Below, one piece after another: positions 1-64,000 of a stretch of DNA of 64,000 nucleotides. A program made the position numbers and the translations under genes. Under the pieces are notes generated by a model. It saw only the letters and a program-made list of their open reading frames with translations, had not been told where the DNA came from and searched no databases. Numbering within the stretch: position 1 is the first letter of the stretch; each line of letters begins with the position of its first letter. Location: positions 289,866 through 353,865 of the forward strand of contig JAGBEG010000017.1 of assembly GCA_017937095.1 (NCBI GenBank), given 5' to 3'. Source of the DNA: Roseburia sp. (lineage in GTDB: Bacteria > Bacillota > Clostridia > Lachnospirales > Lachnospiraceae).

Positions 1-1
1 T

Positions 2-1084
2 TCCTATGCGAAGTTTACGGACAGGGTGAAAGCGAACGCTTCTTATTACTGCAACTGGATGAAAAAGTGCCAGTTCGGGATGTCCATGACCTATGCGATC
101 ATGCCCGCCACATTGATTACCATATTGCCGGGAGGATGGCTTTTGTACAACGGCGGAAGTCTGTCTGTGGAAACCTTTATCACCACGATCATTTTGTCGC
201 TCGGCATCGCAGGACCGCTCCTTGCGGCGATGAATTTTGTGGATACCCTTGCACAGGTGGGAACGACGGTAGAAACCGTGGATGCGCTTCTTATGGCGGC
301 GGAGCAGCAGCACGGCGAAAAGACGGTTGCCCTCCGGGGAACGGATATTGAACTCTCTCATGTATCTTTCGGCTATCACGAGGAAAGGAGCGTTCTGCAT
401 GATGTGAGTCTGTCGATTCCGGCGGGAAGCACGACGGCGCTGGTAGGTCCCTCCGGTTCCGGTAAATCCACAATTGCAAAGCTTATCGCCGGATTCTGGG
501 ATGCAGAGGAGGGCGCTGTTTTTATGGGCGGCGTCGATGAAAAGGAGATTCCGCTAAAGCAGCTTTACGATCAGGTGGCATTTGTCTCGCAGGACAATTA
601 TCTTTTTGATGAAAGCGTCAGAGAAAATATCCGTATGGGAAAGCCGTCTGCGACGGACAAAGAAGTGGAAGCGGCAGCATGGGCAGCGGGATGCGACAGC
701 TTTATCCGTGGGCTGGAAGCGGGCTACGACACGAAAGTGGGCGCAGGCGGCGCGCATCTTTCCGGCGGCGAACGCCAGAGGATTGCCATTGCAAGAGCCA
801 TGCTAAAGGATGCGCCCATCGTCATTCTGGATGAGGCGACTGCCTATATTGACCCCGAGAACGAAGCGGTGATCCAGAAGGCAATTGGAAAACTGGTGCG
901 CGGCAAGACGGTCATTGTGATCGCGCACAGGCTTTCCACGATCAGGGATGCGGATCAGATCGCCGTGGTAGCGGACGGACGGATCGAAGCGGTCGGAACC
1001 CACGATAAATTAAGAAAGAGCAGCCCGCTGTATGAATCCATGTGGCAGGCGCATATCGGAGCAAAGGACGGTGACGTGGCATGA
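2..1084 (+). CDS. ABC exporter half-transporter, permease-ATPase fusion (5' end outside window)
   Basis: The reading frame is open from base 2, so the start lies before the window and about two thirds of the usual ~580-residue protein is present. The visible part carries the last transmembrane helices and a complete nucleotide-binding domain: Walker A GPSGSGKST (about bases 445-470), Q-loop FVSQDN, signature LSGGERQR, Walker B VILDEAT and the switch histidine in IAHRLST. It overlaps the next gene by 4 bp (ATGA), which implies translational coupling and a heterodimeric exporter. The substrate cannot be told from sequence; similar pairs in Firmicutes are annotated as multidrug or siderophore/peptide exporters. 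Both partners keep the catalytic Glu after Walker B. Confidence 0.9.
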   Translation, partial: SYAKFTDRVKANASYYCNWMKKCQFGMSMTYAIMPATLITILPGGWLLYNGGSLSVETFITTIILSLGIAGPLLAAMNFVDTLAQVGTTVETVDALLMAAEQQHGEKTVALRGTDIELSHVSFGYHEERSVLHDVSLSIPAGSTTALVGPSGSGKSTIAKLIAGFWDAEEGAVFMGGVDEKEIPLKQLYDQVAFVSQDNYLFDESVRENIRMGKPSATDKEVEAAAWAAGCDSFIRGLEAGYDTKVGAGGAHLSGGERQRIAIARAMLKDAPIVILDEATAYIDPENEAVIQKAIGKLVRGKTVIVIAHRLSTIRDADQIAVVADGRIEAVGTHDKLRKSSPLYESMWQAHIGAKDGDVA

Positions 1085-2832
1085 TAAGTACATTTCAGAA
1101 AATATGGCGGTTTGCCGGAGAAGAGAGAGCAAATATCAATAAATCCGTGGCGGTCAGCTTTTTAAACGCCATGTTTCACATGTTTGAGGTCGGAGCGGTC
1201 TATTTTGTGATACTGGCGCTCACAAACGGAGAACAGGGGACGAAAACGGCGTGGATCGCCCTGCTTTTTATACTGGCAAGTATTATCGGAAACGGGGTGA
1301 CGGGAAGCATTTCCAAGCTGCAGCAGACGCACGCGGGCTATTTTATGGCAGCCAATGAAAGAGTGAAAATCGGAAATCTCTTAAAAGGCGTTCCCATGGG
1401 ATTTTTCAATGAGAACAGTCTGGGCGAGGTGACGGGCGTGTGTACGACGGTGCTCGGCAATATTGAAATGCTGGTGCCGATGGTACTGGTAAATATTATG
1501 GGAGGACTTATCGGAACGGTCGTATTTACGGATATGATCCTGCTGTTCGACTGGCGCATCGGGCTGATCGTCGTGGCGGGAATCATCCTGTACTGCCTGA
1601 TTGTTTCCTGCATGGAAAAGAAATCCATAGCGATTGCGCCGAATGCCCAGAAATCCCAGACGGCGCTTACCGCCGCCGTGCTTGAATACGTGCAGGGAAT
1701 GAGCGTGATTAAATCCTTTAATCTAAGCGGAAGGGGCGATAAAAGGGTACAGGATGCCGTAGAATTTAACAGGAAGAGCAACCTCGATATGGAAAAGCTC
1801 ATGACGCCCTACAGTATTCTGGAAGATCTGGTGCTGCAGATAGCGGGCGTCGGCATGATGTTTGCCGCCGTTGTCTTATGGATCAACCGGACGATGTCTG
1901 CCGCCGATGCACTGATGAGCATTGTCATGTCCTTTCTTGTATTTTCGCAGATCAGGCTTTTTGGAATGGGTATTTCCATGCTGCGTCTGGCGTCGGCGAG
2001 CATCGACCGCACATTGCAGACGGAAGAGATGGAGCAGATGGAAGAGGGCGGCAAAACACTGCGCCCCCAAACGCATGAAATCGAATTTGAGAACGTGCAT
2101 TTTTCCTATGAAAATAAGGAAATTCTGCACGGCATCAGCGCGAAGTTCCCCGATAAGAGTACCACTGCAGTCATCGGACCCTCCGGGTCCGGTAAGACTA
2201 CACTTGTCAATCTGATTGCAAGATTCCGGGATGTGAACGACGGTGTGATCCGCATCGGCGGATGGGACGTGAAGGAGTATACGCTTGCGGCGCTGATGGA
2301 GCAGATCAGTATGGTATTCCAGAATGTCTATCTGTTTGCAGATACAATAGAGAATAATATTAAGTTCGGCAAACCGGACGCCACGCACGAGGAGGTCGTT
2401 GCAGCGGCGAAGGCGGCGTGCTGCGACGATTTCATTGAAGCGCTTCCCGACGGTTATCAGACAGTGATCGGCGAAGGCGGGGCGTCTCTTTCCGGCGGCG
2501 AGAAACAGCGCATCAGCATTGCCCGCGCCATGTTAAAGGATGCGCCTGTTGTCATCCTCGATGAGGCTACGGCAAATGTAGATCCCGAGAACGAGGACAG
2601 GCTGCAGAAAGCCATTGAAGCGCTGACAAGGGACAAGACCATTATCATGATCGCACATCGGCTGAAGACGGTGCGCAATGCCGATCAGATTCTTGTCGTG
2701 GATAACGGAAATATCATCCAGCAGGGACGGCATGAAGAACTGATCGGACAGAAGGGCATGTATGCGGATTTCGTTCTTGGCAGAAAGGAAGCCATCGGCT
2801 GGAAGTTAAATGCTTCGGAAAACAGCTTTTGA
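1081..2832 (+). CDS. ABC exporter half-transporter, permease-ATPase fusion
   Basis: This is a 583-residue protein of the normal length for a bacterial type IV ABC exporter half. The N-terminal ~310 residues hold about six membrane helices. The ATPase domain follows, with Walker A GPSGSGKTT, Q-loop VFQNVYLF, signature LSGGEKQR, Walker B VVILDEATANVD and H-loop IAHRLKT. The ATG overlaps the stop of the preceding half-transporter, so the two probably form one heterodimeric pump. No clear terminator follows; the gap to the enolase leader starts at 2833. Substrate unknown. Confidence 0.92.
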   Translation: MISTFQKIWRFAGEERANINKSVAVSFLNAMFHMFEVGAVYFVILALTNGEQGTKTAWIALLFILASIIGNGVTGSISKLQQTHAGYFMAANERVKIGNLLKGVPMGFFNENSLGEVTGVCTTVLGNIEMLVPMVLVNIMGGLIGTVVFTDMILLFDWRIGLIVVAGIILYCLIVSCMEKKSIAIAPNAQKSQTALTAAVLEYVQGMSVIKSFNLSGRGDKRVQDAVEFNRKSNLDMEKLMTPYSILEDLVLQIAGVGMMFAAVVLWINRTMSAADALMSIVMSFLVFSQIRLFGMGISMLRLASASIDRTLQTEEMEQMEEGGKTLRPQTHEIEFENVHFSYENKEILHGISAKFPDKSTTAVIGPSGSGKTTLVNLIARFRDVNDGVIRIGGWDVKEYTLAALMEQISMVFQNVYLFADTIENNIKFGKPDATHEEVVAAAKAACCDDFIEALPDGYQTVIGEGGASLSGGEKQRISIARAMLKDAPVVILDEATANVDPENEDRLQKAIEALTRDKTIIMIAHRLKTVRNADQILVVDNGNIIQQGRHEELIGQKGMYADFVLGRKEAIGWKLNASENSF

Positions 2833-2885
2833 CGGCGGAATCCGGTTCAATGAGAAAAACAATCAATAGCGACCTGAGATATTTG

Positions 2886-2915
2886 TTGACGGTGTGGAGT
2901 GGAAAATGATATCAT
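2886..2915 (+). promoter_or_regulatory. candidate sigma-A promoter for enolase
   Basis: TTGACG (2886-2891), an 18-bp spacer and TATCAT (2910-2915). It would start a transcript with an untranslated leader of roughly 200 nt before the enolase start codon. The match is moderate; no mapped start supports it. Confidence 0.4.
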
Positions 2916-3061
2916 CTAGTTGGTTAGCCACGACTAACTTAGCGTAGATCATATGGACTCCTCGAAAAGCGGCGCTGCTGACACCGCTTTGCCGGAAGGT
3001 AAGAACTCCCTTCCGGGAGGATCATCCATAGCAGGATTTGTGTCTTGGCGCACCTGACACA
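2910..3061 (+). promoter_or_regulatory. structured 5' leader upstream of enolase
   Basis: Several successive stem-loops lie between the candidate promoter and the gene. They are: an imperfect long-range pairing of 2910-2919 with 2945-2954 enclosing GTTAG/CTAAC; AAAGCGG (2966-2972) with CCGCTTT (2984-2990); CCGGAAGG (2992-2999) with CCTTCCGG (3009-3016); and TGTGTC (3039-3044) with GACACA (3056-3061). No U-tract follows, so none is an obvious terminator. I do not recognise a known riboswitch. A 12-nt stretch at 2939-2950 resembles one in the leader at 4652-4663. Confidence 0.45.
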
Positions 3062-3096
3062 GACCGGATATGCGATTACCGGACAAAACCAGATGA

Positions 3097-4416
<1,320 letters not shown>

Positions 4417-4442
4417 CAGCAGACTGCGGGTAAGACCATAAC

Positions 4443-4490
4443 AAAAGGCAGGCTTTTCGGTAGCATCGGCGCCCAAAAGCCTGCCTTTTT
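4443..4490 (+). terminator. Rho-independent terminator of enolase
   Basis: AAAAGGCAGGCTTTT (4443-4457) pairs perfectly with AAAAGCCTGCCTTTT (4475-4489), followed by further T. A TATAAT box (4505-4510) directly behind it may serve the next transcript, although no good -35 is visible. Confidence 0.9.
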
Positions 4491-4590
4491 CAATTCTTTT
4501 GTGTTATAATGAGTGTACTGCGTATTACATTCCATGGCAAAATGACGTCAGACAATGTACCCGCCCCGGGCGGAAGCATATGATAAAATG

Positions 4591-4715
4591 AGCGCAAGAG
4601 AGTCAACCTGCTTGCAGGATTGACGGCGCTAGATGTCCGGTGGACATCTGCTTAGCGTGGACCGTAACGGAGTGTAGACGGCGAATGCCGATCATGTGCT
4701 GGTTTTGCACATGAT
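4591..4715 (+). promoter_or_regulatory. structured 5' leader before the hydrolase/ZIP operon
   Basis: Four stem-loops are packed in series: GTCAACCTGC/GCAGG-A-TTGAC (4602-4624), AGATGTCC/GGACATCT with loop GGT (4631-4649, extendable by GCGCTA with TAGCGT), CGGC-GAAT-GCCG (4679-4690), and ATCATGTGC/GCACATGAT (4691-4715) just before the ribosome binding site. The density of perfect pairing argues for a folded RNA rather than a spacer. I do not recognise a known class. The segment 4652-4663 is similar to one in the enolase leader. Confidence 0.5.
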
Positions 4716-4742
4716 AGAATGAAAAGTGAAGGTGAAATACAT

Positions 4743-5462
4743 ATGAAGAAAAAGAAACTGATACGGATCACCATAATCGTAGTACTGCTCATTGCAGCCG
4801 TTATCGTGGCATTCCGCACATACACGGGCAATTACTATCATGCGAAGGCGTATGAGACAGAGACTTCTCCGGTGGAGGAGTCGGACGATTACATTGCATA
4901 CGGGGATGAGAAAAGCAGCACAGGGCTGATTTTCTATCCGGGTGCGAAGGTCGAAGAGACGGCGTATGCGCCGCTTATGGATGCGCTTGCCGGGGATGGA
5001 CTGTTCTGTGTTGTGGTAAAGATGCCGGAGCGTCTGGCTGTGCTTGATCCAAATGCGGCGGCGGAGATCATGGAGAAGTACGACGGCGTAGAGCAATGGT
5101 ATCTCGCGGGACATTCGCTCGGCGGCGCGATGGCGGCAAACTTTGCGGCGGAGCATGAGAGTGAACTTTCCGGGCTGATTCTTCTCGCGGCATATCCGAC
5201 AAAGGAATTAAAGGAGCTTCCGGTGCTCTCGATTTACGGAAGCGAGGATGAAGTTTTAAATAAGGAGAAATACGAGAAATCGATCGTGCTTGCGGATGTG
5301 TGCACGGAGTATGTCATCGAGGGCGGCAACCATGCCGGTTTCGGAAATTACGGGGAGCAGAAGGGCGATGGAGAGGCGGCTGTGTCCGGAGAAGAGCAGT
5401 GGCAGGAGACAGCCGATTATATCTTAAATTACATCAGGGACAGCAGAGCGAGGAGAGAGTAA
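4743..5462 (+). CDS. membrane-anchored or secreted alpha/beta hydrolase
   Basis: This is a 239-residue protein with a lysine-rich N-terminus and one hydrophobic segment (about residues 5-24), so it is membrane-anchored or exported. The hydrolase core shows the nucleophile elbow GHSLGGAMA, an acidic residue after the GSEDEV strand (YGSEDEVLN), and a histidine in GGNHAGFGNYG, consistent with a Ser-Asp-His triad. It resembles the alpha/beta hydrolase family of PF12695. The start at 4743 follows GAAGGTG; an upstream ATG at 4719 lacks a binding site. It is followed 11 bp later by a ZIP transporter gene with AAGGAGG, so the two form an operon. Substrate not predictable. Confidence 0.85.
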   Translation: MKKKKLIRITIIVVLLIAAVIVAFRTYTGNYYHAKAYETETSPVEESDDYIAYGDEKSSTGLIFYPGAKVEETAYAPLMDALAGDGLFCVVVKMPERLAVLDPNAAAEIMEKYDGVEQWYLAGHSLGGAMAANFAAEHESELSGLILLAAYPTKELKELPVLSIYGSEDEVLNKEKYEKSIVLADVCTEYVIEGGNHAGFGNYGEQKGDGEAAVSGEEQWQETADYILNYIRDSRARRE

Positions 5463-5473
5463 GGAGGAGAGAG

Positions 5474-6253
5474 ATGGAATTGACGATTGGATTATTAGTG
5501 CCGTTTGTGGGAACGACGCTCGGGGCAGCGTGTGTATTTTTCTTAAAAGACGAACTGAACCGGCTGGTACAGAAAGGTCTGCTTGGCTTTGCGTCGGGCG
5601 TGATGGTGGCGGCGTCCGTCTGGTCGCTTCTGATTCCGGCGATTGATATGGCAGAACCGGAGCTTGGCAGATTCGCTTTTGTACCCGCTGCGGTTGGATT
5701 CTTACTTGGTATTTTTTTTCTGCTTGCCATGGACAGGGTAATACCGCATCTGCATTTGAATGACGACAAGCCGGAGGGTTTGCCGAGCAAGCTGAAAAAG
5801 ACGACAATGCTCGTACTTGCGGTGACGCTCCACAACATTCCGGAGGGGATGGCGGTCGGCGTCGTGTTCGCAGGGCTTCTTGCGGGAAATAACGGGATTA
5901 CGCTGGCGAGTGCGGTTGCGCTTTCCGTCGGAATCGCGATTCAGAACTTCCCGGAGGGAGCGATTATCTCCCTGCCGCTTAAGAGCGAAGGGGGAAGCAG
6001 GAAGAAGGCGTTCATCTACGGAATGGCGTCCGGTGTGGTAGAACCGATTGCGGCGGGCATCACGATTCTTCTGACAGGCGTTATTCTGCCGCTGTTGCCG
6101 TATCTGCTGGCATTTGCGGCAGGAGCGATGATCTATGTAGTCGTAGAAGAACTGATGCCGGAAGCGTCCGAGGGAGAGCATTCCAACGTCAGCACACTTG
6201 GATTTGCGGCAGGATTTCTGATCATGATGATTCTGGACGTCGCTTTGGGGTGA
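5474..6253 (+). CDS. ZIP-family divalent metal transporter
   Basis: This is a 259-residue polytopic membrane protein with about eight helices. It carries the two ZIP metal-binding helix motifs HNIPEG and NFPEG, as in the ZupT/GufA branch, and a histidine-containing cytosolic loop (IPHLHLND). ZIP proteins move Zn2+ or other divalent metals into the cytosol. The ATG at 5474 follows AAGGAGGAGAG. The frame is open further upstream over the hydrolase gene, but that extension is a shadow. It is co-transcribed with the hydrolase and lies convergent to the diguanylate cyclase 23 bp downstream, with no clear terminator between them. The metal is uncertain. Confidence 0.9.
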   Translation: MELTIGLLVPFVGTTLGAACVFFLKDELNRLVQKGLLGFASGVMVAASVWSLLIPAIDMAEPELGRFAFVPAAVGFLLGIFFLLAMDRVIPHLHLNDDKPEGLPSKLKKTTMLVLAVTLHNIPEGMAVGVVFAGLLAGNNGITLASAVALSVGIAIQNFPEGAIISLPLKSEGGSRKKAFIYGMASGVVEPIAAGITILLTGVILPLLPYLLAFAAGAMIYVVVEELMPEASEGEHSNVSTLGFAAGFLIMMILDVALG

Positions 6254-6276
6254 CGATTTTCCCTGAAAAACGAAAT

Positions 6277-7914
6277 CTACCGGGCAGACGCCGGATGCTT
6301 CATCAGAAATTTTTCATGGTACATCATCTTATCGGCACGTCTTAAGGTATCGCTGATATCGTAATCCAATTCCTTGTCGTAGCGCTCAAATCCGCAGGCG
6401 ATACCGATTGGAAAATCATCCGGATGCTGCCGGTTGTAGGTTCTCACCTCGGCTTTGAGCTTTTTTAGGCGTTCTGTGCACAGCTCGGTGCGGACATCGG
6501 GCAGAAGCGCACAGAACTCATCGCCGCCCATCCGGTAGCAGTTCCCGATATCCCCAAAGTTCTGCTCGATCAGGCGCGCGCTTGCGGTAATGTAGAGATC
6601 TCCTTTATCGTGACCGCTTGTATCATTGCACTGTTTGAGGTTATTTAAGTCAAACATGACAAGAATGCAGTTTTCCGGATTAAAACCTGCGAGTGTCGTA
6701 TACTCCGCATATGCTGTCCGGTTATAAAGTCCCGTGAGCTGATCGTGGTAGGCAATCTGTCTAAAATGCTTTGCTTTCACGCCGATTTCCATCAGCTTTC
6801 TGGCATCGTGGAAGGAAGAAATACCCAGAACAATGATATAGACCATGAACCCAAGCATACCAAGCACGGTGACGGAAGTGCCTTTGGAAATATAGTATAT
6901 AAGGATGTCGGCAATCAGACCTGCCAGACAGGAAATCATACAGACCATGGTCAGCTTTAACCGCGGATTCCAGCCGACGGTCCGCAGCTCATGGACGATC
7001 ATTCCGGGAACGAGAACGACAAGAAGGCACATCACGGCATGGTTCAGCCAGAGGAGCTGTCTGAAATCAGCCACATCTGCAATCTGCAGAACGGTGGAGA
7101 CAACTATCACGGCGATACTTGCGAAACAGGGCAGATACCACAGAATACTTTCTTTTCTCGAGAAAAGCTCCTTTACATATAGTACGAACGGAATGACAAC
7201 CAACAGCAGCGTGATAAACGGAACATAGGAAAGCGGTATGCTGTAGGGAAATATCAGGGCGGTCGAATCCAGATCCGCAAGCTTCCACAGACCTATGTTG
7301 AAGGAGAACAGTCCCATCAGCAAGAGACTTTTATTGACCTCGGCGTTACGGTAAGTGGAAAGCGTAAACAGCAGGAAAATGATACCGATGCATATGGTGA
7401 TCAGGCTTAGGAAAAAGGCAAAAATATTCCTGCTGATCAGATGAATCCATATGCTTAGGCCGGAGCCAAGATAAAACTGGGGAACAATGTCAACGGAGCT
7501 CTCATATGCGGGAATGAGCACAATGCGGAACTCTTTCCCCCTGTCCGTCCCGTAGATGGGAATGGAATTCCAGTTGTTCCCGGGCGTTTTTCCGAAAAGA
7601 TTGTCTTCATCGGGATGTACGCTGTAGATCAGTTCTCCGTCAATGGACACCTCCACGCTCTGATGTATCGTATAGAACATCAGAGTCGAAGAGCCTTCCG
7701 GCAGCTCATCCAGATACAGCAGATATTCCGTCTTTACGCCGAGGGGTGCAGCGTCATCTGTAATCAGGCGGGAATCATAGTCCGTCAGATATTGATAGCC
7801 GGTCTCCTGGCGTTTTTGAAATACATCGTCCTTCATCTTTGCAGCCATCACGCAGAACAGCAGTATCAGTCCTGCCATGCAGATGATATAGCTGGCTTGT
7901 ACAAATTTTTTCAT
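6277..7914 (-). CDS. membrane diguanylate cyclase (7TM sensor plus GGDEF)
   Basis: This 545-residue protein has an N-terminal helix, an extracytoplasmic region of ~130 residues, seven membrane helices (about residues 165-370) and a C-terminal GGDEF domain. The layout matches 7TMR-DISM receptors. The catalytic half keeps DQLTGLYNR, the MFDLNNLKQCND metal/GTP block and an intact MGGDEF, so synthesis of cyclic di-GMP from GTP is expected. The usual product-inhibition RxxD motif just upstream of GGDEF is not evident, which would make it less feedback-sensitive. It is a lone gene between convergent and divergent neighbours. Its ligand is unknown; a link to motility is plausible given the flagellar-type signals elsewhere in the window. 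Confidence 0.92.
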   Translation of the reverse strand: MKKFVQASYIICMAGLILLFCVMAAKMKDDVFQKRQETGYQYLTDYDSRLITDDAAPLGVKTEYLLYLDELPEGSSTLMFYTIHQSVEVSIDGELIYSVHPDEDNLFGKTPGNNWNSIPIYGTDRGKEFRIVLIPAYESSVDIVPQFYLGSGLSIWIHLISRNIFAFFLSLITICIGIIFLLFTLSTYRNAEVNKSLLLMGLFSFNIGLWKLADLDSTALIFPYSIPLSYVPFITLLLVVIPFVLYVKELFSRKESILWYLPCFASIAVIVVSTVLQIADVADFRQLLWLNHAVMCLLVVLVPGMIVHELRTVGWNPRLKLTMVCMISCLAGLIADILIYYISKGTSVTVLGMLGFMVYIIVLGISSFHDARKLMEIGVKAKHFRQIAYHDQLTGLYNRTAYAEYTTLAGFNPENCILVMFDLNNLKQCNDTSGHDKGDLYITASARLIEQNFGDIGNCYRMGGDEFCALLPDVRTELCTERLKKLKAEVRTYNRQHPDDFPIGIACGFERYDKELDYDISDTLRRADKMMYHEKFLMKHPASAR

Positions 7915-8027
7915 TCCATGGTCTGCCTTTCCGTAGGTTTATATCATTATTTTCTCATATTTTTGCCTGTTAGAAAAGATGTATTTCGTACCAGATGGAG
8001 GTTTGCGCCCGTTTCTCCACGAAATAA

Positions 8028-8057
8028 TTTACAAACGGAGACGGGATGTGGTATGAT
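8028..8057 (+). promoter_or_regulatory. sigma-A-type promoter
   Basis: TTTACA (8028-8033), an 18-bp spacer and TATGAT (8052-8057), 39 bp upstream of the start codon of the zinc-ribbon protein. Confidence 0.55.
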
Positions 8058-8095
8058 ATTGCTAACAAAAACAAAAGACAAGGAGCAGATGGTGT

Positions 8096-8446
8096 ATGCA
8101 GGATGATTTGAGAGCGGAACTCATTAAACAGTTCCCGGCGGAAGCAATTGAGATGACGGAGCGTTCCGGAAAGACGTATTACGCGTGCCCGACCTGTAAG
8201 CGGGCGATTACGCTGGGAGAATCGAAGTGCGGCGGATGCAGTCAGGTAATCAGTTGGGCGCATATCCGGCACGAGGAGGCGGCGAGCGGTACGAAGAAGG
8301 CGACGCTTTCCTTTGAGGTCGGCGGCGATTTCGTCAGGGGAGACTGCAGGAAATGCCCGCTGTCTTACATTGCGAAGGAGAACAGCGAGAATGTGTATGA
8401 ATGTCCGCTGAAGATGCGCGCGAATTGCAGGCTTGAGATTTCATAA
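8096..8446 (+). CDS. small zinc-ribbon protein of unknown function
   Basis: This 116-residue soluble protein begins with an acidic helix. It then has a zinc-ribbon-like pair of CxxC knuckles (CPTCKRAITLGESKCGGC, about residues 45-65) and a second cysteine cluster near the C-terminus (CRKCPLSYIA, then ECPL and NC). Two metal sites are likely. The start follows AAGGAG by about 10 bp. A promoter lies upstream and a terminator hairpin just after the stop, so it is its own transcription unit. No function is recognised. Confidence 0.75.
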   Translation: MQDDLRAELIKQFPAEAIEMTERSGKTYYACPTCKRAITLGESKCGGCSQVISWAHIRHEEAASGTKKATLSFEVGGDFVRGDCRKCPLSYIAKENSENVYECPLKMRANCRLEIS

Positions 8447-8460
8447 AGGCAGAATTGGCT

Positions 8461-8497
8461 TCCGGAGATCTGCGTGAGAGCAGGGCTCCGGATTTTT
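8461..8497 (+). terminator. Rho-independent terminator
   Basis: TCCGGAG (8461-8467) pairs with CTCCGGA (8486-8492), followed by TTTTT. It sits between the zinc-ribbon gene and the YdcF-like gene. Confidence 0.7.
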
Positions 8498-8516
8498 AAA
8501 TGTGGAGGGTAGAAAT

Positions 8517-9278
8517 ATGGATCGGTTGCATGCGGTACTTACGGTCGTCTCGGCAGTTTTTTTCCTGTGGTTTGCGGCGCCTTTCATCGGGCGGGGCATT
8601 CTTAACAGCGGGAATCTGACGGGAATCCTTGTGTCCGGGCTGCTCCTTTACTACGGGATTCGCTATAAAAGAGTACACGCATGGCTTTCACATGTGCGGC
8701 AGAGCCGCGGCGGAAGGGTCGTGCTGGTGTGCCTGGTCGTGCTGTGCGCCTGCGCGTTTGTGACGGCGCTGGCGGAGACGGTCGGCATCGTGCGTGCCGC
8801 CGCCAATCGTCCGCCTGAGAATGTGACGGCGGTCGTACTGGGATGCAGCGTCAAGGGAGAGCGTCCGAGCCGGATATTAGAGGAGCGGCTGAAAGCGGCA
8901 TATGACTATTTAGAGGAGAATCCCGAAGCAGTCTGCGTGCTTTCCGGCGGACAGGGACCGGGGGAGGACATCAGCGAGGCAGAGTGTATGTACCGCTACC
9001 TGACAGAGAAGGGAATCGCACCGGAGCGGCTTTTGAAAGAGGATGCGTCCACGACGACGGAGGAGAATCTTAAGTATTCCATGGCGCTTTTAAAGGAGCA
9101 GGGAATCGAAGGAGAAATCACAATCGTGACGAGCGAGTTTCATGAATACAGGGCGAATAAGGTCGCAGAGCGGCTTGGCATCACAAGCTACAGCACGCCC
9201 AGCCATACGTTTTTTCTTTATCTGCCGACCTATTATGTGCGCGAGCTGTATGGAATTTTGTATTATATGATTCGTTAA
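8517..9278 (+). CDS. YdcF/SanA-family membrane protein (DUF218)
   Basis: This 253-residue protein has two or three N-terminal membrane helices (about residues 5-90) and an extracytoplasmic DUF218 domain. The domain shows VVLGCSVKGERPSRILEERL, the SGGQGPGEDISEA block, DASTTTEENLKYS and the VTSEFHEYRA segment, all typical of the ElyC/SanA/YdcF family. Family members act in cell-envelope homeostasis, but their biochemical activity is not settled. The ATG at 8517 follows GGAGGGT; an in-frame GTG at 8502 is less likely. It is followed by an RNase H gene 24 bp downstream. Confidence 0.85.
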   Translation: MDRLHAVLTVVSAVFFLWFAAPFIGRGILNSGNLTGILVSGLLLYYGIRYKRVHAWLSHVRQSRGGRVVLVCLVVLCACAFVTALAETVGIVRAAANRPPENVTAVVLGCSVKGERPSRILEERLKAAYDYLEENPEAVCVLSGGQGPGEDISEAECMYRYLTEKGIAPERLLKEDASTTTEENLKYSMALLKEQGIEGEITIVTSEFHEYRANKVAERLGITSYSTPSHTFFLYLPTYYVRELYGILYYMIR

Positions 9279-9302
9279 GACGGCGATGAAAGGAAAGAGG
9301 AT

Positions 9303-9989
9303 ATGGCAGGAAAATATTACGCGGTGAGAACCGGGAAGAAGCCCGGAATTTATCTGAGCTGGGATGCGTGCAAAGCGATGGTTCACGGTTATCCGGGCGC
9401 AGTTTATAAGAGCTTTAAGACCAGAGCGGAGGCGGAAGCCTTTTTAAACGCCGGGGCGGGAGCGGCCGCGAACGCGGCGTCTGGAACTGCTGCGGCAGGA
9501 GGAGACAGCGGGAACGTGGCAGTGGGAAATACAACGAATAGCGTAGTGCATTCTGCGGATAAGGATGGTCTTCCGAAAACCTACGCGTTTGTGGACGGAT
9601 CGTACAACGCCGCGACAGGCGTCTACGGTTACGGCGGCTTTCTGGTCCATGACGGCGGAAAGGAAGTGCTGCAGGGCGCGGGCAGTGAGCCGGAGATGGC
9701 TTCAATGCGCAATGTGGCAGGCGAGGTCTTAGGCAGCATGGCTGCGGTCGAGAAGGCGGTAGAACTTGGATTGACAGAGCTTACGGTCTATTATGATTAC
9801 ATGGGAATTGAGATGTGGGCGACGGGAGCGTGGAAACGCAATAAAGCGGGAACGATTGCCTATCATGATTACATTGCCTCTGTCAGAGAGAAGATTCGGC
9901 TTCATTTTGTGAAGGTAAAGGGACATTCCGGCGTGGAAGGAAACGAGGAAGCGGACAGGCTCGCAAAGGAAGCGGTGGGAAATCTGTGA
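9303..9989 (+). CDS. rnhA: ribonuclease H with N-terminal RNA/DNA-hybrid-binding domain
   Basis: This 228-residue protein has an N-terminal caulimovirus viroplasmin-type/RNase H1 N domain (about residues 1-50: YYAVRTGKKPGIYLSWDACK, VYKSF, AEAFL). An Ala/Gly/Asn-rich linker follows, then a type I RNase H fold from about residue 97. The acidic catalytic residues are visible: Asp in FVDGSYN, Glu in NVAGEVLGSM, Asp in YYDYMGIEMW, and the C-terminal KGHSGVEGNEEADRLAKEA block. It degrades the RNA strand of RNA-DNA hybrids. The ATG follows AAAGGAAAGAGG. It lies 13 bp before the arabinose repressor gene; that proximity need not be functional. Confidence 0.93.
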   Translation: MAGKYYAVRTGKKPGIYLSWDACKAMVHGYPGAVYKSFKTRAEAEAFLNAGAGAAANAASGTAAAGGDSGNVAVGNTTNSVVHSADKDGLPKTYAFVDGSYNAATGVYGYGGFLVHDGGKEVLQGAGSEPEMASMRNVAGEVLGSMAAVEKAVELGLTELTVYYDYMGIEMWATGAWKRNKAGTIAYHDYIASVREKIRLHFVKVKGHSGVEGNEEADRLAKEAVGNL

Positions 9990-10002
9990 CGGGAGGAAGA
10001 AG

Positions 10003-11130
10003 ATGGACAAGAAGCTGAAATATTATGAGCTGATGGAAAATCTGCACCAGAAGATCATATCCGGCGAGATTCGCCCGGGGGAAAAGCTTCCCTCCGAAAA
10101 CGAACTGTCGGCGGAGTATGGGGTCAGCCGTCAGACGGTGCGCAAGGCACTGCAGATTTTGCAGAACGAGGGCTATATCTATGCGGAGCACGGGAGAGGA
10201 ACATTCTGCTCCGAGATGATGCGCCACACCAGATCGTCCAGAAATATCGCGGTTGTGACGACGTATCTGTCGGACTACATTTTTCCGCGCATCGTGCAGG
10301 GAATCGACCGTGTTTTTACGGAGAACGGCTACAGCATTCTGCTTAAGAATACAAGAAACTCCAGAAGCCTTGAGGCGAAGTGTCTTGAGGAGCTGCTGCA
10401 GAAGGATATTGACGGTCTGATCATCGAGCCGAGCAAGAGCCAGATTTTCTGCCGTCATGTGAATCTGTATGAGATGCTGGACGAATACAAGATTCCCTAT
10501 GTGTTCATTCAGGGCGTCCACGCGCAGATGAAGGACAGACCGCAGATTCTGCTGGACGACTGCCGCGGGGGATATCTTGTGACAAAGCATCTGACCGCGC
10601 TCGGACACCGCAGGATCGTCGGAATCTTCAAGTCGGACGACACACAGGGACAGCAGCGGCACAAGGGCTATGTACAGGCGCTGCAGGAGGCGGGGATTGC
10701 GTATGACCCGGATCTGGTCGTCTGGTTCTATACGGAGGACAGAAAGACGCACCCCTACGAGAAGATGCGCCAGATGGCGCAGGAGCGGAAAAGCCACCCC
10801 TTCGATGCGGTCGTCGCCTATAACGATCAGGTCGCAATCGAGGTGATCCGCGCGTTGAACGACATGGGACTGAGTGTGCCTGAGGACGTGTCTGTCACAG
10901 GCTATGACGATTCTTATCTGGCGGCGACCTGCAAGGTGCCGCTGACTACAGTGGCGCACCCGCAGGAGCGGCTTGGCGAGATGGCGGCGGAGCTTCTGCT
11001 TAAGATTATCCGGGAGGGCAGCTTAAAGGAAGGGGAGTCGCATGTTCTCATTGAGCCGGAACTGATCGTGCGTGAGTCGAGCCGGGAGTATTCGAAAGAG
11101 TCTTCTGCGGAAGCGTCTTGGGAAAAATAA
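10003..11130 (+). CDS. araR: AraR-type transcriptional repressor (GntR DNA-binding plus LacI sugar-binding domain)
   Basis: This is a 375-residue chimeric regulator. Residues 1-70 form a GntR winged helix (PGEKLPSENELSAEYGVSRQTVRKALQILQ, then GRGTF), and the rest is a periplasmic-binding-protein-like LacI/GalR effector domain (PEDVSVTGYDDS, DAVVAYNDQVA). This combination is the hallmark of Bacillus AraR, which represses arabinose genes until L-arabinose binds. Its position at the head of araA/araD-type genes supports that role. Two 24-bp operator-like inverted repeats of identical layout lie just downstream of it and upstream of the kinase gene. The C-terminal tail is Ser/Glu-rich. The start follows GGGAGGAAG. 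Confidence 0.9.
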   Translation: MDKKLKYYELMENLHQKIISGEIRPGEKLPSENELSAEYGVSRQTVRKALQILQNEGYIYAEHGRGTFCSEMMRHTRSSRNIAVVTTYLSDYIFPRIVQGIDRVFTENGYSILLKNTRNSRSLEAKCLEELLQKDIDGLIIEPSKSQIFCRHVNLYEMLDEYKIPYVFIQGVHAQMKDRPQILLDDCRGGYLVTKHLTALGHRRIVGIFKSDDTQGQQRHKGYVQALQEAGIAYDPDLVVWFYTEDRKTHPYEKMRQMAQERKSHPFDAVVAYNDQVAIEVIRALNDMGLSVPEDVSVTGYDDSYLAATCKVPLTTVAHPQERLGEMAAELLLKIIREGSLKEGESHVLIEPELIVRESSREYSKESSAEASWEK

Positions 11131-11135
11131 AAACA

Positions 11136-11159
11136 ACTTGTCAATACGAGCATACAAGT
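11136..11159 (+). promoter_or_regulatory. candidate AraR operator 1
   Basis: ACTTGT (11136-11141), 12 bp, ACAAGT (11154-11159). The surrounding AACA and the inner TACGAGCAT are shared with the site at 12709-12732. A further half-site ACTTGT at 11165-11170 makes a second, tighter inverted pair with the right arm. It lies between the repressor gene and the glycosidase gene, so it can control the glycosidase. Confidence 0.65.
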
Positions 11160-11314
11160 CATACACTTGTTATATCATCAATCGAACATTTGTGATGTTA
11201 CAGGAGGGGGCTGCCGTATTAAGAATAAAATCAGATGTGTGTAACAGGAAAGATACACAAATCATGGCGTTCTTAATGCGGCGGCCTCCTTTTTTGGGGG
11301 AAGGAGAAGGACAG

Positions 11315-12619
11315 ATGAAATATCGGATGAATCGCGCCCCGATGGGGTGGAACAGCTACGACTATTACGACACGACGGTGACAGAGCAACAGGTGCGCGC
11401 GAACGCCGACTTTATGGCGGCGCATATGAAGCAGTACGGCTGGGAGTATATCGTAGTAGATATTGAGTGGTATGCGAAGCATACGGGAAGCATGCGGGAG
11501 AAATACCAGTACATTCCGTTCGGGGAGGTCGAGATGGATGCGTTCGGGCGGCTTTTGCCGTGTACGGAGAAGTTTCCGTCGTCGGCGGGCGGCAAGGGCT
11601 TTGGACCGCTCGCGGATTACATACATGGGCTTGGGCTGAAATTCGGAATCCATATCATGCGGGGAATCCCGCGAGAGGCGGCGCACAGGCATCTTCCGGT
11701 GTATGGCAGCAGTGCGCTTGCGAGTGATATCGCCGATCCGTCGTCGATCTGTAAATGGAACCCCGATATGTACGGAATCAGAAAAGATGAGCCGGGAGCG
11801 CAGGAGTATTACGACTCCATTCTAAAGCTTTACGCCGAATGGGGCGTGGATTTTATCAAATGTGACGATATCTGTAATACAAATCTGTATGTGGACAATC
11901 CGTATTCTGCGGCGCACGAGGTAGAGATGCTGCACCGTGCGATTGCAAAATGCGGGCGCGACATCGTGCTGTCGCTTTCGCCGGGACCTGCGCTGATCGA
12001 GAAGGCATGGCATTATGAGAAATATGCGAATATGTGGCGGATCACAGACGATTTCTGGGATCGCTGGGATCTTCTTCTGGATATGTTCTCGCGCTGCGAA
12101 CTGTGGCAGAACCATGTGGGAGCAGGTTCATATCCCGACTGCGACATGCTTCCAATCGGACAGCTCGGAAAAGGCTTCGGGAAGGAATGGACGACGAACT
12201 TTACGAAGGAGGAGCAGCGCACGATGCTGACGCTCTGGTGCGTGTTCGGATCGCCGCTCATGATCGGAGCCGAACTGACAAAGCTGGATGAATGGACGCT
12301 TTCGCTCCTGACGAACCGGGAGGTTCTTGCGCTTTTGTCGAACGATTACGTGGGACGACAGGCGGAGCGCGATGAGAATCATGCCGTGTGGAGCTGCTGC
12401 AATGAGAAGACGGGAGAGCGCTACCTTGCGCTGTTTAATTTTAAGGAGAGTAAGCAGGAGCTTGCCGTAGAGTTATCCGGGGTGGAGCAGTTTGCTCATC
12501 TGACCGGGGAACTGCATGAGGCGAAGGAATTGTGGAGCGGCAGGACGCTTTCGCTTGCAGACCAGACACTGCGCGATATGATACCTGTCCACGGAGCTGG
12601 GCTGTATCGTCTGCAGTGA
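11315..12619 (+). CDS. GH27 glycoside hydrolase, probable beta-L-arabinopyranosidase or alpha-galactosidase
   Basis: This 434-residue protein has a GH27 (clan GH-D) barrel beginning NRAPMGWNSYDYYD. The expected nucleophile Asp lies in DFIKCDDICN and the acid/base Asp in WRITDDFWDRW. There is no signal peptide, so it acts in the cytosol on imported oligosaccharides or glycosides. GH27 includes both alpha-galactosidases and beta-L-arabinopyranosidases; the position between two AraR-like operators, next to araA and araD homologues, favours arabinose release (inference). The start at 11315 follows GGGGGAAGGAGAAGG; the open frame back to 11072 crosses the operator and is not coding. Confidence 0.88.
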   Translation: MKYRMNRAPMGWNSYDYYDTTVTEQQVRANADFMAAHMKQYGWEYIVVDIEWYAKHTGSMREKYQYIPFGEVEMDAFGRLLPCTEKFPSSAGGKGFGPLADYIHGLGLKFGIHIMRGIPREAAHRHLPVYGSSALASDIADPSSICKWNPDMYGIRKDEPGAQEYYDSILKLYAEWGVDFIKCDDICNTNLYVDNPYSAAHEVEMLHRAIAKCGRDIVLSLSPGPALIEKAWHYEKYANMWRITDDFWDRWDLLLDMFSRCELWQNHVGAGSYPDCDMLPIGQLGKGFGKEWTTNFTKEEQRTMLTLWCVFGSPLMIGAELTKLDEWTLSLLTNREVLALLSNDYVGRQAERDENHAVWSCCNEKTGERYLALFNFKESKQELAVELSGVEQFAHLTGELHEAKELWSGRTLSLADQTLRDMIPVHGAGLYRLQ

Positions 12620-12708
12620 CGGAACGGCTATATGTGTATGTTTCCGTCATTTTTCACACAAAATCATAAAAAATTCAAATTTTCGTGGATAAAAATGTAA
12701 AAAAAACA

Positions 12709-12732
12709 ACTTGTTGTTACGAGCATACAAGT
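12709..12732 (+). promoter_or_regulatory. candidate AraR operator 2
   Basis: ACTTGT (12709-12714), 12 bp, ACAAGT (12727-12732). It has the same spacing and the same internal TACGAGCAT as operator 1. It lies 53 bp before the FGGY kinase gene, in an A-rich promoter-like stretch, and could govern the kinase-araA and following genes. Confidence 0.7.
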
Positions 12733-12784
12733 TATATGCTGTTAGTAGAACGAAAACAGGAGAAAGGCAAGGGGGTAATAACAC

Positions 12785-14383
12785 ATGGGAAATGCGAAGG
12801 AGACGATTGAAAACGGAAGGGCTGTGCTGGGAATTGAGTTCGGTTCTACGAGAATCAAGGCAGTTCTGGTAGATGAAGAACATAAGCCGGTTGCTTCCGG
12901 TGCACACGACTGGGAGAACCAGCTTGTAGATGGAATCTGGACCTACAGCCTGGATATGATCTGGTCGGGCTTACAGGATTGCTATACAAAGCTTGCGGAG
13001 GACGTAAAGAAGCAATACGGCGTGACAATAAAGACGCTCGGTGCGATCGGATTTTCCGGCATGATGCACGGATATATGCCGTTTGACGCGGTGGGTGAGC
13101 TGCTTGTTCCGTTCCGCACCTGGCGCAACACGATCACCGGGGAGGCCGCTGCGGCGCTCACGAAGGAATTTTCCTTTAACATTCCGCAGCGCTGGAGCAT
13201 TGCGCATCTGTATCAGGCGATTTTAAACGGGGAAGCGCATGTGGATAACATTGCATTCTTCACGACGCTTGCGGGCTATATCCACTGGAAGCTCACGGGC
13301 GAGAAGGTGCTTGGTGTCGGCGAGGCATCCGGTATGTTCCCGATCGATGCGAATACGAAGAATTATAACGAGAAGATGATCGCGCAGTTCGATGCGCTTC
13401 CCGCGGTGCAGAAGTATTCGTGGAAGCTGGAAGAAATCCTTCCGAAGGTACTTGTAGCAGGCGAGAGCGCGGGAACGCTGACCGAAGAGGGAGCGAAGCT
13501 TCTGGATGTGAGCGGCAATCTTGCGGCAGGAATCCCGCTCTGCCCGCCGGAGGGCGATGCAGGCACCGGAATGGCGGCTACAAATTCCGTGGCGGTGCGC
13601 ACCGGAAATGTGTCTGCGGGAACGTCCGTCTTTGCGATGGTCGTGATCGAGGAGGACTTAAAGGCAGTGCATGAGGAACTTGACATGGTAACGACGCCGT
13701 CCGGCGATACGGTCGCGATGGTGCACTGCAACAACTGTACCTCTGATTTAAACGCATGGGTGGGATTGTTCCGCGAGTTTGCAGAAACCTTCGGCATGAA
13801 CGTGGATATGAACCAGTTGTTCGGAACGCTTTACAATAAGGCGTTAGAGGGAGACAAGAACTGCGGCGGACTGATCGCGTACAACTATTTCTCGGGGGAG
13901 CCTGTCACAGGCGTAAACGAGGGAAGACCGATGTTCGTGCGCAAACCGGACGCGCATTTTACGCTGGCAAACTTTATGCGCACCCATCTGTACGCGTCGC
14001 TTGCAACCTTAAAGATCGGATGCGATATCCTGTTTAAGGAGGAGCATGTAAAAGTCGATACCATCTACGGACACGGCGGACTGTTTAAGACGAAGGGCGT
14101 CGGACAGGGAATCCTCGCGGCGGCGATGGATGCCCCGGTAGCTGTCATGGAGACGGCAGGTGAGGGCGGTCCGTGGGGCATGGCGCTGCTTGCATCCTAC
14201 ATGATGCGAAAGACGGACGGCGAGACCTTAGAGCACTACTTAAGCGAGAAGGTATTCGGCGGAGAGAACGGCAGCGTGATGGAGCCGGATGCAGCGGACG
14301 TTGCCGGATTCGACGAGTACATCGCAGCATACAAAAAGGCGCTTGCGGCGGAGAAGGCGGCCGTGGAGGCAATGCCGTTATAA
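12785..14383 (+). CDS. FGGY-family carbohydrate kinase, probable L-ribulokinase
   Basis: This 532-residue protein has the FGGY fold: N-terminal ATPase motif [17 protein letters not shown], substrate loop [13 protein letters not shown] and RTWRNT, phosphate-binding [11 protein letters not shown] and adenosine-side GHGGLF. The family phosphorylates ketopentoses and other polyols. Its place directly before L-arabinose isomerase points to L-ribulose as substrate, although by sequence style it is closer to the general FGGY/xylulokinase group than to E. coli AraB. The start follows AAGGGGGTAATAACAC. The 88-bp gap to araA has a weak GC hairpin (GCGGG with CCCGC) but no terminator. Confidence 0.87.
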
Positions 14384-14471
14384 TTTTTATTTCAGGTAAG
14401 GGGAGCGGCGGGGAAGCTATTTTTGCCCGCGGTTCTGATGATAAATATATTTAACATATGGAGGGAAAAGC

Positions 14472-15968
14472 ATGTTAGCAACAAAAAATTACAAGTTCTG
14501 GTTCTGTACCGGATCACAGGATCTGTACGGGGATGAGTGTCTGGCACATGTGGCGGAGCACGCAAAGATCATCGTTGGAAAGTTGAACGAGTCCGGTCTG
14601 CTTCCTTATGAGGTTGTATGGAAACCGACGTTAATCACCAACGAACTGATCAGAAAGACCTTCAATGAGGCGAATATGGACGGGGATTGCGCGGGCGTTA
14701 TTGTGTGGTGTCATACGTTCTCCCCGGCAAAATCCTGGATTCTCGGATTAAAGGAGTTAAGAAAGCCGTTACTGCATTTCCATACCCAGTTCAATGAGGA
14801 AATTCCGTATGACACGATCGATATGGACTTCATGAACGAGAATCAGGCGGCGCACGGCGACAGAGAGTGGGGACACATTGTGACCCGTATGGGAATCGAG
14901 CGCAAGATCGTTGTGGGGCACTGGTCTGATGCAAACGTACAGAGCCGCATTGGTTCGTGGATGCGCACCGCAGTCGGCGTGATCGAGAGCAGCCATATCC
15001 GCGTGATGCGCGTTGCCGACAACATGAGAAACGTAGCCGTAACCGAGGGCGACAAGGTAGAGGCACAGCTTAAGTTCGGCTGGGAAGTAGATACCTACCC
15101 GGTCAATGAGATTGCGGAGGCGGTCGCAGCCGTATCGGAGTCCGACACGAACGCACTTGTAGACGAGTACTATGAGAAATACGATATTCTCTTAGAGGGA
15201 CGCGATCCGGAGGAGTTCAAGCGCCACGTAGCGGTACAGGCACAGATCGAGATTGGTTTCGAGCGTTTCCTGGAGGAGAAGAATTACCATGCGATCGTGA
15301 CGCACTTTGGCGATCTGGGTGCATTAAAGCAGCTTCCGGGACTTGCAATCCAGAGACTTGAGGAAAAGGGTTACGGATTCGGTGCAGAGGGCGACTGGAA
15401 GGTTGCTGCAATGGTGCGTCTGATGAAAATTATGACCGCCGGCGTGAAGGACGCAAAGGGTACTTCCATGTTAGAGGATTATACCTACAACCTTGTGAAG
15501 GGCAAAGAGGGTATCTTACAGGCGCATATGCTTGAGATTTGCCCGTCTATCGCAGACGGACCGATCAGCATCAAGTGCCAGCCGCTGTCTATGGGAGACA
15601 GAGAGGATCCGGCGAGACTCGTATTCACATCCAAAGAGGGCAAGGGTATTGCGACGTCCTTGATCGACCTTGGCAACCGCTTCCGTCTTATCATCAACGA
15701 TGTGGACTGCAAGAAGGTAGAAAAGCCGATGCCGAAGCTTCCGGTAGCAACGAATTTCTGGACACCGCAGCCGGATCTCTATACAGGCGCAGAGGCATGG
15801 ATTTTAGCAGGCGGCGCACATCACACGGCATTTACCTACGATCTTACCGCTGAGCAGATGGGCGACTGGGCAAATGCAATGGGCATTGAAGCCGTTTACA
15901 TTGACAAGGATACGAACATCCGTGACTTCAAGAAGGATCTGATGCTCGGAAACCTGTTCTACCGTTAG
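14472..15968 (+). CDS. araA: L-arabinose isomerase
   Basis: This 498-residue protein, the normal length for AraA, converts L-arabinose to L-ribulose. Recognisable blocks are KFWFCTGSQDLYG at the N-terminus, HTFSPAKSWI, LLHFHTQFNEEIP, the FGAEGDWKVAA segment with a catalytic glutamate, and HMLEICPSIA. The C-terminal GGAHHTAFTY block contains conserved metal-site histidines. It is cytosolic and Mn-dependent in the known family. The start follows ATATGGAGGG. Downstream is an inverted repeat (15978-16016) rather than a standard terminator. Confidence 0.97.
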   Translation: MLATKNYKFWFCTGSQDLYGDECLAHVAEHAKIIVGKLNESGLLPYEVVWKPTLITNELIRKTFNEANMDGDCAGVIVWCHTFSPAKSWILGLKELRKPLLHFHTQFNEEIPYDTIDMDFMNENQAAHGDREWGHIVTRMGIERKIVVGHWSDANVQSRIGSWMRTAVGVIESSHIRVMRVADNMRNVAVTEGDKVEAQLKFGWEVDTYPVNEIAEAVAAVSESDTNALVDEYYEKYDILLEGRDPEEFKRHVAVQAQIEIGFERFLEEKNYHAIVTHFGDLGALKQLPGLAIQRLEEKGYGFGAEGDWKVAAMVRLMKIMTAGVKDAKGTSMLEDYTYNLVKGKEGILQAHMLEICPSIADGPISIKCQPLSMGDREDPARLVFTSKEGKGIATSLIDLGNRFRLIINDVDCKKVEKPMPKLPVATNFWTPQPDLYTGAEAWILAGGAHHTAFTYDLTAEQMGDWANAMGIEAVYIDKDTNIRDFKKDLMLGNLFYR

Positions 15969-15977
15969 GAAAAGTAT

Positions 15978-16020
15978 GCATGTGCAACGCTTCTTAAGTG
16001 GATGGCGTGCACATGCACAT
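15978..16020 (+). repeat. inverted repeat after araA
   Basis: GCATGTGCA (15978-15986) is the exact reverse complement of TGCACATGC (16008-16016), with a 21-nt loop and no T-run. A further GCACAT half-site follows at 16015-16020. The half-site ATGTGC recurs in the palindrome at 16094-16109, so this may be a protein-binding cluster or an mRNA processing hairpin rather than a terminator. Confidence 0.45.
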
Positions 16021-16093
16021 AAAGAAATTTGCAAAACAAGAAAACATCTATTGATTTATTGAAATAAGAGCGATACCATATAGAAAAAGGATA

Positions 16094-16109
16094 ATGTGCA
16101 CGAGCACAT
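16094..16109 (+). promoter_or_regulatory. palindromic operator-like site before transaldolase gene
   Basis: ATGTGC-ACGA-GCACAT is an inverted repeat of two 6-bp arms, ending 15 bp before the transaldolase start codon. The position suits a repressor or mRNA-level control. The regulator is not identified. Confidence 0.4.
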
Positions 16110-16124
16110 ATGAAAGGAGAAGAC

Positions 16125-16778
16125 ATGAAATTTTTTATTGACACAGCAAACGTAGAGGATATCCGCAAGGCAAATGATATGGGAGTGATCTGTGGAGTTA
16201 CCACGAACCCGTCCTTAATCGCAAAAGAGGGAAGAGATTTCAACGAGGTAATCAAGGAGATTACGACCATCGTGGACGGACCGATCAGCGGTGAGGTAAA
16301 GGCGACTACGGTAGACGCAGAGGGTATGATCAGGGAAGGACGCGAGATCGCAGCAATCCATCCGAACATGGTAGTTAAGATTCCGATGACGGTCGAGGGC
16401 TTAAAGGCAGTGAAGGTATTGTCCGCAGAGGGAATCAAGACCAATGTGACATTGATCTTCTCCGCAAATCAGGCTCTGCTTGCAGCACGCGCAGGAGCAA
16501 CCTACGTATCTCCGTTCCTCGGCAGATTAGACGACATCAGCATGGCTGGTATCGACCTGATTCAGGATATCGTTCAGATTTTCGATAACTATGGTCTTGA
16601 GACAGAAATCATTGCAGCGTCTGTCCGCAACCCGATCCATGTAACCGACTGCGCACTTGCCGGCGCACACATTGCGACCGTTCCTTATAAGGTAATCGAG
16701 CAGATGACAAAGCATCCGCTGACCGACGCAGGAATCGAGAAGTTCCAGGCGGACTACAGAGCCGTGTTCGGAGATTAG
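16125..16778 (+). CDS. tal: transaldolase (short TalC/FSA-type)
   Basis: This 217-residue protein begins [18 protein letters not shown] and has [13 protein letters not shown]. The Schiff-base lysine lies in MVVKIPMT, with [28 protein letters not shown] and the IIAASVRNP block following. The short length places it with the transaldolase/fructose-6-phosphate aldolase subgroup common in Firmicutes. It exchanges dihydroxyacetone units in the non-oxidative pentose phosphate pathway. The start at 16125 follows AAAGGAGAAGAC; an in-frame ATG at 16110 sits next to the palindrome and lacks a binding site. A split transketolase follows 10 bp later. Confidence 0.93.
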
Positions 16779-16787
16779 GAGGGAATC

Positions 16788-17624
16788 ATGGATAAATTGG
16801 CACTCGAGAAGATGGCGGTCGAGGTCCGTAAGGGCATCGTCTCTTCCGTGCACAGTGCGAAGGCGGGACATCCGGGCGGATCGCTGTCTGCGGCTGACAT
16901 CTTTACATATCTGTATTTTGAGGAAATGAACATTGATCCGAAGAATCCGAAGAAGGAGGACAGAGACCGCTTTGTCCTGTCTAAGGGTCATACGGCGCCG
17001 GGACTTTATTCGGCGCTTGCAAACCGCGGCTATTTCCCGGTGGAGGATCTTCTCACACTGCGTCATACCGGATCATATTTACAGGGACATCCGGATATGA
17101 AGCATATTCCGGGCGTGGATATGTCTTCGGGTTCGCTGGGACAGGGACTTTCCGCAGCGTGCGGAATGGCGCTCGCAGGAAAGATGAAGGATGCGTCCTA
17201 CCGCGTCTATGCGCTCTGCGGCGACGGCGAGATCGAGGAGGGACAGATCTGGGAGGCAGCAATGTTTGCCGGATTCAGAAAGCTTGACAATCTGTGCGTG
17301 ATTATTGACAATAACAATCTGCAGATTGACGGACCGATCGACGAGGTATGTTCCCCTTATCCGATCGACAAGAAGTTTGAAAGCTTCAATTTCCATGTCA
17401 TCAATATTGACGGAAATGATTTTGATGAGATTAAGAAGGCATTTGACGAGGCGCGGGCAACAAAGGGTATGCCGACCGCAATCATTGCCCACACTGTAAA
17501 GGGCAAGGGCGTTTCCTATATGGAGAACAGTGTCGGCTGGCACGGTAAAGCGCCGAATGACGAAGAGTATGAGATAGCAATGGAAGATCTTAGAAAGGCA
17601 GGTGAGGCGCTGTGTCAGAAGTAA
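16788..17624 (+). CDS. transketolase, N-terminal (thiamine diphosphate-binding) subunit
   Basis: This 278-residue subunit corresponds to the N-terminal third of a transketolase. It has HSAKAGHPGGSLSAADIFTYLYF, DRFVLSKGHTAPGLYSAL, GSLGQGLSAACGMAL and the thiamine-diphosphate motif GDGEIEEGQIWEAAMFA...NLCVIIDNNNLQIDG. It works with the C-terminal subunit encoded next, overlapping by 13 bp. Together they transfer two-carbon units between sugar phosphates, which drains the xylulose 5-phosphate made by the arabinose pathway. The ATG follows GGAGGGAATC. Confidence 0.95.
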   Translation: MDKLALEKMAVEVRKGIVSSVHSAKAGHPGGSLSAADIFTYLYFEEMNIDPKNPKKEDRDRFVLSKGHTAPGLYSALANRGYFPVEDLLTLRHTGSYLQGHPDMKHIPGVDMSSGSLGQGLSAACGMALAGKMKDASYRVYALCGDGEIEEGQIWEAAMFAGFRKLDNLCVIIDNNNLQIDGPIDEVCSPYPIDKKFESFNFHVINIDGNDFDEIKKAFDEARATKGMPTAIIAHTVKGKGVSYMENSVGWHGKAPNDEEYEIAMEDLRKAGEALCQK

Positions 17625-18553
17625 AGCGTATAGCAACCAGGGAAAGTTATGGCAACGCTCTGGTAGAGCTCGGAAAAGAACATGAGAATCTTGTGGTGCT
17701 GGATGCGGATCTCGCGGCGGCGACCAAGACCGGAGTATTCAAGAAAGCATTTCCCGGGCGTCATATCGACTGCGGAATCGCAGAGGCGAATATGACGGGC
17801 GTTGCAGCCGGAATGTCCACCTGTGGTTTTGTGCCATTCGTGAGCACCTTCGCAATGTTTGCGGCAGGGCGTTCCTATGAGCAGGTGAGAAATTCCATCG
17901 GTTATCCGCATCTGAATGTAAAAATCGGTGCGACTCATGCGGGAATCTCCGTCGGAGAGGACGGCGCAAGCCATCAGTGCAATGAGGATATCGCGCTGAT
18001 GCGTGCAATCCCGGGCATGGTAGTCATCAACCCTTCTGATGATGTGGAGGCGAGAGCGGCAGTGCGTGCGGCATATGAGTATGTCGGTCCGGTTTATCTC
18101 CGCTTCGGAAGACTTGCGGTTCCGGTCATCAATGACCGCCCGGACTACAAGTTCGAGATCGGAAAGGGTGTGACGCTCCGTGAAGGAAGCGACTGCGCGA
18201 TTATTGCGACCGGCTTATGCGTTTCCGAGGCGCTTGCGGCTGCGGAGACATTAGCAGAGAACGGTATTCAGGCAGAGGTCATCAATATCCACACAATCAA
18301 GCCGCTCGATGAAGAACTTGTCATCGCGGCAGCCAGGAAGACGAAAAGAGTCTTTACCGTCGAGGAGCATTCCGTTATCGGAGGACTCGGCGCGGCTGTT
18401 GCCGAGGTGCTCGGTGAGAAGTGCCCGACAAAGCTTACGAGAATCGGCGTCAACGATGTGTTCGGCGAGTCCGGTCCGGCGAAGGAATTGCTGCACAAGT
18501 ACGAACTGGATGCGGAGGGCATCGCCAAACGCATATTAGCTGAGATGAAATAG
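17612..18553 (+). CDS. transketolase, C-terminal subunit
   Basis: This 313-residue partner carries the pyrimidine-binding and C-terminal domains: LVVLDADLAAATKTGVF, DCGIAEANMTGVAAGMS with the catalytic Glu, FVPFVSTFAMFAAGR, and the regulatory-type fold AEVINIHTIKPLDEE. A GTG start at 17612 overlaps the upstream subunit and follows AAAGGCAGGTGAGG. Split transketolases are usual in Firmicutes and Archaea. It is co-transcribed with the transaldolase and araD genes. Confidence 0.94.
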   Translation: MSEVKRIATRESYGNALVELGKEHENLVVLDADLAAATKTGVFKKAFPGRHIDCGIAEANMTGVAAGMSTCGFVPFVSTFAMFAAGRSYEQVRNSIGYPHLNVKIGATHAGISVGEDGASHQCNEDIALMRAIPGMVVINPSDDVEARAAVRAAYEYVGPVYLRFGRLAVPVINDRPDYKFEIGKGVTLREGSDCAIIATGLCVSEALAAAETLAENGIQAEVINIHTIKPLDEELVIAAARKTKRVFTVEEHSVIGGLGAAVAEVLGEKCPTKLTRIGVNDVFGESGPAKELLHKYELDAEGIAKRILAEMK

Positions 18554-18590
18554 AGATAGAGGCTGAAACAGGAAAGGCAGAGGGGATACG

Positions 18591-19286
18591 ATGTTAGAGG
18601 AATTAAAAAAGCAGGTCTATGAGGCGAATATGGAGCTTCCGCGCAGGGGCCTTATCACGTATACATGGGGAAATGTCAGCGGGATTGACCGCGCGAGCGG
18701 TTATTTTGTCATCAAGCCAAGCGGCGTGGACTATGACGCGTTAAGCCCTGAGGATATGGTAGTCATGGACTTAAACGGCAATAAGATCGAAGGCAGATAC
18801 AAACCGTCCTCCGATACGGCAACGCACCTTGAGCTTTACAAGAAATACGAGGAAATCGGCGGTATCGTGCACACCCATTCGCCGGAGGCGGTCGCATGGG
18901 CACAGGCGGGAAGAGATATTCCGCTCTACGGTACGACTCACGCAGATTATTTCTTCGGACCGATTCCGTGCGCGAGAAATCTGACGCCGGAAGAGATTGA
19001 AGAGGCGTACGAGAAGAATACGGGTCTGGTTATCATTGAGACCTTCGAGGAGAGAGGAATTAAGCCGATGTATACGCCGGCAGTTCTCTGTTCCAATCAC
19101 GGACCGTTCACCTGGGGAAAGGATGCAGCGGAGGCGGTGCACAACGCGGTTGTGCTTGAGGAAGTGGCAAAGATGGCGAGAAATACGGAGCTGATCAATC
19201 CACAGGTGCTTCCGGCTCCGGATTCCATCAAGGAGAAGCATTTCTATCGCAAGCACGGTGCGAATGCATACTATGGACAGAACTAG
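18591..19286 (+). CDS. araD: L-ribulose-5-phosphate 4-epimerase
   Basis: This 231-residue class II aldolase-family protein has the usual AraD length. Key blocks are [25 protein letters not shown], the phosphate-binding [12 protein letters not shown], the zinc ligands in [14 protein letters not shown] (two histidines), TTHADYFFG, and [11 protein letters not shown] containing a third histidine. It converts L-ribulose 5-phosphate to D-xylulose 5-phosphate, completing the route from AraA and the kinase. The start lies just after AGAGGGGATACG. The aldose epimerase gene follows within 20 bp. Confidence 0.95.
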
Positions 19287-19302
19287 GGGAGAGGGCAGAA
19301 GA

Positions 19303-20349
19303 ATGGAGAAGAAATTTTTCGGCACAACAAAGGAAGGCGCGAAAGTCACGGAATATACGATGGAGAACGCGAGCGGCATGTGCGTTTCCGTCATTGACTT
19401 AGGCGCGACGATTACCTCTGTCAAGGTAAAGGGCAATGGCGGCAAGCTCTACGACGTCGTGCTCGGCTATGACAATCCGGTGGACTATCAGAACCACACC
19501 TACTATTTCGGTGCGGCGATCGGGAGAAATGCAAACCGCATCGACCATGCGAAGATCACATTGGACGGCAGATCATTTGCACTTGAGGCGAATGATAATG
19601 AGAACAATCTGCACAGCGGCACAAACGGGTTTCACGCCATGCTCTGGGAGGTCGAAAGAGAAGAGCCGCAGAGTATTACCTTCTGCTGCCTAAGCCGCGA
19701 CGGTGAGCAGGATTTTCCGGGCAATATGACGGCGAAGGTGACGTATACGCTGACGGATGAGGATGAGCTTGTCATTGCATACGAGGCGGTATCCGACCAG
19801 ACGACAGTTGCCAATTTTACGAACCACAGCTATTTTAATCTGGACGGTCATACGTCCGGCAGCGTGGAGGAGCAGGAGCTTGAGATACTGGCGTCCTATT
19901 ATACGCCGGTCATCGACAGCAAGGCGATCCCGACCGGCGAGATTGTGTCGGTGGCGGGCACGCCGATGGATTTCCGTGAGATGAAGAAGATCGGAGCGGA
20001 AATCGGGGCGGATTTCGACCAGCTTATCTATGCGGGCGGGTACGACCATAATTATGTTCTCGACAAGGCGGATGGGTCGATGCAGCTTGCGGCGCGTGCG
20101 CGGGCGGTGCATTCCGGTATCTGCATGGATGTATACACAGACTGTGTGGGGATTCAGTTCTATGCAGGCAATTTTGTGGAGAATCACACGGGAAAGGAAG
20201 GCGCGTCATATGGTTTCCGGCATGGTTTTTGTCTGGAAACGCAGTATTTCCCGAATGCAGTCAATGAGAAGAATTTTAAAGCGCCGCTCTTAAGACCGGG
20301 CGAGACTTACCGGTCGAAGACAAAATATTGTTTTAAGTGCGTGGAATAA
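19303..20349 (+). CDS. galM: aldose 1-epimerase (mutarotase)
   Basis: This 348-residue beta-sandwich protein has a histidine in NNLHSGTNGFH, the catalytic base histidine in NFTNHSYFNLDG, and the conserved glutamate in GFCLETQYFPNAVN. GalM proteins interconvert alpha and beta anomers of aldoses; here the likely role is to supply the anomer used by AraA or released by the importer or GH27 enzyme. The ATG at 19303 follows GGGAGAGGGC. It is the last gene of the catabolic run before a strong terminator. Confidence 0.92.
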   Translation: MEKKFFGTTKEGAKVTEYTMENASGMCVSVIDLGATITSVKVKGNGGKLYDVVLGYDNPVDYQNHTYYFGAAIGRNANRIDHAKITLDGRSFALEANDNENNLHSGTNGFHAMLWEVEREEPQSITFCCLSRDGEQDFPGNMTAKVTYTLTDEDELVIAYEAVSDQTTVANFTNHSYFNLDGHTSGSVEEQELEILASYYTPVIDSKAIPTGEIVSVAGTPMDFREMKKIGAEIGADFDQLIYAGGYDHNYVLDKADGSMQLAARARAVHSGICMDVYTDCVGIQFYAGNFVENHTGKEGASYGFRHGFCLETQYFPNAVNEKNFKAPLLRPGETYRSKTKYCFKCVE

Positions 20350-20355
20350 GAGGCA

Positions 20356-20398
20356 GCCGTACAGCAGCAGAAGAAGAATGCTGCTGTACGGCATTTTT
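20356..20398 (+). terminator. Rho-independent terminator of the pentose catabolic operon
   Basis: GCCGTACAGCAGC (20356-20368) pairs perfectly with GCTGCTGTACGGC (20380-20392), followed by ATTTTT. Confidence 0.93.
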
Positions 20399-20436
20399 GG
20401 ATTCGTGGGAAAAGAAAGAAGTTGGGGGAAGCAGTG

Positions 20437-22104
20437 ATGAGCAGGATGAAAGTGTTTATTGTAGAGGACGAGGTCGTGATCCGGGAAGCGATTCACAGGA
20501 TGATTCCGTGGGATGAGTATGGATTTGCGTTCTGCGGAGAAGCGTCGGACGGTGAGATGGCGCTGCCGCTCATCCGAAGTGAGAAACCGGATCTGATTTT
20601 AACGGATATCAAGATGCCCTTTATGGACGGTCTGACTTTTGCGAAGCTTGTCAAAAAGGAGATGCCGGAGACAAAGATCGTGATCATCAGCGGATATGAT
20701 GATTTTACATATGCGCAGCAGGCGATTACGCTCGGAATCGAATGTTATCTCTTAAAGCCGGTGTCGAAGGGAAAGCTCCTTGAGGTCTTAGGCGGAATAC
20801 GGGAAAAATACGAGAAGGATAACGCGCAGAAGAGCTATTATGAGACGTTCCAGCGTGAGATCAGGGAGTACGAGAAAAATTCGCGCCGGGATTTCTTTGA
20901 GGCGCTGGTGGGCGGCGGTCCCAATGGGCGGAACCGTTATGAATGGGCGGAGCAGCTTGGCATTGATATTTTAGCGGGCGCATACAATATCGTGCTTTTT
21001 ACGATGGAGGATAACAACGCGGGCAGCGAGGGATATTCCGACGAGAAGGCAAAGATACTCGAGCGGATCGAGGGCTATTTTGCGGAGCATACGGCGTATC
21101 TGCTCTTCCGCAACCAGATGTTCAGCTATGCGGTCATCGTGAAGGGCGAGCCGGATTCCATAGAGGCGAAAACGGCGGAGTGCGTGAATGCGCTAGGCGG
21201 GATGCTGCAGCAGAAGGGAACGAAGGACGATTATTTTATCTGTACCGGAAAGCCGGTGGAGAGGCTTTCCATGTTGAAGGAAAGCTATCAGGCGGCAGGA
21301 CATGCATTTGCGCTCCGCTATATTGAGAATAAGAATATCGTCTATTACGGGGCAAAGATGGACGTAAAAGGAGAAGAAGCGTGCGAGCTTGATATCAGCA
21401 GCATCGACACGAACGTGATGGATGCTGAGGTTCTGTATAATTTTCTGTGGAATGCGCTTCCGGGCGAGGTGGAAGAATTTGCCGGAAATTATATGCGTAT
21501 GGTAGGACAGGAAGCGCTCCGCTCACAGATGTTCCGCCAGTACGTTGTGCTGTATGTGCATTTCTGCACGATGAATTTCATTCAGAAGCTGGGGATTGAT
21601 AAGGATAAGTTAAAGGAGAGCGGCATGCAGCCGGACGTGGGAAAGAGCGCGTCGTCAGAGGAGGTGCGGGAGAGTATCATTGCCTCTCTTACCTTTGGAA
21701 TCACGCTTCGGGATGAGAGCGCAAAGAGCCGGTACAAGAGCGTGATCCAGACGGCGCTTCGTTTTATACAGGAGCACTATACGGATGATTCCTTATCCTT
21801 AAACCAGGTCGCCCGTGCGGCGAACGTGAGTACAAATCATTTCTCGGCGCTTTTTGGACAGGAGATGGGGGAGACCTTTATCGAATATCTGACCGGACTT
21901 CGGATGAAACGCGCCAAGGAGCTGCTTAGAAGTACGGATATGCGTTCCGGTGAGATTGCGCTGGAAGTAGGGTATAAGGATCCGCACTATTTCAGTTTCC
22001 TGTTCAAGAAGACCTGCGGATGCACGGCAAGCGAGTACCGGAAGGGAATATCGGGGGCTGGTGAGCGTACGGCGGAAAGGAACGATGCGGATGAGCCGAA
22101 CTAG
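20437..22104 (+). CDS. YesN-type response regulator with AraC DNA-binding domain
   Basis: This 555-residue protein has an N-terminal receiver domain (acidic pocket VEDE, phospho-acceptor Asp in LILTDIKMPFMDG, lysine in YLLKPVSKGKL). A middle region of ~300 residues without a recognised domain follows, then a C-terminal AraC/XylS double helix-turn-helix (SLNQVARAANVSTNHFSALFGQEMGETFIEYL, then SGEIALEVGYKDPHYFSFLFKK). It pairs with the histidine kinase encoded next (20-bp overlap). Such pairs usually control the adjacent sugar importer, here the YtfQ-like system. Start at ATG 20437 after GGGGGAAG; a TTG at 20422 is less likely. Confidence 0.92.
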   Translation: MSRMKVFIVEDEVVIREAIHRMIPWDEYGFAFCGEASDGEMALPLIRSEKPDLILTDIKMPFMDGLTFAKLVKKEMPETKIVIISGYDDFTYAQQAITLGIECYLLKPVSKGKLLEVLGGIREKYEKDNAQKSYYETFQREIREYEKNSRRDFFEALVGGGPNGRNRYEWAEQLGIDILAGAYNIVLFTMEDNNAGSEGYSDEKAKILERIEGYFAEHTAYLLFRNQMFSYAVIVKGEPDSIEAKTAECVNALGGMLQQKGTKDDYFICTGKPVERLSMLKESYQAAGHAFALRYIENKNIVYYGAKMDVKGEEACELDISSIDTNVMDAEVLYNFLWNALPGEVEEFAGNYMRMVGQEALRSQMFRQYVVLYVHFCTMNFIQKLGIDKDKLKESGMQPDVGKSASSEEVRESIIASLTFGITLRDESAKSRYKSVIQTALRFIQEHYTDDSLSLNQVARAANVSTNHFSALFGQEMGETFIEYLTGLRMKRAKELLRSTDMRSGEIALEVGYKDPHYFSFLFKKTCGCTASEYRKGISGAGERTAERNDADEPN

Positions 22105-23533
22105 AGAGAGAACCGGAGAAAAGAACAGACCTGCAGGCGGCATCAATGCCAAGCTGCGCCGCATCATACTTACCATGCTTACGCCGCTGATTTTCTGTAT
22201 CATCGTGCTGCTTGTCATTCTGGGCTTTTACGCGGGAAAGTATCAGCAGATTACGAAGAATGTGTCCGTAGGGAGTGAGTTCAACATCCGCTTTAAGGAA
22301 GATATCGATCTGGATATGTATTATTACGCGGTGGGGAGCCGTTATCAGGAGGAACTTCCCATCGAGGAGGTCGATTCTGCGATTACATTGGCGGAGTCGC
22401 TCAAAGAGACGACCTACCGGGAGGAGAGCAGACTGGTCATCCAGAATGTCATCGATTATTGTGAGAATCTCAAAGAGAAAATGTATGAACTCGAGAAAAC
22501 GCCGGATTACGATGGCAGAATGCGCCAGCTCAACAATAATATCTACGTGCTGACGGCGCTGATCCAGAATAAGATGATGGATTATATTTACTATGAGGCG
22601 GGATATATGGCGACAATCGAGCGTGAAATGCTTCAGAATATACGCATTGTTATTCTGCTTGCAGGGATATTTGTCAGCGTGGTGACGGTTCTTCTGTTAT
22701 CAAGGGTCATTGTATTCTCACGCGGAATCACAGAACCGATTCAGGGGTTGTGTGAGAATGTAAGGAAGGTCGGTCATGGGGAATTTGAGATTCCGCAGAT
22801 TGCGGCGAGTGATTATGAGATTCAGGAACTCAACGACGGCGTCCAGAGAATGGCAAAACGTATTTCGGCGCTTCTTTTGAGCGTGAAGGAGGAGGAAAAG
22901 CTTCAGCATAAGACGCAGCTTCAACTGCTGCAGTCGCAGATCAATCCTCATTTCCTTTATAATACCCTGGACACGATCGTGTGGCTGGTGGAATCGGAAA
23001 TGAACGACGAGGCGGTAAAGATGCTGGGAGATTTGTCGCTGTTTTTCCGCACCTCGCTTTCGAAGGGGGCGGATGTGATCTGTCTGGCGGATGAGGTTGC
23101 GCATACCAGAAGCTATATGGAGATTCAGCAGACGCGCTACCGCGATATTCTGGATTACAGTATCGAAGTACCGGACGCGCTTTCCGGCGTGATGCTTCCG
23201 AAGCTGACCTTACAGCCGCTGGCGGAGAATGCCATCTATCATGGGGCGAAGGAGAAGAGAGGCAGGAGCAGTATCAGAATCCGGGCAGAGCGTGAAGAGA
23301 GCGGGGATATCATACTTACGGTGGAGGACAGCGGAATCGGCATGAAGCCGGAGCGTCTTGCACAGATGAGAAAATCATTGAGCGGCGGGGAACGGGAAGG
23401 CTTTGGGCTCGCCGCGGTAAACGACCGCATCCGCCTGTATTTTGGCGAGGGCTACGGGCTTACGATTGAGTCCGAATACGGAAAGGGCACGCGCGTTGCT
23501 GTCCGCCTGTCGGAAAATATTGAACCGATATAA
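22085..23533 (+). CDS. YesM-type sensor histidine kinase
   Basis: This 482-residue membrane kinase has a transmembrane helix near residues 25-50, an extracytoplasmic sensor of ~140 residues, and a second helix near 185-205. A HAMP segment (SRGITEPIQGLCENVRKVGHGEF) follows, then the His_kinase motif QINPHFLYNTLDTIVWL with the phospho-accepting histidine, and a HATPase domain (PLAENAIYHGAK, VEDSGIGMK, GFGLAAVNDRIR). The start at 22085 follows AAAGGAACG inside the end of the regulator gene. It probably senses a sugar or the liganded binding protein and phosphorylates the YesN-type regulator. Confidence 0.92.
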   Translation: MRMSRTRERTGEKNRPAGGINAKLRRIILTMLTPLIFCIIVLLVILGFYAGKYQQITKNVSVGSEFNIRFKEDIDLDMYYYAVGSRYQEELPIEEVDSAITLAESLKETTYREESRLVIQNVIDYCENLKEKMYELEKTPDYDGRMRQLNNNIYVLTALIQNKMMDYIYYEAGYMATIEREMLQNIRIVILLAGIFVSVVTVLLLSRVIVFSRGITEPIQGLCENVRKVGHGEFEIPQIAASDYEIQELNDGVQRMAKRISALLLSVKEEEKLQHKTQLQLLQSQINPHFLYNTLDTIVWLVESEMNDEAVKMLGDLSLFFRTSLSKGADVICLADEVAHTRSYMEIQQTRYRDILDYSIEVPDALSGVMLPKLTLQPLAENAIYHGAKEKRGRSSIRIRAEREESGDIILTVEDSGIGMKPERLAQMRKSLSGGEREGFGLAAVNDRIRLYFGEGYGLTIESEYGKGTRVAVRLSENIEPI

Positions 23534-23673
23534 GAAAAAAACATACTTTTTTGTCCGGCGGGTCTTTTATGAGTAAAATATTAAAAGTAATTGGGAAGAA
23601 TCTCCATGGAAATGAGGGGGCAAAAAGCTATAATAATACTTGTAACAAACAACAACTAAAGGAGGATTTTACA

Positions 23674-24810
23674 ATGAAAAAGAAAGTACTGGCAGCATTT
23701 ATGGTAGCATGTATGTCGCTTGGCATGATGGCGTGCGGTGGTTCCGGGGATACCACAGCAGATGCGCCGGCAGCGGACGCGGGAACGGCGGATGCAGGTG
23801 CGGCGGGGACAGAGAGCGCACCGGCAGCAGATGCAGGAGCAGAAGACAGTGCAGCAGGCGGAACCATTACGATAGGTTTTTCACAGGTAGGTGCAGAGTC
23901 TGACTGGCGTACAGCGAACTCTGAGTCCATGAAGTCTACATTTTCCAAGGAGAACGGCTATGAACTGATCTTCGACGATGCACAGCAGAAGCAGGAGAAT
24001 CAGATTGCAGCGATCCGTAACTTTATCCAGCAGGAAGTTGATTATATCGTATTAGCACCGGTAACAGAGACCGGATGGGATGCCGTTTTACAGGAAGCAA
24101 AGGATGCGGGAATCCCGGTTATCATCGTTGACCGTATGGTAGAGGTATCGGATGACAGCTTATTTACCGCATGGGTTGGTTCGAACTTCCAGTTAGAGGG
24201 CGAGAAAGCGGCAGCATGGCTGGATGCTTACCTGACAGCGGCAGGACGCGGCGAGGAAGAAATCAATATCGTTGACATTCAGGGAACCATCGGAGCATCC
24301 GCTCAGATCGGACGTACTAACGGTCTTCAGGCAGCCGTTGACGCGCATGACAACTGGACGCTGCTTGCAGCAGAGACAGGTGAGTTCACACAGGCAAAAG
24401 GACAGGAGGTCATGGAGTCCCTGCTAAAGCAGTACGGCGATCAGATCGACGTTGTATACTGTGAGAACGATAACGAGGCGTTCGGTGCGATCGATGCGAT
24501 TGAGCAGGCAGGTTATACCGTAGGTCTTGACGGAGATATGATCGTAATGTCCTTCGACTCCACGAATGCAGGTCTGACCGATGTATTAAACACCAAGATT
24601 TCCTGCAATACCGAGTGTAACCCGCTGCACGGACCGCGTGTAGCAGATATCATCCAGAAGCTTGAGGCTGGCGGAGAGGTAGAGAAAGAGCAGTATGTTG
24701 ATGAGGAAATCTTTGCGGTAGACGGAACCGTAGCAACGGTAAATGTAGATGGCGTTGACTATGAAGTTACCGTTGTAACGCAGGATGTCATTGACGCCCG
24801 TGCATATTAA
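23674..24810 (+). CDS. YtfQ-like sugar-binding lipoprotein of an ABC importer
   Basis: This 378-residue protein has a lipoprotein signal peptide (MKKKVLAAF...LGMMAC, lipobox cysteine near residue 22). An Ala/Gly/Asp/Thr-rich tether of ~45 residues follows, then a type I periplasmic-binding fold: IGFSQVGAESDWRTANSES, QKQENQIAAIRNFIQQ, VLAPVTETGWD, IIVDRMVEV, IQGTIGASAQIGRTNGLQ, FTQAKGQEVMESLL. These blocks closely track E. coli YtfQ, the galactofuranose-binding protein. With arabinose genes alongside, arabinofuranose or another five-membered sugar is a reasonable alternative ligand (inference). A strong AAAGGAGG precedes the start, and a TATAAT box lies at 23629. Confidence 0.93.
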   Translation: MKKKVLAAFMVACMSLGMMACGGSGDTTADAPAADAGTADAGAAGTESAPAADAGAEDSAAGGTITIGFSQVGAESDWRTANSESMKSTFSKENGYELIFDDAQQKQENQIAAIRNFIQQEVDYIVLAPVTETGWDAVLQEAKDAGIPVIIVDRMVEVSDDSLFTAWVGSNFQLEGEKAAAWLDAYLTAAGRGEEEINIVDIQGTIGASAQIGRTNGLQAAVDAHDNWTLLAAETGEFTQAKGQEVMESLLKQYGDQIDVVYCENDNEAFGAIDAIEQAGYTVGLDGDMIVMSFDSTNAGLTDVLNTKISCNTECNPLHGPRVADIIQKLEAGGEVEKEQYVDEEIFAVDGTVATVNVDGVDYEVTVVTQDVIDARAY

Positions 24811-24852
24811 TCAATAAGGGGCACTCCGCGCGAGTGTATATAGAAGAAGTGG

Positions 24853-24904
24853 AATGGCGTGATATGGAAAACCAGCCGGATTTTACTGTATCACGCCATT
24901 TTTG
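24853..24904 (+). terminator. attenuator-like hairpin between binding protein and ATPase genes
   Basis: AATGGCGTGATA (24853-24864) pairs perfectly with TATCACGCCATT (24889-24900), followed by TTTTG. A leaky terminator here would let the binding-protein message exceed that of the membrane components, a common design in sugar ABC operons. Confidence 0.75.
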
Positions 24905-24942
24905 ACGAAAAAGGCAGAAGCAGGAAAGCAGGTGAAGGCAGG

Positions 24943-26460
24943 ATGGAATCCAAAGTTGTATTATCCATGAAGGACATCAGTAAGACATTTCCGGGCGTAA
25001 AGGCGCTCTCCCATGTAGATTTTATGCTGCGCGAAGGGGAAGTGCACGCGCTGATGGGGGAGAACGGAGCGGGAAAATCGACGCTGATCAAGGTTCTCAC
25101 AGGTGTCTATGAATTTGATTCGGGAGAGGTCACGATGAGTGGAAAGAGTATCGTCAACCATTCTCCGCAGGACGCACAGGAAAACGGTATCAGCACCGTA
25201 TATCAGGAGGTCAATCTGTGCCCGAATCTGACGGTTGCGGAGAATCTCTTCATTGGCAGGGAACCGCGCAGATTCGGTATGATTGACTGGAAAACAATGA
25301 ATAAAAAGGCGGCAGAGCTTTTGAAATCCTTAAATATCGAGGTGGAGCCGACTGGCATGTTAGAGGAATGCTCCATTGCAATCCAGCAGATGATCGCGAT
25401 TGCGAGAGCCGTGGACATGGAGTGTAAGGTACTCATTTTGGATGAGCCGACCTCCTCACTAGACGATGAGGAAGTAAAGAAATTATTCGGACTGATGCGG
25501 CGCTTAAAGGATAAGGGCGTCGGAATCATATTTGTCACGCATTTCTTGGAGCAGGTATATGAAATATGCGACAGAATCACCGTGCTTCGAAACGGTGAGC
25601 TCGTAGGGGAGTATGAGACGGAGAGCCTGCCGCGCGTCATGCTGGTCGCGAAAATGATGGGGAAGGATTTTGATGATCTTGCGGATATCAAGAGCGAAAG
25701 AACCGGAGGCATTGACGCAAAAGAGACGTTGATCGAGGCAAAGGGATTAGGGCATCAGGGAACGATCAGACCGTTTGACATTGCGATCCACAAGGGCGAG
25801 GTGGTAGGTCTTGCGGGACTTCTCGGTTCAGGCCGTTCCGAGCTGGTGCGTACGATTTACGGTGCGGATAAGCCGGACTGCGGAACGCTTAAGGTAAAGG
25901 GACAGGAAGTAAAAATCGGTACGCCGCTTGAGGCGATGAAGCTCGGTATGGCGTATCTGCCGGAGGACCGCAAGAAGGAGGGAATCATTGCAGACCTCTC
26001 TGTGCGGGAGAATATCATTATCGCATTGCAGGCAAAACGCGGCATGTTAAAGCCGATGAGCAGGAAAGAGATGGAGGAGGCGGCGGATAAGTATATCGAT
26101 ATGCTGCAGATTAAGACGGCAAGCCGTGAGACGCCGATCAAGAGCCTTTCCGGAGGAAACCAGCAGAAGGTCATCATCGGAAGATGGCTTCTGACAAATC
26201 CGGATTTTCTGATCCTCGACGAGCCGACGCGGGGAATCGACATCGGAACCAAGACCGAGATTCAGAAGCTGGTGTTAAAGCTTGCGGATGAGGGCAAATC
26301 CATTGTGTTTATTTCCTCCGAGGTGGAGGAGATGCTCCGCACCTGTTCCACGCTTCACATCTTAAGAGATGGAAAGAAGGTTGGAGAGATTACCGGGGAT
26401 GAGCTGAAGCAGGAGAAGATCATGGAGACAATTGCAGGAGGTGAAGAAAGCCATGGCTAA
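24943..26460 (+). CDS. sugar ABC importer ATPase with two nucleotide-binding domains (YtfR-like)
   Basis: This 505-residue protein is a tandem ABC ATPase of the MglA/RbsA/YtfR type. The first domain has Walker A GENGAGKST and Walker B VLILDEPTSSLD; its signature region (EECSIAIQQMIAIARA) is degenerate relative to LSGGQ. The second domain has the modified GLLGSGRSEL in place of Walker A, signature LSGGNQQKV and LILDEPTRGID. It energises uptake through the two permeases that follow, the first of which overlaps it by 8 bp. The start at 24943 after AAGGCAGG gives the family N-terminus; the open frame back to 24859 crosses the attenuator hairpin. Confidence 0.94.
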   Translation: MESKVVLSMKDISKTFPGVKALSHVDFMLREGEVHALMGENGAGKSTLIKVLTGVYEFDSGEVTMSGKSIVNHSPQDAQENGISTVYQEVNLCPNLTVAENLFIGREPRRFGMIDWKTMNKKAAELLKSLNIEVEPTGMLEECSIAIQQMIAIARAVDMECKVLILDEPTSSLDDEEVKKLFGLMRRLKDKGVGIIFVTHFLEQVYEICDRITVLRNGELVGEYETESLPRVMLVAKMMGKDFDDLADIKSERTGGIDAKETLIEAKGLGHQGTIRPFDIAIHKGEVVGLAGLLGSGRSELVRTIYGADKPDCGTLKVKGQEVKIGTPLEAMKLGMAYLPEDRKKEGIIADLSVRENIIIALQAKRGMLKPMSRKEMEEAADKYIDMLQIKTASRETPIKSLSGGNQQKVIIGRWLLTNPDFLILDEPTRGIDIGTKTEIQKLVLKLADEGKSIVFISSEVEEMLRTCSTLHILRDGKKVGEITGDELKQEKIMETIAGGEESHG

Positions 26461-27520
26461 GACGGGATTTGATATAAGAAAAATTACGGGGAATCGCTTA
26501 TTCATGCCGCTTGTGTGTCTTGCAGCCGTGCTGATCGTAGGCGGAATCTTCGTTCCGGATTTTTTTGCGGTATCCATTAACAACAATGTGCTGTACGGAT
26601 ATCCGGTTGATATTGTAAACAGAGCATCCGAGGTTGTCATTCTGGCAATTGGAATGACGCTTGTGACGGCGGCATCCGGCGGACAGGATATCAGTGTCGG
26701 GGCGGTGATGGCGGTCGCAGCGGCAGTCTGCTGCCAGATTCTTTCCGGCGGGGAGACTTCGGTAAATGAATTTGCGAATCCTCTGGCGCTGGCAATTATT
26801 GCGGCGTTGATCGCAGCGACACTCTGCGGCGCATTCAATGGGTTCCTTGTGGCGAAGCTGAATATCCAGCCGATGGTAGCGACTCTGATTCTGTTTACCG
26901 CAGGACGCGGTATCGCGCAGCTCGTGACAAAGGGACAGATTACATACATCCGTGTAGAATCCTACAAGGTAATGGGCGGCTTCATCGGGAAGTGCCCGGT
27001 TCCGACTCCGGTATTCTTCGCGATTGCAGCGGTAGCGCTTGCATTTCTTGTACTGAAAAAGACGGCGCTCGGACTCTATATCGAGAGTGTCGGCATCAAT
27101 GGCGCGGCGTCGAGACTGATCGGTCTTAATTCGACGATGATCAAGTTCCTGACCTATGTGATCTGCGGTCTTCTGGCAGGTGTTGCGGGTATTGTGGCGT
27201 CCAGCCGTATTTACTCCGCAGATGCAAACAATATCGGTCTGAATCTTGAAATGGATGCCATCCTTGCGGTGGCGTTAGGCGGCAATGCGCTCGGCGGCGG
27301 TAAATTCTCCCTGATGGGTTCTGTCATCGGCGCTTATACGATTCAGGCGCTCACGACGACGCTTTATGCGTTCCGCGTTTCCTCGGACAGACTTCCGGTA
27401 TATAAGGCGATTGTAGTTATTGTTATCGTTATTATCCAGAGCCCGGCGTTTCACAGATTTATGGCGGAGCAGAAAGCGAAGCGCGCAGCAAAAAATCAGG
27501 TAGCGGAAGGTGGTAACTAA
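26453..27520 (+). CDS. sugar ABC importer permease 1 (YtfT-like)
   Basis: This 355-residue membrane protein of the BPD_transp_2 family has about ten helices. Conserved blocks are VILAIGMTLVTAASGGQDISVGAVMAV, LCGAFNGFLVAKLNIQPMVATL and the cytoplasmic coupling region VGINGAASRLIGLN, then the helix block DAILAVALGGNALGGGKFSLMGSVIGAYTIQAL. It begins at 26453 after AGGAGGTGAAG inside the ATPase gene and is followed one base later by the second permease. Two different permeases plus a double ATPase match E. coli YtfQRT-YjfF. Confidence 0.93.
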   Translation: MAKTGFDIRKITGNRLFMPLVCLAAVLIVGGIFVPDFFAVSINNNVLYGYPVDIVNRASEVVILAIGMTLVTAASGGQDISVGAVMAVAAAVCCQILSGGETSVNEFANPLALAIIAALIAATLCGAFNGFLVAKLNIQPMVATLILFTAGRGIAQLVTKGQITYIRVESYKVMGGFIGKCPVPTPVFFAIAAVALAFLVLKKTALGLYIESVGINGAASRLIGLNSTMIKFLTYVICGLLAGVAGIVASSRIYSADANNIGLNLEMDAILAVALGGNALGGGKFSLMGSVIGAYTIQALTTTLYAFRVSSDRLPVYKAIVVIVIVIIQSPAFHRFMAEQKAKRAAKNQVAEGGN

Positions 27521-27521
27521 G

Positions 27522-28541
27522 ATGAAGAGAACGAAGAAAATAAACAGTAATACATTCCTTCTGATGATTACCATCGTGTTATTTGCGGTAATGTACATCG
27601 CAGGAATGATCATTTTCCGGGAGAACGGTTTTGCGAAGCCGCAGATGTTTTTGAATCTGTTTATCTCCAATGCGGGACTCATTGTCATCGCGTGCGGTAT
27701 GACGATTGTCATGATTACTGGAGGCATTGATATTTCCGTCGGTTCAGTTACAGCCCTTGTCTGCATGGTAATGGCATATGCAATGGAAAATAAGGGCATG
27801 AATGCCTACGTCGCGGTTGTGATAGCGCTTGCCATCGGTACGCTGTACGGAATCGTGCAGGGGTATCTGGTAGCTTACCTTGAAATTCAGCCGTTTATCG
27901 TAACGCTTGCCGGCATGTTCTTTGGCAGGGGCATGACGGCGGTCGTAAGCACCGACATGATCGCTATCACGAATGAGACGTTCATGGCATGGGCAAAATG
28001 CAAAATTATGATGCCGTTCGGCTCCTACAATAAGAACGGCGAATTTCAGCAGGCGTATATCTATCCGACGGTCGTGATCGCCCTTGTGGTTGTCATAGTG
28101 ATTTCAATCGTGCTCAAATATTCCAAGTTCGGAAGAAAGCTTTACGCGATCGGCGGAAATGCGCAGAGCGCCCTTATGATGGGACTTGATGTAAAAAAGA
28201 CCAAGATGCAGGCGTATGTATTGGACGGTTTCCTTGCCGGACTCGGCGGCTTCCTGTTCTGCTTAAATAGCTGCGCAGGCTTCGTTGAGCAGGCGAAGGG
28301 GCTTGAGATGGATGCGATTTCCGCAGCCGTTATCGGCGGAACGCTTTTAAGCGGCGGTGTTGGAACAGTCATCGGTTCGCTCTTTGGCGTCCTGATCAAG
28401 GGTACGATTACGAGCCTTATCACGACGCAGGGAACGCTTTCAAGCTGGTGGGTTCGTATCACGCTTTCTGCATTGCTCTGCTTCTTCATCGTATTGCAGG
28501 CAGTGATCGCTTCTATTAAGAAAAAACAGGCGAAGAATTAA
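27522..28541 (+). CDS. sugar ABC importer permease 2 (YjfF-like)
   Basis: This 339-residue membrane protein of the BPD_transp_2 family has IVIACGMTIVMITGGIDISVGSVTALV, a YLVAYLEIQPFIVTLAGMFFGRG block, YAIGGNAQSALMMGLDV and the C-terminal DAISAAVIGGTLLSGGVGTVIGSLFG block. It forms the channel with permease 1. An in-frame GTG exists at 27510, but the ATG at 27522 after GGAAGGTGG is preferred. It is the last gene of the importer operon; a hairpin terminator follows at 28588. Confidence 0.93.
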   Translation: MKRTKKINSNTFLLMITIVLFAVMYIAGMIIFRENGFAKPQMFLNLFISNAGLIVIACGMTIVMITGGIDISVGSVTALVCMVMAYAMENKGMNAYVAVVIALAIGTLYGIVQGYLVAYLEIQPFIVTLAGMFFGRGMTAVVSTDMIAITNETFMAWAKCKIMMPFGSYNKNGEFQQAYIYPTVVIALVVVIVISIVLKYSKFGRKLYAIGGNAQSALMMGLDVKKTKMQAYVLDGFLAGLGGFLFCLNSCAGFVEQAKGLEMDAISAAVIGGTLLSGGVGTVIGSLFGVLIKGTITSLITTQGTLSSWWVRITLSALLCFFIVLQAVIASIKKKQAKN

Positions 28542-28587
28542 ATCATACGGTTTGATACGTCAGAAATGATGCGTTGATAACAGGAAA

Positions 28588-28630
28588 AACCCCGGGCGAC
28601 GAATATGGTCAGTCAACCGGGGTTCTTCTT
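28588..28630 (+). terminator. bidirectional terminator
   Basis: AACCCCGG (28588-28595) pairs with CCGGGGTT (28617-28624). On the plus strand it is followed by CTTCTT. On the minus strand it is followed by TTTTTC, a better terminator, serving the small convergent gene at 28663. Confidence 0.8.
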
Positions 28631-28662
28631 ATGTGTTTTTTGGTAATTCTCATAAAACCTCT

Positions 28663-28860
28663 TTAGGCGAGCATGTCAAACGCATGTGCATCGTCCGGGT
28701 CTTCCGCCGCCATTGCAGTATCTAAAATGGCTGCAAAAGAATGCGGGCTGTGCTTTCCGCGCTGCTGCTTCTTGCCTTCTGGTGCAGACCGGTCGATCCG
28801 GTTTACGGGGTGAACGGGTAACACGATGGTAAATTCATTTGCGTAGATTGCGACAATCAT
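28663..28860 (-). CDS. small protein, possibly motility-associated
   Basis: This 65-residue protein has a hydrophobic N-terminus (MIVAIYANEFTIVLPVHPVNRID), a basic middle (GKKQQRGKHS) and the C-terminal segment FAAILDTAMAAEDP. I do not recognise a named domain. Small proteins of this style (a PVNRI-type motif, basic stretch, then an F..xL helix) are, from memory, seen in flagellated Lachnospiraceae. AGGAGG abuts the ATG, closer than usual. The strongest support for a real gene is a near-perfect flagellar-type sigma promoter at 28920-28946 and a terminator on its 3' side. Confidence 0.6.
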   Translation of the reverse strand: MIVAIYANEFTIVLPVHPVNRIDRSAPEGKKQQRGKHSPHSFAAILDTAMAAEDPDDAHAFDMLA

Positions 28861-28919
28861 CCTCCTTGACAGAAAATCACAAAATATTGGGTTATCAGAG
28901 TTCCTTCTCTACATTATCT

Positions 28920-28946
28920 ATATCGACATAGAATTGTGAAACTTTA
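28920..28946 (-). promoter_or_regulatory. sigma-D/sigma-28-type (flagellar) promoter
   Basis: On the minus strand, TAAAGTTT (28946-28939), 11 bp, GTCGATAT (28927-28920). The sigma-28 consensus is TAAAGTTT-N11-GCCGATAA, and Bacillus sigma-D uses CCGATAT, so the -35 block and the spacing are exact and the -10 block differs by one or two bases. It lies about 60 bp upstream of the small gene at 28663-28860. Confidence 0.65.
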
Positions 28947-29005
28947 CAACAATTTTAAACAAATTTACAGAAAATAAACGTCTTTATGACGTGATATAAT
29001 GTACG

Positions 29006-29254
29006 CGAAGGCAATGAGCAGTGCCAGGGCGAGGCAGAACAAATCTCTGTGCTTGCACGGAGAGATTTGTTCTGGTGAGAACTGATAGGGCGAAAGCCCG
29101 TGAACGAGGGAGCTTTAGCTCCCGAGTGGGCACTGCGGAGTAGAAATCAGCGAGAACTGATAGGGCGAAAGCCCGTGAACGAGCGAACTATGTTCGCGAG
29201 TGGGCACTGCGGAGTAGAAACCAGCGAAAACTGCCAGGGCGACCGCCCGTGAAG
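29006..29254 (+). repeat. four tandem ~74-nt structured repeats upstream of addB
   Basis: Units start near 29006, 29080, 29155 and 29229 (periods 74, 75 and 74); the last is cut short by the addB start region. Units 2 and 3 share AACTGATAGGGCGAAAGCCC, then a variable hairpin, then GAGTGGGCACTGCGGAG and TAGAAA. The variable hairpin is GGGAGC/GCTCCC in unit 2 and GCGAAC/GTTCGC in unit 3, so both arms change together. Unit 1 carries a long hairpin (ACAAATCTC with GAGATTTGT) in that place, and unit 4 has GGGCGACCGCCC instead of GGGCGAAAGCCC. No coding frame explains the repetition. Confidence 0.8.
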
Positions 29255-29265
29255 TGGAGATCATT

Positions 29266-32200
29266 ATGTCATTACAGTTTATTTTTGGAAATTCAGGAAG
29301 CGGCAAATCCGATTATCTATATGAACATGTACTTGCCAAAGCAGCCGGGCATCCCAATCAGAATTTTCTGATTCTCGTGCCGGAGCAGTTCACGATGCAG
29401 ACGCAGCGGGAACTGGTGATGCGCGATGAGACACATGCAATTATGAATGTAGAGGTCTTAAGCTTTGCGAGACTTGCGTACCGCGTATTCGACGAGCTTG
29501 GACGGCAGGAGCTTGTCATCTTAGAGGAGACGGGAAAAAATCTTGTGCTGCGCAGGGTGGCGGAGGAGAAGAAGGGAGAGCTTTCCGTACTCGGCGGCAA
29601 TATGAACCGCATGGGTTATATCGGTGAAGTGAAGTCGTTTCTTTCCGAGCTGACCCAGTACAATATTACGCCGGAGGATCTGGAGCGCTTTTTGCAGGAT
29701 GAGAGCGTGGGGGAGGCGCTGCGCCTTAAATTATCGGATATTCTTGTGATGTATCGCGGCTTCCGCGATTACATGGAGGGGAAATATATCACGTCGGAGG
29801 AGGTGCTTTCCTTACTGTGCGAGGTCGCGGGGGAGTCGGATATCCTTAAGGGCAGTGTGATCGTGTTTGACGAGTTTACCGGATTTACGCCGATTCAGAA
29901 CCGGCTGATGCGGGAGTTCCTTGTCATAGCGGACCGGGTCATGGTGTCGGTCTCCATGGATACGAGGGAGGACTTTTACCACAGCAGGGGCGTGCATGAA
30001 CTGTTCGCCATGAGTAAGAAAACGGTCGCGGTTCTCTTAAAGATTGCGGAGGGCAGTTCTGTCCCAGTCGAAGAGCCAATTATATTAGAACCGGGAGAAA
30101 AGAAACGTTACCGCAATGCGCCGGAACTGTTTTTCATGGAGCAGAATCTGTTCCGTCCGTCTTATCGCAGATGGCAGGGGAAGGCGGAGCACATCAGCGT
30201 CACAGAGCTTAGAAGCCCAAGGGAGGAACTGATCTTTGTAGCGCGTGAAATCACAAGACTTGTGAGGGAGAAGGGATATCGTTACCGGGATTTTGCGGTC
30301 GTGACAGGAGATGTGCCGCAGTATGCCAGTTATGTGCCGGAGATTTTTGAACAGTACGCGATTCCCTGCTTTATCGACCAGACGAGAAATATTCTGTTCC
30401 ATCCGTTTCTGGAATTTATCCGGGCGGCGCTTGAGGTGGTGGAGAATGATTTCTCCTATCAGAGTATTTTCCGGTTCCTGCGGAGCGGTCTTAGCGGAAT
30501 CGAAGAAGCGGATATCGACCGTCTGGAAAATTATGTGCTGGCGAGGGGCATCCGCGGCAGGAAGCGCTGGAGTGAGCCGTGGACGTTTGTAATCTCACAG
30601 GGCGGCGCACAGGAGGACGCCGCAGAGGGGGAAATGCTTCGCTTAAATGCAATCAGGGAGCAGGCAGCGGAGATGTTTGCGCCGCTTTTTGAAGCGTTTC
30701 GTTCCGGTCATACGGTGGCGCAGCAGACCTACGCACTGTATCAGTTCATAGCGTCATTTGACGTTGAATCGAAGCTTGCGGCGAAGGAAGAAGAGTTCGA
30801 GGCGTATGCAAAGCAGAACAGGGCGGACCGGACAAGCGCGGCGAGGGCGCAGGAGTACGCGCAGATATATAAAATCGTCATGGATCTTCTCGATAAGGTG
30901 GCGGCGCTGCTCGGGGAGGAGGAGCTTTCCATCCGGGAGTATGGGGAGATTCTCGATGCGGGCTTTGATGCGGCGAAGGTCGGAATCATTCCGCCGGGCA
31001 ATGACCGGGTGACCATCGGAGACATTGAGCGCACCAGATTAAATCATGTGAAGGTACTCTTTTTTGTCGGCGTCAACGACGGCGTTGTGCCGAAGGCGGG
31101 AAATACCGGGAGCATTATCTCACAGTTCGAGCGCGAGAAGATGGCGGAGCATCATCTGGAGCTTGCGCCGGGGGCAAGGGAGAAAGTGTTCATTCAGAAG
31201 TTCTATCTGTATCTGAATATGACAAAGCCCTCCGACGCGCTTTATGTGACCTTTTCCAGAGTGGATGCAAACGGCAAGGCGCTGCGCAGGTCGTATCTTA
31301 TCGGAACGCTGCTTCATATGTTCCCGGAGCTTTCCGTGACGGTGCAGGGGGAGCGGACGGCGGCATGCGATATTTTAACGCCCAAAAGCGCTATGCAGTT
31401 TTTCTTAGAGGGACTGAACGATAAGCGTGCAGGAAACGGACAGGAGTTTGACAGGGAGGAAGAGGCGCTTTGGGAGGCGCTCTTAAACTGGTATCTTTCA
31501 AGCGCTGATTTTGCGGGGGAAGCGAAGCGGCTTTTGGATGCGGCATACCGGATTCACACCTCTGAGCCGATCGGGCACGCGGTGACGCGGGCGCTCTACG
31601 GAACGACGCTTGAGAACAGTGTCACGAGGTTAGAGCGTTTTGCAGCGTGTGCGTTCGCACATTATCTTCAGTATGGTCTTAAGCTTTCAGAGCGGAGATT
31701 ACAGGAATTTGCGAGTGTGGATATGGGAAATATCTATCACGAGGCGTTGGAGCACTTTGCGGAGCGCGTCCGGTCGTCGGAGTATACATGGTTTGATCTG
31801 CCGGAGAATGTGCGGGCGCAGTGGATCGAGGAGAGCATGGAAGATGCAATCGCGGGGGCGAAGAACGCGGGAGTCTTTGATGATGCGAGAAACCGCTATC
31901 TGCTTCTTCGGATGAAGGAGACGCTCCGGAAGACCGTGTGGGCGCTGACCGTACAGGTGCAGAAAGGAAAGTTCGTGCCGGAGGATTTCGAGGTATCCTT
32001 TTCGAGGGCGGATGATTTAAAGGCGATTCATTTTGCGCTGAGCGATGAGGAAAAAATGCGTCTTACGGGACGGATCGACCGCATCGACACTTATGAGACG
32101 GACGATAAGGTGTATGTGAAGGTCATCGATTACAAGTCGGGAAATACGAGCTTTTCCCTGCTGAATCTCTATCATGGATTGCAGCTTCAGCTTGTAGTCT

Positions 32201-32733
32201 ATCTGAATGCCGCGCTGGAGCTTATGGAGAAACGTCATCCGGGGAAGACGGCGGAGGCGGCGGGAATTTTCTATTATCATATTGAGAATCCGATGGTAGA
32301 CGGAACCGGAGCGGAGTCGGAGGAGGAAATCAGACAGGCGGTGCTTGCGCAGTTGAAGTTAAACGGTCTGGTCAATGAACAGCAGGAAGTTTACCGCGCG
32401 ATGGACACAGAGTTTTCGGGAAGCTCGGCGGTGATTCCGGTTGCGGAGAAGACGGACGGTTCGCTAAAGGCGACCTCCAAAACGGCAAGCGGGGAGGATT
32501 TCCTTGTGATGTCGGAGTATGTCAGAAAAACGATTGGGGATGCGGGCAGGCGGATGATGGACGGCGACGTTGCCATACAGCCGTATGAGCTGTCAGATCA
32601 TACGGGGTGCGATTATTGCCCTTATCATATGGTGTGCGGGTTTGACCCGCGTCTTTCGGGCTTTTCGTACCGGAAACTGGAGAAATTCGACAGTGAGGAT
32701 GCGATTCTTGCGCGGATGAGAGAGGAGAAATAA
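29266..32733 (+). CDS. addB: ATP-dependent helicase/deoxyribonuclease subunit B (AddB)
   Basis: This 1155-residue protein of the normal AddB length starts SLQFIFGNSGSGKSDYLYEHV with a Walker A motif. The C-terminal RecB-type nuclease domain shows GRIDRID and VIDYKSG. The four iron-sulfur cysteines of AddB are present: one in RFAACAFAHYL and three in CDYCPYHMVC. With AddA it resects double-strand breaks for RecA-dependent repair and degrades linear DNA. The ATG at 29266 follows GTGGAG. It overlaps addA by one base. Directly upstream is a series of tandem structured repeats. Confidence 0.96.
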   Translation: MSLQFIFGNSGSGKSDYLYEHVLAKAAGHPNQNFLILVPEQFTMQTQRELVMRDETHAIMNVEVLSFARLAYRVFDELGRQELVILEETGKNLVLRRVAEEKKGELSVLGGNMNRMGYIGEVKSFLSELTQYNITPEDLERFLQDESVGEALRLKLSDILVMYRGFRDYMEGKYITSEEVLSLLCEVAGESDILKGSVIVFDEFTGFTPIQNRLMREFLVIADRVMVSVSMDTREDFYHSRGVHELFAMSKKTVAVLLKIAEGSSVPVEEPIILEPGEKKRYRNAPELFFMEQNLFRPSYRRWQGKAEHISVTELRSPREELIFVAREITRLVREKGYRYRDFAVVTGDVPQYASYVPEIFEQYAIPCFIDQTRNILFHPFLEFIRAALEVVENDFSYQSIFRFLRSGLSGIEEADIDRLENYVLARGIRGRKRWSEPWTFVISQGGAQEDAAEGEMLRLNAIREQAAEMFAPLFEAFRSGHTVAQQTYALYQFIASFDVESKLAAKEEEFEAYAKQNRADRTSAARAQEYAQIYKIVMDLLDKVAALLGEEELSIREYGEILDAGFDAAKVGIIPPGNDRVTIGDIERTRLNHVKVLFFVGVNDGVVPKAGNTGSIISQFEREKMAEHHLELAPGAREKVFIQKFYLYLNMTKPSDALYVTFSRVDANGKALRRSYLIGTLLHMFPELSVTVQGERTAACDILTPKSAMQFFLEGLNDKRAGNGQEFDREEEALWEALLNWYLSSADFAGEAKRLLDAAYRIHTSEPIGHAVTRALYGTTLENSVTRLERFAACAFAHYLQYGLKLSERRLQEFASVDMGNIYHEALEHFAERVRSSEYTWFDLPENVRAQWIEESMEDAIAGAKNAGVFDDARNRYLLLRMKETLRKTVWALTVQVQKGKFVPEDFEVSFSRADDLKAIHFALSDEEKMRLTGRIDRIDTYETDDKVYVKVIDYKSGNTSFSLLNLYHGLQLQLVVYLNAALELMEKRHPGKTAEAAGIFYYHIENPMVDGTGAESEEEIRQAVLAQLKLNGLVNEQQEVYRAMDTEFSGSSAVIPVAEKTDGSLKATSKTASGEDFLVMSEYVRKTIGDAGRRMMDGDVAIQPYELSDHTGCDYCPYHMVCGFDPRLSGFSYRKLEKFDSEDAILARMREEK

Positions 32734-35700
32734 TGGGCGTTACATGGACCAGAGAACAGCAGCAGGTCATTGATTTAAGAGAACGGAATATTCTGGTATC
32801 GGCGGCGGCAGGCTCCGGCAAGACCGCAGTGTTGGTCGAGCGCATTATCAAAAGAATCACGGAGGGAGAGCATCCGGTGGATATCGACCGTCTTTTGATC
32901 GTGACGTTTACGAATGCGGCGGCGGCGGAGATGCGCGAGCGAATCAGTGCGGCGATCGAAAAGGCGCTTATGGAGCAGCCCGAAAACGAGCATTTGCAGA
33001 GACAGCTCACGCTCATTCACAATGCGCAGATTACGACGATCGACAGCTTCTGCCTGTATGTCATCCGCAACCATTTTCATGAGATTGACTTAGAACCGAA
33101 TTTCAGAATCGGGGACGAGGGCGAGTTAAAGCTGATGCGCGAGGATGTGCTAAAGGAGGTACTGCTTTTAAATTATGAGGAGTGCCGCCCGGAATTTACT
33201 GCGTTCATGGAAGGCTATGCCGCAGGTCGGAGCGATGCAAAGGCGGGGGAGATGATCTTAGCGCTCTATGAATTTTCCAGAAGCTACCCGTGGCCGAAGG
33301 AATGGCTTCACGACTGTGTCCGCGGGTATGAGCCTGCCGATGAGAAGGAGCTTTTAGAGGCGGAGTGGATGAAGCCGCTTGTTGCAAATGTGCGCGCAGT
33401 CTTTGCAGATCTTGTGCGTCAGATGGAGCAGGCGCTCTCCCTTGCAAGGGCGGACGATGGGCCGTATATGTATGAGAACGTGCTGGAAAACGATAAGGAG
33501 AAGTATGAGTCGCTGGCAGCGTGTGAGGATTATTTACAGTTCTATGAGGCGATAAAGACGCTCACCTATGACAGGCTTCCGTCCAGCCGTGGGTTTGACG
33601 GTGACGCCGACAAGCTTTCCCGCGCGAAGGAGCTTCGGGACGGCGCAAAGAAGCTGGTAAAGAAGCTCGGTGAGCAGTATTTTTATTGTGCGCCGGAGCA
33701 GATGGCAGAGGCGCTCCGTAAGACGGCGCCGTATGCGAAGGAGCTTGTGCGCCTGACGGAGGCGTTTTCCGATGCGTTCGCGGCGGAGAAGCGGCGCAGG
33801 AATCTCGTGGATTTTCACGATCTGGAGCATTTTGCGCTCGATATTCTGGTGGATGAGGAGACAAAGCAGCCCAGAAAGGCGGCGGAGGAGTTCCGCGATA
33901 CCTATGCGGAGATCATGATTGACGAGTATCAGGACAGCAATCATGTGCAGGAGACGATTCTTCGGACCATCTCGACGGAGGAGCGAGGGGAGAATAATAT
34001 TTTTATGGTCGGGGACGTCAAGCAGAGCATCTACCGGTTTCGTCTGGCAAGACCGGAGCTTTTCATGGAAAAGTACGATACCTATTCGACGGAGGAGAGC
34101 GCGAAGCAGCGCATTGATCTGCATAAGAATTTCCGAAGCAGAAACGAGGTGCTTTCCTGCACGAATGATATCTTTTATAAAATTATGGCGAGGGATCTGG
34201 GAAATGTGGCGTACGACAGCGAGGCGGCTCTTTATCCGGGGGCGGTCTACCCGGATGCCCCGGAAGGGATGTTTGCCCCGGAGATTCTGCTTGTCGACAG
34301 CAATGACGAGCTGCTTTCTGACGCGGACGCTTCGGATGCAGGCGATAAGAAGCAAGGAGTAAATACTGCAGGCGGCGCAGGAATCGATTCAGGCGATAAG
34401 AAGCTTTTGGAGGCGAAAATGGTGGCGGAGCGCATCCGGCGCATGATAAAAGAGCAGCAGGTGACGGACAAAGAGACCGGGGAGCTGCGGAACGTCCGCT
34501 ATTCGGATATCGTGATTCTGCTGCGCAGCTTAAACGGGTGGGCGGATGCGTTTGCAGCCGTTTTAAACGATGCGGGAATCCCGGCACACACACTTCTTGC
34601 GACCGGATATTTCTCGGCGGTGGAGGTACAGACGGTGCTTGCGATGCTTCGGATTCTCGACAATCCAAGACAGGACATTCCGCTTGCCGCGGTGCTTCGC
34701 TCCCCGATTGTGGGGATGACGGACGAGGAGCTTGCGATGGTGCGTCTTTTCGACCGTGAGGAGAGCTTTTGCGGATGCGTTCTGAAAAAATGCGAGGAGT
34801 TATGTGGAGAGGAGGCTTCCGGGGAGGGGGCAGAAAAAAGCACGGACGCTGAAGAAGGACCGGAAAAAATGATGGGTTCTCCGGAAGCAGTGAAAAAGAG
34901 TGTGGCTTCGCCGGAATCTGCGGAAAAATCCCGGGGTTTGCGGGAACTCTGTGGTTATGAGAAGAAATTGTATGATTTTTATACAATGTATAAAAAACTG
35001 CGAAAACTTGTTCCGGACACGCCGATTCACGAGCTGATCGAAATTCTTTTGCAGGAGACGGGATACGGCAGCTATGCGGCGGCGATGCCTGCGGGAAACA
35101 GACGGCGCGCGAATTTGCAGATGCTGGTGGAAAAAGCGATCGCGTTTGAAAAAACGAGCTACAAGGGACTGTTTCATTTTGTGCGCTATATTGATGAATT
35201 GCAGAAGTATGACGTCGATTTCGGAGAGGCGGATATGACGAGCGAGAATGAGGACGTCGTGCGTATTATGAGCATTCATAAGAGCAAGGGTCTGGAATTT
35301 CCGGTGGTGTTCGTCTGCGGGCTTGGCAAGCGTTTTAACAGGCAGGATGTGAGGAGCCGCATGGTGCTTCATCCCGAACTTGGAATGGGGATCGACTGCA
35401 TGGACGGCGCGAAACGGCTGAAGTCGCCGACCATTGCAAAGCGGGCGATTGCAAAGCAGATCGATCTGGAGAATCTCGGCGAGGAGCTTCGCGTACTCTA
35501 TGTGGCGCTGACACGTGCGAAGGAGAAGCTGATTCTCACAGGAGCAAGAAAAGACGCGGCGGAGGAGCTTGCGCGCCTGCGCGGTGAGGTGTGCGGCGGG
35601 AGCGGGGCGAGTGAAACAAAAGACACGCCTCTTCCTTATACGGTAAGAGAAGGTGCAGCGGGCTATCTCGACTGGCTGCTTCCGGCGGTCGTATCGTATG

Positions 35701-36659
35701 GGGAGCGCTATCCGGTGCAGATCATTACTGCGGCGGGGCTGGTTGCAGAGGAGATTGAGACACAGGCGGCTGACGTACTTGACGAAGCGTTATGTCTGGA
35801 TGCGGCGGAGCACGCGAACCCGGCGCTTGTCCGGAATTTGAATGCGCGCTTTTCATTTCGATATCCGTATGGAAGCGGGCTGGAACAGAAAAATAAGTAC
35901 TCGGTTTCCGAGCTTAAACACCGTGCAATGAGAGAGTACATGGAGCGGGAGGAAGAGGAGACGGCGTCAGCCTTTTTGCAGGAAGAAATCGTTCCGTATG
36001 TCCCGGCATTTGTCCGCAGGATGGAGCAGGGAGAAGAAAAAATCAATCAGGGAGCGCTTCGCGGTACGGCGGTGCACCGGGTCATGGAGTGCTATGATTT
36101 TGCATCCGGTAGGAGCGCCGCAGAGCAGGTAGAACAGATGGTTGCCGACGGAAAACTCTCGGAGGAAATGAGAAAGCTGGTGAAACTTTCACTCGTGGAG
36201 AACTTTTTGCAGTCGGATATCGGGGCGCGGATGCGCGCGGCGGAGCAGGCGGGCTGCCTGTATCGTGAGAAAGCGTTTGTCATGGGATTTACGCCGGAGG
36301 AACTGGCAGCGTTCGGATTCGGCGAGATGCAGAAGAACGCGGGTATGTCATGCGTGCAGGAAAATGCAGATGGAATGCGCGGAAATCCGGGTGAGGTGAA
36401 ATCACCGGACGGTGAGGATCTTACGCTGATACAGGGAATTATCGACGTATTCTGGATCGAGGAGGACGGTATCGTTGTGCTCGATTACAAGACCGACCGC
36501 GTAGATACGGCAGAGCAGCTTAAAAACCGTTATGCGGCGCAGTTAAAGCTGTACGGTGAGGCGTTAGAGCGCATTTTTAATAAGGGGAACGGAACAAAAC
36601 TCCGTGTGAAGGAGTGTCTGCTTTATTCGTTCCGGTTAGGAGAAGTGATAGCGGTGTAG
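32733..36659 (+). CDS. addA: ATP-dependent helicase/nuclease subunit A (AddA)
   Basis: This 1308-residue UvrD-type helicase with a C-terminal RecB-type nuclease has Walker A SAAAGSGKTAVLVERI, motif Ia TFTNAAAAEMRERI, Walker B IMIDEYQDSN, VGDVKQSIYRFR, motif V/VI region SIHKSKGLEFPVVF and LRVLYVALTRAKEKL, then the nuclease motif IVVLDYKTDR. It is slightly longer than the usual ~1200-1240 residues, partly because of Glu/Ser/Lys-rich insertions: one near residues 690-735 and a short acidic one near 530-550. The TAATG junction couples it to addB. Its stop codon lies inside the terminator stem. Confidence 0.96.
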   Translation: MGVTWTREQQQVIDLRERNILVSAAAGSGKTAVLVERIIKRITEGEHPVDIDRLLIVTFTNAAAAEMRERISAAIEKALMEQPENEHLQRQLTLIHNAQITTIDSFCLYVIRNHFHEIDLEPNFRIGDEGELKLMREDVLKEVLLLNYEECRPEFTAFMEGYAAGRSDAKAGEMILALYEFSRSYPWPKEWLHDCVRGYEPADEKELLEAEWMKPLVANVRAVFADLVRQMEQALSLARADDGPYMYENVLENDKEKYESLAACEDYLQFYEAIKTLTYDRLPSSRGFDGDADKLSRAKELRDGAKKLVKKLGEQYFYCAPEQMAEALRKTAPYAKELVRLTEAFSDAFAAEKRRRNLVDFHDLEHFALDILVDEETKQPRKAAEEFRDTYAEIMIDEYQDSNHVQETILRTISTEERGENNIFMVGDVKQSIYRFRLARPELFMEKYDTYSTEESAKQRIDLHKNFRSRNEVLSCTNDIFYKIMARDLGNVAYDSEAALYPGAVYPDAPEGMFAPEILLVDSNDELLSDADASDAGDKKQGVNTAGGAGIDSGDKKLLEAKMVAERIRRMIKEQQVTDKETGELRNVRYSDIVILLRSLNGWADAFAAVLNDAGIPAHTLLATGYFSAVEVQTVLAMLRILDNPRQDIPLAAVLRSPIVGMTDEELAMVRLFDREESFCGCVLKKCEELCGEEASGEGAEKSTDAEEGPEKMMGSPEAVKKSVASPESAEKSRGLRELCGYEKKLYDFYTMYKKLRKLVPDTPIHELIEILLQETGYGSYAAAMPAGNRRRANLQMLVEKAIAFEKTSYKGLFHFVRYIDELQKYDVDFGEADMTSENEDVVRIMSIHKSKGLEFPVVFVCGLGKRFNRQDVRSRMVLHPELGMGIDCMDGAKRLKSPTIAKRAIAKQIDLENLGEELRVLYVALTRAKEKLILTGARKDAAEELARLRGEVCGGSGASETKDTPLPYTVREGAAGYLDWLLPAVVSYGERYPVQIITAAGLVAEEIETQAADVLDEALCLDAAEHANPALVRNLNARFSFRYPYGSGLEQKNKYSVSELKHRAMREYMEREEEETASAFLQEEIVPYVPAFVRRMEQGEEKINQGALRGTAVHRVMECYDFASGRSAAEQVEQMVADGKLSEEMRKLVKLSLVENFLQSDIGARMRAAEQAGCLYREKAFVMGFTPEELAAFGFGEMQKNAGMSCVQENADGMRGNPGEVKSPDGEDLTLIQGIIDVFWIEEDGIVVLDYKTDRVDTAEQLKNRYAAQLKLYGEALERIFNKGNGTKLRVKECLLYSFRLGEVIAV

Positions 36660-36684
36660 GGAATCCCCTGCACCGCTGTTTTTA
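36650..36684 (+). terminator. Rho-independent terminator overlapping the addA stop codon
   Basis: AGCGGTGTAGGG (36650-36661) pairs with CCCCTGCACCGCT (36665-36677), followed by GTTTTTA. The TAG stop of addA (36657-36659) is part of the left arm. Confidence 0.88.
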
Positions 36685-36699
36685 CGCTATAGGAAATAC
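36679..36699 (+). repeat. terminator-linked TATAGGAAATAC element, copy 1
   Basis: TTTTTA, then CGC, then TATAGGAAATAC, directly after the addA terminator. The same 21-nt arrangement recurs at 40305-40325 and 46113-46133. Confidence 0.6.
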
Positions 36700-36794
36700 G
36701 CACTTTTTTTATGACAAAAAACGGACGGTTTGCGACGATTTATTTATTAAATTCCGGCGGGGATTCGATATAACCATCAAAGGTGGTGTTGTCT

Positions 36795-37547
36795 ATGAAT
36801 ATAAAATTGCAGGGAAATTATAGCTTGTCCGTAATGAATCAGCCTATGTTTGCAAAAAGGGGCTTAAAGAGTACGCAGGAAAAACTGGAGCGGCAGGCAA
36901 AATGCAATCGTCAGGTTGCTTTTTTTGAAAATCAGAAGGAAAATCTCAAAAAGATGGAATGCGATACGGTAGAGGAAATCGCCAGAAAGCTGGAAATGTT
37001 TCATACCTATGAAGAAGAAATCGCGGCGGCAAAGGCAGCATATAACAGCGAGCAGATGTTTCATATTATGGATGAGGCAGAGGAGATTGGCGAGAAAATT
37101 GCAGAAAGTGCAAAAAAAGCAGAGCCGAAGACACCGGAGGAGAGAAAAGAAGAGGCAGCGGAAGAGATAAGAGAAGAAGCGGCAGGAACCGGGAACGGCG
37201 AAGGAATCCTGGAAGAAATGCTCGAGAGTGCTGAACGGTTGGAAGAGGCGCAGCAGCAGGAGGCAGAGGACTTGTCAGAGCAGACGGCGGAGGACTTGTC
37301 AGAGCAGACGGCGGAGGACTTGCCAGAGCAGGAGGCAGAGGATTTGTCAAAGCGGAGGACAGAGGGACTGCCGCGGCAGAGGACAGAGGAACTGTCAGAG
37401 GAGAGAACGGAAGAAACGTCCGGGGAGAGGCTGGAAGAACTGTCCGGGGAGAGGCTGGAAGAATCGTCCGGTGAAAAGGTACAGGCGCTATCAGACGGGA
37501 GAAGCAAGGAGGAATACGATGAGAGTTACAACCCAGATGTTAAATGA
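36795..37547 (+). CDS. coiled-coil protein with nine tandem octapeptides
   Basis: I do not recognise this 250-residue protein. Residues 1-105 are mixed and helical (LKSTQEKLERQAKCNRQVAFFENQ), residues 106-156 are Glu/Ala/Lys-rich, and residues 157-228 are nine 8-residue repeats of the type xE-D/E-L-S-x-x-x (AEDLSEQT to LEESSGEK). The tail ends KEEYDESYNPDVK. No signal peptide. The ATG at 36795 follows AAAGGTGG. A loose flagellar-type -10 (TTCGATAT at 36764-36771) lies upstream with a poorly spaced TAAA. It overlaps the FliD-like gene by 29 bp, which suggests a common role. Confidence 0.75.
   Translation: MNIKLQGNYSLSVMNQPMFAKRGLKSTQEKLERQAKCNRQVAFFENQKENLKKMECDTVEEIARKLEMFHTYEEEIAAAKAAYNSEQMFHIMDEAEEIGEKIAESAKKAEPKTPEERKEEAAEEIREEAAGTGNGEGILEEMLESAERLEEAQQQEAEDLSEQTAEDLSEQTAEDLPEQEAEDLSKRRTEGLPRQRTEELSEERTEETSGERLEELSGERLEESSGEKVQALSDGRSKEEYDESYNPDVK
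37263..37478 (+). repeat. nine in-frame 24-bp repeats
   Basis: 216 bp made of nine 24-bp units, coding for octapeptides with consensus (A/T/L)E(D/E)LS(G/E)xx. The first two units are identical in protein and nearly so in DNA; later units diverge. The G/A-rich repeat leaves a second frame open as an Arg/Cys-rich shadow. Confidence 0.85.
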
Positions 37548-38229
37548 ATCTGCAAGAAAGACAGGACTTCCGTTTTCTTACGGTAATTCACTGTTGGATT
37601 ATGTCAACAACAGCAACACGTCCGGCGGCAATCCACTGCTTGATGCGCTGAACAAGAACAGCAGCAGTTCTGCAATAAGCAGCGGCAACGGAAATATCAA
37701 TGCACTGCTTAATTCGTTGAATAAGACCGGTGGCGAAAAGCTCAGACAGCAGGCGGATCACCTGGCACAGGCGGCAGGCGTTTTTACAGTGGAAGGAGAG
37801 GAATCCGTTTTTGAAAAGGCAAAGGAAAGCGGCGACCGGACGGACATTTACCGGAGCGCAGAAAAACTGGTCGAAAGCTATAATGCTGCAATAAAAGAAC
37901 TACAGAAGACATCGGACTCGTTGAACCAGTATTATGGGCAGATGCTCGGGGAGGCAGTCGTAGAAAATGCGGCGGCTCTTAATGACGTCGGAATCACCAT
38001 GGAAAAGGATGGTACATTAAGCCTCGACAAAAACAAAATGAAATCGGCGGCGGATGAAAGCCTTGAGAAAGCGCTTGGGGTTTCCGGTACTTTTACAAAA
38101 AAAGCGGCATTTATCGCTTCAAGGATTTCCGAGAATGCGCAGGCGGAAATCCAGAGTATTTCCAGCCAGTATAATATGGCGGGGAACACTTACGCGGCAG
38201 TGTCAGGCAGGTATGATTTCCGCGGATAA
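37519..38229 (+). CDS. protein resembling the C-terminal region of flagellar cap protein FliD
   Basis: This 236-residue protein has an Asn/Ser/Gly-rich stretch (about residues 25-75). The C-terminal half reads like the end of FliD: a long helix (SYNAAIKELQKTSDSLNQYYGQML), then LNDVGITMEKDGTLSLDKNKMKSAADES with the DGTLSLDxxK block, and a final helix (AAFIASRISENAQAEIQSISSQYN). It is much shorter than real FliD (usually over 450 residues) and lacks its N-terminal domain, so it may be a relative or an adapted export substrate. The ATG at 37519 follows AAGGAGGAATAC. Confidence 0.65.
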   Translation: MRVTTQMLNESARKTGLPFSYGNSLLDYVNNSNTSGGNPLLDALNKNSSSSAISSGNGNINALLNSLNKTGGEKLRQQADHLAQAAGVFTVEGEESVFEKAKESGDRTDIYRSAEKLVESYNAAIKELQKTSDSLNQYYGQMLGEAVVENAAALNDVGITMEKDGTLSLDKNKMKSAADESLEKALGVSGTFTKKAAFIASRISENAQAEIQSISSQYNMAGNTYAAVSGRYDFRG

Positions 38230-38276
38230 CCGTAAAATGCAGACAAAACAATCAATAAAAATAACAGGAGAATGAT

Positions 38277-39071
38277 ATGCCGATACAGAGTATAGAGAAA
38301 TGGAATCTTTGGGAACAGCCCGGAACCGTCAAAAACGAGGAACGAAAGAGCATAAAAGATGTGATACCGGAGTTGAAAGACAGGAAAATAAGCACGGACA
38401 GCGTCACATTTTCCAGAGAGGGCATGGCGGCTCTGCGCAGTCAGGTACAGAGTATGCCGGGGCATATTGACGTCGAAGAAATCATGCGTATGCGGGAAAT
38501 CCTTCCGAAGCTTTGCATGAATCCTTCCGATGATTTCCTGTGGGCGATGCGGGATGATATGCAAAGCTCCTTAAATGCAATCAAACAGTCAAAGGGAAAC
38601 TATACGCTTGACGATCTGATTTCCATTCGTATGGAGGCATATGTCAGACAATACGATGCCCTGCAGCAGTCCTATGAGGGAGGTTTACGTGACATCTACG
38701 TATCTGACGGTATCGACGAAAATGGGAAATTGCAATATCATAAGGTGACGCAGGAAGAGGATACGGCATATCTGAACCAGGCGTTTGACAGCATTGCCGA
38801 CAGTTTGAAATTTTCGGCAGAGTCGCAGGAGATAAAGCGGCAGATTGATGAAGCGTTTGGCGGAAAAGGCGGGCTGCCCGTCGCTCTGCCCGAAGGCTAT
38901 GGCGAGAGGCTGGCGGATATCCTAAAAAAGGCGTCTTTAGAGTATGCGGACCGGAAGGAACAGGGGCAGTATGCGGATGCCTCCGGTCTGGCGTTAAAGT
39001 ACTTAAATGAAGACGCAGAGTTTGCGGACGCCATGCGTATGTTGTTTTCGAATGTAATGCCGATGCCGTAA
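38277..39071 (+). CDS. uncharacterised helical protein
   Basis: This 264-residue soluble protein is mostly helical with no recognised domain. It has SREGMAALRSQVQSMPGHIDVEEIMRMREILPKL, YTLDDLISIRMEAYVRQYDALQQSYEGG and a C-terminal LALKYLNEDAEFADAMRMLFSNVM. No signal peptide and no cysteine cluster. The start follows AACAGGAGAATGAT. It lies 47 bp after the FliD-like gene and ends in a strong terminator, so it closes a three-gene unit of likely common function. Motility association is only by neighbourhood. Confidence 0.7.
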   Translation: MPIQSIEKWNLWEQPGTVKNEERKSIKDVIPELKDRKISTDSVTFSREGMAALRSQVQSMPGHIDVEEIMRMREILPKLCMNPSDDFLWAMRDDMQSSLNAIKQSKGNYTLDDLISIRMEAYVRQYDALQQSYEGGLRDIYVSDGIDENGKLQYHKVTQEEDTAYLNQAFDSIADSLKFSAESQEIKRQIDEAFGGKGGLPVALPEGYGERLADILKKASLEYADRKEQGQYADASGLALKYLNEDAEFADAMRMLFSNVMPMP

Positions 39072-39085
39072 AAGATATGGACCAT

Positions 39086-39149
39086 AGCGGGATAGAAAGA
39101 TTGGAAAGAAGCGGAAGCTTAAAAAGCAATCTTTCTTCCCGCTTTTTTG
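39086..39149 (+). terminator. Rho-independent terminator of the three-gene cluster
   Basis: AGCGGGATAGAAAGATTG (39086-39103) pairs with CAATCTTTCTTCCCGCT (39127-39143) with a one-base bulge, followed by TTTTT. Confidence 0.88.
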
Positions 39150-39175
39150 TATAGATTTTATGCTTGTAATATAAT
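39147..39175 (+). promoter_or_regulatory. sigma-A promoter before the Rpn-type pseudogene
   Basis: TTGTAT (39147-39152), 17-bp spacer, TATAAT (39170-39175). The region 39176-39330 is very AT-rich and holds nothing else that I can see. Confidence 0.55.
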
Positions 39176-39330
39176 GAAAAGTGTGCTACATTTGATACAT
39201 CACATTTATATTTATTCTATATATTCTACTTGGTCTTTTTATCACGGCAGTTCGCCAGACATTCCAAGTGAGCAAAGCGTTTTTTGGTATTGCACAGACA
39301 GCAGAAAGAATTTATAATGGAGGAAACCAT

Positions 39331-40250
39331 ATGAATCAAAGCACACAATCGAGTACTAATCGTGAGTACAAGGACAGATTATTCAAATTGATTTTCCGGG
39401 AGAAGCAGGACTTACTGGAACTGTATAACGCGCTTAATGATACAGCGTATGATAACCCGGAGGACATTGTGGTGAATACGTTAGAGGATGTTGTATACAT
39501 GGGAATGAAGAATGATATTTCATTTCTCCTGCAGGAAAGGCTGAATCTCTATGAGCACCAGAGCACGATGTCACCGAATTTGCCGCTGCGCGGGATGCTT
39601 TATTTCGCAGCGCTGTATCGGAATTGTTGGCAAATCACGAGGATTTGTACAGCAGCCGGAGAATTGCGCTGCCTCTGCCGAGGTTCGTGATATTTTATAA
39701 TGGATTGCAGGAAGAGCCGGAGCGTATGATCCTGTATCTGCACGATTCATTTCCAGAGAAGTATAGAGCGGCTGATGCAGATTTGGATTGCCGGGCAACA
39801 TTAATTAACATCAATGCCGGGCATAACCAGGAGTTGATGAAAAAATGCAGGCGGCTGGAAGAATATTCTGTCTTTGTAGGGAAGGTCAGGGAATATCAGC
39901 GGAAGGATTACGTAATTGAGCAGGCGATAGACCTTGCGGTACAGGAGTGTGTGCAGAACGGAATTTTAGAGGATGTATTGCGGGAGAACCGCGAGGAGGT
40001 GCGTTCTATGCTGTTGACGGAGTATAACGAGCAGGCACATATTGAAAACGAGCGGAGGATTGCTGCAGATGAGGCGTTTGAACAGGGAATTGAGGCTGGA
40101 ATTGAACAGGGAATTGAGACAGGAACCGAGTGTTTTGCGGCGTTGACGAAGAAGCTGATACAGGAGTCACGCGCCGAGGAACTGCTTCGGGCAACGGAAG
40201 AGAAGGAATTTCGGGAAAAGCTGTATGAGGAATATGGGATAAAACAGTGA
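39331..40250 (+). pseudogene. Rpn-family PD-(D/E)XK nuclease/transposase-like gene, frameshifted
   Basis: The 5' part (from ATG 39331 after GGAGG) encodes REYKDRLFKLIF...LYNALNDTAYDNPEDI...VYMGMKNDISFLLQERLNLYEHQSTMSPNLPLRGMLYFAALYR. The match to the Rpn/PD-(D/E)XK family then breaks. The frame that starts near 39621 continues ELLANHEDLYSSRRIALPLPRFVIFYNGLQEEP to the stop at 40250, including Glu/Gly repeats (EQGIEAGIEQGIETG). Adding one G at 39621 (GG to GGG) restores YRELLANHEDLYS, so a one-base deletion split the gene. Family members promote recombination or act as nucleases. A sequencing error cannot be excluded. Confidence 0.85.
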
Positions 40251-40260
40251 TTTTGCCAGC

Positions 40261-40309
40261 GGCTGGATAAAGTACAGAAGGAAACGTCTGTAGCTTGTCC
40301 AGTCTTTTT
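40261..40309 (+). terminator. Rho-independent terminator after the Rpn-type pseudogene
   Basis: GGCTGGATAAAGTACAGA (40261-40278) pairs, with some G-U, with TCTGTAGCTTGTCCAGTC (40287-40304), followed by TTTTT. Confidence 0.82.
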
Positions 40310-40372
40310 ACTCTATAGGAAATACCGTGTTGTTGTAAAGCGTGAAAGTACTGATTCCTATAGAGTAAAAAG
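40304..40372 (+). repeat. 69-bp element with perfect 18-bp inverted termini
   Basis: The 18 bp at 40304-40321 (CTTTTTACTCTATAGGAA) are the exact reverse complement of 40355-40372, with 33 bp between. The left arm contains copy 2 of the TATAGGAAATAC element (40305-40325). It can fold into a hairpin acting as terminator on either strand, or it may be a small MITE-like remnant. No target-site duplication is visible. Confidence 0.7.
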
Positions 40373-40425
40373 CCCTGCCGGGCCGGATTCTTTTTAAATC
40401 AGATATATGTATTATGGAGGAAAAC

Positions 40426-41052
40426 ATGGGACAGATCATATTAGCTTCCGCGTCTCCGCGGAGAAAGGAACTTTTAGAGCAGATCGGACTTTGCTTTGAC
40501 GTCTGCCCGGCAAAGGGAGAGGAGATCATCACAAAGAACGTGCCGGGCGAGGCCGTAGAGGAGCTTGCCAGCCAGAAGGCGAGAGAGGTTGCCGGGATGG
40601 TAAAGACATACGGGGCGGAGCATGAGGAGCTTGTGACGCCGCAGGATGTCATGGTGATCGGCGCGGACACGATTGTGGCGTATGGAGAGGAGATTCTCGG
40701 AAAGCCAAAGGATGAAAAGGATGCGTTTCGTATGCTTTCCCTGCTCTCGGGGAATACACATGCGGTGTATACAGGCGTTTCGATTATTTTGCTTGCCGCG
40801 TCAGGGAAGGCGGGCGAGCTTACCTTTCATGAGCGAACCGATGTTGTGATGCGTCATATGGATGCGCAGGAAATCCGGCGCTATATCGCGACAGGCGAGC
40901 CGATGGACAAGGCGGGCGCATATGGGATTCAGGGAAAATGTGCGATTTTTATTGACAAAATCGACGGTGACTATAATAATGTTGTAGGGCTTCCGGTGGC
41001 GGCGATTTACCGGGAGTTAAAGAAGCTTGGAATTGACCTTTATTTATGGTAA
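40426..41052 (+). CDS. maf: Maf family nucleoside triphosphate pyrophosphatase
   Basis: This 208-residue protein has the Maf signature LASASPRRKELLEQIG and the catalytic-metal motif VIGADTIVAYGEEILGKP, followed by LSGNTHAVYTGV and a C-terminal GKCAIFIDKIDGDYNNVVGLPVA block. Maf proteins hydrolyse non-canonical nucleotides such as dTTP, UTP or modified derivatives, and overexpression blocks septation in Bacillus. ATG 40426 is chosen over the in-frame ATG 40414 because GGAGG lies between them. It starts a six-gene plus-strand run. Confidence 0.93.
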   Translation: MGQIILASASPRRKELLEQIGLCFDVCPAKGEEIITKNVPGEAVEELASQKAREVAGMVKTYGAEHEELVTPQDVMVIGADTIVAYGEEILGKPKDEKDAFRMLSLLSGNTHAVYTGVSIILLAASGKAGELTFHERTDVVMRHMDAQEIRRYIATGEPMDKAGAYGIQGKCAIFIDKIDGDYNNVVGLPVAAIYRELKKLGIDLYLW

Positions 41053-41068
41053 GGTAAGGAGGAATATT

Positions 41069-41326
41069 ATGTACGATGAGGTTTGTCTGGACACATTTTT
41101 AGAGCAGCAGGGGAAGTTGTTTAAGGAGAACGTGGCGGAAAGCCGTGAGGAAGCGGAAGCGTTTTTGGAAGACTGCATGGCGGTGGTCGTTAAGAATCTG
41201 AAGGAAGTACGGGAATATTTTAAAAAGGAAGGAGCGGACATTGCGGGCATGAGCAAGGAAGAACTTGCGGATGCGGCGGAGGTGTTCGCGCTGCCGGACG
41301 GCAGATACCTGATCGTGGAGGCGTAA
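41069..41326 (+). CDS. small conserved acidic protein of unknown function
   Basis: This 85-residue, acidic, probably helical protein starts MYDEVCLDTFLEQQGKLF and ends ALPDGRYLIVEA. No membrane segment. The start at 41069 follows AAGGAGGAATATT; the gene lies 16 bp after maf and 33 bp before the FAD-protein gene. I recall similar short proteins in other Lachnospiraceae but no function. Confidence 0.8.
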   Translation: MYDEVCLDTFLEQQGKLFKENVAESREEAEAFLEDCMAVVVKNLKEVREYFKKEGADIAGMSKEELADAAEVFALPDGRYLIVEA

Positions 41327-41359
41327 TGTGCCTATAATAAGAAAGAATGAGGAAACAGA

Positions 41360-42757
41360 ATGAAGAATTATGATGTGATTATTATCGGGGCCGGTCCTTC
41401 CGGCATCTTTTGTGCGTATGAGCTGATTCATGCGAAGAAGGATTTAAAGGTTCTTATGATCGAAAAGGGAAGAAGGATCGAGAAACGCGAATGTCCAAAG
41501 CGGAAGACGAAGGTCTGCGTGGGCTGCAAACCGTGTTCGATTACGACCGGATTTGCAGGGGCGGGCGCGTTTTCCGACGGAAAGCTTTCGCTCTCCCCGG
41601 ATGTCGGCGGCAATCTGCCGGAGATTCTGGGCTATGATGAGACGGTCGCGCTGTTAAAGGAATCCGACGACATTTATCTGAAATTCGGGGCTGACACGAA
41701 GGTGTACGGCGTTGACAAGGAGAAGGAGATTCGTGAGATCCGCAGAAAGGCAATCAATGCGAACTTAAAGCTCATCGAGTGTCCGATCCGCCATCTCGGA
41801 ACAGAGGAAGGGTACAAGATCTACGCAAGGCTTCAGGAACATCTTCTGGAAGAGGGCGTGGAAATGGAGTTCGGCACGATGGTGCAGGATATTCTGATCG
41901 AGGACGGACAGGTAAAGGGAATTATCACCGATAAGGACGAGACTTACATGGCGCCCGAAGTCATTTCTGCGGTCGGACGCGAGGGTGCGGACTGGTTTTC
42001 CCATATCTGTAAGCAGCATGGCATCGAGACGCAGGTCGGCACGGTCGATGTGGGCGTGCGCGTGGAGGTGCGCGATGAGGTCATGGAATTTTTGAATGAG
42101 AATCTCTATGAGGCAAAGCTCGTGTACCATACGCCAACCTTTGATGACAAGGTGCGGACTTTCTGTACGAATCCGTCCGGCGAGGTCGCGACCGAGTACT
42201 ATGACAACGGGCTTGCCGTGGTAAACGGTCATGCGTACAAGTCAAAGGATTTAAAGACGAACAATACCAATTTTGCCATTCTGGTGTCAAAGAATTTTAC
42301 GAAGCCGTTTAAGACGCCGATTGAATATGGTAAGCAGATTGCACAGCTCTCAAATATGCTCTGCGACGGCAAGATTCTGGTACAGACCTTCGGCGATTTT
42401 AAGAGGGGAAGAAGAACGACAGAGGAGCGCCTTTGCCGGAACAATCTGATTCCGACGCTAAAGGATGCCGTACCAGGTGATTTGTCGCTTGTGTTCCCGC
42501 ACCGTATTATGGTGGATATTGAGGAGATGATCATGGCGCTTGATAAGGTGACGCCGGGGCTTGCGAGCGACGAGACGCTCCTTTACGGTGTTGAAGTCAA
42601 GTTCTATTCCAATAAGGTAGTGGTCAACAGGGATTTTGAGACCAGTGTCAGGGGGCTGCGTGCGATCGGAGACGGCGCTTCCGTGACGAGAGGCTTGCAG
42701 CAGGCGTCCGCGAACGGTATTTCGGTGGCGAGAAGTATCTTAAAGACGATGGCATAG
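41360..42757 (+). CDS. FAD-dependent oxidoreductase (COG2509-like)
   Basis: This 465-residue flavoprotein has an N-terminal dinucleotide-binding motif (VIIIGAGPSGIFCAYEL), then MIEKGRRIEKRECPKRKTK. A cysteine-rich stretch (CPK...CVGCKPC, about residues 46-61) could hold a cluster or disulfide. A second FAD contact is in the C-terminal LRAIGDGASVTRGLQQASANG. It resembles the uncharacterised FAD-dependent dehydrogenase group COG2509; substrate unknown. A weak AGGAAACAG precedes the start. It is co-transcribed with maf and the foldase gene. Confidence 0.88.
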   Translation: MKNYDVIIIGAGPSGIFCAYELIHAKKDLKVLMIEKGRRIEKRECPKRKTKVCVGCKPCSITTGFAGAGAFSDGKLSLSPDVGGNLPEILGYDETVALLKESDDIYLKFGADTKVYGVDKEKEIREIRRKAINANLKLIECPIRHLGTEEGYKIYARLQEHLLEEGVEMEFGTMVQDILIEDGQVKGIITDKDETYMAPEVISAVGREGADWFSHICKQHGIETQVGTVDVGVRVEVRDEVMEFLNENLYEAKLVYHTPTFDDKVRTFCTNPSGEVATEYYDNGLAVVNGHAYKSKDLKTNNTNFAILVSKNFTKPFKTPIEYGKQIAQLSNMLCDGKILVQTFGDFKRGRRTTEERLCRNNLIPTLKDAVPGDLSLVFPHRIMVDIEEMIMALDKVTPGLASDETLLYGVEVKFYSNKVVVNRDFETSVRGLRAIGDGASVTRGLQQASANGISVARSILKTMA

Positions 42758-42773
42758 ACAAGGGTGTGTTGCG

Positions 42774-43766
42774 ATGAAGAGAAAATGGGTTGCGAAGGTG
42801 GCTGCATGTGTATGCTGCATGGCGGTCATGCTTTCGGGATGTCAGATTGGAAACAAAGAGATTGTCGTTTCGGGCAGCCTGAATAATAAGCAGGTATTTG
42901 CGCTGAATAAGACGACATGCGGTCTGAAGGAGGCAAAGGTCTATCTGACGAATTACCAGAATATCTACGGAACTGCATATACGATTGATCTCTGGCAGCA
43001 TGATTTCGGGGATGATTCCCTGACGCAGTATGTGAAGGATATTGCGCTCGAAGAGCTTACCCGTGTCTATTGCATGGATCTTCTGGCGCAGTCACAGGAA
43101 ATGGCGCTCTCCGAGGAGGAGCTGCTTAAGGTGTCCGAGGCGGCGAAGGAATACTACGATTCACTGTCGGAGGAAGAGATTACATATATGGGAGTCTCGG
43201 AAATGGACATTGAAGAGTACTACACGCACTACGCGCTTGCACAGAAGCTCTATAATTCGCTCACGGACGGGGTAAATGACGAGGTGAGCGACGACGAGGC
43301 GAGGGTCATGGAAATCATGCAGATTTATGTGACGGAAAAGACGGATGCGTGGGAGGTAAGGCAGAAGCTGGAGCAGGGAGATGATTTTGCTTCGCTTGCG
43401 AATAACTATAATGAGAAGTCCGCAATTCAGGTCACAGTCGCGCGGGACGATCTGCCGGATGAGGTGGAGGAAATCGCGTTCCGGCTCGATAATGACGAGA
43501 TTTCAGGAATGATTGAGACGGAGAATGGATACTATTTTATTAAGTGCCTGAATAAGTACGATGAGGAGCTGACGGAGGCGAATAAATCTAACATTGTGGA
43601 AAAACGGGAAAAAGAAGCGTTTGACGATGTGTATAATGAGTTTGTTTCATCCTTAAGTTCGAATCTCAATGTGGAACTGTGGGATAGCCTTGCGCTGCAG
43701 ACGGACGGAACGATGACGACGAACAGCTTTTTTTCGGTGTTTGAAAAATACTGTAGTGATATATAG
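42774..43766 (+). CDS. PrsA-like extracytoplasmic peptidyl-prolyl isomerase lipoprotein
   Basis: This 330-residue protein has a lipoprotein signal (MKRKWVAKVAACVCCMAVMLSGC, lipobox LSGC). An N-terminal SurA/PrsA-type helical chaperone region follows, with a parvulin-like domain near residues 180-265 (IMQIYVTEKTDAWEVRQKLEQGDDFASLANNYNE...FRLDNDEISGMIETENGYYFIKCL). It would act outside the membrane in folding secreted proteins. The C-terminal tail is helical. The start lies 17 bp after the flavoprotein gene. Confidence 0.88.
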   Translation: MKRKWVAKVAACVCCMAVMLSGCQIGNKEIVVSGSLNNKQVFALNKTTCGLKEAKVYLTNYQNIYGTAYTIDLWQHDFGDDSLTQYVKDIALEELTRVYCMDLLAQSQEMALSEEELLKVSEAAKEYYDSLSEEEITYMGVSEMDIEEYYTHYALAQKLYNSLTDGVNDEVSDDEARVMEIMQIYVTEKTDAWEVRQKLEQGDDFASLANNYNEKSAIQVTVARDDLPDEVEEIAFRLDNDEISGMIETENGYYFIKCLNKYDEELTEANKSNIVEKREKEAFDDVYNEFVSSLSSNLNVELWDSLALQTDGTMTTNSFFSVFEKYCSDI

Positions 43767-43788
43767 CGTGAGAAATGAGGTGTTTTCT

Positions 43789-45132
43789 TTGACAAAAGAT
43801 ATGACAAACGGATCTCCGATGAAATTGATCTTAGGATTTTCCGTGCCGCTTTTGTTCGGTTTTTTATTTCAGCAGTTTTATAATCTGGTAGATACGCTGA
43901 TTGTAGGAAGATTTCTCGGTGTGGACGCGCTGGCGGCTGTCGGCGCTACCGGTTCAATCAACTTCCTGATTATCGGGTTCTGCATGGGTGTGTGCAACGG
44001 CTTTGCAATTCCGCTTGCGCATCGTTTTGGCGCAGGAGATTATAAGGCAATGCGTGCGTTTATGATGAATGCCGTGTACCTTGCGGTCGTTTTTGCGGCG
44101 GTGATGACGGTGCTTACCGTAGTGTACTGTAAGCCGATTCTTAAGTTGATGCGTACGCCGGACAATATTATTGATGACGCTTATATTTATATCGTTATCA
44201 TTTTCGCGGGCATTCCCGCGACGTATCTTTATAATCTGATCTCGGGAATTATCCGTTCGATGGGAGATAGCAAGACACCTGTCGTATTTCTTACGATTGC
44301 CTCTGTGTTAAATATCGTACTGGATCTTGTACTGATTATAAGCTTTGATATGGGTGTGGCGGGAGCTGCACTTGCAACGGTGGTTTCGCAGGCGGTTTCC
44401 GGTGTCGGATGTCTCATCTACAGCATGAAGAAATTTGAGATTTTACACACAGATGAAGACGAGCGGAAAATCAATACATTTTATATGAAGACGCTCTGCG
44501 GTATGGGCGTTCCGATGGGGCTGCAGTATTCGATCACGGCAATCGGAAGCGTTATCCTGCAGAGTGCGGTCAACACGCTTGGTTCGGATGCGGTCGCGGC
44601 GATGACGGCGGGAAGCAAGATCGGTATGTTCTTCTGCTGTCCGTATGATGCGCTGGGGTCTACGATGGCGACCTACGGCGGGCAGAACGTGGGAGCAAAG
44701 AAGATGGACCGTATCAAGGAAGGGCTTAAGGATTGTTCGATTCTCGGCATAGGCTATTCGCTGATTGCGTTTGTAGTGCTTTACTTTGCAGGCGGAAGTC
44801 TGGCAGCCTTTTTTATCGAAAGCGCAGAGACTTCGATTATTGAAGACGCGCAGTTGTTTTTGATTATCAACAGTGCGTTCTATATAGCGCTGGCGTTCGT
44901 CAATATTGTGCGGTTCCTGATTCAGGGAATGGGCTACAGTAAGTTTGCGATTCTTGCGGGTGTTTTTGAGATGGTGGCGCGGACAATTGTCGGCTTTGTG
45001 TTTGTTCCGGTTTTCGGATATCCGGCGGCGTGCTTTGCGAGTCCGGTGGCATGGATTTTTGCGGATATGTTTTTGTTCCCGGCATATTTTCATGTGTTTA
45101 AGAAGACAAAGCGGATGTTAAATGTGGAATAG
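43789..45132 (+). CDS. MATE family efflux transporter
   Basis: This 447-residue, 12-helix membrane protein starts (M)TKDMTNGSPMKLILGFSVPLLFGFLFQQFYNLVDTLIVGRFLG, a typical MATE N-terminus, and has the second-repeat counterpart GMGVPMGLQYSITAIGSVILQ. Family members export cationic drugs or metabolites using Na+ or H+. I place the start at TTG 43789, 6-8 bp after GAGGTG; the ATG at 43801 has no binding site, and the frame upstream overlaps the foldase gene. It lies 20 bp before uppP. Confidence 0.92.
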   Translation: MTKDMTNGSPMKLILGFSVPLLFGFLFQQFYNLVDTLIVGRFLGVDALAAVGATGSINFLIIGFCMGVCNGFAIPLAHRFGAGDYKAMRAFMMNAVYLAVVFAAVMTVLTVVYCKPILKLMRTPDNIIDDAYIYIVIIFAGIPATYLYNLISGIIRSMGDSKTPVVFLTIASVLNIVLDLVLIISFDMGVAGAALATVVSQAVSGVGCLIYSMKKFEILHTDEDERKINTFYMKTLCGMGVPMGLQYSITAIGSVILQSAVNTLGSDAVAAMTAGSKIGMFFCCPYDALGSTMATYGGQNVGAKKMDRIKEGLKDCSILGIGYSLIAFVVLYFAGGSLAAFFIESAETSIIEDAQLFLIINSAFYIALAFVNIVRFLIQGMGYSKFAILAGVFEMVARTIVGFVFVPVFGYPAACFASPVAWIFADMFLFPAYFHVFKKTKRMLNVE

Positions 45133-45152
45133 GAGGAAAACAGGGAGGATTT

Positions 45153-46061
45153 ATGATAGAAATTTTAAAAGCAATACTTTTTGGCATTGTGGAGGGAATC
45201 ACTGAGTGGCTTCCGATCAGCAGCACAGGACATATGATCCTTCTGAACGAATTTGTGACGCTTGAGGTCAGCAAGGAGTTCTGGGATATGTTTCTTGTTG
45301 TCATCCAGTTGGGGGCGATTCTTGCAGTCGTGGTATTGTTCTGGAATCTGATCTGGCCGTTTTCGCTTACATCCTCGGAGCAGGTTGTAAGCTCCGGCGC
45401 GGCGGGCACTGCGGGAAAGAAGGGCGGTTTCTGGCAGCAGGAATACTGGGTCATTGGACCGATTGCTGTACGGATGCCCATTATTATAAACTGGCTTAAA
45501 ATCGTAGTATCCTGTCTGCCGGCGATTGTTTTCGTCGTGCTTGGGCTGGATGATACCTGCGACCGTCTTTTTTACAACCCGGTCTGTGTCTCCATCGCGC
45601 TGATCGTATTCGGTATCGCGTTTATTCTGGTGGAGAACCGCAATGCGGGAAGGAACGCATCCGTCGAAGAAATGCGTGATATTACGTTTCAAATGGCGGT
45701 TCTGATCGGAATCTTCCAGCTTCTTGCCGCGGCGTTTCCGGGGACCTCGCGCTCGGGTGCGACGATTATCGGTGCGCTTTTAATCGGCATTTCCAGAAAA
45801 GCGGCAAGCGAGTTTACATTTATCCTCGCGATTCCGGTCATGCTCGGCGCAAGCCTGCTTGAGCTGTTGGATTTTGGGTTTGCGCTGACGGGAACGGAAT
45901 GGATGATTCTGCTTGCCGGAATGGTGAGCGCATTCGTCGTGTCCATCGTCGTCATCAAGTTCTTGCTGGGTTACATAAGAAAGCATGATTTTAAGGTGTT
46001 CGGCTGGTATCGTATTGTGCTGGGCGCGCTTGTGCTGGCGTATTTTTTCCTGTTAAAATAG
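45153..46061 (+). CDS. uppP: undecaprenyl-diphosphatase (UppP/BacA)
   Basis: This 302-residue membrane protein has the two active-site motifs EGITEWLPISSTGHMIL and FPGTSRSGATIIGALLIGISRKAASEFTFILAIP. It dephosphorylates undecaprenyl diphosphate so the lipid carrier can re-enter peptidoglycan synthesis, and confers bacitracin tolerance when abundant. It is a little longer than usual because of an extra loop (residues ~75-100, SSEQVVSSGAAGTAGKKGG). The start follows AGGGAGGATTT. A terminator follows at 46086. Confidence 0.96.
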   Translation: MIEILKAILFGIVEGITEWLPISSTGHMILLNEFVTLEVSKEFWDMFLVVIQLGAILAVVVLFWNLIWPFSLTSSEQVVSSGAAGTAGKKGGFWQQEYWVIGPIAVRMPIIINWLKIVVSCLPAIVFVVLGLDDTCDRLFYNPVCVSIALIVFGIAFILVENRNAGRNASVEEMRDITFQMAVLIGIFQLLAAAFPGTSRSGATIIGALLIGISRKAASEFTFILAIPVMLGASLLELLDFGFALTGTEWMILLAGMVSAFVVSIVVIKFLLGYIRKHDFKVFGWYRIVLGALVLAYFFLLK

Positions 46062-46085
46062 AACAGCCGCAGAAGAAGAAAAATG

Positions 46086-46117
46086 AGCGGAAGAGGCGAT
46101 TGCTTTTTCCGCTTTTT
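46086..46117 (+). terminator. Rho-independent terminator after uppP
   Basis: AGCGGAA (46086-46092) pairs with TTCCGCT (46107-46113), followed by TTTT. Confidence 0.75.
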
Positions 46118-46133
46118 ATGCGATAGGAAATAC
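46113..46133 (+). repeat. terminator-linked TATAGGAAATAC element, copy 3
   Basis: TTTTTA, then TGC, then GATAGGAAATAC, overlapping the U-tract of the uppP terminator exactly as copies 1 and 2 do at theirs. Confidence 0.6.
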
Positions 46134-46177
46134 CGGATTACTAAAGTGAGAGAGCGATAGGAGAGATAGAACAACAT

Positions 46178-47734
46178 ATGAGTATTTTAAACGTAGAGCA
46201 TCTGACGCACGGCTTTGGAGACCGCGCCATTTTTGAAGACGTTTCTTTCCGCCTGTTAAAGGGAGAACATATCGGGCTTGTCGGGGCGAACGGCGAGGGC
46301 AAGTCTACTTTTTTAAATATTGTGACGGGAAAGCTGATGCCGGACGAGGGCAAGGTGGAATGGGCGAAGAATGTCCGCGTCGGATATCTGGATCAGCATT
46401 CCACGCTGACAAAGGGCATGACGATTGAGAGCGTGCTTAAGTCGGCGTTCGGCTGGCTGTTTGAGCTGGAAGAGAAGATGAATGAAATCTGTGACGCGCT
46501 TGGCACGGCGGAACCGGCGCAGATGGACGCTATGATGGAAGAACTTGGCGTGATACAGGATACGCTTGCCATGCACGATTTCTATACGATCGACGCAAAG
46601 GTGGAGGAGGTCGCACGCGCGCTTGGGCTTCTGGAGCTTGGACTTTCGCATGATGTGACTGACTTAAGCGGCGGGCAGCGTATGAAGGTGCTGCTTGCAA
46701 AGCTTCTTTTGGAGAAGCCAGACATTCTACTGCTGGACGAGCCGACGAACTATCTGGACGCGGAGCATATCGCATGGCTCACCCGCTATCTGCAGGAGTA
46801 TGAGAACGCGTTTATCCTGATTTCACATGATATTCCGTTTTTGAACGATGTCGTCAATATTATTTATCATATGGAAAATCAGCATCTTGACCGCTACGTG
46901 GGAAACTACGACAAGTTCGAGGAGGTCTACGCGGTAAAGAAGTCGCAGCTTGAGGCCGCCTACCGCAAGCAGCAGCAGGAAATCAGTGAGTTAAAGGATT
47001 TTGTCGCGCGCAACAAGGCAAGGGTCGCGACGAGAAATATGGCGATGTCCAGACAAAAGAAGCTCGACAAGATGGAAGTCATCGAGCTTGCCGCAGAGCG
47101 TCCGAAGCCGGAATTTTCGTTTCCGATGGGGCGCACGCCGGGAAAATATATTTTTGAGACGAAGGGGCTTGTCATCGGCTACGATGAGCCGCTCTCAAAA
47201 CCGCTTGACATTGCGCTGGAGCGAGGACACAAGGTCGCGCTGACCGGTGCGAACGGTATCGGAAAGACGACGCTGTTAAAAAGTCTTCTGGGGCTGATTC
47301 CGCCGGTGAAGGGAACGGTGGAGCAGGGAGAGAATCTGCTGATCGGCTATTTTGAGCAGGAGATCAAGGGTGAAAATAAGCGCACCTGCATCGAGGAAAT
47401 ATGGGAGGAGTTCCCAGCTTTTTCCCAGTATGAGGTGCGCGCGGCGCTTGCGCGGTGCGGACTTACGACAAAGCACATCGAAAGTCAGGTGCGCGTCTTA
47501 AGCGGCGGCGAGCAGGCGAAGGTACGTCTCTGCAAGCTGATGAACCGCGAGACGAACGTCCTGCTTCTCGACGAGCCGACGAATCACCTTGATGTGGAGG
47601 CGAAGGAGGAGCTAAAGCGCGCATTAAAGGAATATCGCGGAAGTATGCTCCTTATCTGTCATGAGCCGGAGTTTTATCAGGATATTGTCGGCGAGGTGTG
47701 GGACTGCTCGAAGTGGACGACGAAGATTTTGTAA
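46178..47734 (+). CDS. ABC-F family ATPase
   Basis: This 518-residue protein has two ABC domains and no membrane segment. Domain 1 has Walker A GANGEGKST, signature LSGGQRMKV and LLLDEPTNYLD; domain 2 has GANGIGKTT, LSGGEQAKV and LLLDEPTNHLD. Between them lies the helical linker (YDKFEEVYAVKKSQLEAAYRKQQQEISELKDFVARNKARVATR). ABC-F proteins act on ribosomes as translation factors or antibiotic-protection proteins. The sequence style is closer to housekeeping members such as YkpA/YbiT than to known resistance factors (inference). It converges on the exporter gene, with only 2 bp between stop codons and no terminator seen. Confidence 0.92.
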   Translation: MSILNVEHLTHGFGDRAIFEDVSFRLLKGEHIGLVGANGEGKSTFLNIVTGKLMPDEGKVEWAKNVRVGYLDQHSTLTKGMTIESVLKSAFGWLFELEEKMNEICDALGTAEPAQMDAMMEELGVIQDTLAMHDFYTIDAKVEEVARALGLLELGLSHDVTDLSGGQRMKVLLAKLLLEKPDILLLDEPTNYLDAEHIAWLTRYLQEYENAFILISHDIPFLNDVVNIIYHMENQHLDRYVGNYDKFEEVYAVKKSQLEAAYRKQQQEISELKDFVARNKARVATRNMAMSRQKKLDKMEVIELAAERPKPEFSFPMGRTPGKYIFETKGLVIGYDEPLSKPLDIALERGHKVALTGANGIGKTTLLKSLLGLIPPVKGTVEQGENLLIGYFEQEIKGENKRTCIEEIWEEFPAFSQYEVRAALARCGLTTKHIESQVRVLSGGEQAKVRLCKLMNRETNVLLLDEPTNHLDVEAKEELKRALKEYRGSMLLICHEPEFYQDIVGEVWDCSKWTTKIL

Positions 47735-47736
47735 TC

Positions 47737-49791
47737 TCACCCATCCGCCAACTGCAGCTCGTAAAGCTTCCGGTAAATCCCATCCTGCGCCAGCAGCTCC
47801 TGATGCGTGCCGCATTCTTCAATCTGTCCGTGGTGCATGACGATAATCTTATCTGCGTGCTGGATGGTGGAGAGGCGGTGCGCTACCATGATGGTCGTGC
47901 GCCCTTCCATCAGCTTTTCCAAGGCTTCCGTAATCATGACCTCTGTCTCGGTATCGATGTTGGCGGTCGCCTCGTCGAGCACCAGAATGGCAGGATTGTA
48001 GGCGAGTGTCCGCGCGAAGGAGAGAAGCTGCCGCTGCCCCGCGGAGAGCGTACTTCCGCGCTCTGTTACAGGCTCGTCATAGCCGCCCGGAAGCTTCTCG
48101 ATGAAGGAGTCGGCGCCCACGATTTCTGCGGCGCGTTTTACATCTTCCAGAGAAATCGCTTCGTTCCGCAGGGAAATATTGCTCTTGATATCCCCGGTGA
48201 AGATAAACACATCCTGCTGTACCTGCCCGATGGCGGAGCGGAGAACATCCGTGTCGATTTCGCGGATATCAACGCCGTCGATGAGAATTTCCCCTTTTTG
48301 AATATCAAAATAGCGTCCGATGAGATTGAGAATCGACGATTTTCCGGCGCCTGTTGCGCCCACAAACGCGATCTTTTCTCCCGGATGGATGACAAAGCTG
48401 ACATCTTTTAGGATGTAGTCGTCGTTTTCGTAGGCGAACCATACGTGACGAAATTCAATTCTGCCCTTAATATCTACGCTCGTCGGATTTTCTGGATTTA
48501 CAATCTCCGGTTTCTCATCTAAAATCGAAAAGACCTTCTCAGCGGAAGCGAGAGAGGACTGCAGCGTTCCGAACTGCTCGGCAAGCTCCTGGATCGGTTT
48601 GAAAAAGGAGCTGATATAGGTGATAAAGATAAAAAGCGTGCCGAGGGAAAGTGAGCCATGAAGCACAGAGGCGCTTCCCACGCCAAGGATGATGATGGTG
48701 GCGACGACGGACAGAAGGTCGATCGTCGGACGGAAAATTGCAAATGTCATGACCTCCCGCCAGTTTGCGGCAAACAGCTTGCCGGACTTTTTCTCAAATT
48801 GCCGGTATTTTTCCTCTTCCCTTGCGAAAATCTGAATCAGGCGCATTCCCGAGATATGCTCGGATAAAAAGGTGTTAAGCTCCGTGATCCTGTTTCTTGT
48901 GATTTGGTATGCCTTTCTGGACAGAAACCGGAAAAAGAAGGTCAGCACGGCGACGAGCGGAAGCAGCAGGAAGGAAAATCCCGCCATGCGCGCGTCGATG
49001 GAGAGCATGACGATCGCGTAGCCGATGATGAGGACAATGTTTTTGAACAGCTTGACAAGGATTGTGGAAAACAGTTCGTTGACCGCCTCGGTGTCGTTGG
49101 AGACACGCGTGACAAGCTTGCCGACCGGGGTCTGGTTAAAAAAGCCAAGCGATAAGCTGTGGATGTGGCAGAACACATCCTCGCGCATCTGGTAGATGAT
49201 TTTCTGCCCCATTTTCTGGAGCATCCAGGTGTCTGCGGCATTTAAGACAAATCCAAGCAGAAGCATCAGAAGATAGAGCAGCGCGGCATGGAGGATGCCG
49301 ATAAAATCATAACGGCGCAGTTCCCTTAAGTCGTCAGCAGTAAGCTTTACGGCGCCGTCCGCCACATAGGAGGAGAGCGTCTGATAATCCGTGTCGCGAA
49401 GGAGAACGCACTCTTCGGCGGTGAGATTTTCTGCCATATAGTAGCGGTCCTGGTAAAGAATAAGTTGATAATAAGGCGCACTGCCGCTATCTGTCTTTGC
49501 AGAAGCTTCTGTGCTGCTGTTCGCATTTGCAGATGTATCAGTGTCAGAAGAGCTATCTGCGTTGGTCACAGAACCATCCCTCGTAAGGTAAATGCCATGG
49601 TAGGCGACAGCACCCGGCGCATCTTCGGTCGTTACCGTGTAAGGCGTGTAGTAGCCGTTGATATAGTCGTCAATCGCATCACCAATGATGATCGGGCGGT
49701 AAAGCTCCACTACAATGATAAAAAGAACCAGAAGGGTAGCAGATGCCATGACCCATTTATGCGGTTTTAAGTAAGCGAGAAGCCGTCTCAT
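47737..49791 (-). CDS. heterodimeric ABC exporter, long subunit (BmrD/YheH-like)
   Basis: This 684-residue permease-ATPase fusion has an extra extracytoplasmic insertion of ~120 residues between the first two helices (about residues 40-160, Ser/Thr/Asp-rich). The same length and insertion are features of B. subtilis BmrD (YheH). The ATPase part has Walker A GATGAGKSS, signature LSAGQRQ (Ala in place of the first Gly), Walker B AILVLDEATANID with the catalytic Glu, and VAHRLST. It overlaps its partner gene by 4 bp. Known relatives export multiple drugs. Confidence 0.9.
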   Translation of the reverse strand: MRRLLAYLKPHKWVMASATLLVLFIIVVELYRPIIIGDAIDDYINGYYTPYTVTTEDAPGAVAYHGIYLTRDGSVTNADSSSDTDTSANANSSTEASAKTDSGSAPYYQLILYQDRYYMAENLTAEECVLLRDTDYQTLSSYVADGAVKLTADDLRELRRYDFIGILHAALLYLLMLLLGFVLNAADTWMLQKMGQKIIYQMREDVFCHIHSLSLGFFNQTPVGKLVTRVSNDTEAVNELFSTILVKLFKNIVLIIGYAIVMLSIDARMAGFSFLLLPLVAVLTFFFRFLSRKAYQITRNRITELNTFLSEHISGMRLIQIFAREEEKYRQFEKKSGKLFAANWREVMTFAIFRPTIDLLSVVATIIILGVGSASVLHGSLSLGTLFIFITYISSFFKPIQELAEQFGTLQSSLASAEKVFSILDEKPEIVNPENPTSVDIKGRIEFRHVWFAYENDDYILKDVSFVIHPGEKIAFVGATGAGKSSILNLIGRYFDIQKGEILIDGVDIREIDTDVLRSAIGQVQQDVFIFTGDIKSNISLRNEAISLEDVKRAAEIVGADSFIEKLPGGYDEPVTERGSTLSAGQRQLLSFARTLAYNPAILVLDEATANIDTETEVMITEALEKLMEGRTTIMVAHRLSTIQHADKIIVMHHGQIEECGTHQELLAQDGIYRKLYELQLADG

Positions 49792-51578
49792 GACCGTGCA
49801 CCTCCTTTCTGATAGATGTCTGCGTGGAATCCCTCCGTTGCCTGCCGCGCTTCAAGCTGCTGCTTTGTAAACATATCCCGGTAGATACCGTTTAACTGCA
49901 TCAGCTCGCTGTGGGTTCCGATTTCCTTTGCCTCTCCATCGTCCAAGACCATAATGATATCTGCATTCTGAATTGTTGAGATGCGGTGCGCGATAAGAAT
50001 CGTCGTTTTCCCTGCGCGGTTTTTCTTTAAGTTTTTTAAAATGTGCTCCTCCGTGTCGGTATCCACGGCGGAGAGCGCATCGTCAAGAATCAGAATCGGT
50101 GCGTCCTTCATCAGCGCCCTTGCGATGGAGCTGCGCTGTTTCTGACCGCCGGAGAGCGTAACGCCGCGCTCTCCGACGACGGTATCGTAGCCGTCCGGGA
50201 AGGAGACAATGCTTTCGTGGATGCATGCCGCTTTCGTCGCCTGAATAATGGAATCCATATCCCAGTCATCCGCGCCGAAGGCAATGTTGGACTTTAAGGT
50301 GTCCGAGAACAGGAAATTATCCTGCGGGACGTAGGCGATATTTTCGCGCAATGTCTTTAAGGCGATGTGGTTGATGTCCTTTCCGTCGAGCAGGATCATC
50401 CCCGGTTTTGTATTGTAGAGACGCAACAGAAGATTGACAAGCGTAGTCTTTCCGTTTCCGGTGCGCCCGATGATTGCAAGCGTTGTGCCCGCAGGAACAT
50501 GCAGGTTGATATCCTTTAAGGTCGGCTCGGTATGTCCCTGATGCAAAAAGGTGAGATGGGAGAAGGTGATGTCTCCATGCAATTGTACGACGTCTGTGAC
50601 GTCCGGCGCATCGGAAATATCCGGGTCTGCATCGAAGACCATCTTGATGCGGCGTGTGGATGCAGCGCCCTGTGAGAACATATTGACTGCTTCGCCGCAG
50701 GCGAGCATCGGCCAGACGAGCATACCGATATACTGATTGAAGGCGACGAACCGTCCGAGCGTGATTTCTCCAATGAGCGCGAGATAGCCGCCGTAGATTA
50801 AGGTCACGAGGCTCGAGAGTCCGATGATGACGTCAAGCAGCGGCATGACGACAGACTGCAGGCGCACGACATTTAAGTTCTGTTCCATCGAGCGGCGGTT
50901 CGCTGCAGCGAAGGCGTAGCGCTCGGCGCGCTCCCTGACAAATGCCTTGATGACGCGCACGCCGGAGAAGCTTTCCTGTACGAAGTCAGTCAGATCAGAG
51001 ATGGCGTCCTGCCTTGCCTGAAAGCGTTTATCCATGATTTTTCCATAGTAGATCTCACCGAAGCAGATGAGCAGCATCGGGATAATGGCAAGAAGCGTCA
51101 GCGGAATGCTGACATAGTACATCATCTGTCCGATGACCATAAGCGTCATAACGGAGGCATCGAACACGCAGATAACGGCGGGACCGATGGACATGCGCAC
51201 CGCGTTCAAGTCGCTGGTAAAGCGCGTCATCAGATCTCCGGTTCCGTGTTCGTTATAGTATTCCACATCCATCTGCTCTAAGTGCGCGAACATATCGTTA
51301 CGCAGCTCGCGCTCGATGGAGCGGGAAGCACCGAAGATAAAATAGCGCCACAGGAAACGGCCGACAGAAATCAGAAGCCCGAGCAGAAAAATGCAGATAA
51401 GACATTTTGCCACGCCGTTCCAGTTCATGGTGTGCGCGGTCAGCCCGTCAGTAATCACTCCGGTCAGCTTTGGAATAAAAAGGTTGGAGAAATCGACCAC
51501 GAAAAGGGTGATGATGCCTGCGATATATTGAAATTTGTGTTTTTTAATATATTGGAAAATAAAAGAAAAAGAATTCAT
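49788..51578 (-). CDS. heterodimeric ABC exporter, short subunit (BmrC/YheI-like)
   Basis: This 596-residue permease-ATPase fusion has Walker A GRTGNGKTT, signature LSGGQKQR and Walker B ILILDDALSAVD. The catalytic Glu after Walker B is Asp, the degenerate site expected in one half of heterodimeric exporters such as BmrCD. The gene order (short then long subunit) matches bmrC-bmrD. The start follows AGGAGACATTC. Upstream is the TelA terminator. The substrate is probably amphipathic drugs, by family only. Confidence 0.9.
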   Translation of the reverse strand: MNSFSFIFQYIKKHKFQYIAGIITLFVVDFSNLFIPKLTGVITDGLTAHTMNWNGVAKCLICIFLLGLLISVGRFLWRYFIFGASRSIERELRNDMFAHLEQMDVEYYNEHGTGDLMTRFTSDLNAVRMSIGPAVICVFDASVMTLMVIGQMMYYVSIPLTLLAIIPMLLICFGEIYYGKIMDKRFQARQDAISDLTDFVQESFSGVRVIKAFVRERAERYAFAAANRRSMEQNLNVVRLQSVVMPLLDVIIGLSSLVTLIYGGYLALIGEITLGRFVAFNQYIGMLVWPMLACGEAVNMFSQGAASTRRIKMVFDADPDISDAPDVTDVVQLHGDITFSHLTFLHQGHTEPTLKDINLHVPAGTTLAIIGRTGNGKTTLVNLLLRLYNTKPGMILLDGKDINHIALKTLRENIAYVPQDNFLFSDTLKSNIAFGADDWDMDSIIQATKAACIHESIVSFPDGYDTVVGERGVTLSGGQKQRSSIARALMKDAPILILDDALSAVDTDTEEHILKNLKKNRAGKTTILIAHRISTIQNADIIMVLDDGEAKEIGTHSELMQLNGIYRDMFTKQQLEARQATEGFHADIYQKGGARS

Positions 51579-51601
51579 GAATGTCTCCTGAAAGGGTAGC
51601 G

Positions 51602-51652
51602 TGAAAAGAACTTCTAATGCTCACAGCAAAGACTGTTCGCAAAGAAGTTCTT
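51602..51652 (-). terminator. terminator after telA-like gene (minus strand)
   Basis: AAGAACTTC (51606-51614) and GAAGTTCTT (51644-51652) form an inverted repeat; on the minus strand the hairpin ends in TTTTC. It separates the TelA/XpaC unit from the exporter pair. Confidence 0.55.
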
Positions 51653-51658
51653 GAAATG

Positions 51659-52828
51659 TCACATCTGTCCGGAACTGCGGCTTACTGCCAGAAGTTTCTG
51701 GCGCATTTCATCCTCAATTCTTCCCAGTTCCTGTTCCGCATTTCTTCTCTTGGCGCGTCCATCCTCCTGAATTTTTAAGACCTCGTCCAAGGTGCTGATC
51801 AATGTTTTATTGGTAGCCGTCAAGGTTTCGATATCGACAATGCCGCGTTCGCTTTCACGGGCGGTCTCTATGGTTGCAGTCTTAAGTGTCTCTGCATTTT
51901 TCCGAAGCAGGGCATTGGTCATGTCTGTCACTTCCTTCTGGGCTTTTGCAGCTTCGCTGGAATGATTCAGACCTATGGCAATCACCATCTGGCTTTTCCA
52001 CAATGGTATTGTATTGACAAGCGTGGACTGGATTTTTTCTGACATGGCGGTATCGTTGCTCTGGATCAGCCGGATCTGGGGAGCCATCTGCATGGAAATC
52101 GCCTTTGTCAGTTCCAGATCATAAATTTTCTTTTCAAAACGTTCACACATGGACGCGAAATCGTTGGCAGCCTGCGTATCTTCCGGAAGTCCGCTTTGTT
52201 CTGCTTTTTTCAGAAGGGCGGGAAGTTCTACGGTTCTGGCCTGTGTAAGCTTCTGTTTGCCTGCAAGAATATACATGGACAATTCTTTGAAATAATTCAG
52301 ATTCAGCTCATACATCTTGTCAAGCATAGCGGCATCCTTAAGCAATGTGATCTGATGATCTTCCATTACTTTACAGATTTTGTTGATATTTGTTTCTGCC
52401 TTGTTGTATTTTATTTTCAGGCTCTCCAGCTTATTACTGCTTTTTTTGAAAATTCCAAGGAATCCTTTTTCTTCTTCGGCTTCAAAGTCTTTCAGTTCGG
52501 TGACAACATCGGTCAGCATCTGACCGATTTCGCCCATATCCTTGGTACGCACATTATTCAGTGCATTCTCGGAAAAATCAGCGATCTTTTTCTGGCTTCC
52601 CGCGCCGTACTGCATGACCATCTGGGCGTTGGTGATATCAATCTGGGCGGCAAAGTCGTTTACCATCTTTTGTTCTTCGGGTGTCAGTACCATCTCCGGT
52701 ATCTCCGGTTGTTCTTCCTTTAACACCTGCATTTGATTTCCTGTGGATTGGGGGTCGCCTGCCTCCGGAAAGGGAGCAAGGGTCAAAGAAGGCGCTTCTT
52801 TGAGCATTTCGTCTAAATCGTTGTTCAT
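51659..52828 (-). CDS. TelA-like toxic anion resistance family protein
   Basis: This 389-residue soluble helical protein is of the TelA/KlaA family (PF05816). It contains ITNAQMVMQYGAGSQKKIADFSENALNNVRTKDMGEIGQMLTDVVTELKDF, GIFKKSSNKLESLKIKYNKAETNINKICKVMEDHQ and WKSQMVIAIGLNHS. The family is linked to tellurite resistance and, in Firmicutes, to cell-envelope-targeting stress, but its biochemistry is unclear. Start at 52828: the ATG 15 bp upstream (52843) is followed by GGAGG that serves the inner ATG. It sits 23 bp after the XpaC-like gene, a pairing seen in many Firmicutes. Confidence 0.88.
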   Translation of the reverse strand: MNNDLDEMLKEAPSLTLAPFPEAGDPQSTGNQMQVLKEEQPEIPEMVLTPEEQKMVNDFAAQIDITNAQMVMQYGAGSQKKIADFSENALNNVRTKDMGEIGQMLTDVVTELKDFEAEEEKGFLGIFKKSSNKLESLKIKYNKAETNINKICKVMEDHQITLLKDAAMLDKMYELNLNYFKELSMYILAGKQKLTQARTVELPALLKKAEQSGLPEDTQAANDFASMCERFEKKIYDLELTKAISMQMAPQIRLIQSNDTAMSEKIQSTLVNTIPLWKSQMVIAIGLNHSSEAAKAQKEVTDMTNALLRKNAETLKTATIETARESERGIVDIETLTATNKTLISTLDEVLKIQEDGRAKRRNAEQELGRIEDEMRQKLLAVSRSSGQM

Positions 52829-52851
52829 TTGGTTATCCTCCATCTAATTTA

Positions 52852-54234
52852 TTATGATTCCCGCTTGTTTGGCGCAAACTCCATTTCCTGCGTTAATCCT
52901 TCTCTTGCAAGCATGGTCTTAAGTACCTGCGCATCTGTAGTCACGTCAAATACAGTATCCTGAAACAGATTGTTCAAAAGCTCTGAAAAGGCCTGATTAA
53001 TGGTATCAAGCGTATTTTCTATCTCTGCTTTGGCTTTTATGATCTCTTCTCCCGGGGTGCTTATCTGGTCAAATTCTTCATAAGCCTCCACCAGCTTTAA
53101 TATGGTAGGCAGATAGTAGTCCATCAGCTTATGCATTCGATGCATTTGTTCGGGGTGTTCCCGGATACGGTCAAAAATCTCTTTTAAAAGACTTTCGAGA
53201 CGAAACAGCTTTGCAGAAATGACTTCTCCGGCAATTTGGTCATTCAGGTCGCGCAGCTTTCGTATATATTCCATTCCTTCCGCTACCATGGTATTCAGTT
53301 CCGACTCCTGCCCGTGTAATTCCTCCGGTGCGGATGATGCTTTGGAAGCTTGTCCGGTTCCTTTTGGCTCCGGAGATTTCCGGCTGGCTTCTTCCCTCTG
53401 TATCCGGTTGTTTTCCACCTCCAGATATTGCCGGTAAACGACGTCGTTTAGCATAAAGCAGGTATTCTGTTCATCCAGATGTCCTTCCGGAAAGATGCCA
53501 AGCTTTAACATTTTCTGAAGATCCTTTATAACATAGCTTTCCTTTTTTCCGGTATTTTTTGCCAGTGTTTTAATCTCTCCGAACATTCGATAGTCACAAA
53601 ACGTAACGTAGCGTTCCGCGCGTTTTAAGCGTTTTTTCTGACTGATTCCAAGATGGATCATGCCAAAGAAGAGTGCAAGAAAAGCAATGTTTACAATCCA
53701 GCCGAATGGGGAAGTGGCATCGGCGGCGAGCGCAAGCAGACGTATAAAAGTTACGATTCCGGTAATGCCAAGACCGATTCCGCCGAAGACCTGATACAGA
53801 ACACTTGATACATTTCCCACCTTTTTCATTTTTACAAAAGAGAGATTTGCGTTTAAGCTGTTATTGACAGGAACGGACTGTCTGGGCGGTTGCTGACGCG
53901 TCTGTTTCTGCCAAGCCTGCATCTTTTCCTGTCTTTGACTTCCCTGCGTCTGCTGCTGCCTGGGCGGAACGTTCGTCTGTGGGTATGGCTGTGCCTGTGA
54001 GTATGCCTGCGTCTGCGTTTTTTCAGTTTTGGAAAAACTTGTGTAAGTGTATTGACCTTTTCGGTTCAGGTAATCGTCATTCTGTGTAATATGTATACCG
54101 ACCTCGTCTAATGTATTGACGACGGTCTGAGATACCAGATGATTCAGATTACTGAAATCTCCGCTTTGCAGGGCGTCTGTTACGGCGTCTTTGATCTGTT
54201 CCCCGGCTCGGCTCCAGTTCTGATAGTCATTCAT
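52852..54234 (-). CDS. XpaC-like membrane protein
   Basis: This 460-residue protein has an N-terminal helical region, a Gln/Thr/Pro-rich disordered stretch (about residues 70-125), and two membrane helices (about residues 140-200). The XpaC-type C-terminal half follows (KLGIFPEGHLDEQNTCFMLND, IRKLRDLNDQIAGEVISAKLFRLESLLKEIFDRIREHPEQMHRMHKLMDYYLPTILKLVEAYEE). The family name comes from a phosphatase assay (5-bromo-4-chloroindolyl phosphate hydrolysis) and says little about function. It is co-transcribed with the TelA-like gene; AAAGAGG precedes the ATG. It is probably a membrane partner of the TelA protein. Confidence 0.85.
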   Translation of the reverse strand: MNDYQNWSRAGEQIKDAVTDALQSGDFSNLNHLVSQTVVNTLDEVGIHITQNDDYLNRKGQYTYTSFSKTEKTQTQAYSQAQPYPQTNVPPRQQQTQGSQRQEKMQAWQKQTRQQPPRQSVPVNNSLNANLSFVKMKKVGNVSSVLYQVFGGIGLGITGIVTFIRLLALAADATSPFGWIVNIAFLALFFGMIHLGISQKKRLKRAERYVTFCDYRMFGEIKTLAKNTGKKESYVIKDLQKMLKLGIFPEGHLDEQNTCFMLNDVVYRQYLEVENNRIQREEASRKSPEPKGTGQASKASSAPEELHGQESELNTMVAEGMEYIRKLRDLNDQIAGEVISAKLFRLESLLKEIFDRIREHPEQMHRMHKLMDYYLPTILKLVEAYEEFDQISTPGEEIIKAKAEIENTLDTINQAFSELLNNLFQDTVFDVTTDAQVLKTMLAREGLTQEMEFAPNKRES

Positions 54235-54368
54235 ATGATAAAACCTCTTTATGTCTTTTACTGATAGAATTTCTTATAACTTTTATTATCACACATCAAT
54301 TCCTGCTCCGCAATAGTTTCTTTTGGGCTGTATGTGAAAATGAATATGGAATTTGTCAGAGAACAGAG

Positions 54369-54409
54369 AAAAACAACCACAGTTTCAAAATGATAGAAAC
54401 TGTGGTTGT
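54369..54409 (-). terminator. Rho-independent terminator of htpG (minus strand)
   Basis: ACAACCACAGTTTC (54373-54386) is perfectly complementary to GAAACTGTGGTTGT (54396-54409). On the minus strand the stem is followed by TTTTT. Confidence 0.92.
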
Positions 54410-54421
54410 AGCGTTCTGTCA

Positions 54422-56551
54422 CTATTTAGTTAACAGCATCATGATCTTGTTGCTGCGCTCAACGAATTTTCCCATCGCCTCAACGGACAGCGGCTGGTTC
54501 GAGAGCATTGCCAGATCGTAGAGCTGTTCGCAGAACATCGGAACATGCTCGGAATCCTTGTGTTCGAAGATGTATTTTACCAGCTCGTTGTTGGCGTTTA
54601 AGGTCAGCGTCTGGTCTGCGGCGAACATATTCGGGTCCATACCGCCCATGCCGCCCATCGCGTACATCTTCATCATATCCTGCATACGTCTTCCTTCCTC
54701 GGAGAGGGTGATGATGGAAGAAATGTTCTCGTTCTTTAATTTCTCGACCTTGATGGTGAGTTTATCGTTGTTCAATGCTTTCTTGAATACTTCGGTGAGA
54801 GCATCGGTCTCGTTCTTTAAAGCCTCCTCGGAAGTCTCGTCCTTTAAGGATTCGGTGAGGTCTGCATCGATGCGCATGAATTTGTAATTCTCATTGCGCT
54901 GTTCAAGCTGGGAGATAAAGGAGGTATCGATGTTGTGGTCTAAGATGACCGCATCCATATTCTGCTCCTTGAACAGCTTGATATACTGTCCCTGCTGTAC
55001 CTTGTCGGTGACATAGTAGACAATCTTGCGCTCATCCTTTTCTTCCTCGTCTGCATCGTCCGCCGCATCGGAAGCGTCGTTTGCGCTGTCGTCATTGACA
55101 GGATTGCCGTCGGCATCGACGACCTCGGCGGAAGCGGTGTCTTCGCCTGCCTCGTCTTCTTTCGTTTCCTCTTCCTTTACAAGAAGCTCCGGCAGAGTCA
55201 GATATTTGTCATCCAGATTCTTAAAGAGGATGTAGTCGTTCATCTTGTCGCAGAACTTCGTATCTTTTAAGCAGCCGAATTTGATAAATGGGCTGATATC
55301 GTCCCAGTATTTCTCGTAGCTTTCTTTGTCTGTCTTGCACATGCCGATGAGTTTGTCGGCAACCTTCTTGGTGATGTATTCCTCGATCTTCTTTACGAAG
55401 CCGTCGTTCTGCAGCGCGGAACGCGATACATTAAGCGGCAGATCCGGGCAGTCGATCACACCCTTTAAGAGCATCAGAAATTCCGGAATGACTTCTTTGA
55501 TATTGTCAGCGATAAATACCTGGTTGTTGTACAGCTTGATCGTTCCCTCGATGGAATCATACTCGGTATTGATCTTCGGGAAGTAGAGGATTCCTTTTAA
55601 ATTGAACGGGTAGTCCATGTTCAGGTGAATCCAGAATAACGGCTCCTTGTAATCAAGGAATACCTTGCGGTAGAATGCCTTGTACTCCTCGTCGGTGCAG
55701 TCGTTCGGGTTCTTAAGCCACAGCGGATTGGTGTCGTTCAACGGAACAGGACGCTTTACGATTTTAAGCTTATCCTTGGCAGGGGAAACCTCGACCATTT
55801 CCTTCTCGCCGTTCTCGTTCTCCTTTTCCTCCATCTTGGCTTCCTCGTGAATCTCCTCTACAACCGTATCGGTGTCCAGCTTGTCGGCGGCGTCGATGGT
55901 CTCGTACTGTGTCTCTGCGTTCGCCTTGCTCAGGTAAATCTCAGTCGGCATGAAGGAGCAGTACTTCTCGATGACCTCTCTTGCACGGTATTCATTGGCA
56001 AATTCCAGACAGTCCTCGTTTAAGTGAAGCGTAATCTCTGTCCCGACAGTGTCCTTGCTGCCGTCGGTCAGTTCGTAATCCGTGCCTCCGTCGCAGCTCC
56101 AGTGAACGGCTGTCGCACCGTCTCTGTAGGAGAGGGTATCGATTTCAACCTCGTCTGCGACCATAAATGCAGAGTAGAAGCCGAGTCCGAAATGACCGAT
56201 GATCTGATCGTCTGTGGACTTGTCCTTGTACTTCTCGATGAAGTCGGTCGCACCGGAAAATGCGATCTGGCAGATGTATTCCTCGACCTCGTCCGCGGTC
56301 ATGCCAAGACCGTTATCGATGAATTTCAAGGTCTTCTCCTCCGGGTTTACGATGACTTCGATCTTCGCCTTGAAATCGGAAGGAAGGGTGTATTCGCCCA
56401 TCATGTCGAGCTTCTTTAACTTGGTGATTGCATCACAGCCGTTGCTGATCAGCTCACGGTAGAAGATGTCGTGGTCGGAATATAACCATTTCTTGATAAT
56501 CGGGAAAAGATTGTCGCTGTCGATTGAAAGACTTCCATGTTTGTTTGCCAT
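54422..56551 (-). CDS. htpG: molecular chaperone HtpG (Hsp90)
   Basis: This 709-residue Hsp90 has the GHKL ATP-binding motifs YRELISNGCDA, FIDNGLGMT and IGHFGLGFYSAFMVAD, and the middle-domain arginine block LPLNVSRSALQND. It is longer than typical HtpG (~625-640 residues) because of a charged linker near residues 224-264 (EEAKMEEKENENGEKEM) and a second very acidic insertion near residues 455-510 (DDSANDASDAADDADEEEKDE). The start at 56551 follows AAAGGAGTG; the longer open frame to 56665 runs through the promoter. A CIRCE element lies upstream. Confidence 0.96.
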   Translation of the reverse strand: MANKHGSLSIDSDNLFPIIKKWLYSDHDIFYRELISNGCDAITKLKKLDMMGEYTLPSDFKAKIEVIVNPEEKTLKFIDNGLGMTADEVEEYICQIAFSGATDFIEKYKDKSTDDQIIGHFGLGFYSAFMVADEVEIDTLSYRDGATAVHWSCDGGTDYELTDGSKDTVGTEITLHLNEDCLEFANEYRAREVIEKYCSFMPTEIYLSKANAETQYETIDAADKLDTDTVVEEIHEEAKMEEKENENGEKEMVEVSPAKDKLKIVKRPVPLNDTNPLWLKNPNDCTDEEYKAFYRKVFLDYKEPLFWIHLNMDYPFNLKGILYFPKINTEYDSIEGTIKLYNNQVFIADNIKEVIPEFLMLLKGVIDCPDLPLNVSRSALQNDGFVKKIEEYITKKVADKLIGMCKTDKESYEKYWDDISPFIKFGCLKDTKFCDKMNDYILFKNLDDKYLTLPELLVKEEETKEDEAGEDTASAEVVDADGNPVNDDSANDASDAADDADEEEKDERKIVYYVTDKVQQGQYIKLFKEQNMDAVILDHNIDTSFISQLEQRNENYKFMRIDADLTESLKDETSEEALKNETDALTEVFKKALNNDKLTIKVEKLKNENISSIITLSEEGRRMQDMMKMYAMGGMGGMDPNMFAADQTLTLNANNELVKYIFEHKDSEHVPMFCEQLYDLAMLSNQPLSVEAMGKFVERSNKIMMLLTK

Positions 56552-56636
56552 AATGAACACTCCTTTATCTGAAAATAATTGTGTACGAGGTACCGGAAAC
56601 AGAATGCAGATACAAGATTCGTTTCCCATAGATAAA

Positions 56637-56665
56637 ATATTATAACCGTAAAAATAAAAAGTCAA
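56637..56665 (-). promoter_or_regulatory. htpG promoter (minus strand)
   Basis: On the minus strand, TTGACT (56665-56660), 17 bp, TAATAT (56642-56637). An overlapping TATAAT (56644-56639) gives a 15-bp spacer. It lies directly downstream of the CIRCE element. Confidence 0.6.
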
Positions 56666-56672
56666 TAGAAAA

Positions 56673-56699
56673 TTAGCACTCTTTTTAGATGAGTGCTAA
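56673..56699. promoter_or_regulatory. CIRCE operator (HrcA-binding site)
   Basis: TTAGCACTC (56673-56681), 9 bp, GAGTGCTAA (56691-56699): a perfect match to the consensus. HrcA represses heat-shock genes at such sites. It lies just upstream of the htpG -35 box, about 120 bp from the htpG start, and about 80 bp before the promoter of the divergent gene. Confidence 0.95.
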
Positions 56700-56782
56700 C
56701 AATTTTGCGCAAAGCCTTGAAAATAAGGGATTTTCTTAAATTATGAAAAAATTATAAAGTAATAATTCAGCCGCTAAAAAAT

Positions 56783-56811
56783 TTGAAATTTTAAGGAAAT
56801 CATATTATACT
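56783..56811 (+). promoter_or_regulatory. sigma-A promoter for the 932-residue protein
   Basis: TTGAAA (56783-56788), 17-bp spacer, TATACT (56806-56811), 40 bp before the start codon at 56852. Confidence 0.65.
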
Positions 56812-56851
56812 GAGATGCAGGGAACGGCAGAAAAGGTAAGAGGGAATTTCT

Positions 56852-59650
56852 ATGATACAGTTACAGGCGAATCCGGAATTAAAGCAGACATTCACAACGT
56901 TGATCGAGACGATGAAAGTGCCGGTAAAGTGGAACGGCATCTTTGTGGTAATCGATAACTATATTATTTTGCAGGGAGAAGTGCGCTCCCTGTTTTTTCA
57001 TTTTGATACCAGAAAAGTAGCCACGAACATTATTGATATTCCGGCGCAGCAGGAAGTGTTTGGAACAGAGGGGAATACAAAGGTACAGAATGCAATCAAT
57101 ATGATTCTTTATGCATTCGGAAAATGGGGAACGATCAAGGGGCTTAAGGTGGAGAAGAGCCATAAGCAGCTTAACGAGCTTTTTGTCGGCGTTATGCGGG
57201 AGTTTGGCGTCGAGCCGGAGTATACGCAGATGTATTTCCGCTTCTACCGTCACGGCATGCGCATTACTTATGAGGACGTCATTCAGATGGCGTTAGAATC
57301 CGGTCAGGAAAATGAGGCTGGGGAGGAAGAAAAAGCGGGAGGCTTGTGGCGCAAGATTGTCTGGAAAAAGGCGCGTGTGAATTTCGTGCACGTGGAAACA
57401 ACCATTAAAGAGCGAAGAGCCAGCCGCATTGGAAATAATTTTTATTTAGTGGGGTATCTGTGTCCGTTGTGTAAAGAGAAGCTTCATATGGTCGTCTATC
57501 CGATGGGAAAGGAATTTCTCGTCGAGACGGAGGAGGGAGGCGTTCTTCTGGCGAGGGCGGCTGTGTGCAGCCATTGCCTTCGGTTCTATACGCCGCGCCC
57601 GCACAGGCTGTTTGCCGAGGGGGATATCTATACGCTTGATTTCGAGGAGGATGAGGCGGCGTACGGGGATTATCTGGAGCTGCTGGGGAGGGATGGCGAC
57701 CGCGTGTCAAATTACCATACAAATGAATTTGCAGATGGAAGAGCGCCGGAGGACGAAGCGGATCTGGAGGAGGAATTGGACGAGCTTTGCGCCAATTTGC
57801 CGGAGTTGTCCGACGCGGAGCTTAGAAAGCTCGCGGCGCGCATGGAGGAAGGCTTTTATTCGGATGAGAGCATTGCAAAGTACGAGCCGAGGGTGCAGGC
57901 GCAAAGGCGGGGAAGAGCGTCAGGCAGAGACGGCTTGCGTGACGGCATAGGAAAGGGCGATAGCGGAAGTGGACAGGCGGCAGAACAGGGCGCGCACGGG
58001 AAGACTGAGGAGAGCGGTGCTGCCGGGGAGAAGAGCGGAGGCGCGCAGAGAAAGACAGGCGCGCATCAGACGCCCGGGAATCGTCAGAAAATCGGGCAGA
58101 GTGCTGCGGGGGAACGTGAGGCTGCCGGGAATCGTCGGAAAGCCGGATGGGATGAAGCCGGGGAGAAAGTGGGCAGAGAGAGAAACGGCGTTTTTGAATA
58201 TATGGATGCGGGAAGAGAGGATGGACGCGCGGAAGCGGCGCAGTGCCATACGAACGAGGCGGTTGTAGCTGATTCTTCGGAAAAGCAGGCAGCAAAGGAA
58301 AAGTACGAGGCGCGCATGAAGCAGCTCGACCGCTATTCCGAGCGCCAGTTAAAGGAATTAAAGCGCCAGCTTGAAGGAGAAACATATCTGACCTTTGAGG
58401 AGAAGAAAACATATTTAGATCAGATAAAAGAAAAGCTTTCCAGAGATCTGACAGCGCGCCTTAAGGGGAAGGCGGATGCCTGCGAGGGAAAGAACTATGC
58501 GGTGATGAAGCGTGTAACTGAGGAGGTAAAGGCTGCAGATATCCCGGAGAAATCCAAGCACCCCATACTTGAGCAGCTTAAGCTCTGGATGGATGCGCAG
58601 GCAAAACGCGAGGTAGAGCAGCTTATCGCAAAGATGCCGCCGAATCTTGACCGCAGGCAATATCAGGAATACCTTGCAAGACTCAGGGAATATGAGGATG
58701 TGGACTTAAGTCCTTACGAAGAGAAGCTTGCGGAGGGAAGGGAAGCGGCGGAGCGAAGGGAGCTTGCCAACTTAGTGAAACGCGCCAGAAAGGTCAGCAG
58801 GGAGGACTACAGAGAACTGGAGGCGAGGCTTAAGGAAGAAGACTTTTTACCGGAGCTGACAGCGCCTTATATAGCACGCATTGAGGAGAAAATCCGTCAG
58901 CTTGATGCGGATGCAATTGCGGAAATTTGTCCTGCTCCTTTGCAGATGTCATTTGAGGATGGCATGGAGGCATACCGGAAGCTTAAGGAGGGGGATTTTC
59001 TCCCGGAACTCAAGGAAGATGCGTTAAAGGCGCTTTCCAAGCGGCTTTCGCGAATTAAGACAGACGAGTGCGAGCTGCTGGTAAAGAAGCTTAAGGCAGA
59101 GCTTGCAGAGGCAGGGATTGCAGAGAATGCGAGACATCATTTCTATCCGGCGAGAAGAGTATTGATGAATCAGGCGGCGCCGGAGGAAACCGAGCTGATT
59201 GATTTTGCAATGGCGTCATATGCGGCGGGCAGAGGGTTGTTTGAATATCCGATTCTGGTCGTGGATGCGACGCGGAATGGAACCGGAAGGGAGGGAATGA
59301 TCTTGACCCCGGATCATCTGTTTTACAGCACGGCATTTTCCGCCTGTGGAACGGAGATTGCGGAAATCCGCGGAATATCTGCATCGACCGGGCTTTTGAA
59401 CCGCGGGCTTTATGTGCATCCGAAGCATGGCGCGAAGTATAAGATACCATATGCGGTGGATGCGAAGGAACTGTCGGATTATGCGGGCGTGTTGGATGCA
59501 TTTGTGAAATATCTGATTGAGAAGCCGGATTCCAGAAAGGTGACGTATCTTGCGAGTGAAAAGCACGACACTATCTGCTGCTTCCGGTGTGGCTGTGAAT
59601 ATAAGGGTGGAACTGTCTGCCCGAAATGCGGGTATCAAAACAATGGTTAA
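56852..59650 (+). CDS. large two-zinc-ribbon protein with helical repeats, function unknown
   Basis: I do not recognise a described family in this 932-residue protein. Residues 1-200 are an ordered alpha/beta region (MIQLQANPELKQTFTTLIETMKVPVKWNG). A first zinc ribbon lies at residues ~204-241 (CPLCKEK...CSHC). An Arg/Gly/Lys/Ala-rich disordered stretch covers ~350-470. Residues ~480-755 are charged helices in loose ~55-residue repeats, with recurring (D/E)FLPEL or DLSPYEEK turns. Residues ~765-890 look like a PH-type beta-sandwich (EGMILTPDHLFYSTAF...EIAEIRGISAS). The C-terminus is a second ribbon (CFRCGCEYKGGTVCPKCGY). No signal or membrane segment. It has its own promoter and is divergent from htpG. 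The start follows AAGAGGG. Confidence 0.8.
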   Translation: MIQLQANPELKQTFTTLIETMKVPVKWNGIFVVIDNYIILQGEVRSLFFHFDTRKVATNIIDIPAQQEVFGTEGNTKVQNAINMILYAFGKWGTIKGLKVEKSHKQLNELFVGVMREFGVEPEYTQMYFRFYRHGMRITYEDVIQMALESGQENEAGEEEKAGGLWRKIVWKKARVNFVHVETTIKERRASRIGNNFYLVGYLCPLCKEKLHMVVYPMGKEFLVETEEGGVLLARAAVCSHCLRFYTPRPHRLFAEGDIYTLDFEEDEAAYGDYLELLGRDGDRVSNYHTNEFADGRAPEDEADLEEELDELCANLPELSDAELRKLAARMEEGFYSDESIAKYEPRVQAQRRGRASGRDGLRDGIGKGDSGSGQAAEQGAHGKTEESGAAGEKSGGAQRKTGAHQTPGNRQKIGQSAAGEREAAGNRRKAGWDEAGEKVGRERNGVFEYMDAGREDGRAEAAQCHTNEAVVADSSEKQAAKEKYEARMKQLDRYSERQLKELKRQLEGETYLTFEEKKTYLDQIKEKLSRDLTARLKGKADACEGKNYAVMKRVTEEVKAADIPEKSKHPILEQLKLWMDAQAKREVEQLIAKMPPNLDRRQYQEYLARLREYEDVDLSPYEEKLAEGREAAERRELANLVKRARKVSREDYRELEARLKEEDFLPELTAPYIARIEEKIRQLDADAIAEICPAPLQMSFEDGMEAYRKLKEGDFLPELKEDALKALSKRLSRIKTDECELLVKKLKAELAEAGIAENARHHFYPARRVLMNQAAPEETELIDFAMASYAAGRGLFEYPILVVDATRNGTGREGMILTPDHLFYSTAFSACGTEIAEIRGISASTGLLNRGLYVHPKHGAKYKIPYAVDAKELSDYAGVLDAFVKYLIEKPDSRKVTYLASEKHDTICCFRCGCEYKGGTVCPKCGYQNNG

Positions 59651-59714
59651 GAGGAATAAGACAGGGAGGTTTCTTAATATATATAGGTAATAAAAGAGAA
59701 AACCGGATGATATT

Positions 59715-60524
59715 ATGCAGAGTCATTGCAAAAAGGGATTATGTATCGCGTTTTTGTTTTCATTGATGTTCTTATCGGGTTGGCAGGTGGCGAAAATACG
59801 GGAGAAACGGACGGTAGATACCGCTTCGATTGCGGCGGAGGCGCAGAACTGGGGGCTTGGGTTTGGCACGGAGGGAACGCAGCCGACAGGAAATGCGACA
59901 GCGGAGGAATTGAAGCAGTACGATACTTATTTCGTGGGAGATGCAACGGAGAAGGTGATTTATCTGACCTTCGATTGTGGATATGAGAACGGAAATACGG
60001 AGGCAATTCTGGATGCATTAAAGAAACACAATGCCCCGGCGACGTTTTTTGTGGTGGGACATTTCTTAGAGAGCGCGCCTGACATTGCAAAACGGATGGT
60101 GGAGGAAGGACATACCGTAGGCAATCATACCTATCATCACCCGGATATGTCGTCCATTTCGGATATGGCTTCGTTTCAGAAGGAGATGGATGACAACGCC
60201 GCGCTTTTTAAAGAGGTGACGGGGCAGGAGATGACAAAGTACTACAGACCGCCGCAGGGCAAGTACAGTACGGAGAATCTAAAGATGGCAAAGGAACTGG
60301 GTTATCATACCTTTTTCTGGAGTCTTGCCTATGTGGACTGGAATGTGGATGAGCAGCCGACGAAGGAGGAAGCGTTTGATAAGCTTCTTGGAAGAATCCA
60401 TCCGGGTGCAATCGTCCTGTTACATAGCACGTCAAAGACGAACGGGGAGATTCTGGATGAACTGCTGACAAAGTGGGAGGAGATGGGCTATACGTTTGCG
60501 CCGCTCTCGGAGCTTTGCGAATGA
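59715..60524 (+). CDS. polysaccharide deacetylase, PdaA-like
   Basis: This 269-residue protein has an N-terminal membrane or signal segment (LCIAFLFSLMFLSGWQVA) and a CE4 deacetylase domain. Motif 1 is YLTFDCGYENGNTEAI (TFD-x-GYENG as in PdaA rather than TFDDG), motif 2 is GNHTYHHPDMS with the metal-binding histidines, motif 3 is RPPQGKYS, and a later HPGAIVLLHS histidine is present. PdaA makes muramic delta-lactam in spore cortex; length and motif agree. This suggests a spore former, though other peptidoglycan deacetylases are possible. The ribosome site (CCGGATGATATT) is weak. A terminator follows. Confidence 0.88.
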   Translation: MQSHCKKGLCIAFLFSLMFLSGWQVAKIREKRTVDTASIAAEAQNWGLGFGTEGTQPTGNATAEELKQYDTYFVGDATEKVIYLTFDCGYENGNTEAILDALKKHNAPATFFVVGHFLESAPDIAKRMVEEGHTVGNHTYHHPDMSSISDMASFQKEMDDNAALFKEVTGQEMTKYYRPPQGKYSTENLKMAKELGYHTFFWSLAYVDWNVDEQPTKEEAFDKLLGRIHPGAIVLLHSTSKTNGEILDELLTKWEEMGYTFAPLSELCE

Positions 60525-60544
60525 TTTAGCGTAATGAACGGAAA

Positions 60545-60588
60545 AACAGGGGAGGTCATAACAATAGTATGGTCTCCTCTGTTTTTTG
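60545..60588 (+). terminator. Rho-independent terminator after the deacetylase gene
   Basis: ACAGGGGAGGTCATA (60546-60560) pairs, with wobbles, with TATGGTCTCCTCTGT (60568-60582), followed by TTTTT. Confidence 0.8.
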
Positions 60589-60611
60589 GATAATAGATGC
60601 TACCAGTATTT

Positions 60612-60860
60612 CTGGAGATATTCTTCTGCTTTACCTGTCTGACAAGGTTGTGAATGGTTTCAATCGTCTGATTGGTAACGTTTGCTTTTGTCGTTTCCTC
60701 TATGTATTTTAACATATCTTTGAGTTCCTGGCTAGGGTTTCCTTCCGTTCCCCGGGTATATAAAAAGATTTTTCGGGCGCCGTCCTCATATGGAATGGAA
60801 GAATCCTCAACGCATTGATTTTCAATGGTGTAGACCATGCGATTGGGTGGATTTACAACA
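60612..60860 (-). pseudogene. truncated Rpn-type nuclease/transposase remnant (C-terminal part)
   Basis: On the minus strand the segment encodes VVNPPNRMVYTIENQCVEDS, then ARKIFLYTRGTEGNP and SQELKDMLKYIEETTKAN, then TIHNLVRQVKQKN. This is the C-terminal style of Rpn/PD-(D/E)XK nuclease-transposase proteins (a short-chain YTKGT-x-GNP block, then a helix ending in VRQVKQ). No start codon or N-terminal two thirds is present; upstream the frame runs antisense to the acetyltransferase gene. It is a decayed fragment, with its 5' side next to that gene's promoter. Confidence 0.65.
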
Positions 60861-60877
60861 GAGAAGCACAGGAAAAC

Positions 60878-60906
60878 TTGTAAAGCCTTGGGAAACATGT
60901 TATGAT
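60878..60906 (+). promoter_or_regulatory. sigma-A promoter for the acetyltransferase-kinase gene
   Basis: TTGTAA (60878-60883), 17-bp spacer, TATGAT (60901-60906), 36 bp before the ATG at 60942. Confidence 0.65.
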
Positions 60907-60941
60907 ACCCAAAATCGGAGAAACGTGAGGAAACGAAAGAG

Positions 60942-62243
60942 ATGTGCAAAGGTATATATACAATAATAAGAATCGATGAACCGGATTTCGGCTGTGAGGG
61001 AAGACCGGAGGGAAGACCTGCGATGGATACGATGATTCTGCGCGGAGAACAGGGACAGGAGGTTACGATGCAGATGGAGGAGACGCGGGTATGGGAACTC
61101 GGTCTGGATGAGGGAAAAGATATCATTTTGGATGAGAAGGGAGAAATCAGCGGACTGGCGGAGCGGATGAAGCGGCTTGAGACGAAGCGGCTGATTTTAA
61201 GGTCGTGGCGCATGACGGATGCATGGGATATGTATGCTTATGCCTCCACAGATAAGGTCGGTCCGATGGCGGGATGGAAACCGCACGAGGATATCGGGGA
61301 GACAAGACAGATTTTAAGGAATATGTTTGTCGGGGCGGACGATGTGTGGGCGCTTGAGTTAAAAGAAAATCATAAGGTTATCGGATCAGTCGGACTGCAT
61401 AGGACGAAGAGGGAAGCGTTTATCTGCGACAGAGAACTTGGTTTTGTGCTCTCAGAGGAATACTGGGGATTAGGCTTGATGCCGGAGGCGGCAGAGCGGG
61501 TGATACAATACGCCTTTGAAGAGCTTGGAGCAGAGAAGCTTATTGTCCTGCATTCTGACTTTAACATGCAGTCAAAGCGTGTGATAGAAAAGCTGGGGTT
61601 TTTCTGGCTGACCCGTCTGGAAAAGTATCGGAAGGGATATGACGGCAGGAAGTTGAATAAAGAGGTGTACGGTATGACGCGGGCGCAATACCGGAAGGAA
61701 AGTCCTGATATTTTAACGGTGCAGGATGTGGATTACCATATCGTGAAGCTGCTCGGAAAGGGCAAAGGAGGATATTCCTACCTTGCATGGGATGGCAGGA
61801 AGGAGTATGTGGTGAAGCAGATTCACCATGAGCCATGCTCCTATTATGCATTTGGGGATAAGATGGAGGCAGAGCAAAGGGACTATGAAAAATTGCGGAA
61901 AATCGGGGTCACGCTGCCAAAGCTGCTTGCGGTCGATGTGGAAAAGGAGCGTATTCTAAAGGAATATATTAAGGGAGATACGATTTACGATCTGGTTTTG
62001 CGGGATGAGATGAAAGCGGAATATTTAGAGCAGATGAAGCGGATGTGCGAACAGTGTTACAGTGCACATATCAACATCGACTATTTTCCTACAAATTTTG
62101 TGGTACAGGATGGAGTGCTGTATTATATTGATTACGAATGTAATGAATATATGGATGAGTGGAACTTTGAAAACTGGGGCGTAAAATATTGGTCAAAGAC
62201 GCCGGAATTTCTGGCGTATGTGGAGGAGCACAGAGGAAATTAG
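60942..62243 (+). CDS. three-part fusion: small N-terminal domain, GNAT acetyltransferase, kinase-like domain
   Basis: This is a 433-residue cytosolic protein. Residues 1-70 form a small beta-rich domain (RIDEPDFGCEGRPEGRPAMDTMILRG...LGLDEGKDIILD). Residues ~77-240 are a RimJ/RimL-type GNAT fold (LETKRLILRSWRMTDAWDMYAY, GSVGLHRT, ELGFVLSEEYWGLGLMPEAAERVI, SKRVIEKLGF). Residues ~257-433 are a protein-kinase-like domain with GKGKGGYSY, lysine in EYVVKQI, hinge LKEYIKGD, HINIDYFPTNFVV resembling the catalytic Asp/Asn loop, and YYIDYE as the metal Asp. All key residues look intact. The acetyl acceptor and the phosphoryl acceptor are unknown. Confidence 0.85.
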   Translation: MCKGIYTIIRIDEPDFGCEGRPEGRPAMDTMILRGEQGQEVTMQMEETRVWELGLDEGKDIILDEKGEISGLAERMKRLETKRLILRSWRMTDAWDMYAYASTDKVGPMAGWKPHEDIGETRQILRNMFVGADDVWALELKENHKVIGSVGLHRTKREAFICDRELGFVLSEEYWGLGLMPEAAERVIQYAFEELGAEKLIVLHSDFNMQSKRVIEKLGFFWLTRLEKYRKGYDGRKLNKEVYGMTRAQYRKESPDILTVQDVDYHIVKLLGKGKGGYSYLAWDGRKEYVVKQIHHEPCSYYAFGDKMEAEQRDYEKLRKIGVTLPKLLAVDVEKERILKEYIKGDTIYDLVLRDEMKAEYLEQMKRMCEQCYSAHINIDYFPTNFVVQDGVLYYIDYECNEYMDEWNFENWGVKYWSKTPEFLAYVEEHRGN

Positions 62244-62261
62244 CATGAAGGGAAATTTTAA

Positions 62262-62774
62262 ATGAGAGCAAAAGTATTTTTCCTGTCGCTTTTGGCGATG
62301 ACGATGTTCACATCCTGCAATTATAATAAGACTACACATGAAGATGGAAATATCGGAGAAAGCCGGAACGAACCACAGCAGGAAATACAAGGCGAATCAG
62401 AACAGGAAACACAGGATAAAGAAACGATAGATCATATCATGCAGTGCCTTTATGAAGAAGTCCCGGAAATTGATGATTGGACGGATTATGTAGAGAAAAA
62501 GAGCGGGGGAAAGGCATATTTGTACCAGCGCTGTGACGAAGGTGTGCGGGATGTCTACCGGAACGGAGCAGGGAGCGAATATTTAGGGGAATATTATTCG
62601 GTCTATGTAGGTGAAATGTGGGAGGATCACAGTGTCAACTGGGGGTATTTCTATGTCAGTGTAACATTTGATGAGGTTCTCTGGGAGAACACAGTATGGC
62701 TGGAAAATGAATTTGAAACATACACATTGGAAGAATGGAGAAATTCCCGGTATTATCCCAAATTAGACGCATGA
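62262..62774 (+). CDS. lipoprotein of unknown function
   Basis: This 170-residue protein has a lipoprotein signal (MRAKVFFLSLLAMTMFTSC, cysteine at residue 19). A Glu/Gln/Asn/Ser-rich tether (residues ~20-55) follows, then an acidic, tyrosine- and tryptophan-rich domain (CLYEEVPEIDDWTDYVEKKSGGKAYLYQRC, YLGEYYSVYVGEMWEDHSVNWGYFYVSVTFDEVLW). I do not recognise the domain. It lies 18 bp after the fusion gene and may share its transcript; the binding site GAAGGGAA is modest. Confidence 0.75.
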   Translation: MRAKVFFLSLLAMTMFTSCNYNKTTHEDGNIGESRNEPQQEIQGESEQETQDKETIDHIMQCLYEEVPEIDDWTDYVEKKSGGKAYLYQRCDEGVRDVYRNGAGSEYLGEYYSVYVGEMWEDHSVNWGYFYVSVTFDEVLWENTVWLENEFETYTLEEWRNSRYYPKLDA

Positions 62775-62829
62775 TAGGAACTATTTTGTCATAGCCGATT
62801 TGACGTGAAAAAGAATTTTAAAAATCATC

Positions 62830-62860
62830 TTGACTCTCACGCTGCGTCATAGGATAGGCT
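62830..62860 (+). promoter_or_regulatory. MerR-type promoter/operator
   Basis: TTGACT (62830-62835), a long 19-bp spacer, TAGGCT (62855-62860). MerR-family activators act on promoters with 19-20-bp spacers and bind within the spacer; it carries CTCACGCTGCGTCA. It lies just before the MerR/TipAS gene, so autoregulation is likely. Confidence 0.65.
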
Positions 62861-62888
62861 GTTTTTATCAGAGACAGGGGGATTGCAT

Positions 62889-63740
62889 ATGAGAACGGTA
62901 AAGGAAGTTGCAGAATTGACAGGTATCAGCGTGCGCACGCTTCATTACTACGATGAAATCGGGCTGTTTCGCCCGACCAAAATCAGTGAGGCGGGATACC
63001 GGCTTTATGACGATAAAGCCCTTGAGCGTCTGCAGCAGATTTTATTTTTCCGGGAATTTGATATGCCATTAAAGGATATCAGCGCAATCATGGAGAATCC
63101 TGCCTTTGACAGAAACCAGATATTATGCAGTCAGAGGAAGATGCTGGAGGCAAAAAAAGCGCACTTAGAGCGCCTGATTAGCAGTATCGACGACATTCTG
63201 AAAGGAGAGAACAAGATGGATTTTACCGTATTTGACAAAGAAGATATAGCGTCGATGTACGATGCGCTGGTGCAGAATATGCCAAAGGAACAACGCGAAA
63301 AGCTGGCAGGGCAGTATGGCGGCATGGAAGGGTACGAGAAGCATTTTAAGGAGAATGCAGAAAGTGAGCAGGCGCAGAAGAATTATGCAAAGCTTGTGGA
63401 ATGGTATGGAACGAAGGAGGCGGTACTTGACGCTGCAGCAAATCCGGCAACCCCCCAAATTTACGCCGCATATCAGAACAGGTTGTCAGCAGTGATGAGA
63501 AAGCTGTCTGAGAAGCAGGGCGAGGATGTTCATTCGTTTGCAGTAAAGGAAATCATCGGAGAGTACGATTTTGTTTCGAAACAGCTCTACCAGATGAAGG
63601 ACATCACGGCGCTTATGCTTGAGATGGCGCAGGAATACCGCAGCAATGAGAAGATGCAGGAGGCGCAGGATGCGGTGTATGGAACAGGATTTACGGTGTA
63701 TCTTGCGGATGCGCTGGAAGCATTTTATCAGGGAAAATAA
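62889..63740 (+). CDS. MerR-family regulator with TipAS effector domain
   Basis: This 283-residue protein has an N-terminal MerR winged helix (VKEVAELTGISVRTLHYYDEIGLFRPTKISEAGYRLYDDKALERLQQILFFREFDMPL), a dimerisation helix (about residues 75-110), and a C-terminal TipAS-type antibiotic-recognition domain (about residues 140-280: YGGMEGYEKHFKENAESEQAQKNYAKLVEWYG). TipA-type proteins bind thiopeptides and activate target genes; Bacillus Mta is a multidrug-responsive relative. The ATG at 62889 follows AGGGGG; a TTG at 62883 is in frame. No target efflux gene is visible in the window apart from its own promoter. Confidence 0.92.
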   Translation: MRTVKEVAELTGISVRTLHYYDEIGLFRPTKISEAGYRLYDDKALERLQQILFFREFDMPLKDISAIMENPAFDRNQILCSQRKMLEAKKAHLERLISSIDDILKGENKMDFTVFDKEDIASMYDALVQNMPKEQREKLAGQYGGMEGYEKHFKENAESEQAQKNYAKLVEWYGTKEAVLDAAANPATPQIYAAYQNRLSAVMRKLSEKQGEDVHSFAVKEIIGEYDFVSKQLYQMKDITALMLEMAQEYRSNEKMQEAQDAVYGTGFTVYLADALEAFYQGK

Positions 63741-63820
63741 GAGCAGGGCGCTTTTCTTTCGTGGAAACGCACGCTTGCACATCCTGCCCGGCAGGGATTT
63801 TGGCTTTAGAAGTAAAGAAG

Positions 63821-63859
63821 GAAGCCCGGCGGCACGCCTTACGGTGTGCGCCGGGCTTC
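63821..63859. terminator. strong GC hairpin between convergent genes
   Basis: GAAGCCCGGCG (63821-63831) plus GCAC pair with the complementary GTGCGCCGGGCTTC (63846-63859). No T-run follows on the plus strand and only TTCTTT on the minus strand. It probably terminates one or both convergent genes. Confidence 0.6.
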
Positions 63860-63886
63860 GAGTATGTGAACAAAAGTCTGTAAATA

Positions 63887-64000
63887 CTAATCTTCTATGA
63901 TAACAACTGGGTTGAAGGCTTTCAGATAAGCTTTCAGCCCTTGCTTTACATATAACAGCACATGCCGGTGCATGTCAAGAGCAGGCGGTGGTTTCCGCCT
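63887..64000 (-). CDS. 3' end of a minus-strand gene cut by the window edge
   Basis: The minus strand is open for 37 codons from the window edge to a TAG at 63889-63887. It ends ALDMHRHVLLYVKQGLKAYL, then KAFNPVVIIED. The regular hydrophobic/basic pattern reads like a real C-terminus, and a hairpin lies just beyond the stop. Too little is present to assign a family. Confidence 0.4.
   Translation of the reverse strand, partial: RRKPPPALDMHRHVLLYVKQGLKAYLKAFNPVVIIED

Follow-up and report, generated by a model that had tools for sequence, protein, structure and literature searches.

A dispersed, probably insertion-like structured leader-RNA element upstream of addB in a Roseburia genome

The repeats directly upstream of addB in Roseburia sp. 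are probably a complete copy, followed by two partial duplications of its 3′ part, of a dispersed, non-coding, insertion-like structured leader-RNA element of Lachnospiraceae; this reading comes from comparisons of sequences and predicted folds. The element resembles Clostridiales-1 (RF01699) in layout and genomic habit but, by score, is a sub-threshold relative of it. Coordinates are those of the window, i.e. the whole 64 000-nt stretch that was analysed (contig JAGBEG010000017.1, positions 289,866 to 353,865). Numbers beginning with L and G denote loci and genomes, respectively; the window's own genome is G000.

Layout of the array

The sequence-only reading had described four tandem units of ∼74 nt. 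A tandem-repeat scan of the window does find a repeat with a 74-nt period (29077–29253; 2.4 copies, 88% matches), but unit 1 is not a 74-nt copy: it is the 5′ half of a full element which occupies 29010–29136, spans the former units 1 and 2, and consists of a closing stem (P1) around hairpins P2 to P4. The array is made up of this complete element, one duplication of its 3′ part and one shorter duplication. The long hairpin noticed in unit 1 was recovered as P2, but the repeat-unit boundary drawn there falls, as P1 closes inside unit 2. Unit 4 is indeed a copy, but a partial one, matching roughly the initial 40 nt of an additional copy; the array ends with it at 29253, just before GGAG. The features are as follows:

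28992..29000, + strand: extended −10 box TGATATAAT of the addB promoter (conserved at a fixed distance in 23 own-genome copies and in 128 copies)
29002..29017, + strand: conserved 5′ end of the element, TNCGCGWARGCAATGA (column conservation, 128 copies)
29018..29024, + strand: 5′ arm of P1, GCAGTGC, pairing with 29130–29136 (alignment-derived fold)
29025..29084, + strand: P2, a long hairpin with the conserved apex GTGCTTGCAC (fold, alignment)
29088..29099, + strand: P3, a conserved hairpin, GGGCGAAAGCCC (alignment)
29104..29127, + strand: P4, a variable hairpin, GGGAGC/GCTCCC (alignment)
29130..29136, + strand: 3′ arm of P1, GCACTGC, followed by the weakly conserved GGAGTAGAAA (alignment, column conservation)
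29146..29210, + strand: partial tandem duplication, unit 3 (tandem-repeat scan, alignment)
29222..29253, + strand: shorter partial duplication, unit 4, with a mini-hairpin CAG/CTG and the P3-like GGGCGACCGCCC (alignment)
29256..29259, + strand: GGAG, the likely ribosome-binding site of addB (sequence)
29266..32733, + strand: addB, with its ATG at 29266 (Pfam ADDB_N, 7.9e-88; PDDEXK_1, 6.4e-44)

The addB transcript is predicted to start at about 29006–29008; a promoter scan of the window that demands a −35 element did not list the extended −10 box. In unit 3 the position of P2 is taken by a mini-hairpin (ATCAG/CTGAT), which is followed by P3, by P4 (GCGAAC/GTTCGC) and by another 3′ arm of P1. 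An alignment of units 2 and 3 (72 letter pairs) shows six mismatches and one internal gap; five of the six mismatches, as well as the gap, fall within P4. The paired change that had been pointed out between these units is confirmed by the alignment: the passage from GGGAGC/GCTCCC to GCGAAC/GTTCGC amounts to two compensated pairs and a new loop.

Two kinds of open reading frame were considered and rejected: a tiny conserved one starting at the ATG of CAATGAGC, the length of which, judged by eye, ranges from about six codons to read-through, and those running through the element (L017, L020 and others), which were taken as run-ins from an in-frame GTG. Elsewhere in the window (37127–37471) there are 24-nt tandem repeats; this period, a multiple of three, fits a coding repeat.

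Conservation of the fold

The sense strand of the block folds better than its shuffled versions (z = −5.4; none of 200 as good) and so does the reverse strand (z = −5.8). In a MAFFT alignment of 21 own-genome copies, 94.7% of cells are paired according to a structure derived from that same alignment, with two-sided changes in 25 of the 33 pairs; such changes are also seen in three pairs of P1. Shuffling this alignment lowers the paired fraction to 81.6% (none of 500 shuffles as good) and sliding it to 34–48%. The 92 distinct rows taken from named genomes give a paired fraction of 91.7%, again with two-sided changes in 25 of 33 pairs, in an alignment that leans towards the model because its rows were fitted to it and that also takes in tandem partials and one or more reverse-strand matches of P2; none of 500 shuffles reached the observed value, and slid versions gave 31–50%. 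G-U cells outnumber A-C cells on the sense strand (34:6 and 77:30), an excess which points to that strand, and there are conserved unpaired letters among the copies. Selection on folding, which had been proposed from the tandem copies, is supported by the covariation in the 21-copy and 92-row alignments and by the predominance of G-U over A-C. A search with a covariance model had been suggested as the means to refute it, by failing to find the same stems with covariation in any other genome; both the stems and their covariation do recur in other genomes.

Exchange of whole hairpins

As a caution, paired changes in tandem copies can arise by the swapping of whole hairpins between copies. The P4 of unit 3 is letter for letter the same as that of another own-genome locus (L013), so that the paired change may reflect a swap between copies and not stepwise compensation; this weakens it as proof of stepwise compensation, but not the fold itself. 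P2 is identical or nearly so at some unrelated loci (L010 and L013; L024 and L025; L009 and L033, nearly), and it differs at three of five orthologous sites of G000 and its relative G020: L022/L084 (62% identity), L011/L083 (74%) and L023/L080, where P2 is 72% identical although the upstream flank and the P3–P4–P1 portion both reach 98%. Counter-examples are L020/L076 (100%) and L010/L077 (93%). The comparison covered 15 of 22 intended locus pairs. Mean P2 identity has the same value, 0.70, among own-genome copies and between them and those of G020, and there is thus no general homogenisation.

Alternatively, the paired changes could have arisen in the DNA itself, through conversion between copies or through repair templated by a hairpin, the fold having no role as RNA. 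The L023/L080 pair, in which one entire hairpin has changed and its surroundings are almost constant, the match between unit 3 and L013, and the good folding of the reverse strand all favour such a process; we nevertheless judge it improbable in view of the two-sided changes in P1, the conserved unpaired letters, the excess of G-U over A-C and the sense orientation reported below.

A multicopy family

It had been asked whether the unit occurs at other loci, and it does: a covariance model built from the 21 copies finds 34 matches in the own genome, tandem partials included, and also hits 19 of the 59 others searched, 17 of the 19 being of the same genus and several having a single weak match only. 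With blastn, 29 own-genome matches were obtained, a figure that counts inverted matches of the palindrome. When named genomes were scanned with a pattern, at least 107 stretches were obtained; 80 loci, themselves chosen by an exact pattern, are among the matches listed, and Parablautia intestinalis and Hespellia stercorisuis are among the species hit. The labels of the listed matches are mostly Lachnospiraceae, Roseburia, Clostridium or Clostridia, the others being, as recorded, two Gastranaerophilales, one Bacillus and four unnamed bacteria. Tandem elements were found in L112 (three model matches) and L084 (two); in L093, further tandem copies can be seen by eye where the model lists only one. 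The element had no match in phage and plasmid records searched with blastn, nor in viral contigs searched with one exact pattern.

Positional counts were made on 128 copies (loci L009–L033 and L076–L222) parsed with a pattern comprising the canonical 5′ end, P3 and a complementary 3′ arm of P1, repeats with identical flanks being dropped. Odd copies are under-represented in this set because the pattern drops those that fail it, and the copies are not independent, orthologues being included; genes were called by a custom script. Partial 3′ duplications are present in 40 of the 128 copies, as against 0.7 after shuffling of single letters, and the array in the window therefore represents a common state.

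Genomic position and orientation

Directly upstream of the element there is a −10 box in 93 of the 128 copies, a stop codon in 19, a T-run in 6 and something else in 10, about half of which look by eye like weaker −10 boxes. The stop codons belong to genes on the same strand, and in some operon copies the element itself provides the stop codon (L028 vs L258: ATG AAA TAA, ATG CAA TGA). Within 600 nt downstream, the next gene is on the same strand in 108 copies and on the opposite strand in 4, none being called in 16, i.e. it is in sense in 108 of the 112 copies where a gene was called; a separate count over the 80 named-genome loci listed gave 65, 5 and 10, respectively. Ordinary MITEs would not usually show an orientation so close to strictly sense.

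A −10 box of its own at a fixed distance is what one would expect of a multicopy gene for a trans-acting small RNA, and Rfam assigns to RF01699 the type 'Gene; sRNA'. Against this stands the scan of the window, which found no sense-strand terminator between P1 and addB, the sole sense-strand terminator-like site lying within P2. Moreover, the next gene starts at a median distance of 85.5 nt after P1, and 19 of the 128 copies are placed at a stop codon; we regard a small RNA gene as very unlikely.

Two individual neighbourhoods may be recorded here. At L158 (4423–4512) the element lies behind a possible T-box leader (GGTGGTACCGCG and a terminator) and upstream of a gene that, from its start, is presumably one for a valyl-tRNA synthetase-like protein; Rfam at the gathering threshold did not call a T-box at this locus. 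At L103 (2293–2577), a group II intron (RF02001, RF01998) starts ∼160 nt behind a copy of the element.

Presence, absence and marks of insertion

Orthologous sites of eleven own-genome loci were sought in four relatives; 28 matches were listed, 19 of which were examined by eye, the weaker ones being left aside. No trace of the element was seen in 12 (L254, L258–L263, L265, L266, L269–L271), remnants in 4 (L256, L264, L267, L268), another kind of insert, immediately following the same TATAATG, in 2 (L253, L257) and an intact element in 1 (L255); at L266 and L268 the downstream side alone was aligned. The covariance model scored L255 at 54 bits and, weakly, L264 (18 bits) and L267 (11.5 bits), and nothing else in these stretches. 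At the pcrA site, the element is missing from three relatives (L254, L259, L266), each of which has a −10-like box; most simply, then, the element was gained in the lineage of the window. Internal deletions have also led to losses within the own genome (L272, L274).

Another repeat family, of smaller size (TATAATGTCGTTAGACATTATACCCGCC...GGCGAATGCCATGGACGCTGTGCGTCTATGG), likewise begins directly at TATAATG. It was noticed in the 3′ flank of L009, where the element lies at 1998–2125 on the − strand, and at L257 in G020, where it occupies a promoter that carries the element in the window's genome; nine matches, query included, were counted in the own genome. At L253 there is yet another insert at a TATAATG-type site.

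Exact flanking direct repeats of at least 12 nt are present in 7 of the 128 copies, compared with 0.45 expected from swapped flank pairings, and are absent from the remaining 121. In four copies (L138, L140, L178, L222) both flanks carry the −10 region as a clean 12–15-nt repeat, which contains the −10 box and ends at the 5′ boundary of the element. The other three may owe their match to a different repeat (L009, L189) or to a tandem start; that of L096 runs into the element. On their 3′ side, 15 of the 128 copies have an extended −10 box (mean of 3.7 and maximum of 10 after single-letter shuffling).

No Y1 (IS200/RAYT-type) transposase was found in the own genome (94.57% complete), although 15 of the 40 genomes searched, own included, have one; mobilisation by a RAYT/IS200 enzyme was rejected on this account. 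An autonomous copy was also sought in the own genome through the ends of the element. Of 27 sites with the 5′ end, 7 were not model hits and appeared by eye to be remnants or end fragments (3) and chance matches (4); the search returned known copies, remnants (L272, L274 and possibly L277) and apparent chance matches, and no transposase-bearing copy was noticed among them. No mobilising enzyme was identified.

Some sites are common to distant species, namely those before a sua5-like and an exonuclease-like gene (56–90% protein identity), and this sharing fits cis-regulatory conservation as well. The element could accordingly be a leader read by a ligand or a protein, regulating housekeeping genes throughout the genome and copied by ordinary duplication followed by selection. 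Its near-strict sense orientation, its place in 5′ UTRs, its conserved unpaired letters and its sharing between species before mutS2, argS, aroA and the sua5-like gene all agree with such a role. However, presence flips between related species while the promoter stays, the downstream genes have no evident common pathway, some copies have flanking direct repeats and 4 of 112 face a neighbouring gene on the opposite strand; on balance we find this explanation unlikely.

Relation to addB and to the other downstream genes

The sequence-only reading had seen in the repeats either a DNA array read by a protein or a structured RNA of the addBA leader that regulates the recombination nuclease. A leader RNA is retained, the element lying behind an extended −10 box on the same strand as addB, but regulation specific to addBA is not. 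AddB was found in 39 of 40 genomes of the genus, own included, and the covariance model found the element at none of the 29 other addB loci searched, which come from 29 of the 38 other genomes, one match being at chance level (E = 0.16). In G020, the closest relative (N-terminal part of AddB 90% identical), the same TATAAT is followed by a shrunken remnant upstream of addB; 20 of 30 addB upstream regions, own included, were judged by eye.

Ten proteins encoded behind other own-genome copies were searched against NCBIfam, and eight exceeded the cut-offs: mutS2, rsmA (the second gene behind its copy), argS, nrdD, truA, aroA, the acetolactate synthase small subunit and threonylcarbamoyladenylate synthase. 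A pcrA fragment reached 885 of the 911 bits demanded, and the tenth protein resembles nitrite/sulphite reductases below every cut-off. These genes share no evident pathway. A dedicated addBA switch, as first proposed, would suit a feature that lies directly upstream of addB, in sense, and ends at its ribosome-binding site; given the 0 of 29 other addB loci, the mere remnant in the closest relative and the same element before many unrelated genes, we consider it almost certainly wrong, and a cis-regulator specific to addBA was rejected. The best reading is that the element at addB is a passenger leader in this species.

Proposed explanation

We propose that the element spreads as a non-autonomous insertion element, mobilised by a putative enzyme, that it preferentially enters, in one direction, sites immediately following a −10 box, and that insertion would duplicate ∼12–15 bp of the target. 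An insertion at such a place would leave the upstream promoter whole and turn the element into the 5′ UTR of the next gene. The folded leader might then affect how long its mRNA lasts or how well that mRNA is translated, for instance through protection of the 5′ end; this is a tentative suggestion drawn from position and fold, and one that we would sooner doubt than assert.

Comparison with known systems

MITEs and REP-RAYT elements are like the present element in being non-coding, base-paired and intergenic, and flanking direct repeats are found in a few of its copies. Unlike in either, no terminal inverted repeats were seen in the element beyond the P1 arms, which are inverted repeats themselves, its orientation is fixed and no Y1 transposase was found in its own genome. 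MITEs are understood here as defined in the background passage of PMC3049150. The BOX elements of Streptococcus pneumoniae are described in the same source as short, interspersed and modular, of variable length and with target-site duplications, and they are predicted to fold when transcribed, as is the element; the fixed place behind a −10 box or a stop codon belongs to the element and is not described for BOX in the parts of PMC3049150 that were consulted.

At the gathering threshold, Rfam has no match in the window. Below it, mir-255, rli60, Lnt, mir-3149 and n00280 were set aside as chance matches or generic long hairpins. RF01699 aligns to the window over the full model (1–166), with 30.9 bits and E = 5.7e-5, which is below its gathering score of 48 bits, the formal threshold for membership; the helix layout is shared over this length with parts of the model skipped. 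In a set of 18 loci, six of which are listed at E ≤ 1, the best is L026, with 41.6 bits and E = 1e-5, again over the full model; none of 18 further loci reaches the gathering score, and a search of the own genome gave one match, at E = 3e-13, that is not over the cut-off. Within the order, RF01699 exceeds the cut-off in 28 of 196 genomes, and 14 of the 37 genomes with any match have at least 10 at E ≤ 0.001, at most 13 candidates being scored per genome. RF01699 was introduced in 2010 in a paper (PMC2864571) that lists it as probably an RNA and probably neither cis-regulatory nor a riboswitch. In the open-licence literature searched, no description of the present variant, or of RF01699 as mobile, was found.

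Both the element and RF01699 have a closing stem, TGCCAG, a long hairpin with a GCTTGC apex and further hairpins, and both are multicopy. They also share a genomic habit, starting at stop codons, −10 boxes or T-runs with the next gene mostly in sense: among the 23 RF01699 loci returned, the next gene is on the same strand in 19, on the opposite strand in 1 and lacking in 3, 11 have their start between −10 and +3 nt relative to an upstream stop codon and, by eye, three lie behind a −10 box and about six behind the T-rich end of a terminator. The core with GATAGGGCGAA distinguishes the element from RF01699, and P1, which has one fairly constant sequence in the element, appears by eye to be locus-specific in RF01699 copies. 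The 5′ arm of P1 in RF01699 often holds or adjoins the upstream stop codon (L281, L282, L283, L286, L290, L292, L293, L297, L299 and L300), so that folding could depend on translation of the upstream gene.

It is conceivable, though we rate it as rather unlikely, that RF01699 and the variant form one superfamily of mobile leader-RNA elements, inserting directionally behind functional −10 boxes, with duplication of the −10 region, or at stop codons and terminators, each insertion giving a host mRNA a structured 5′ end; they would in effect be transposable 5′ UTRs whose insertion is aimed at promoters. If both are mobile behind −10 boxes in sense, their scattered, gene-unspecific distribution would be explained, many housekeeping mRNAs of gut Lachnospiraceae would carry acquired structured leaders, and they would provide a clear-cut system in which to test how an insertion is directed to promoters.
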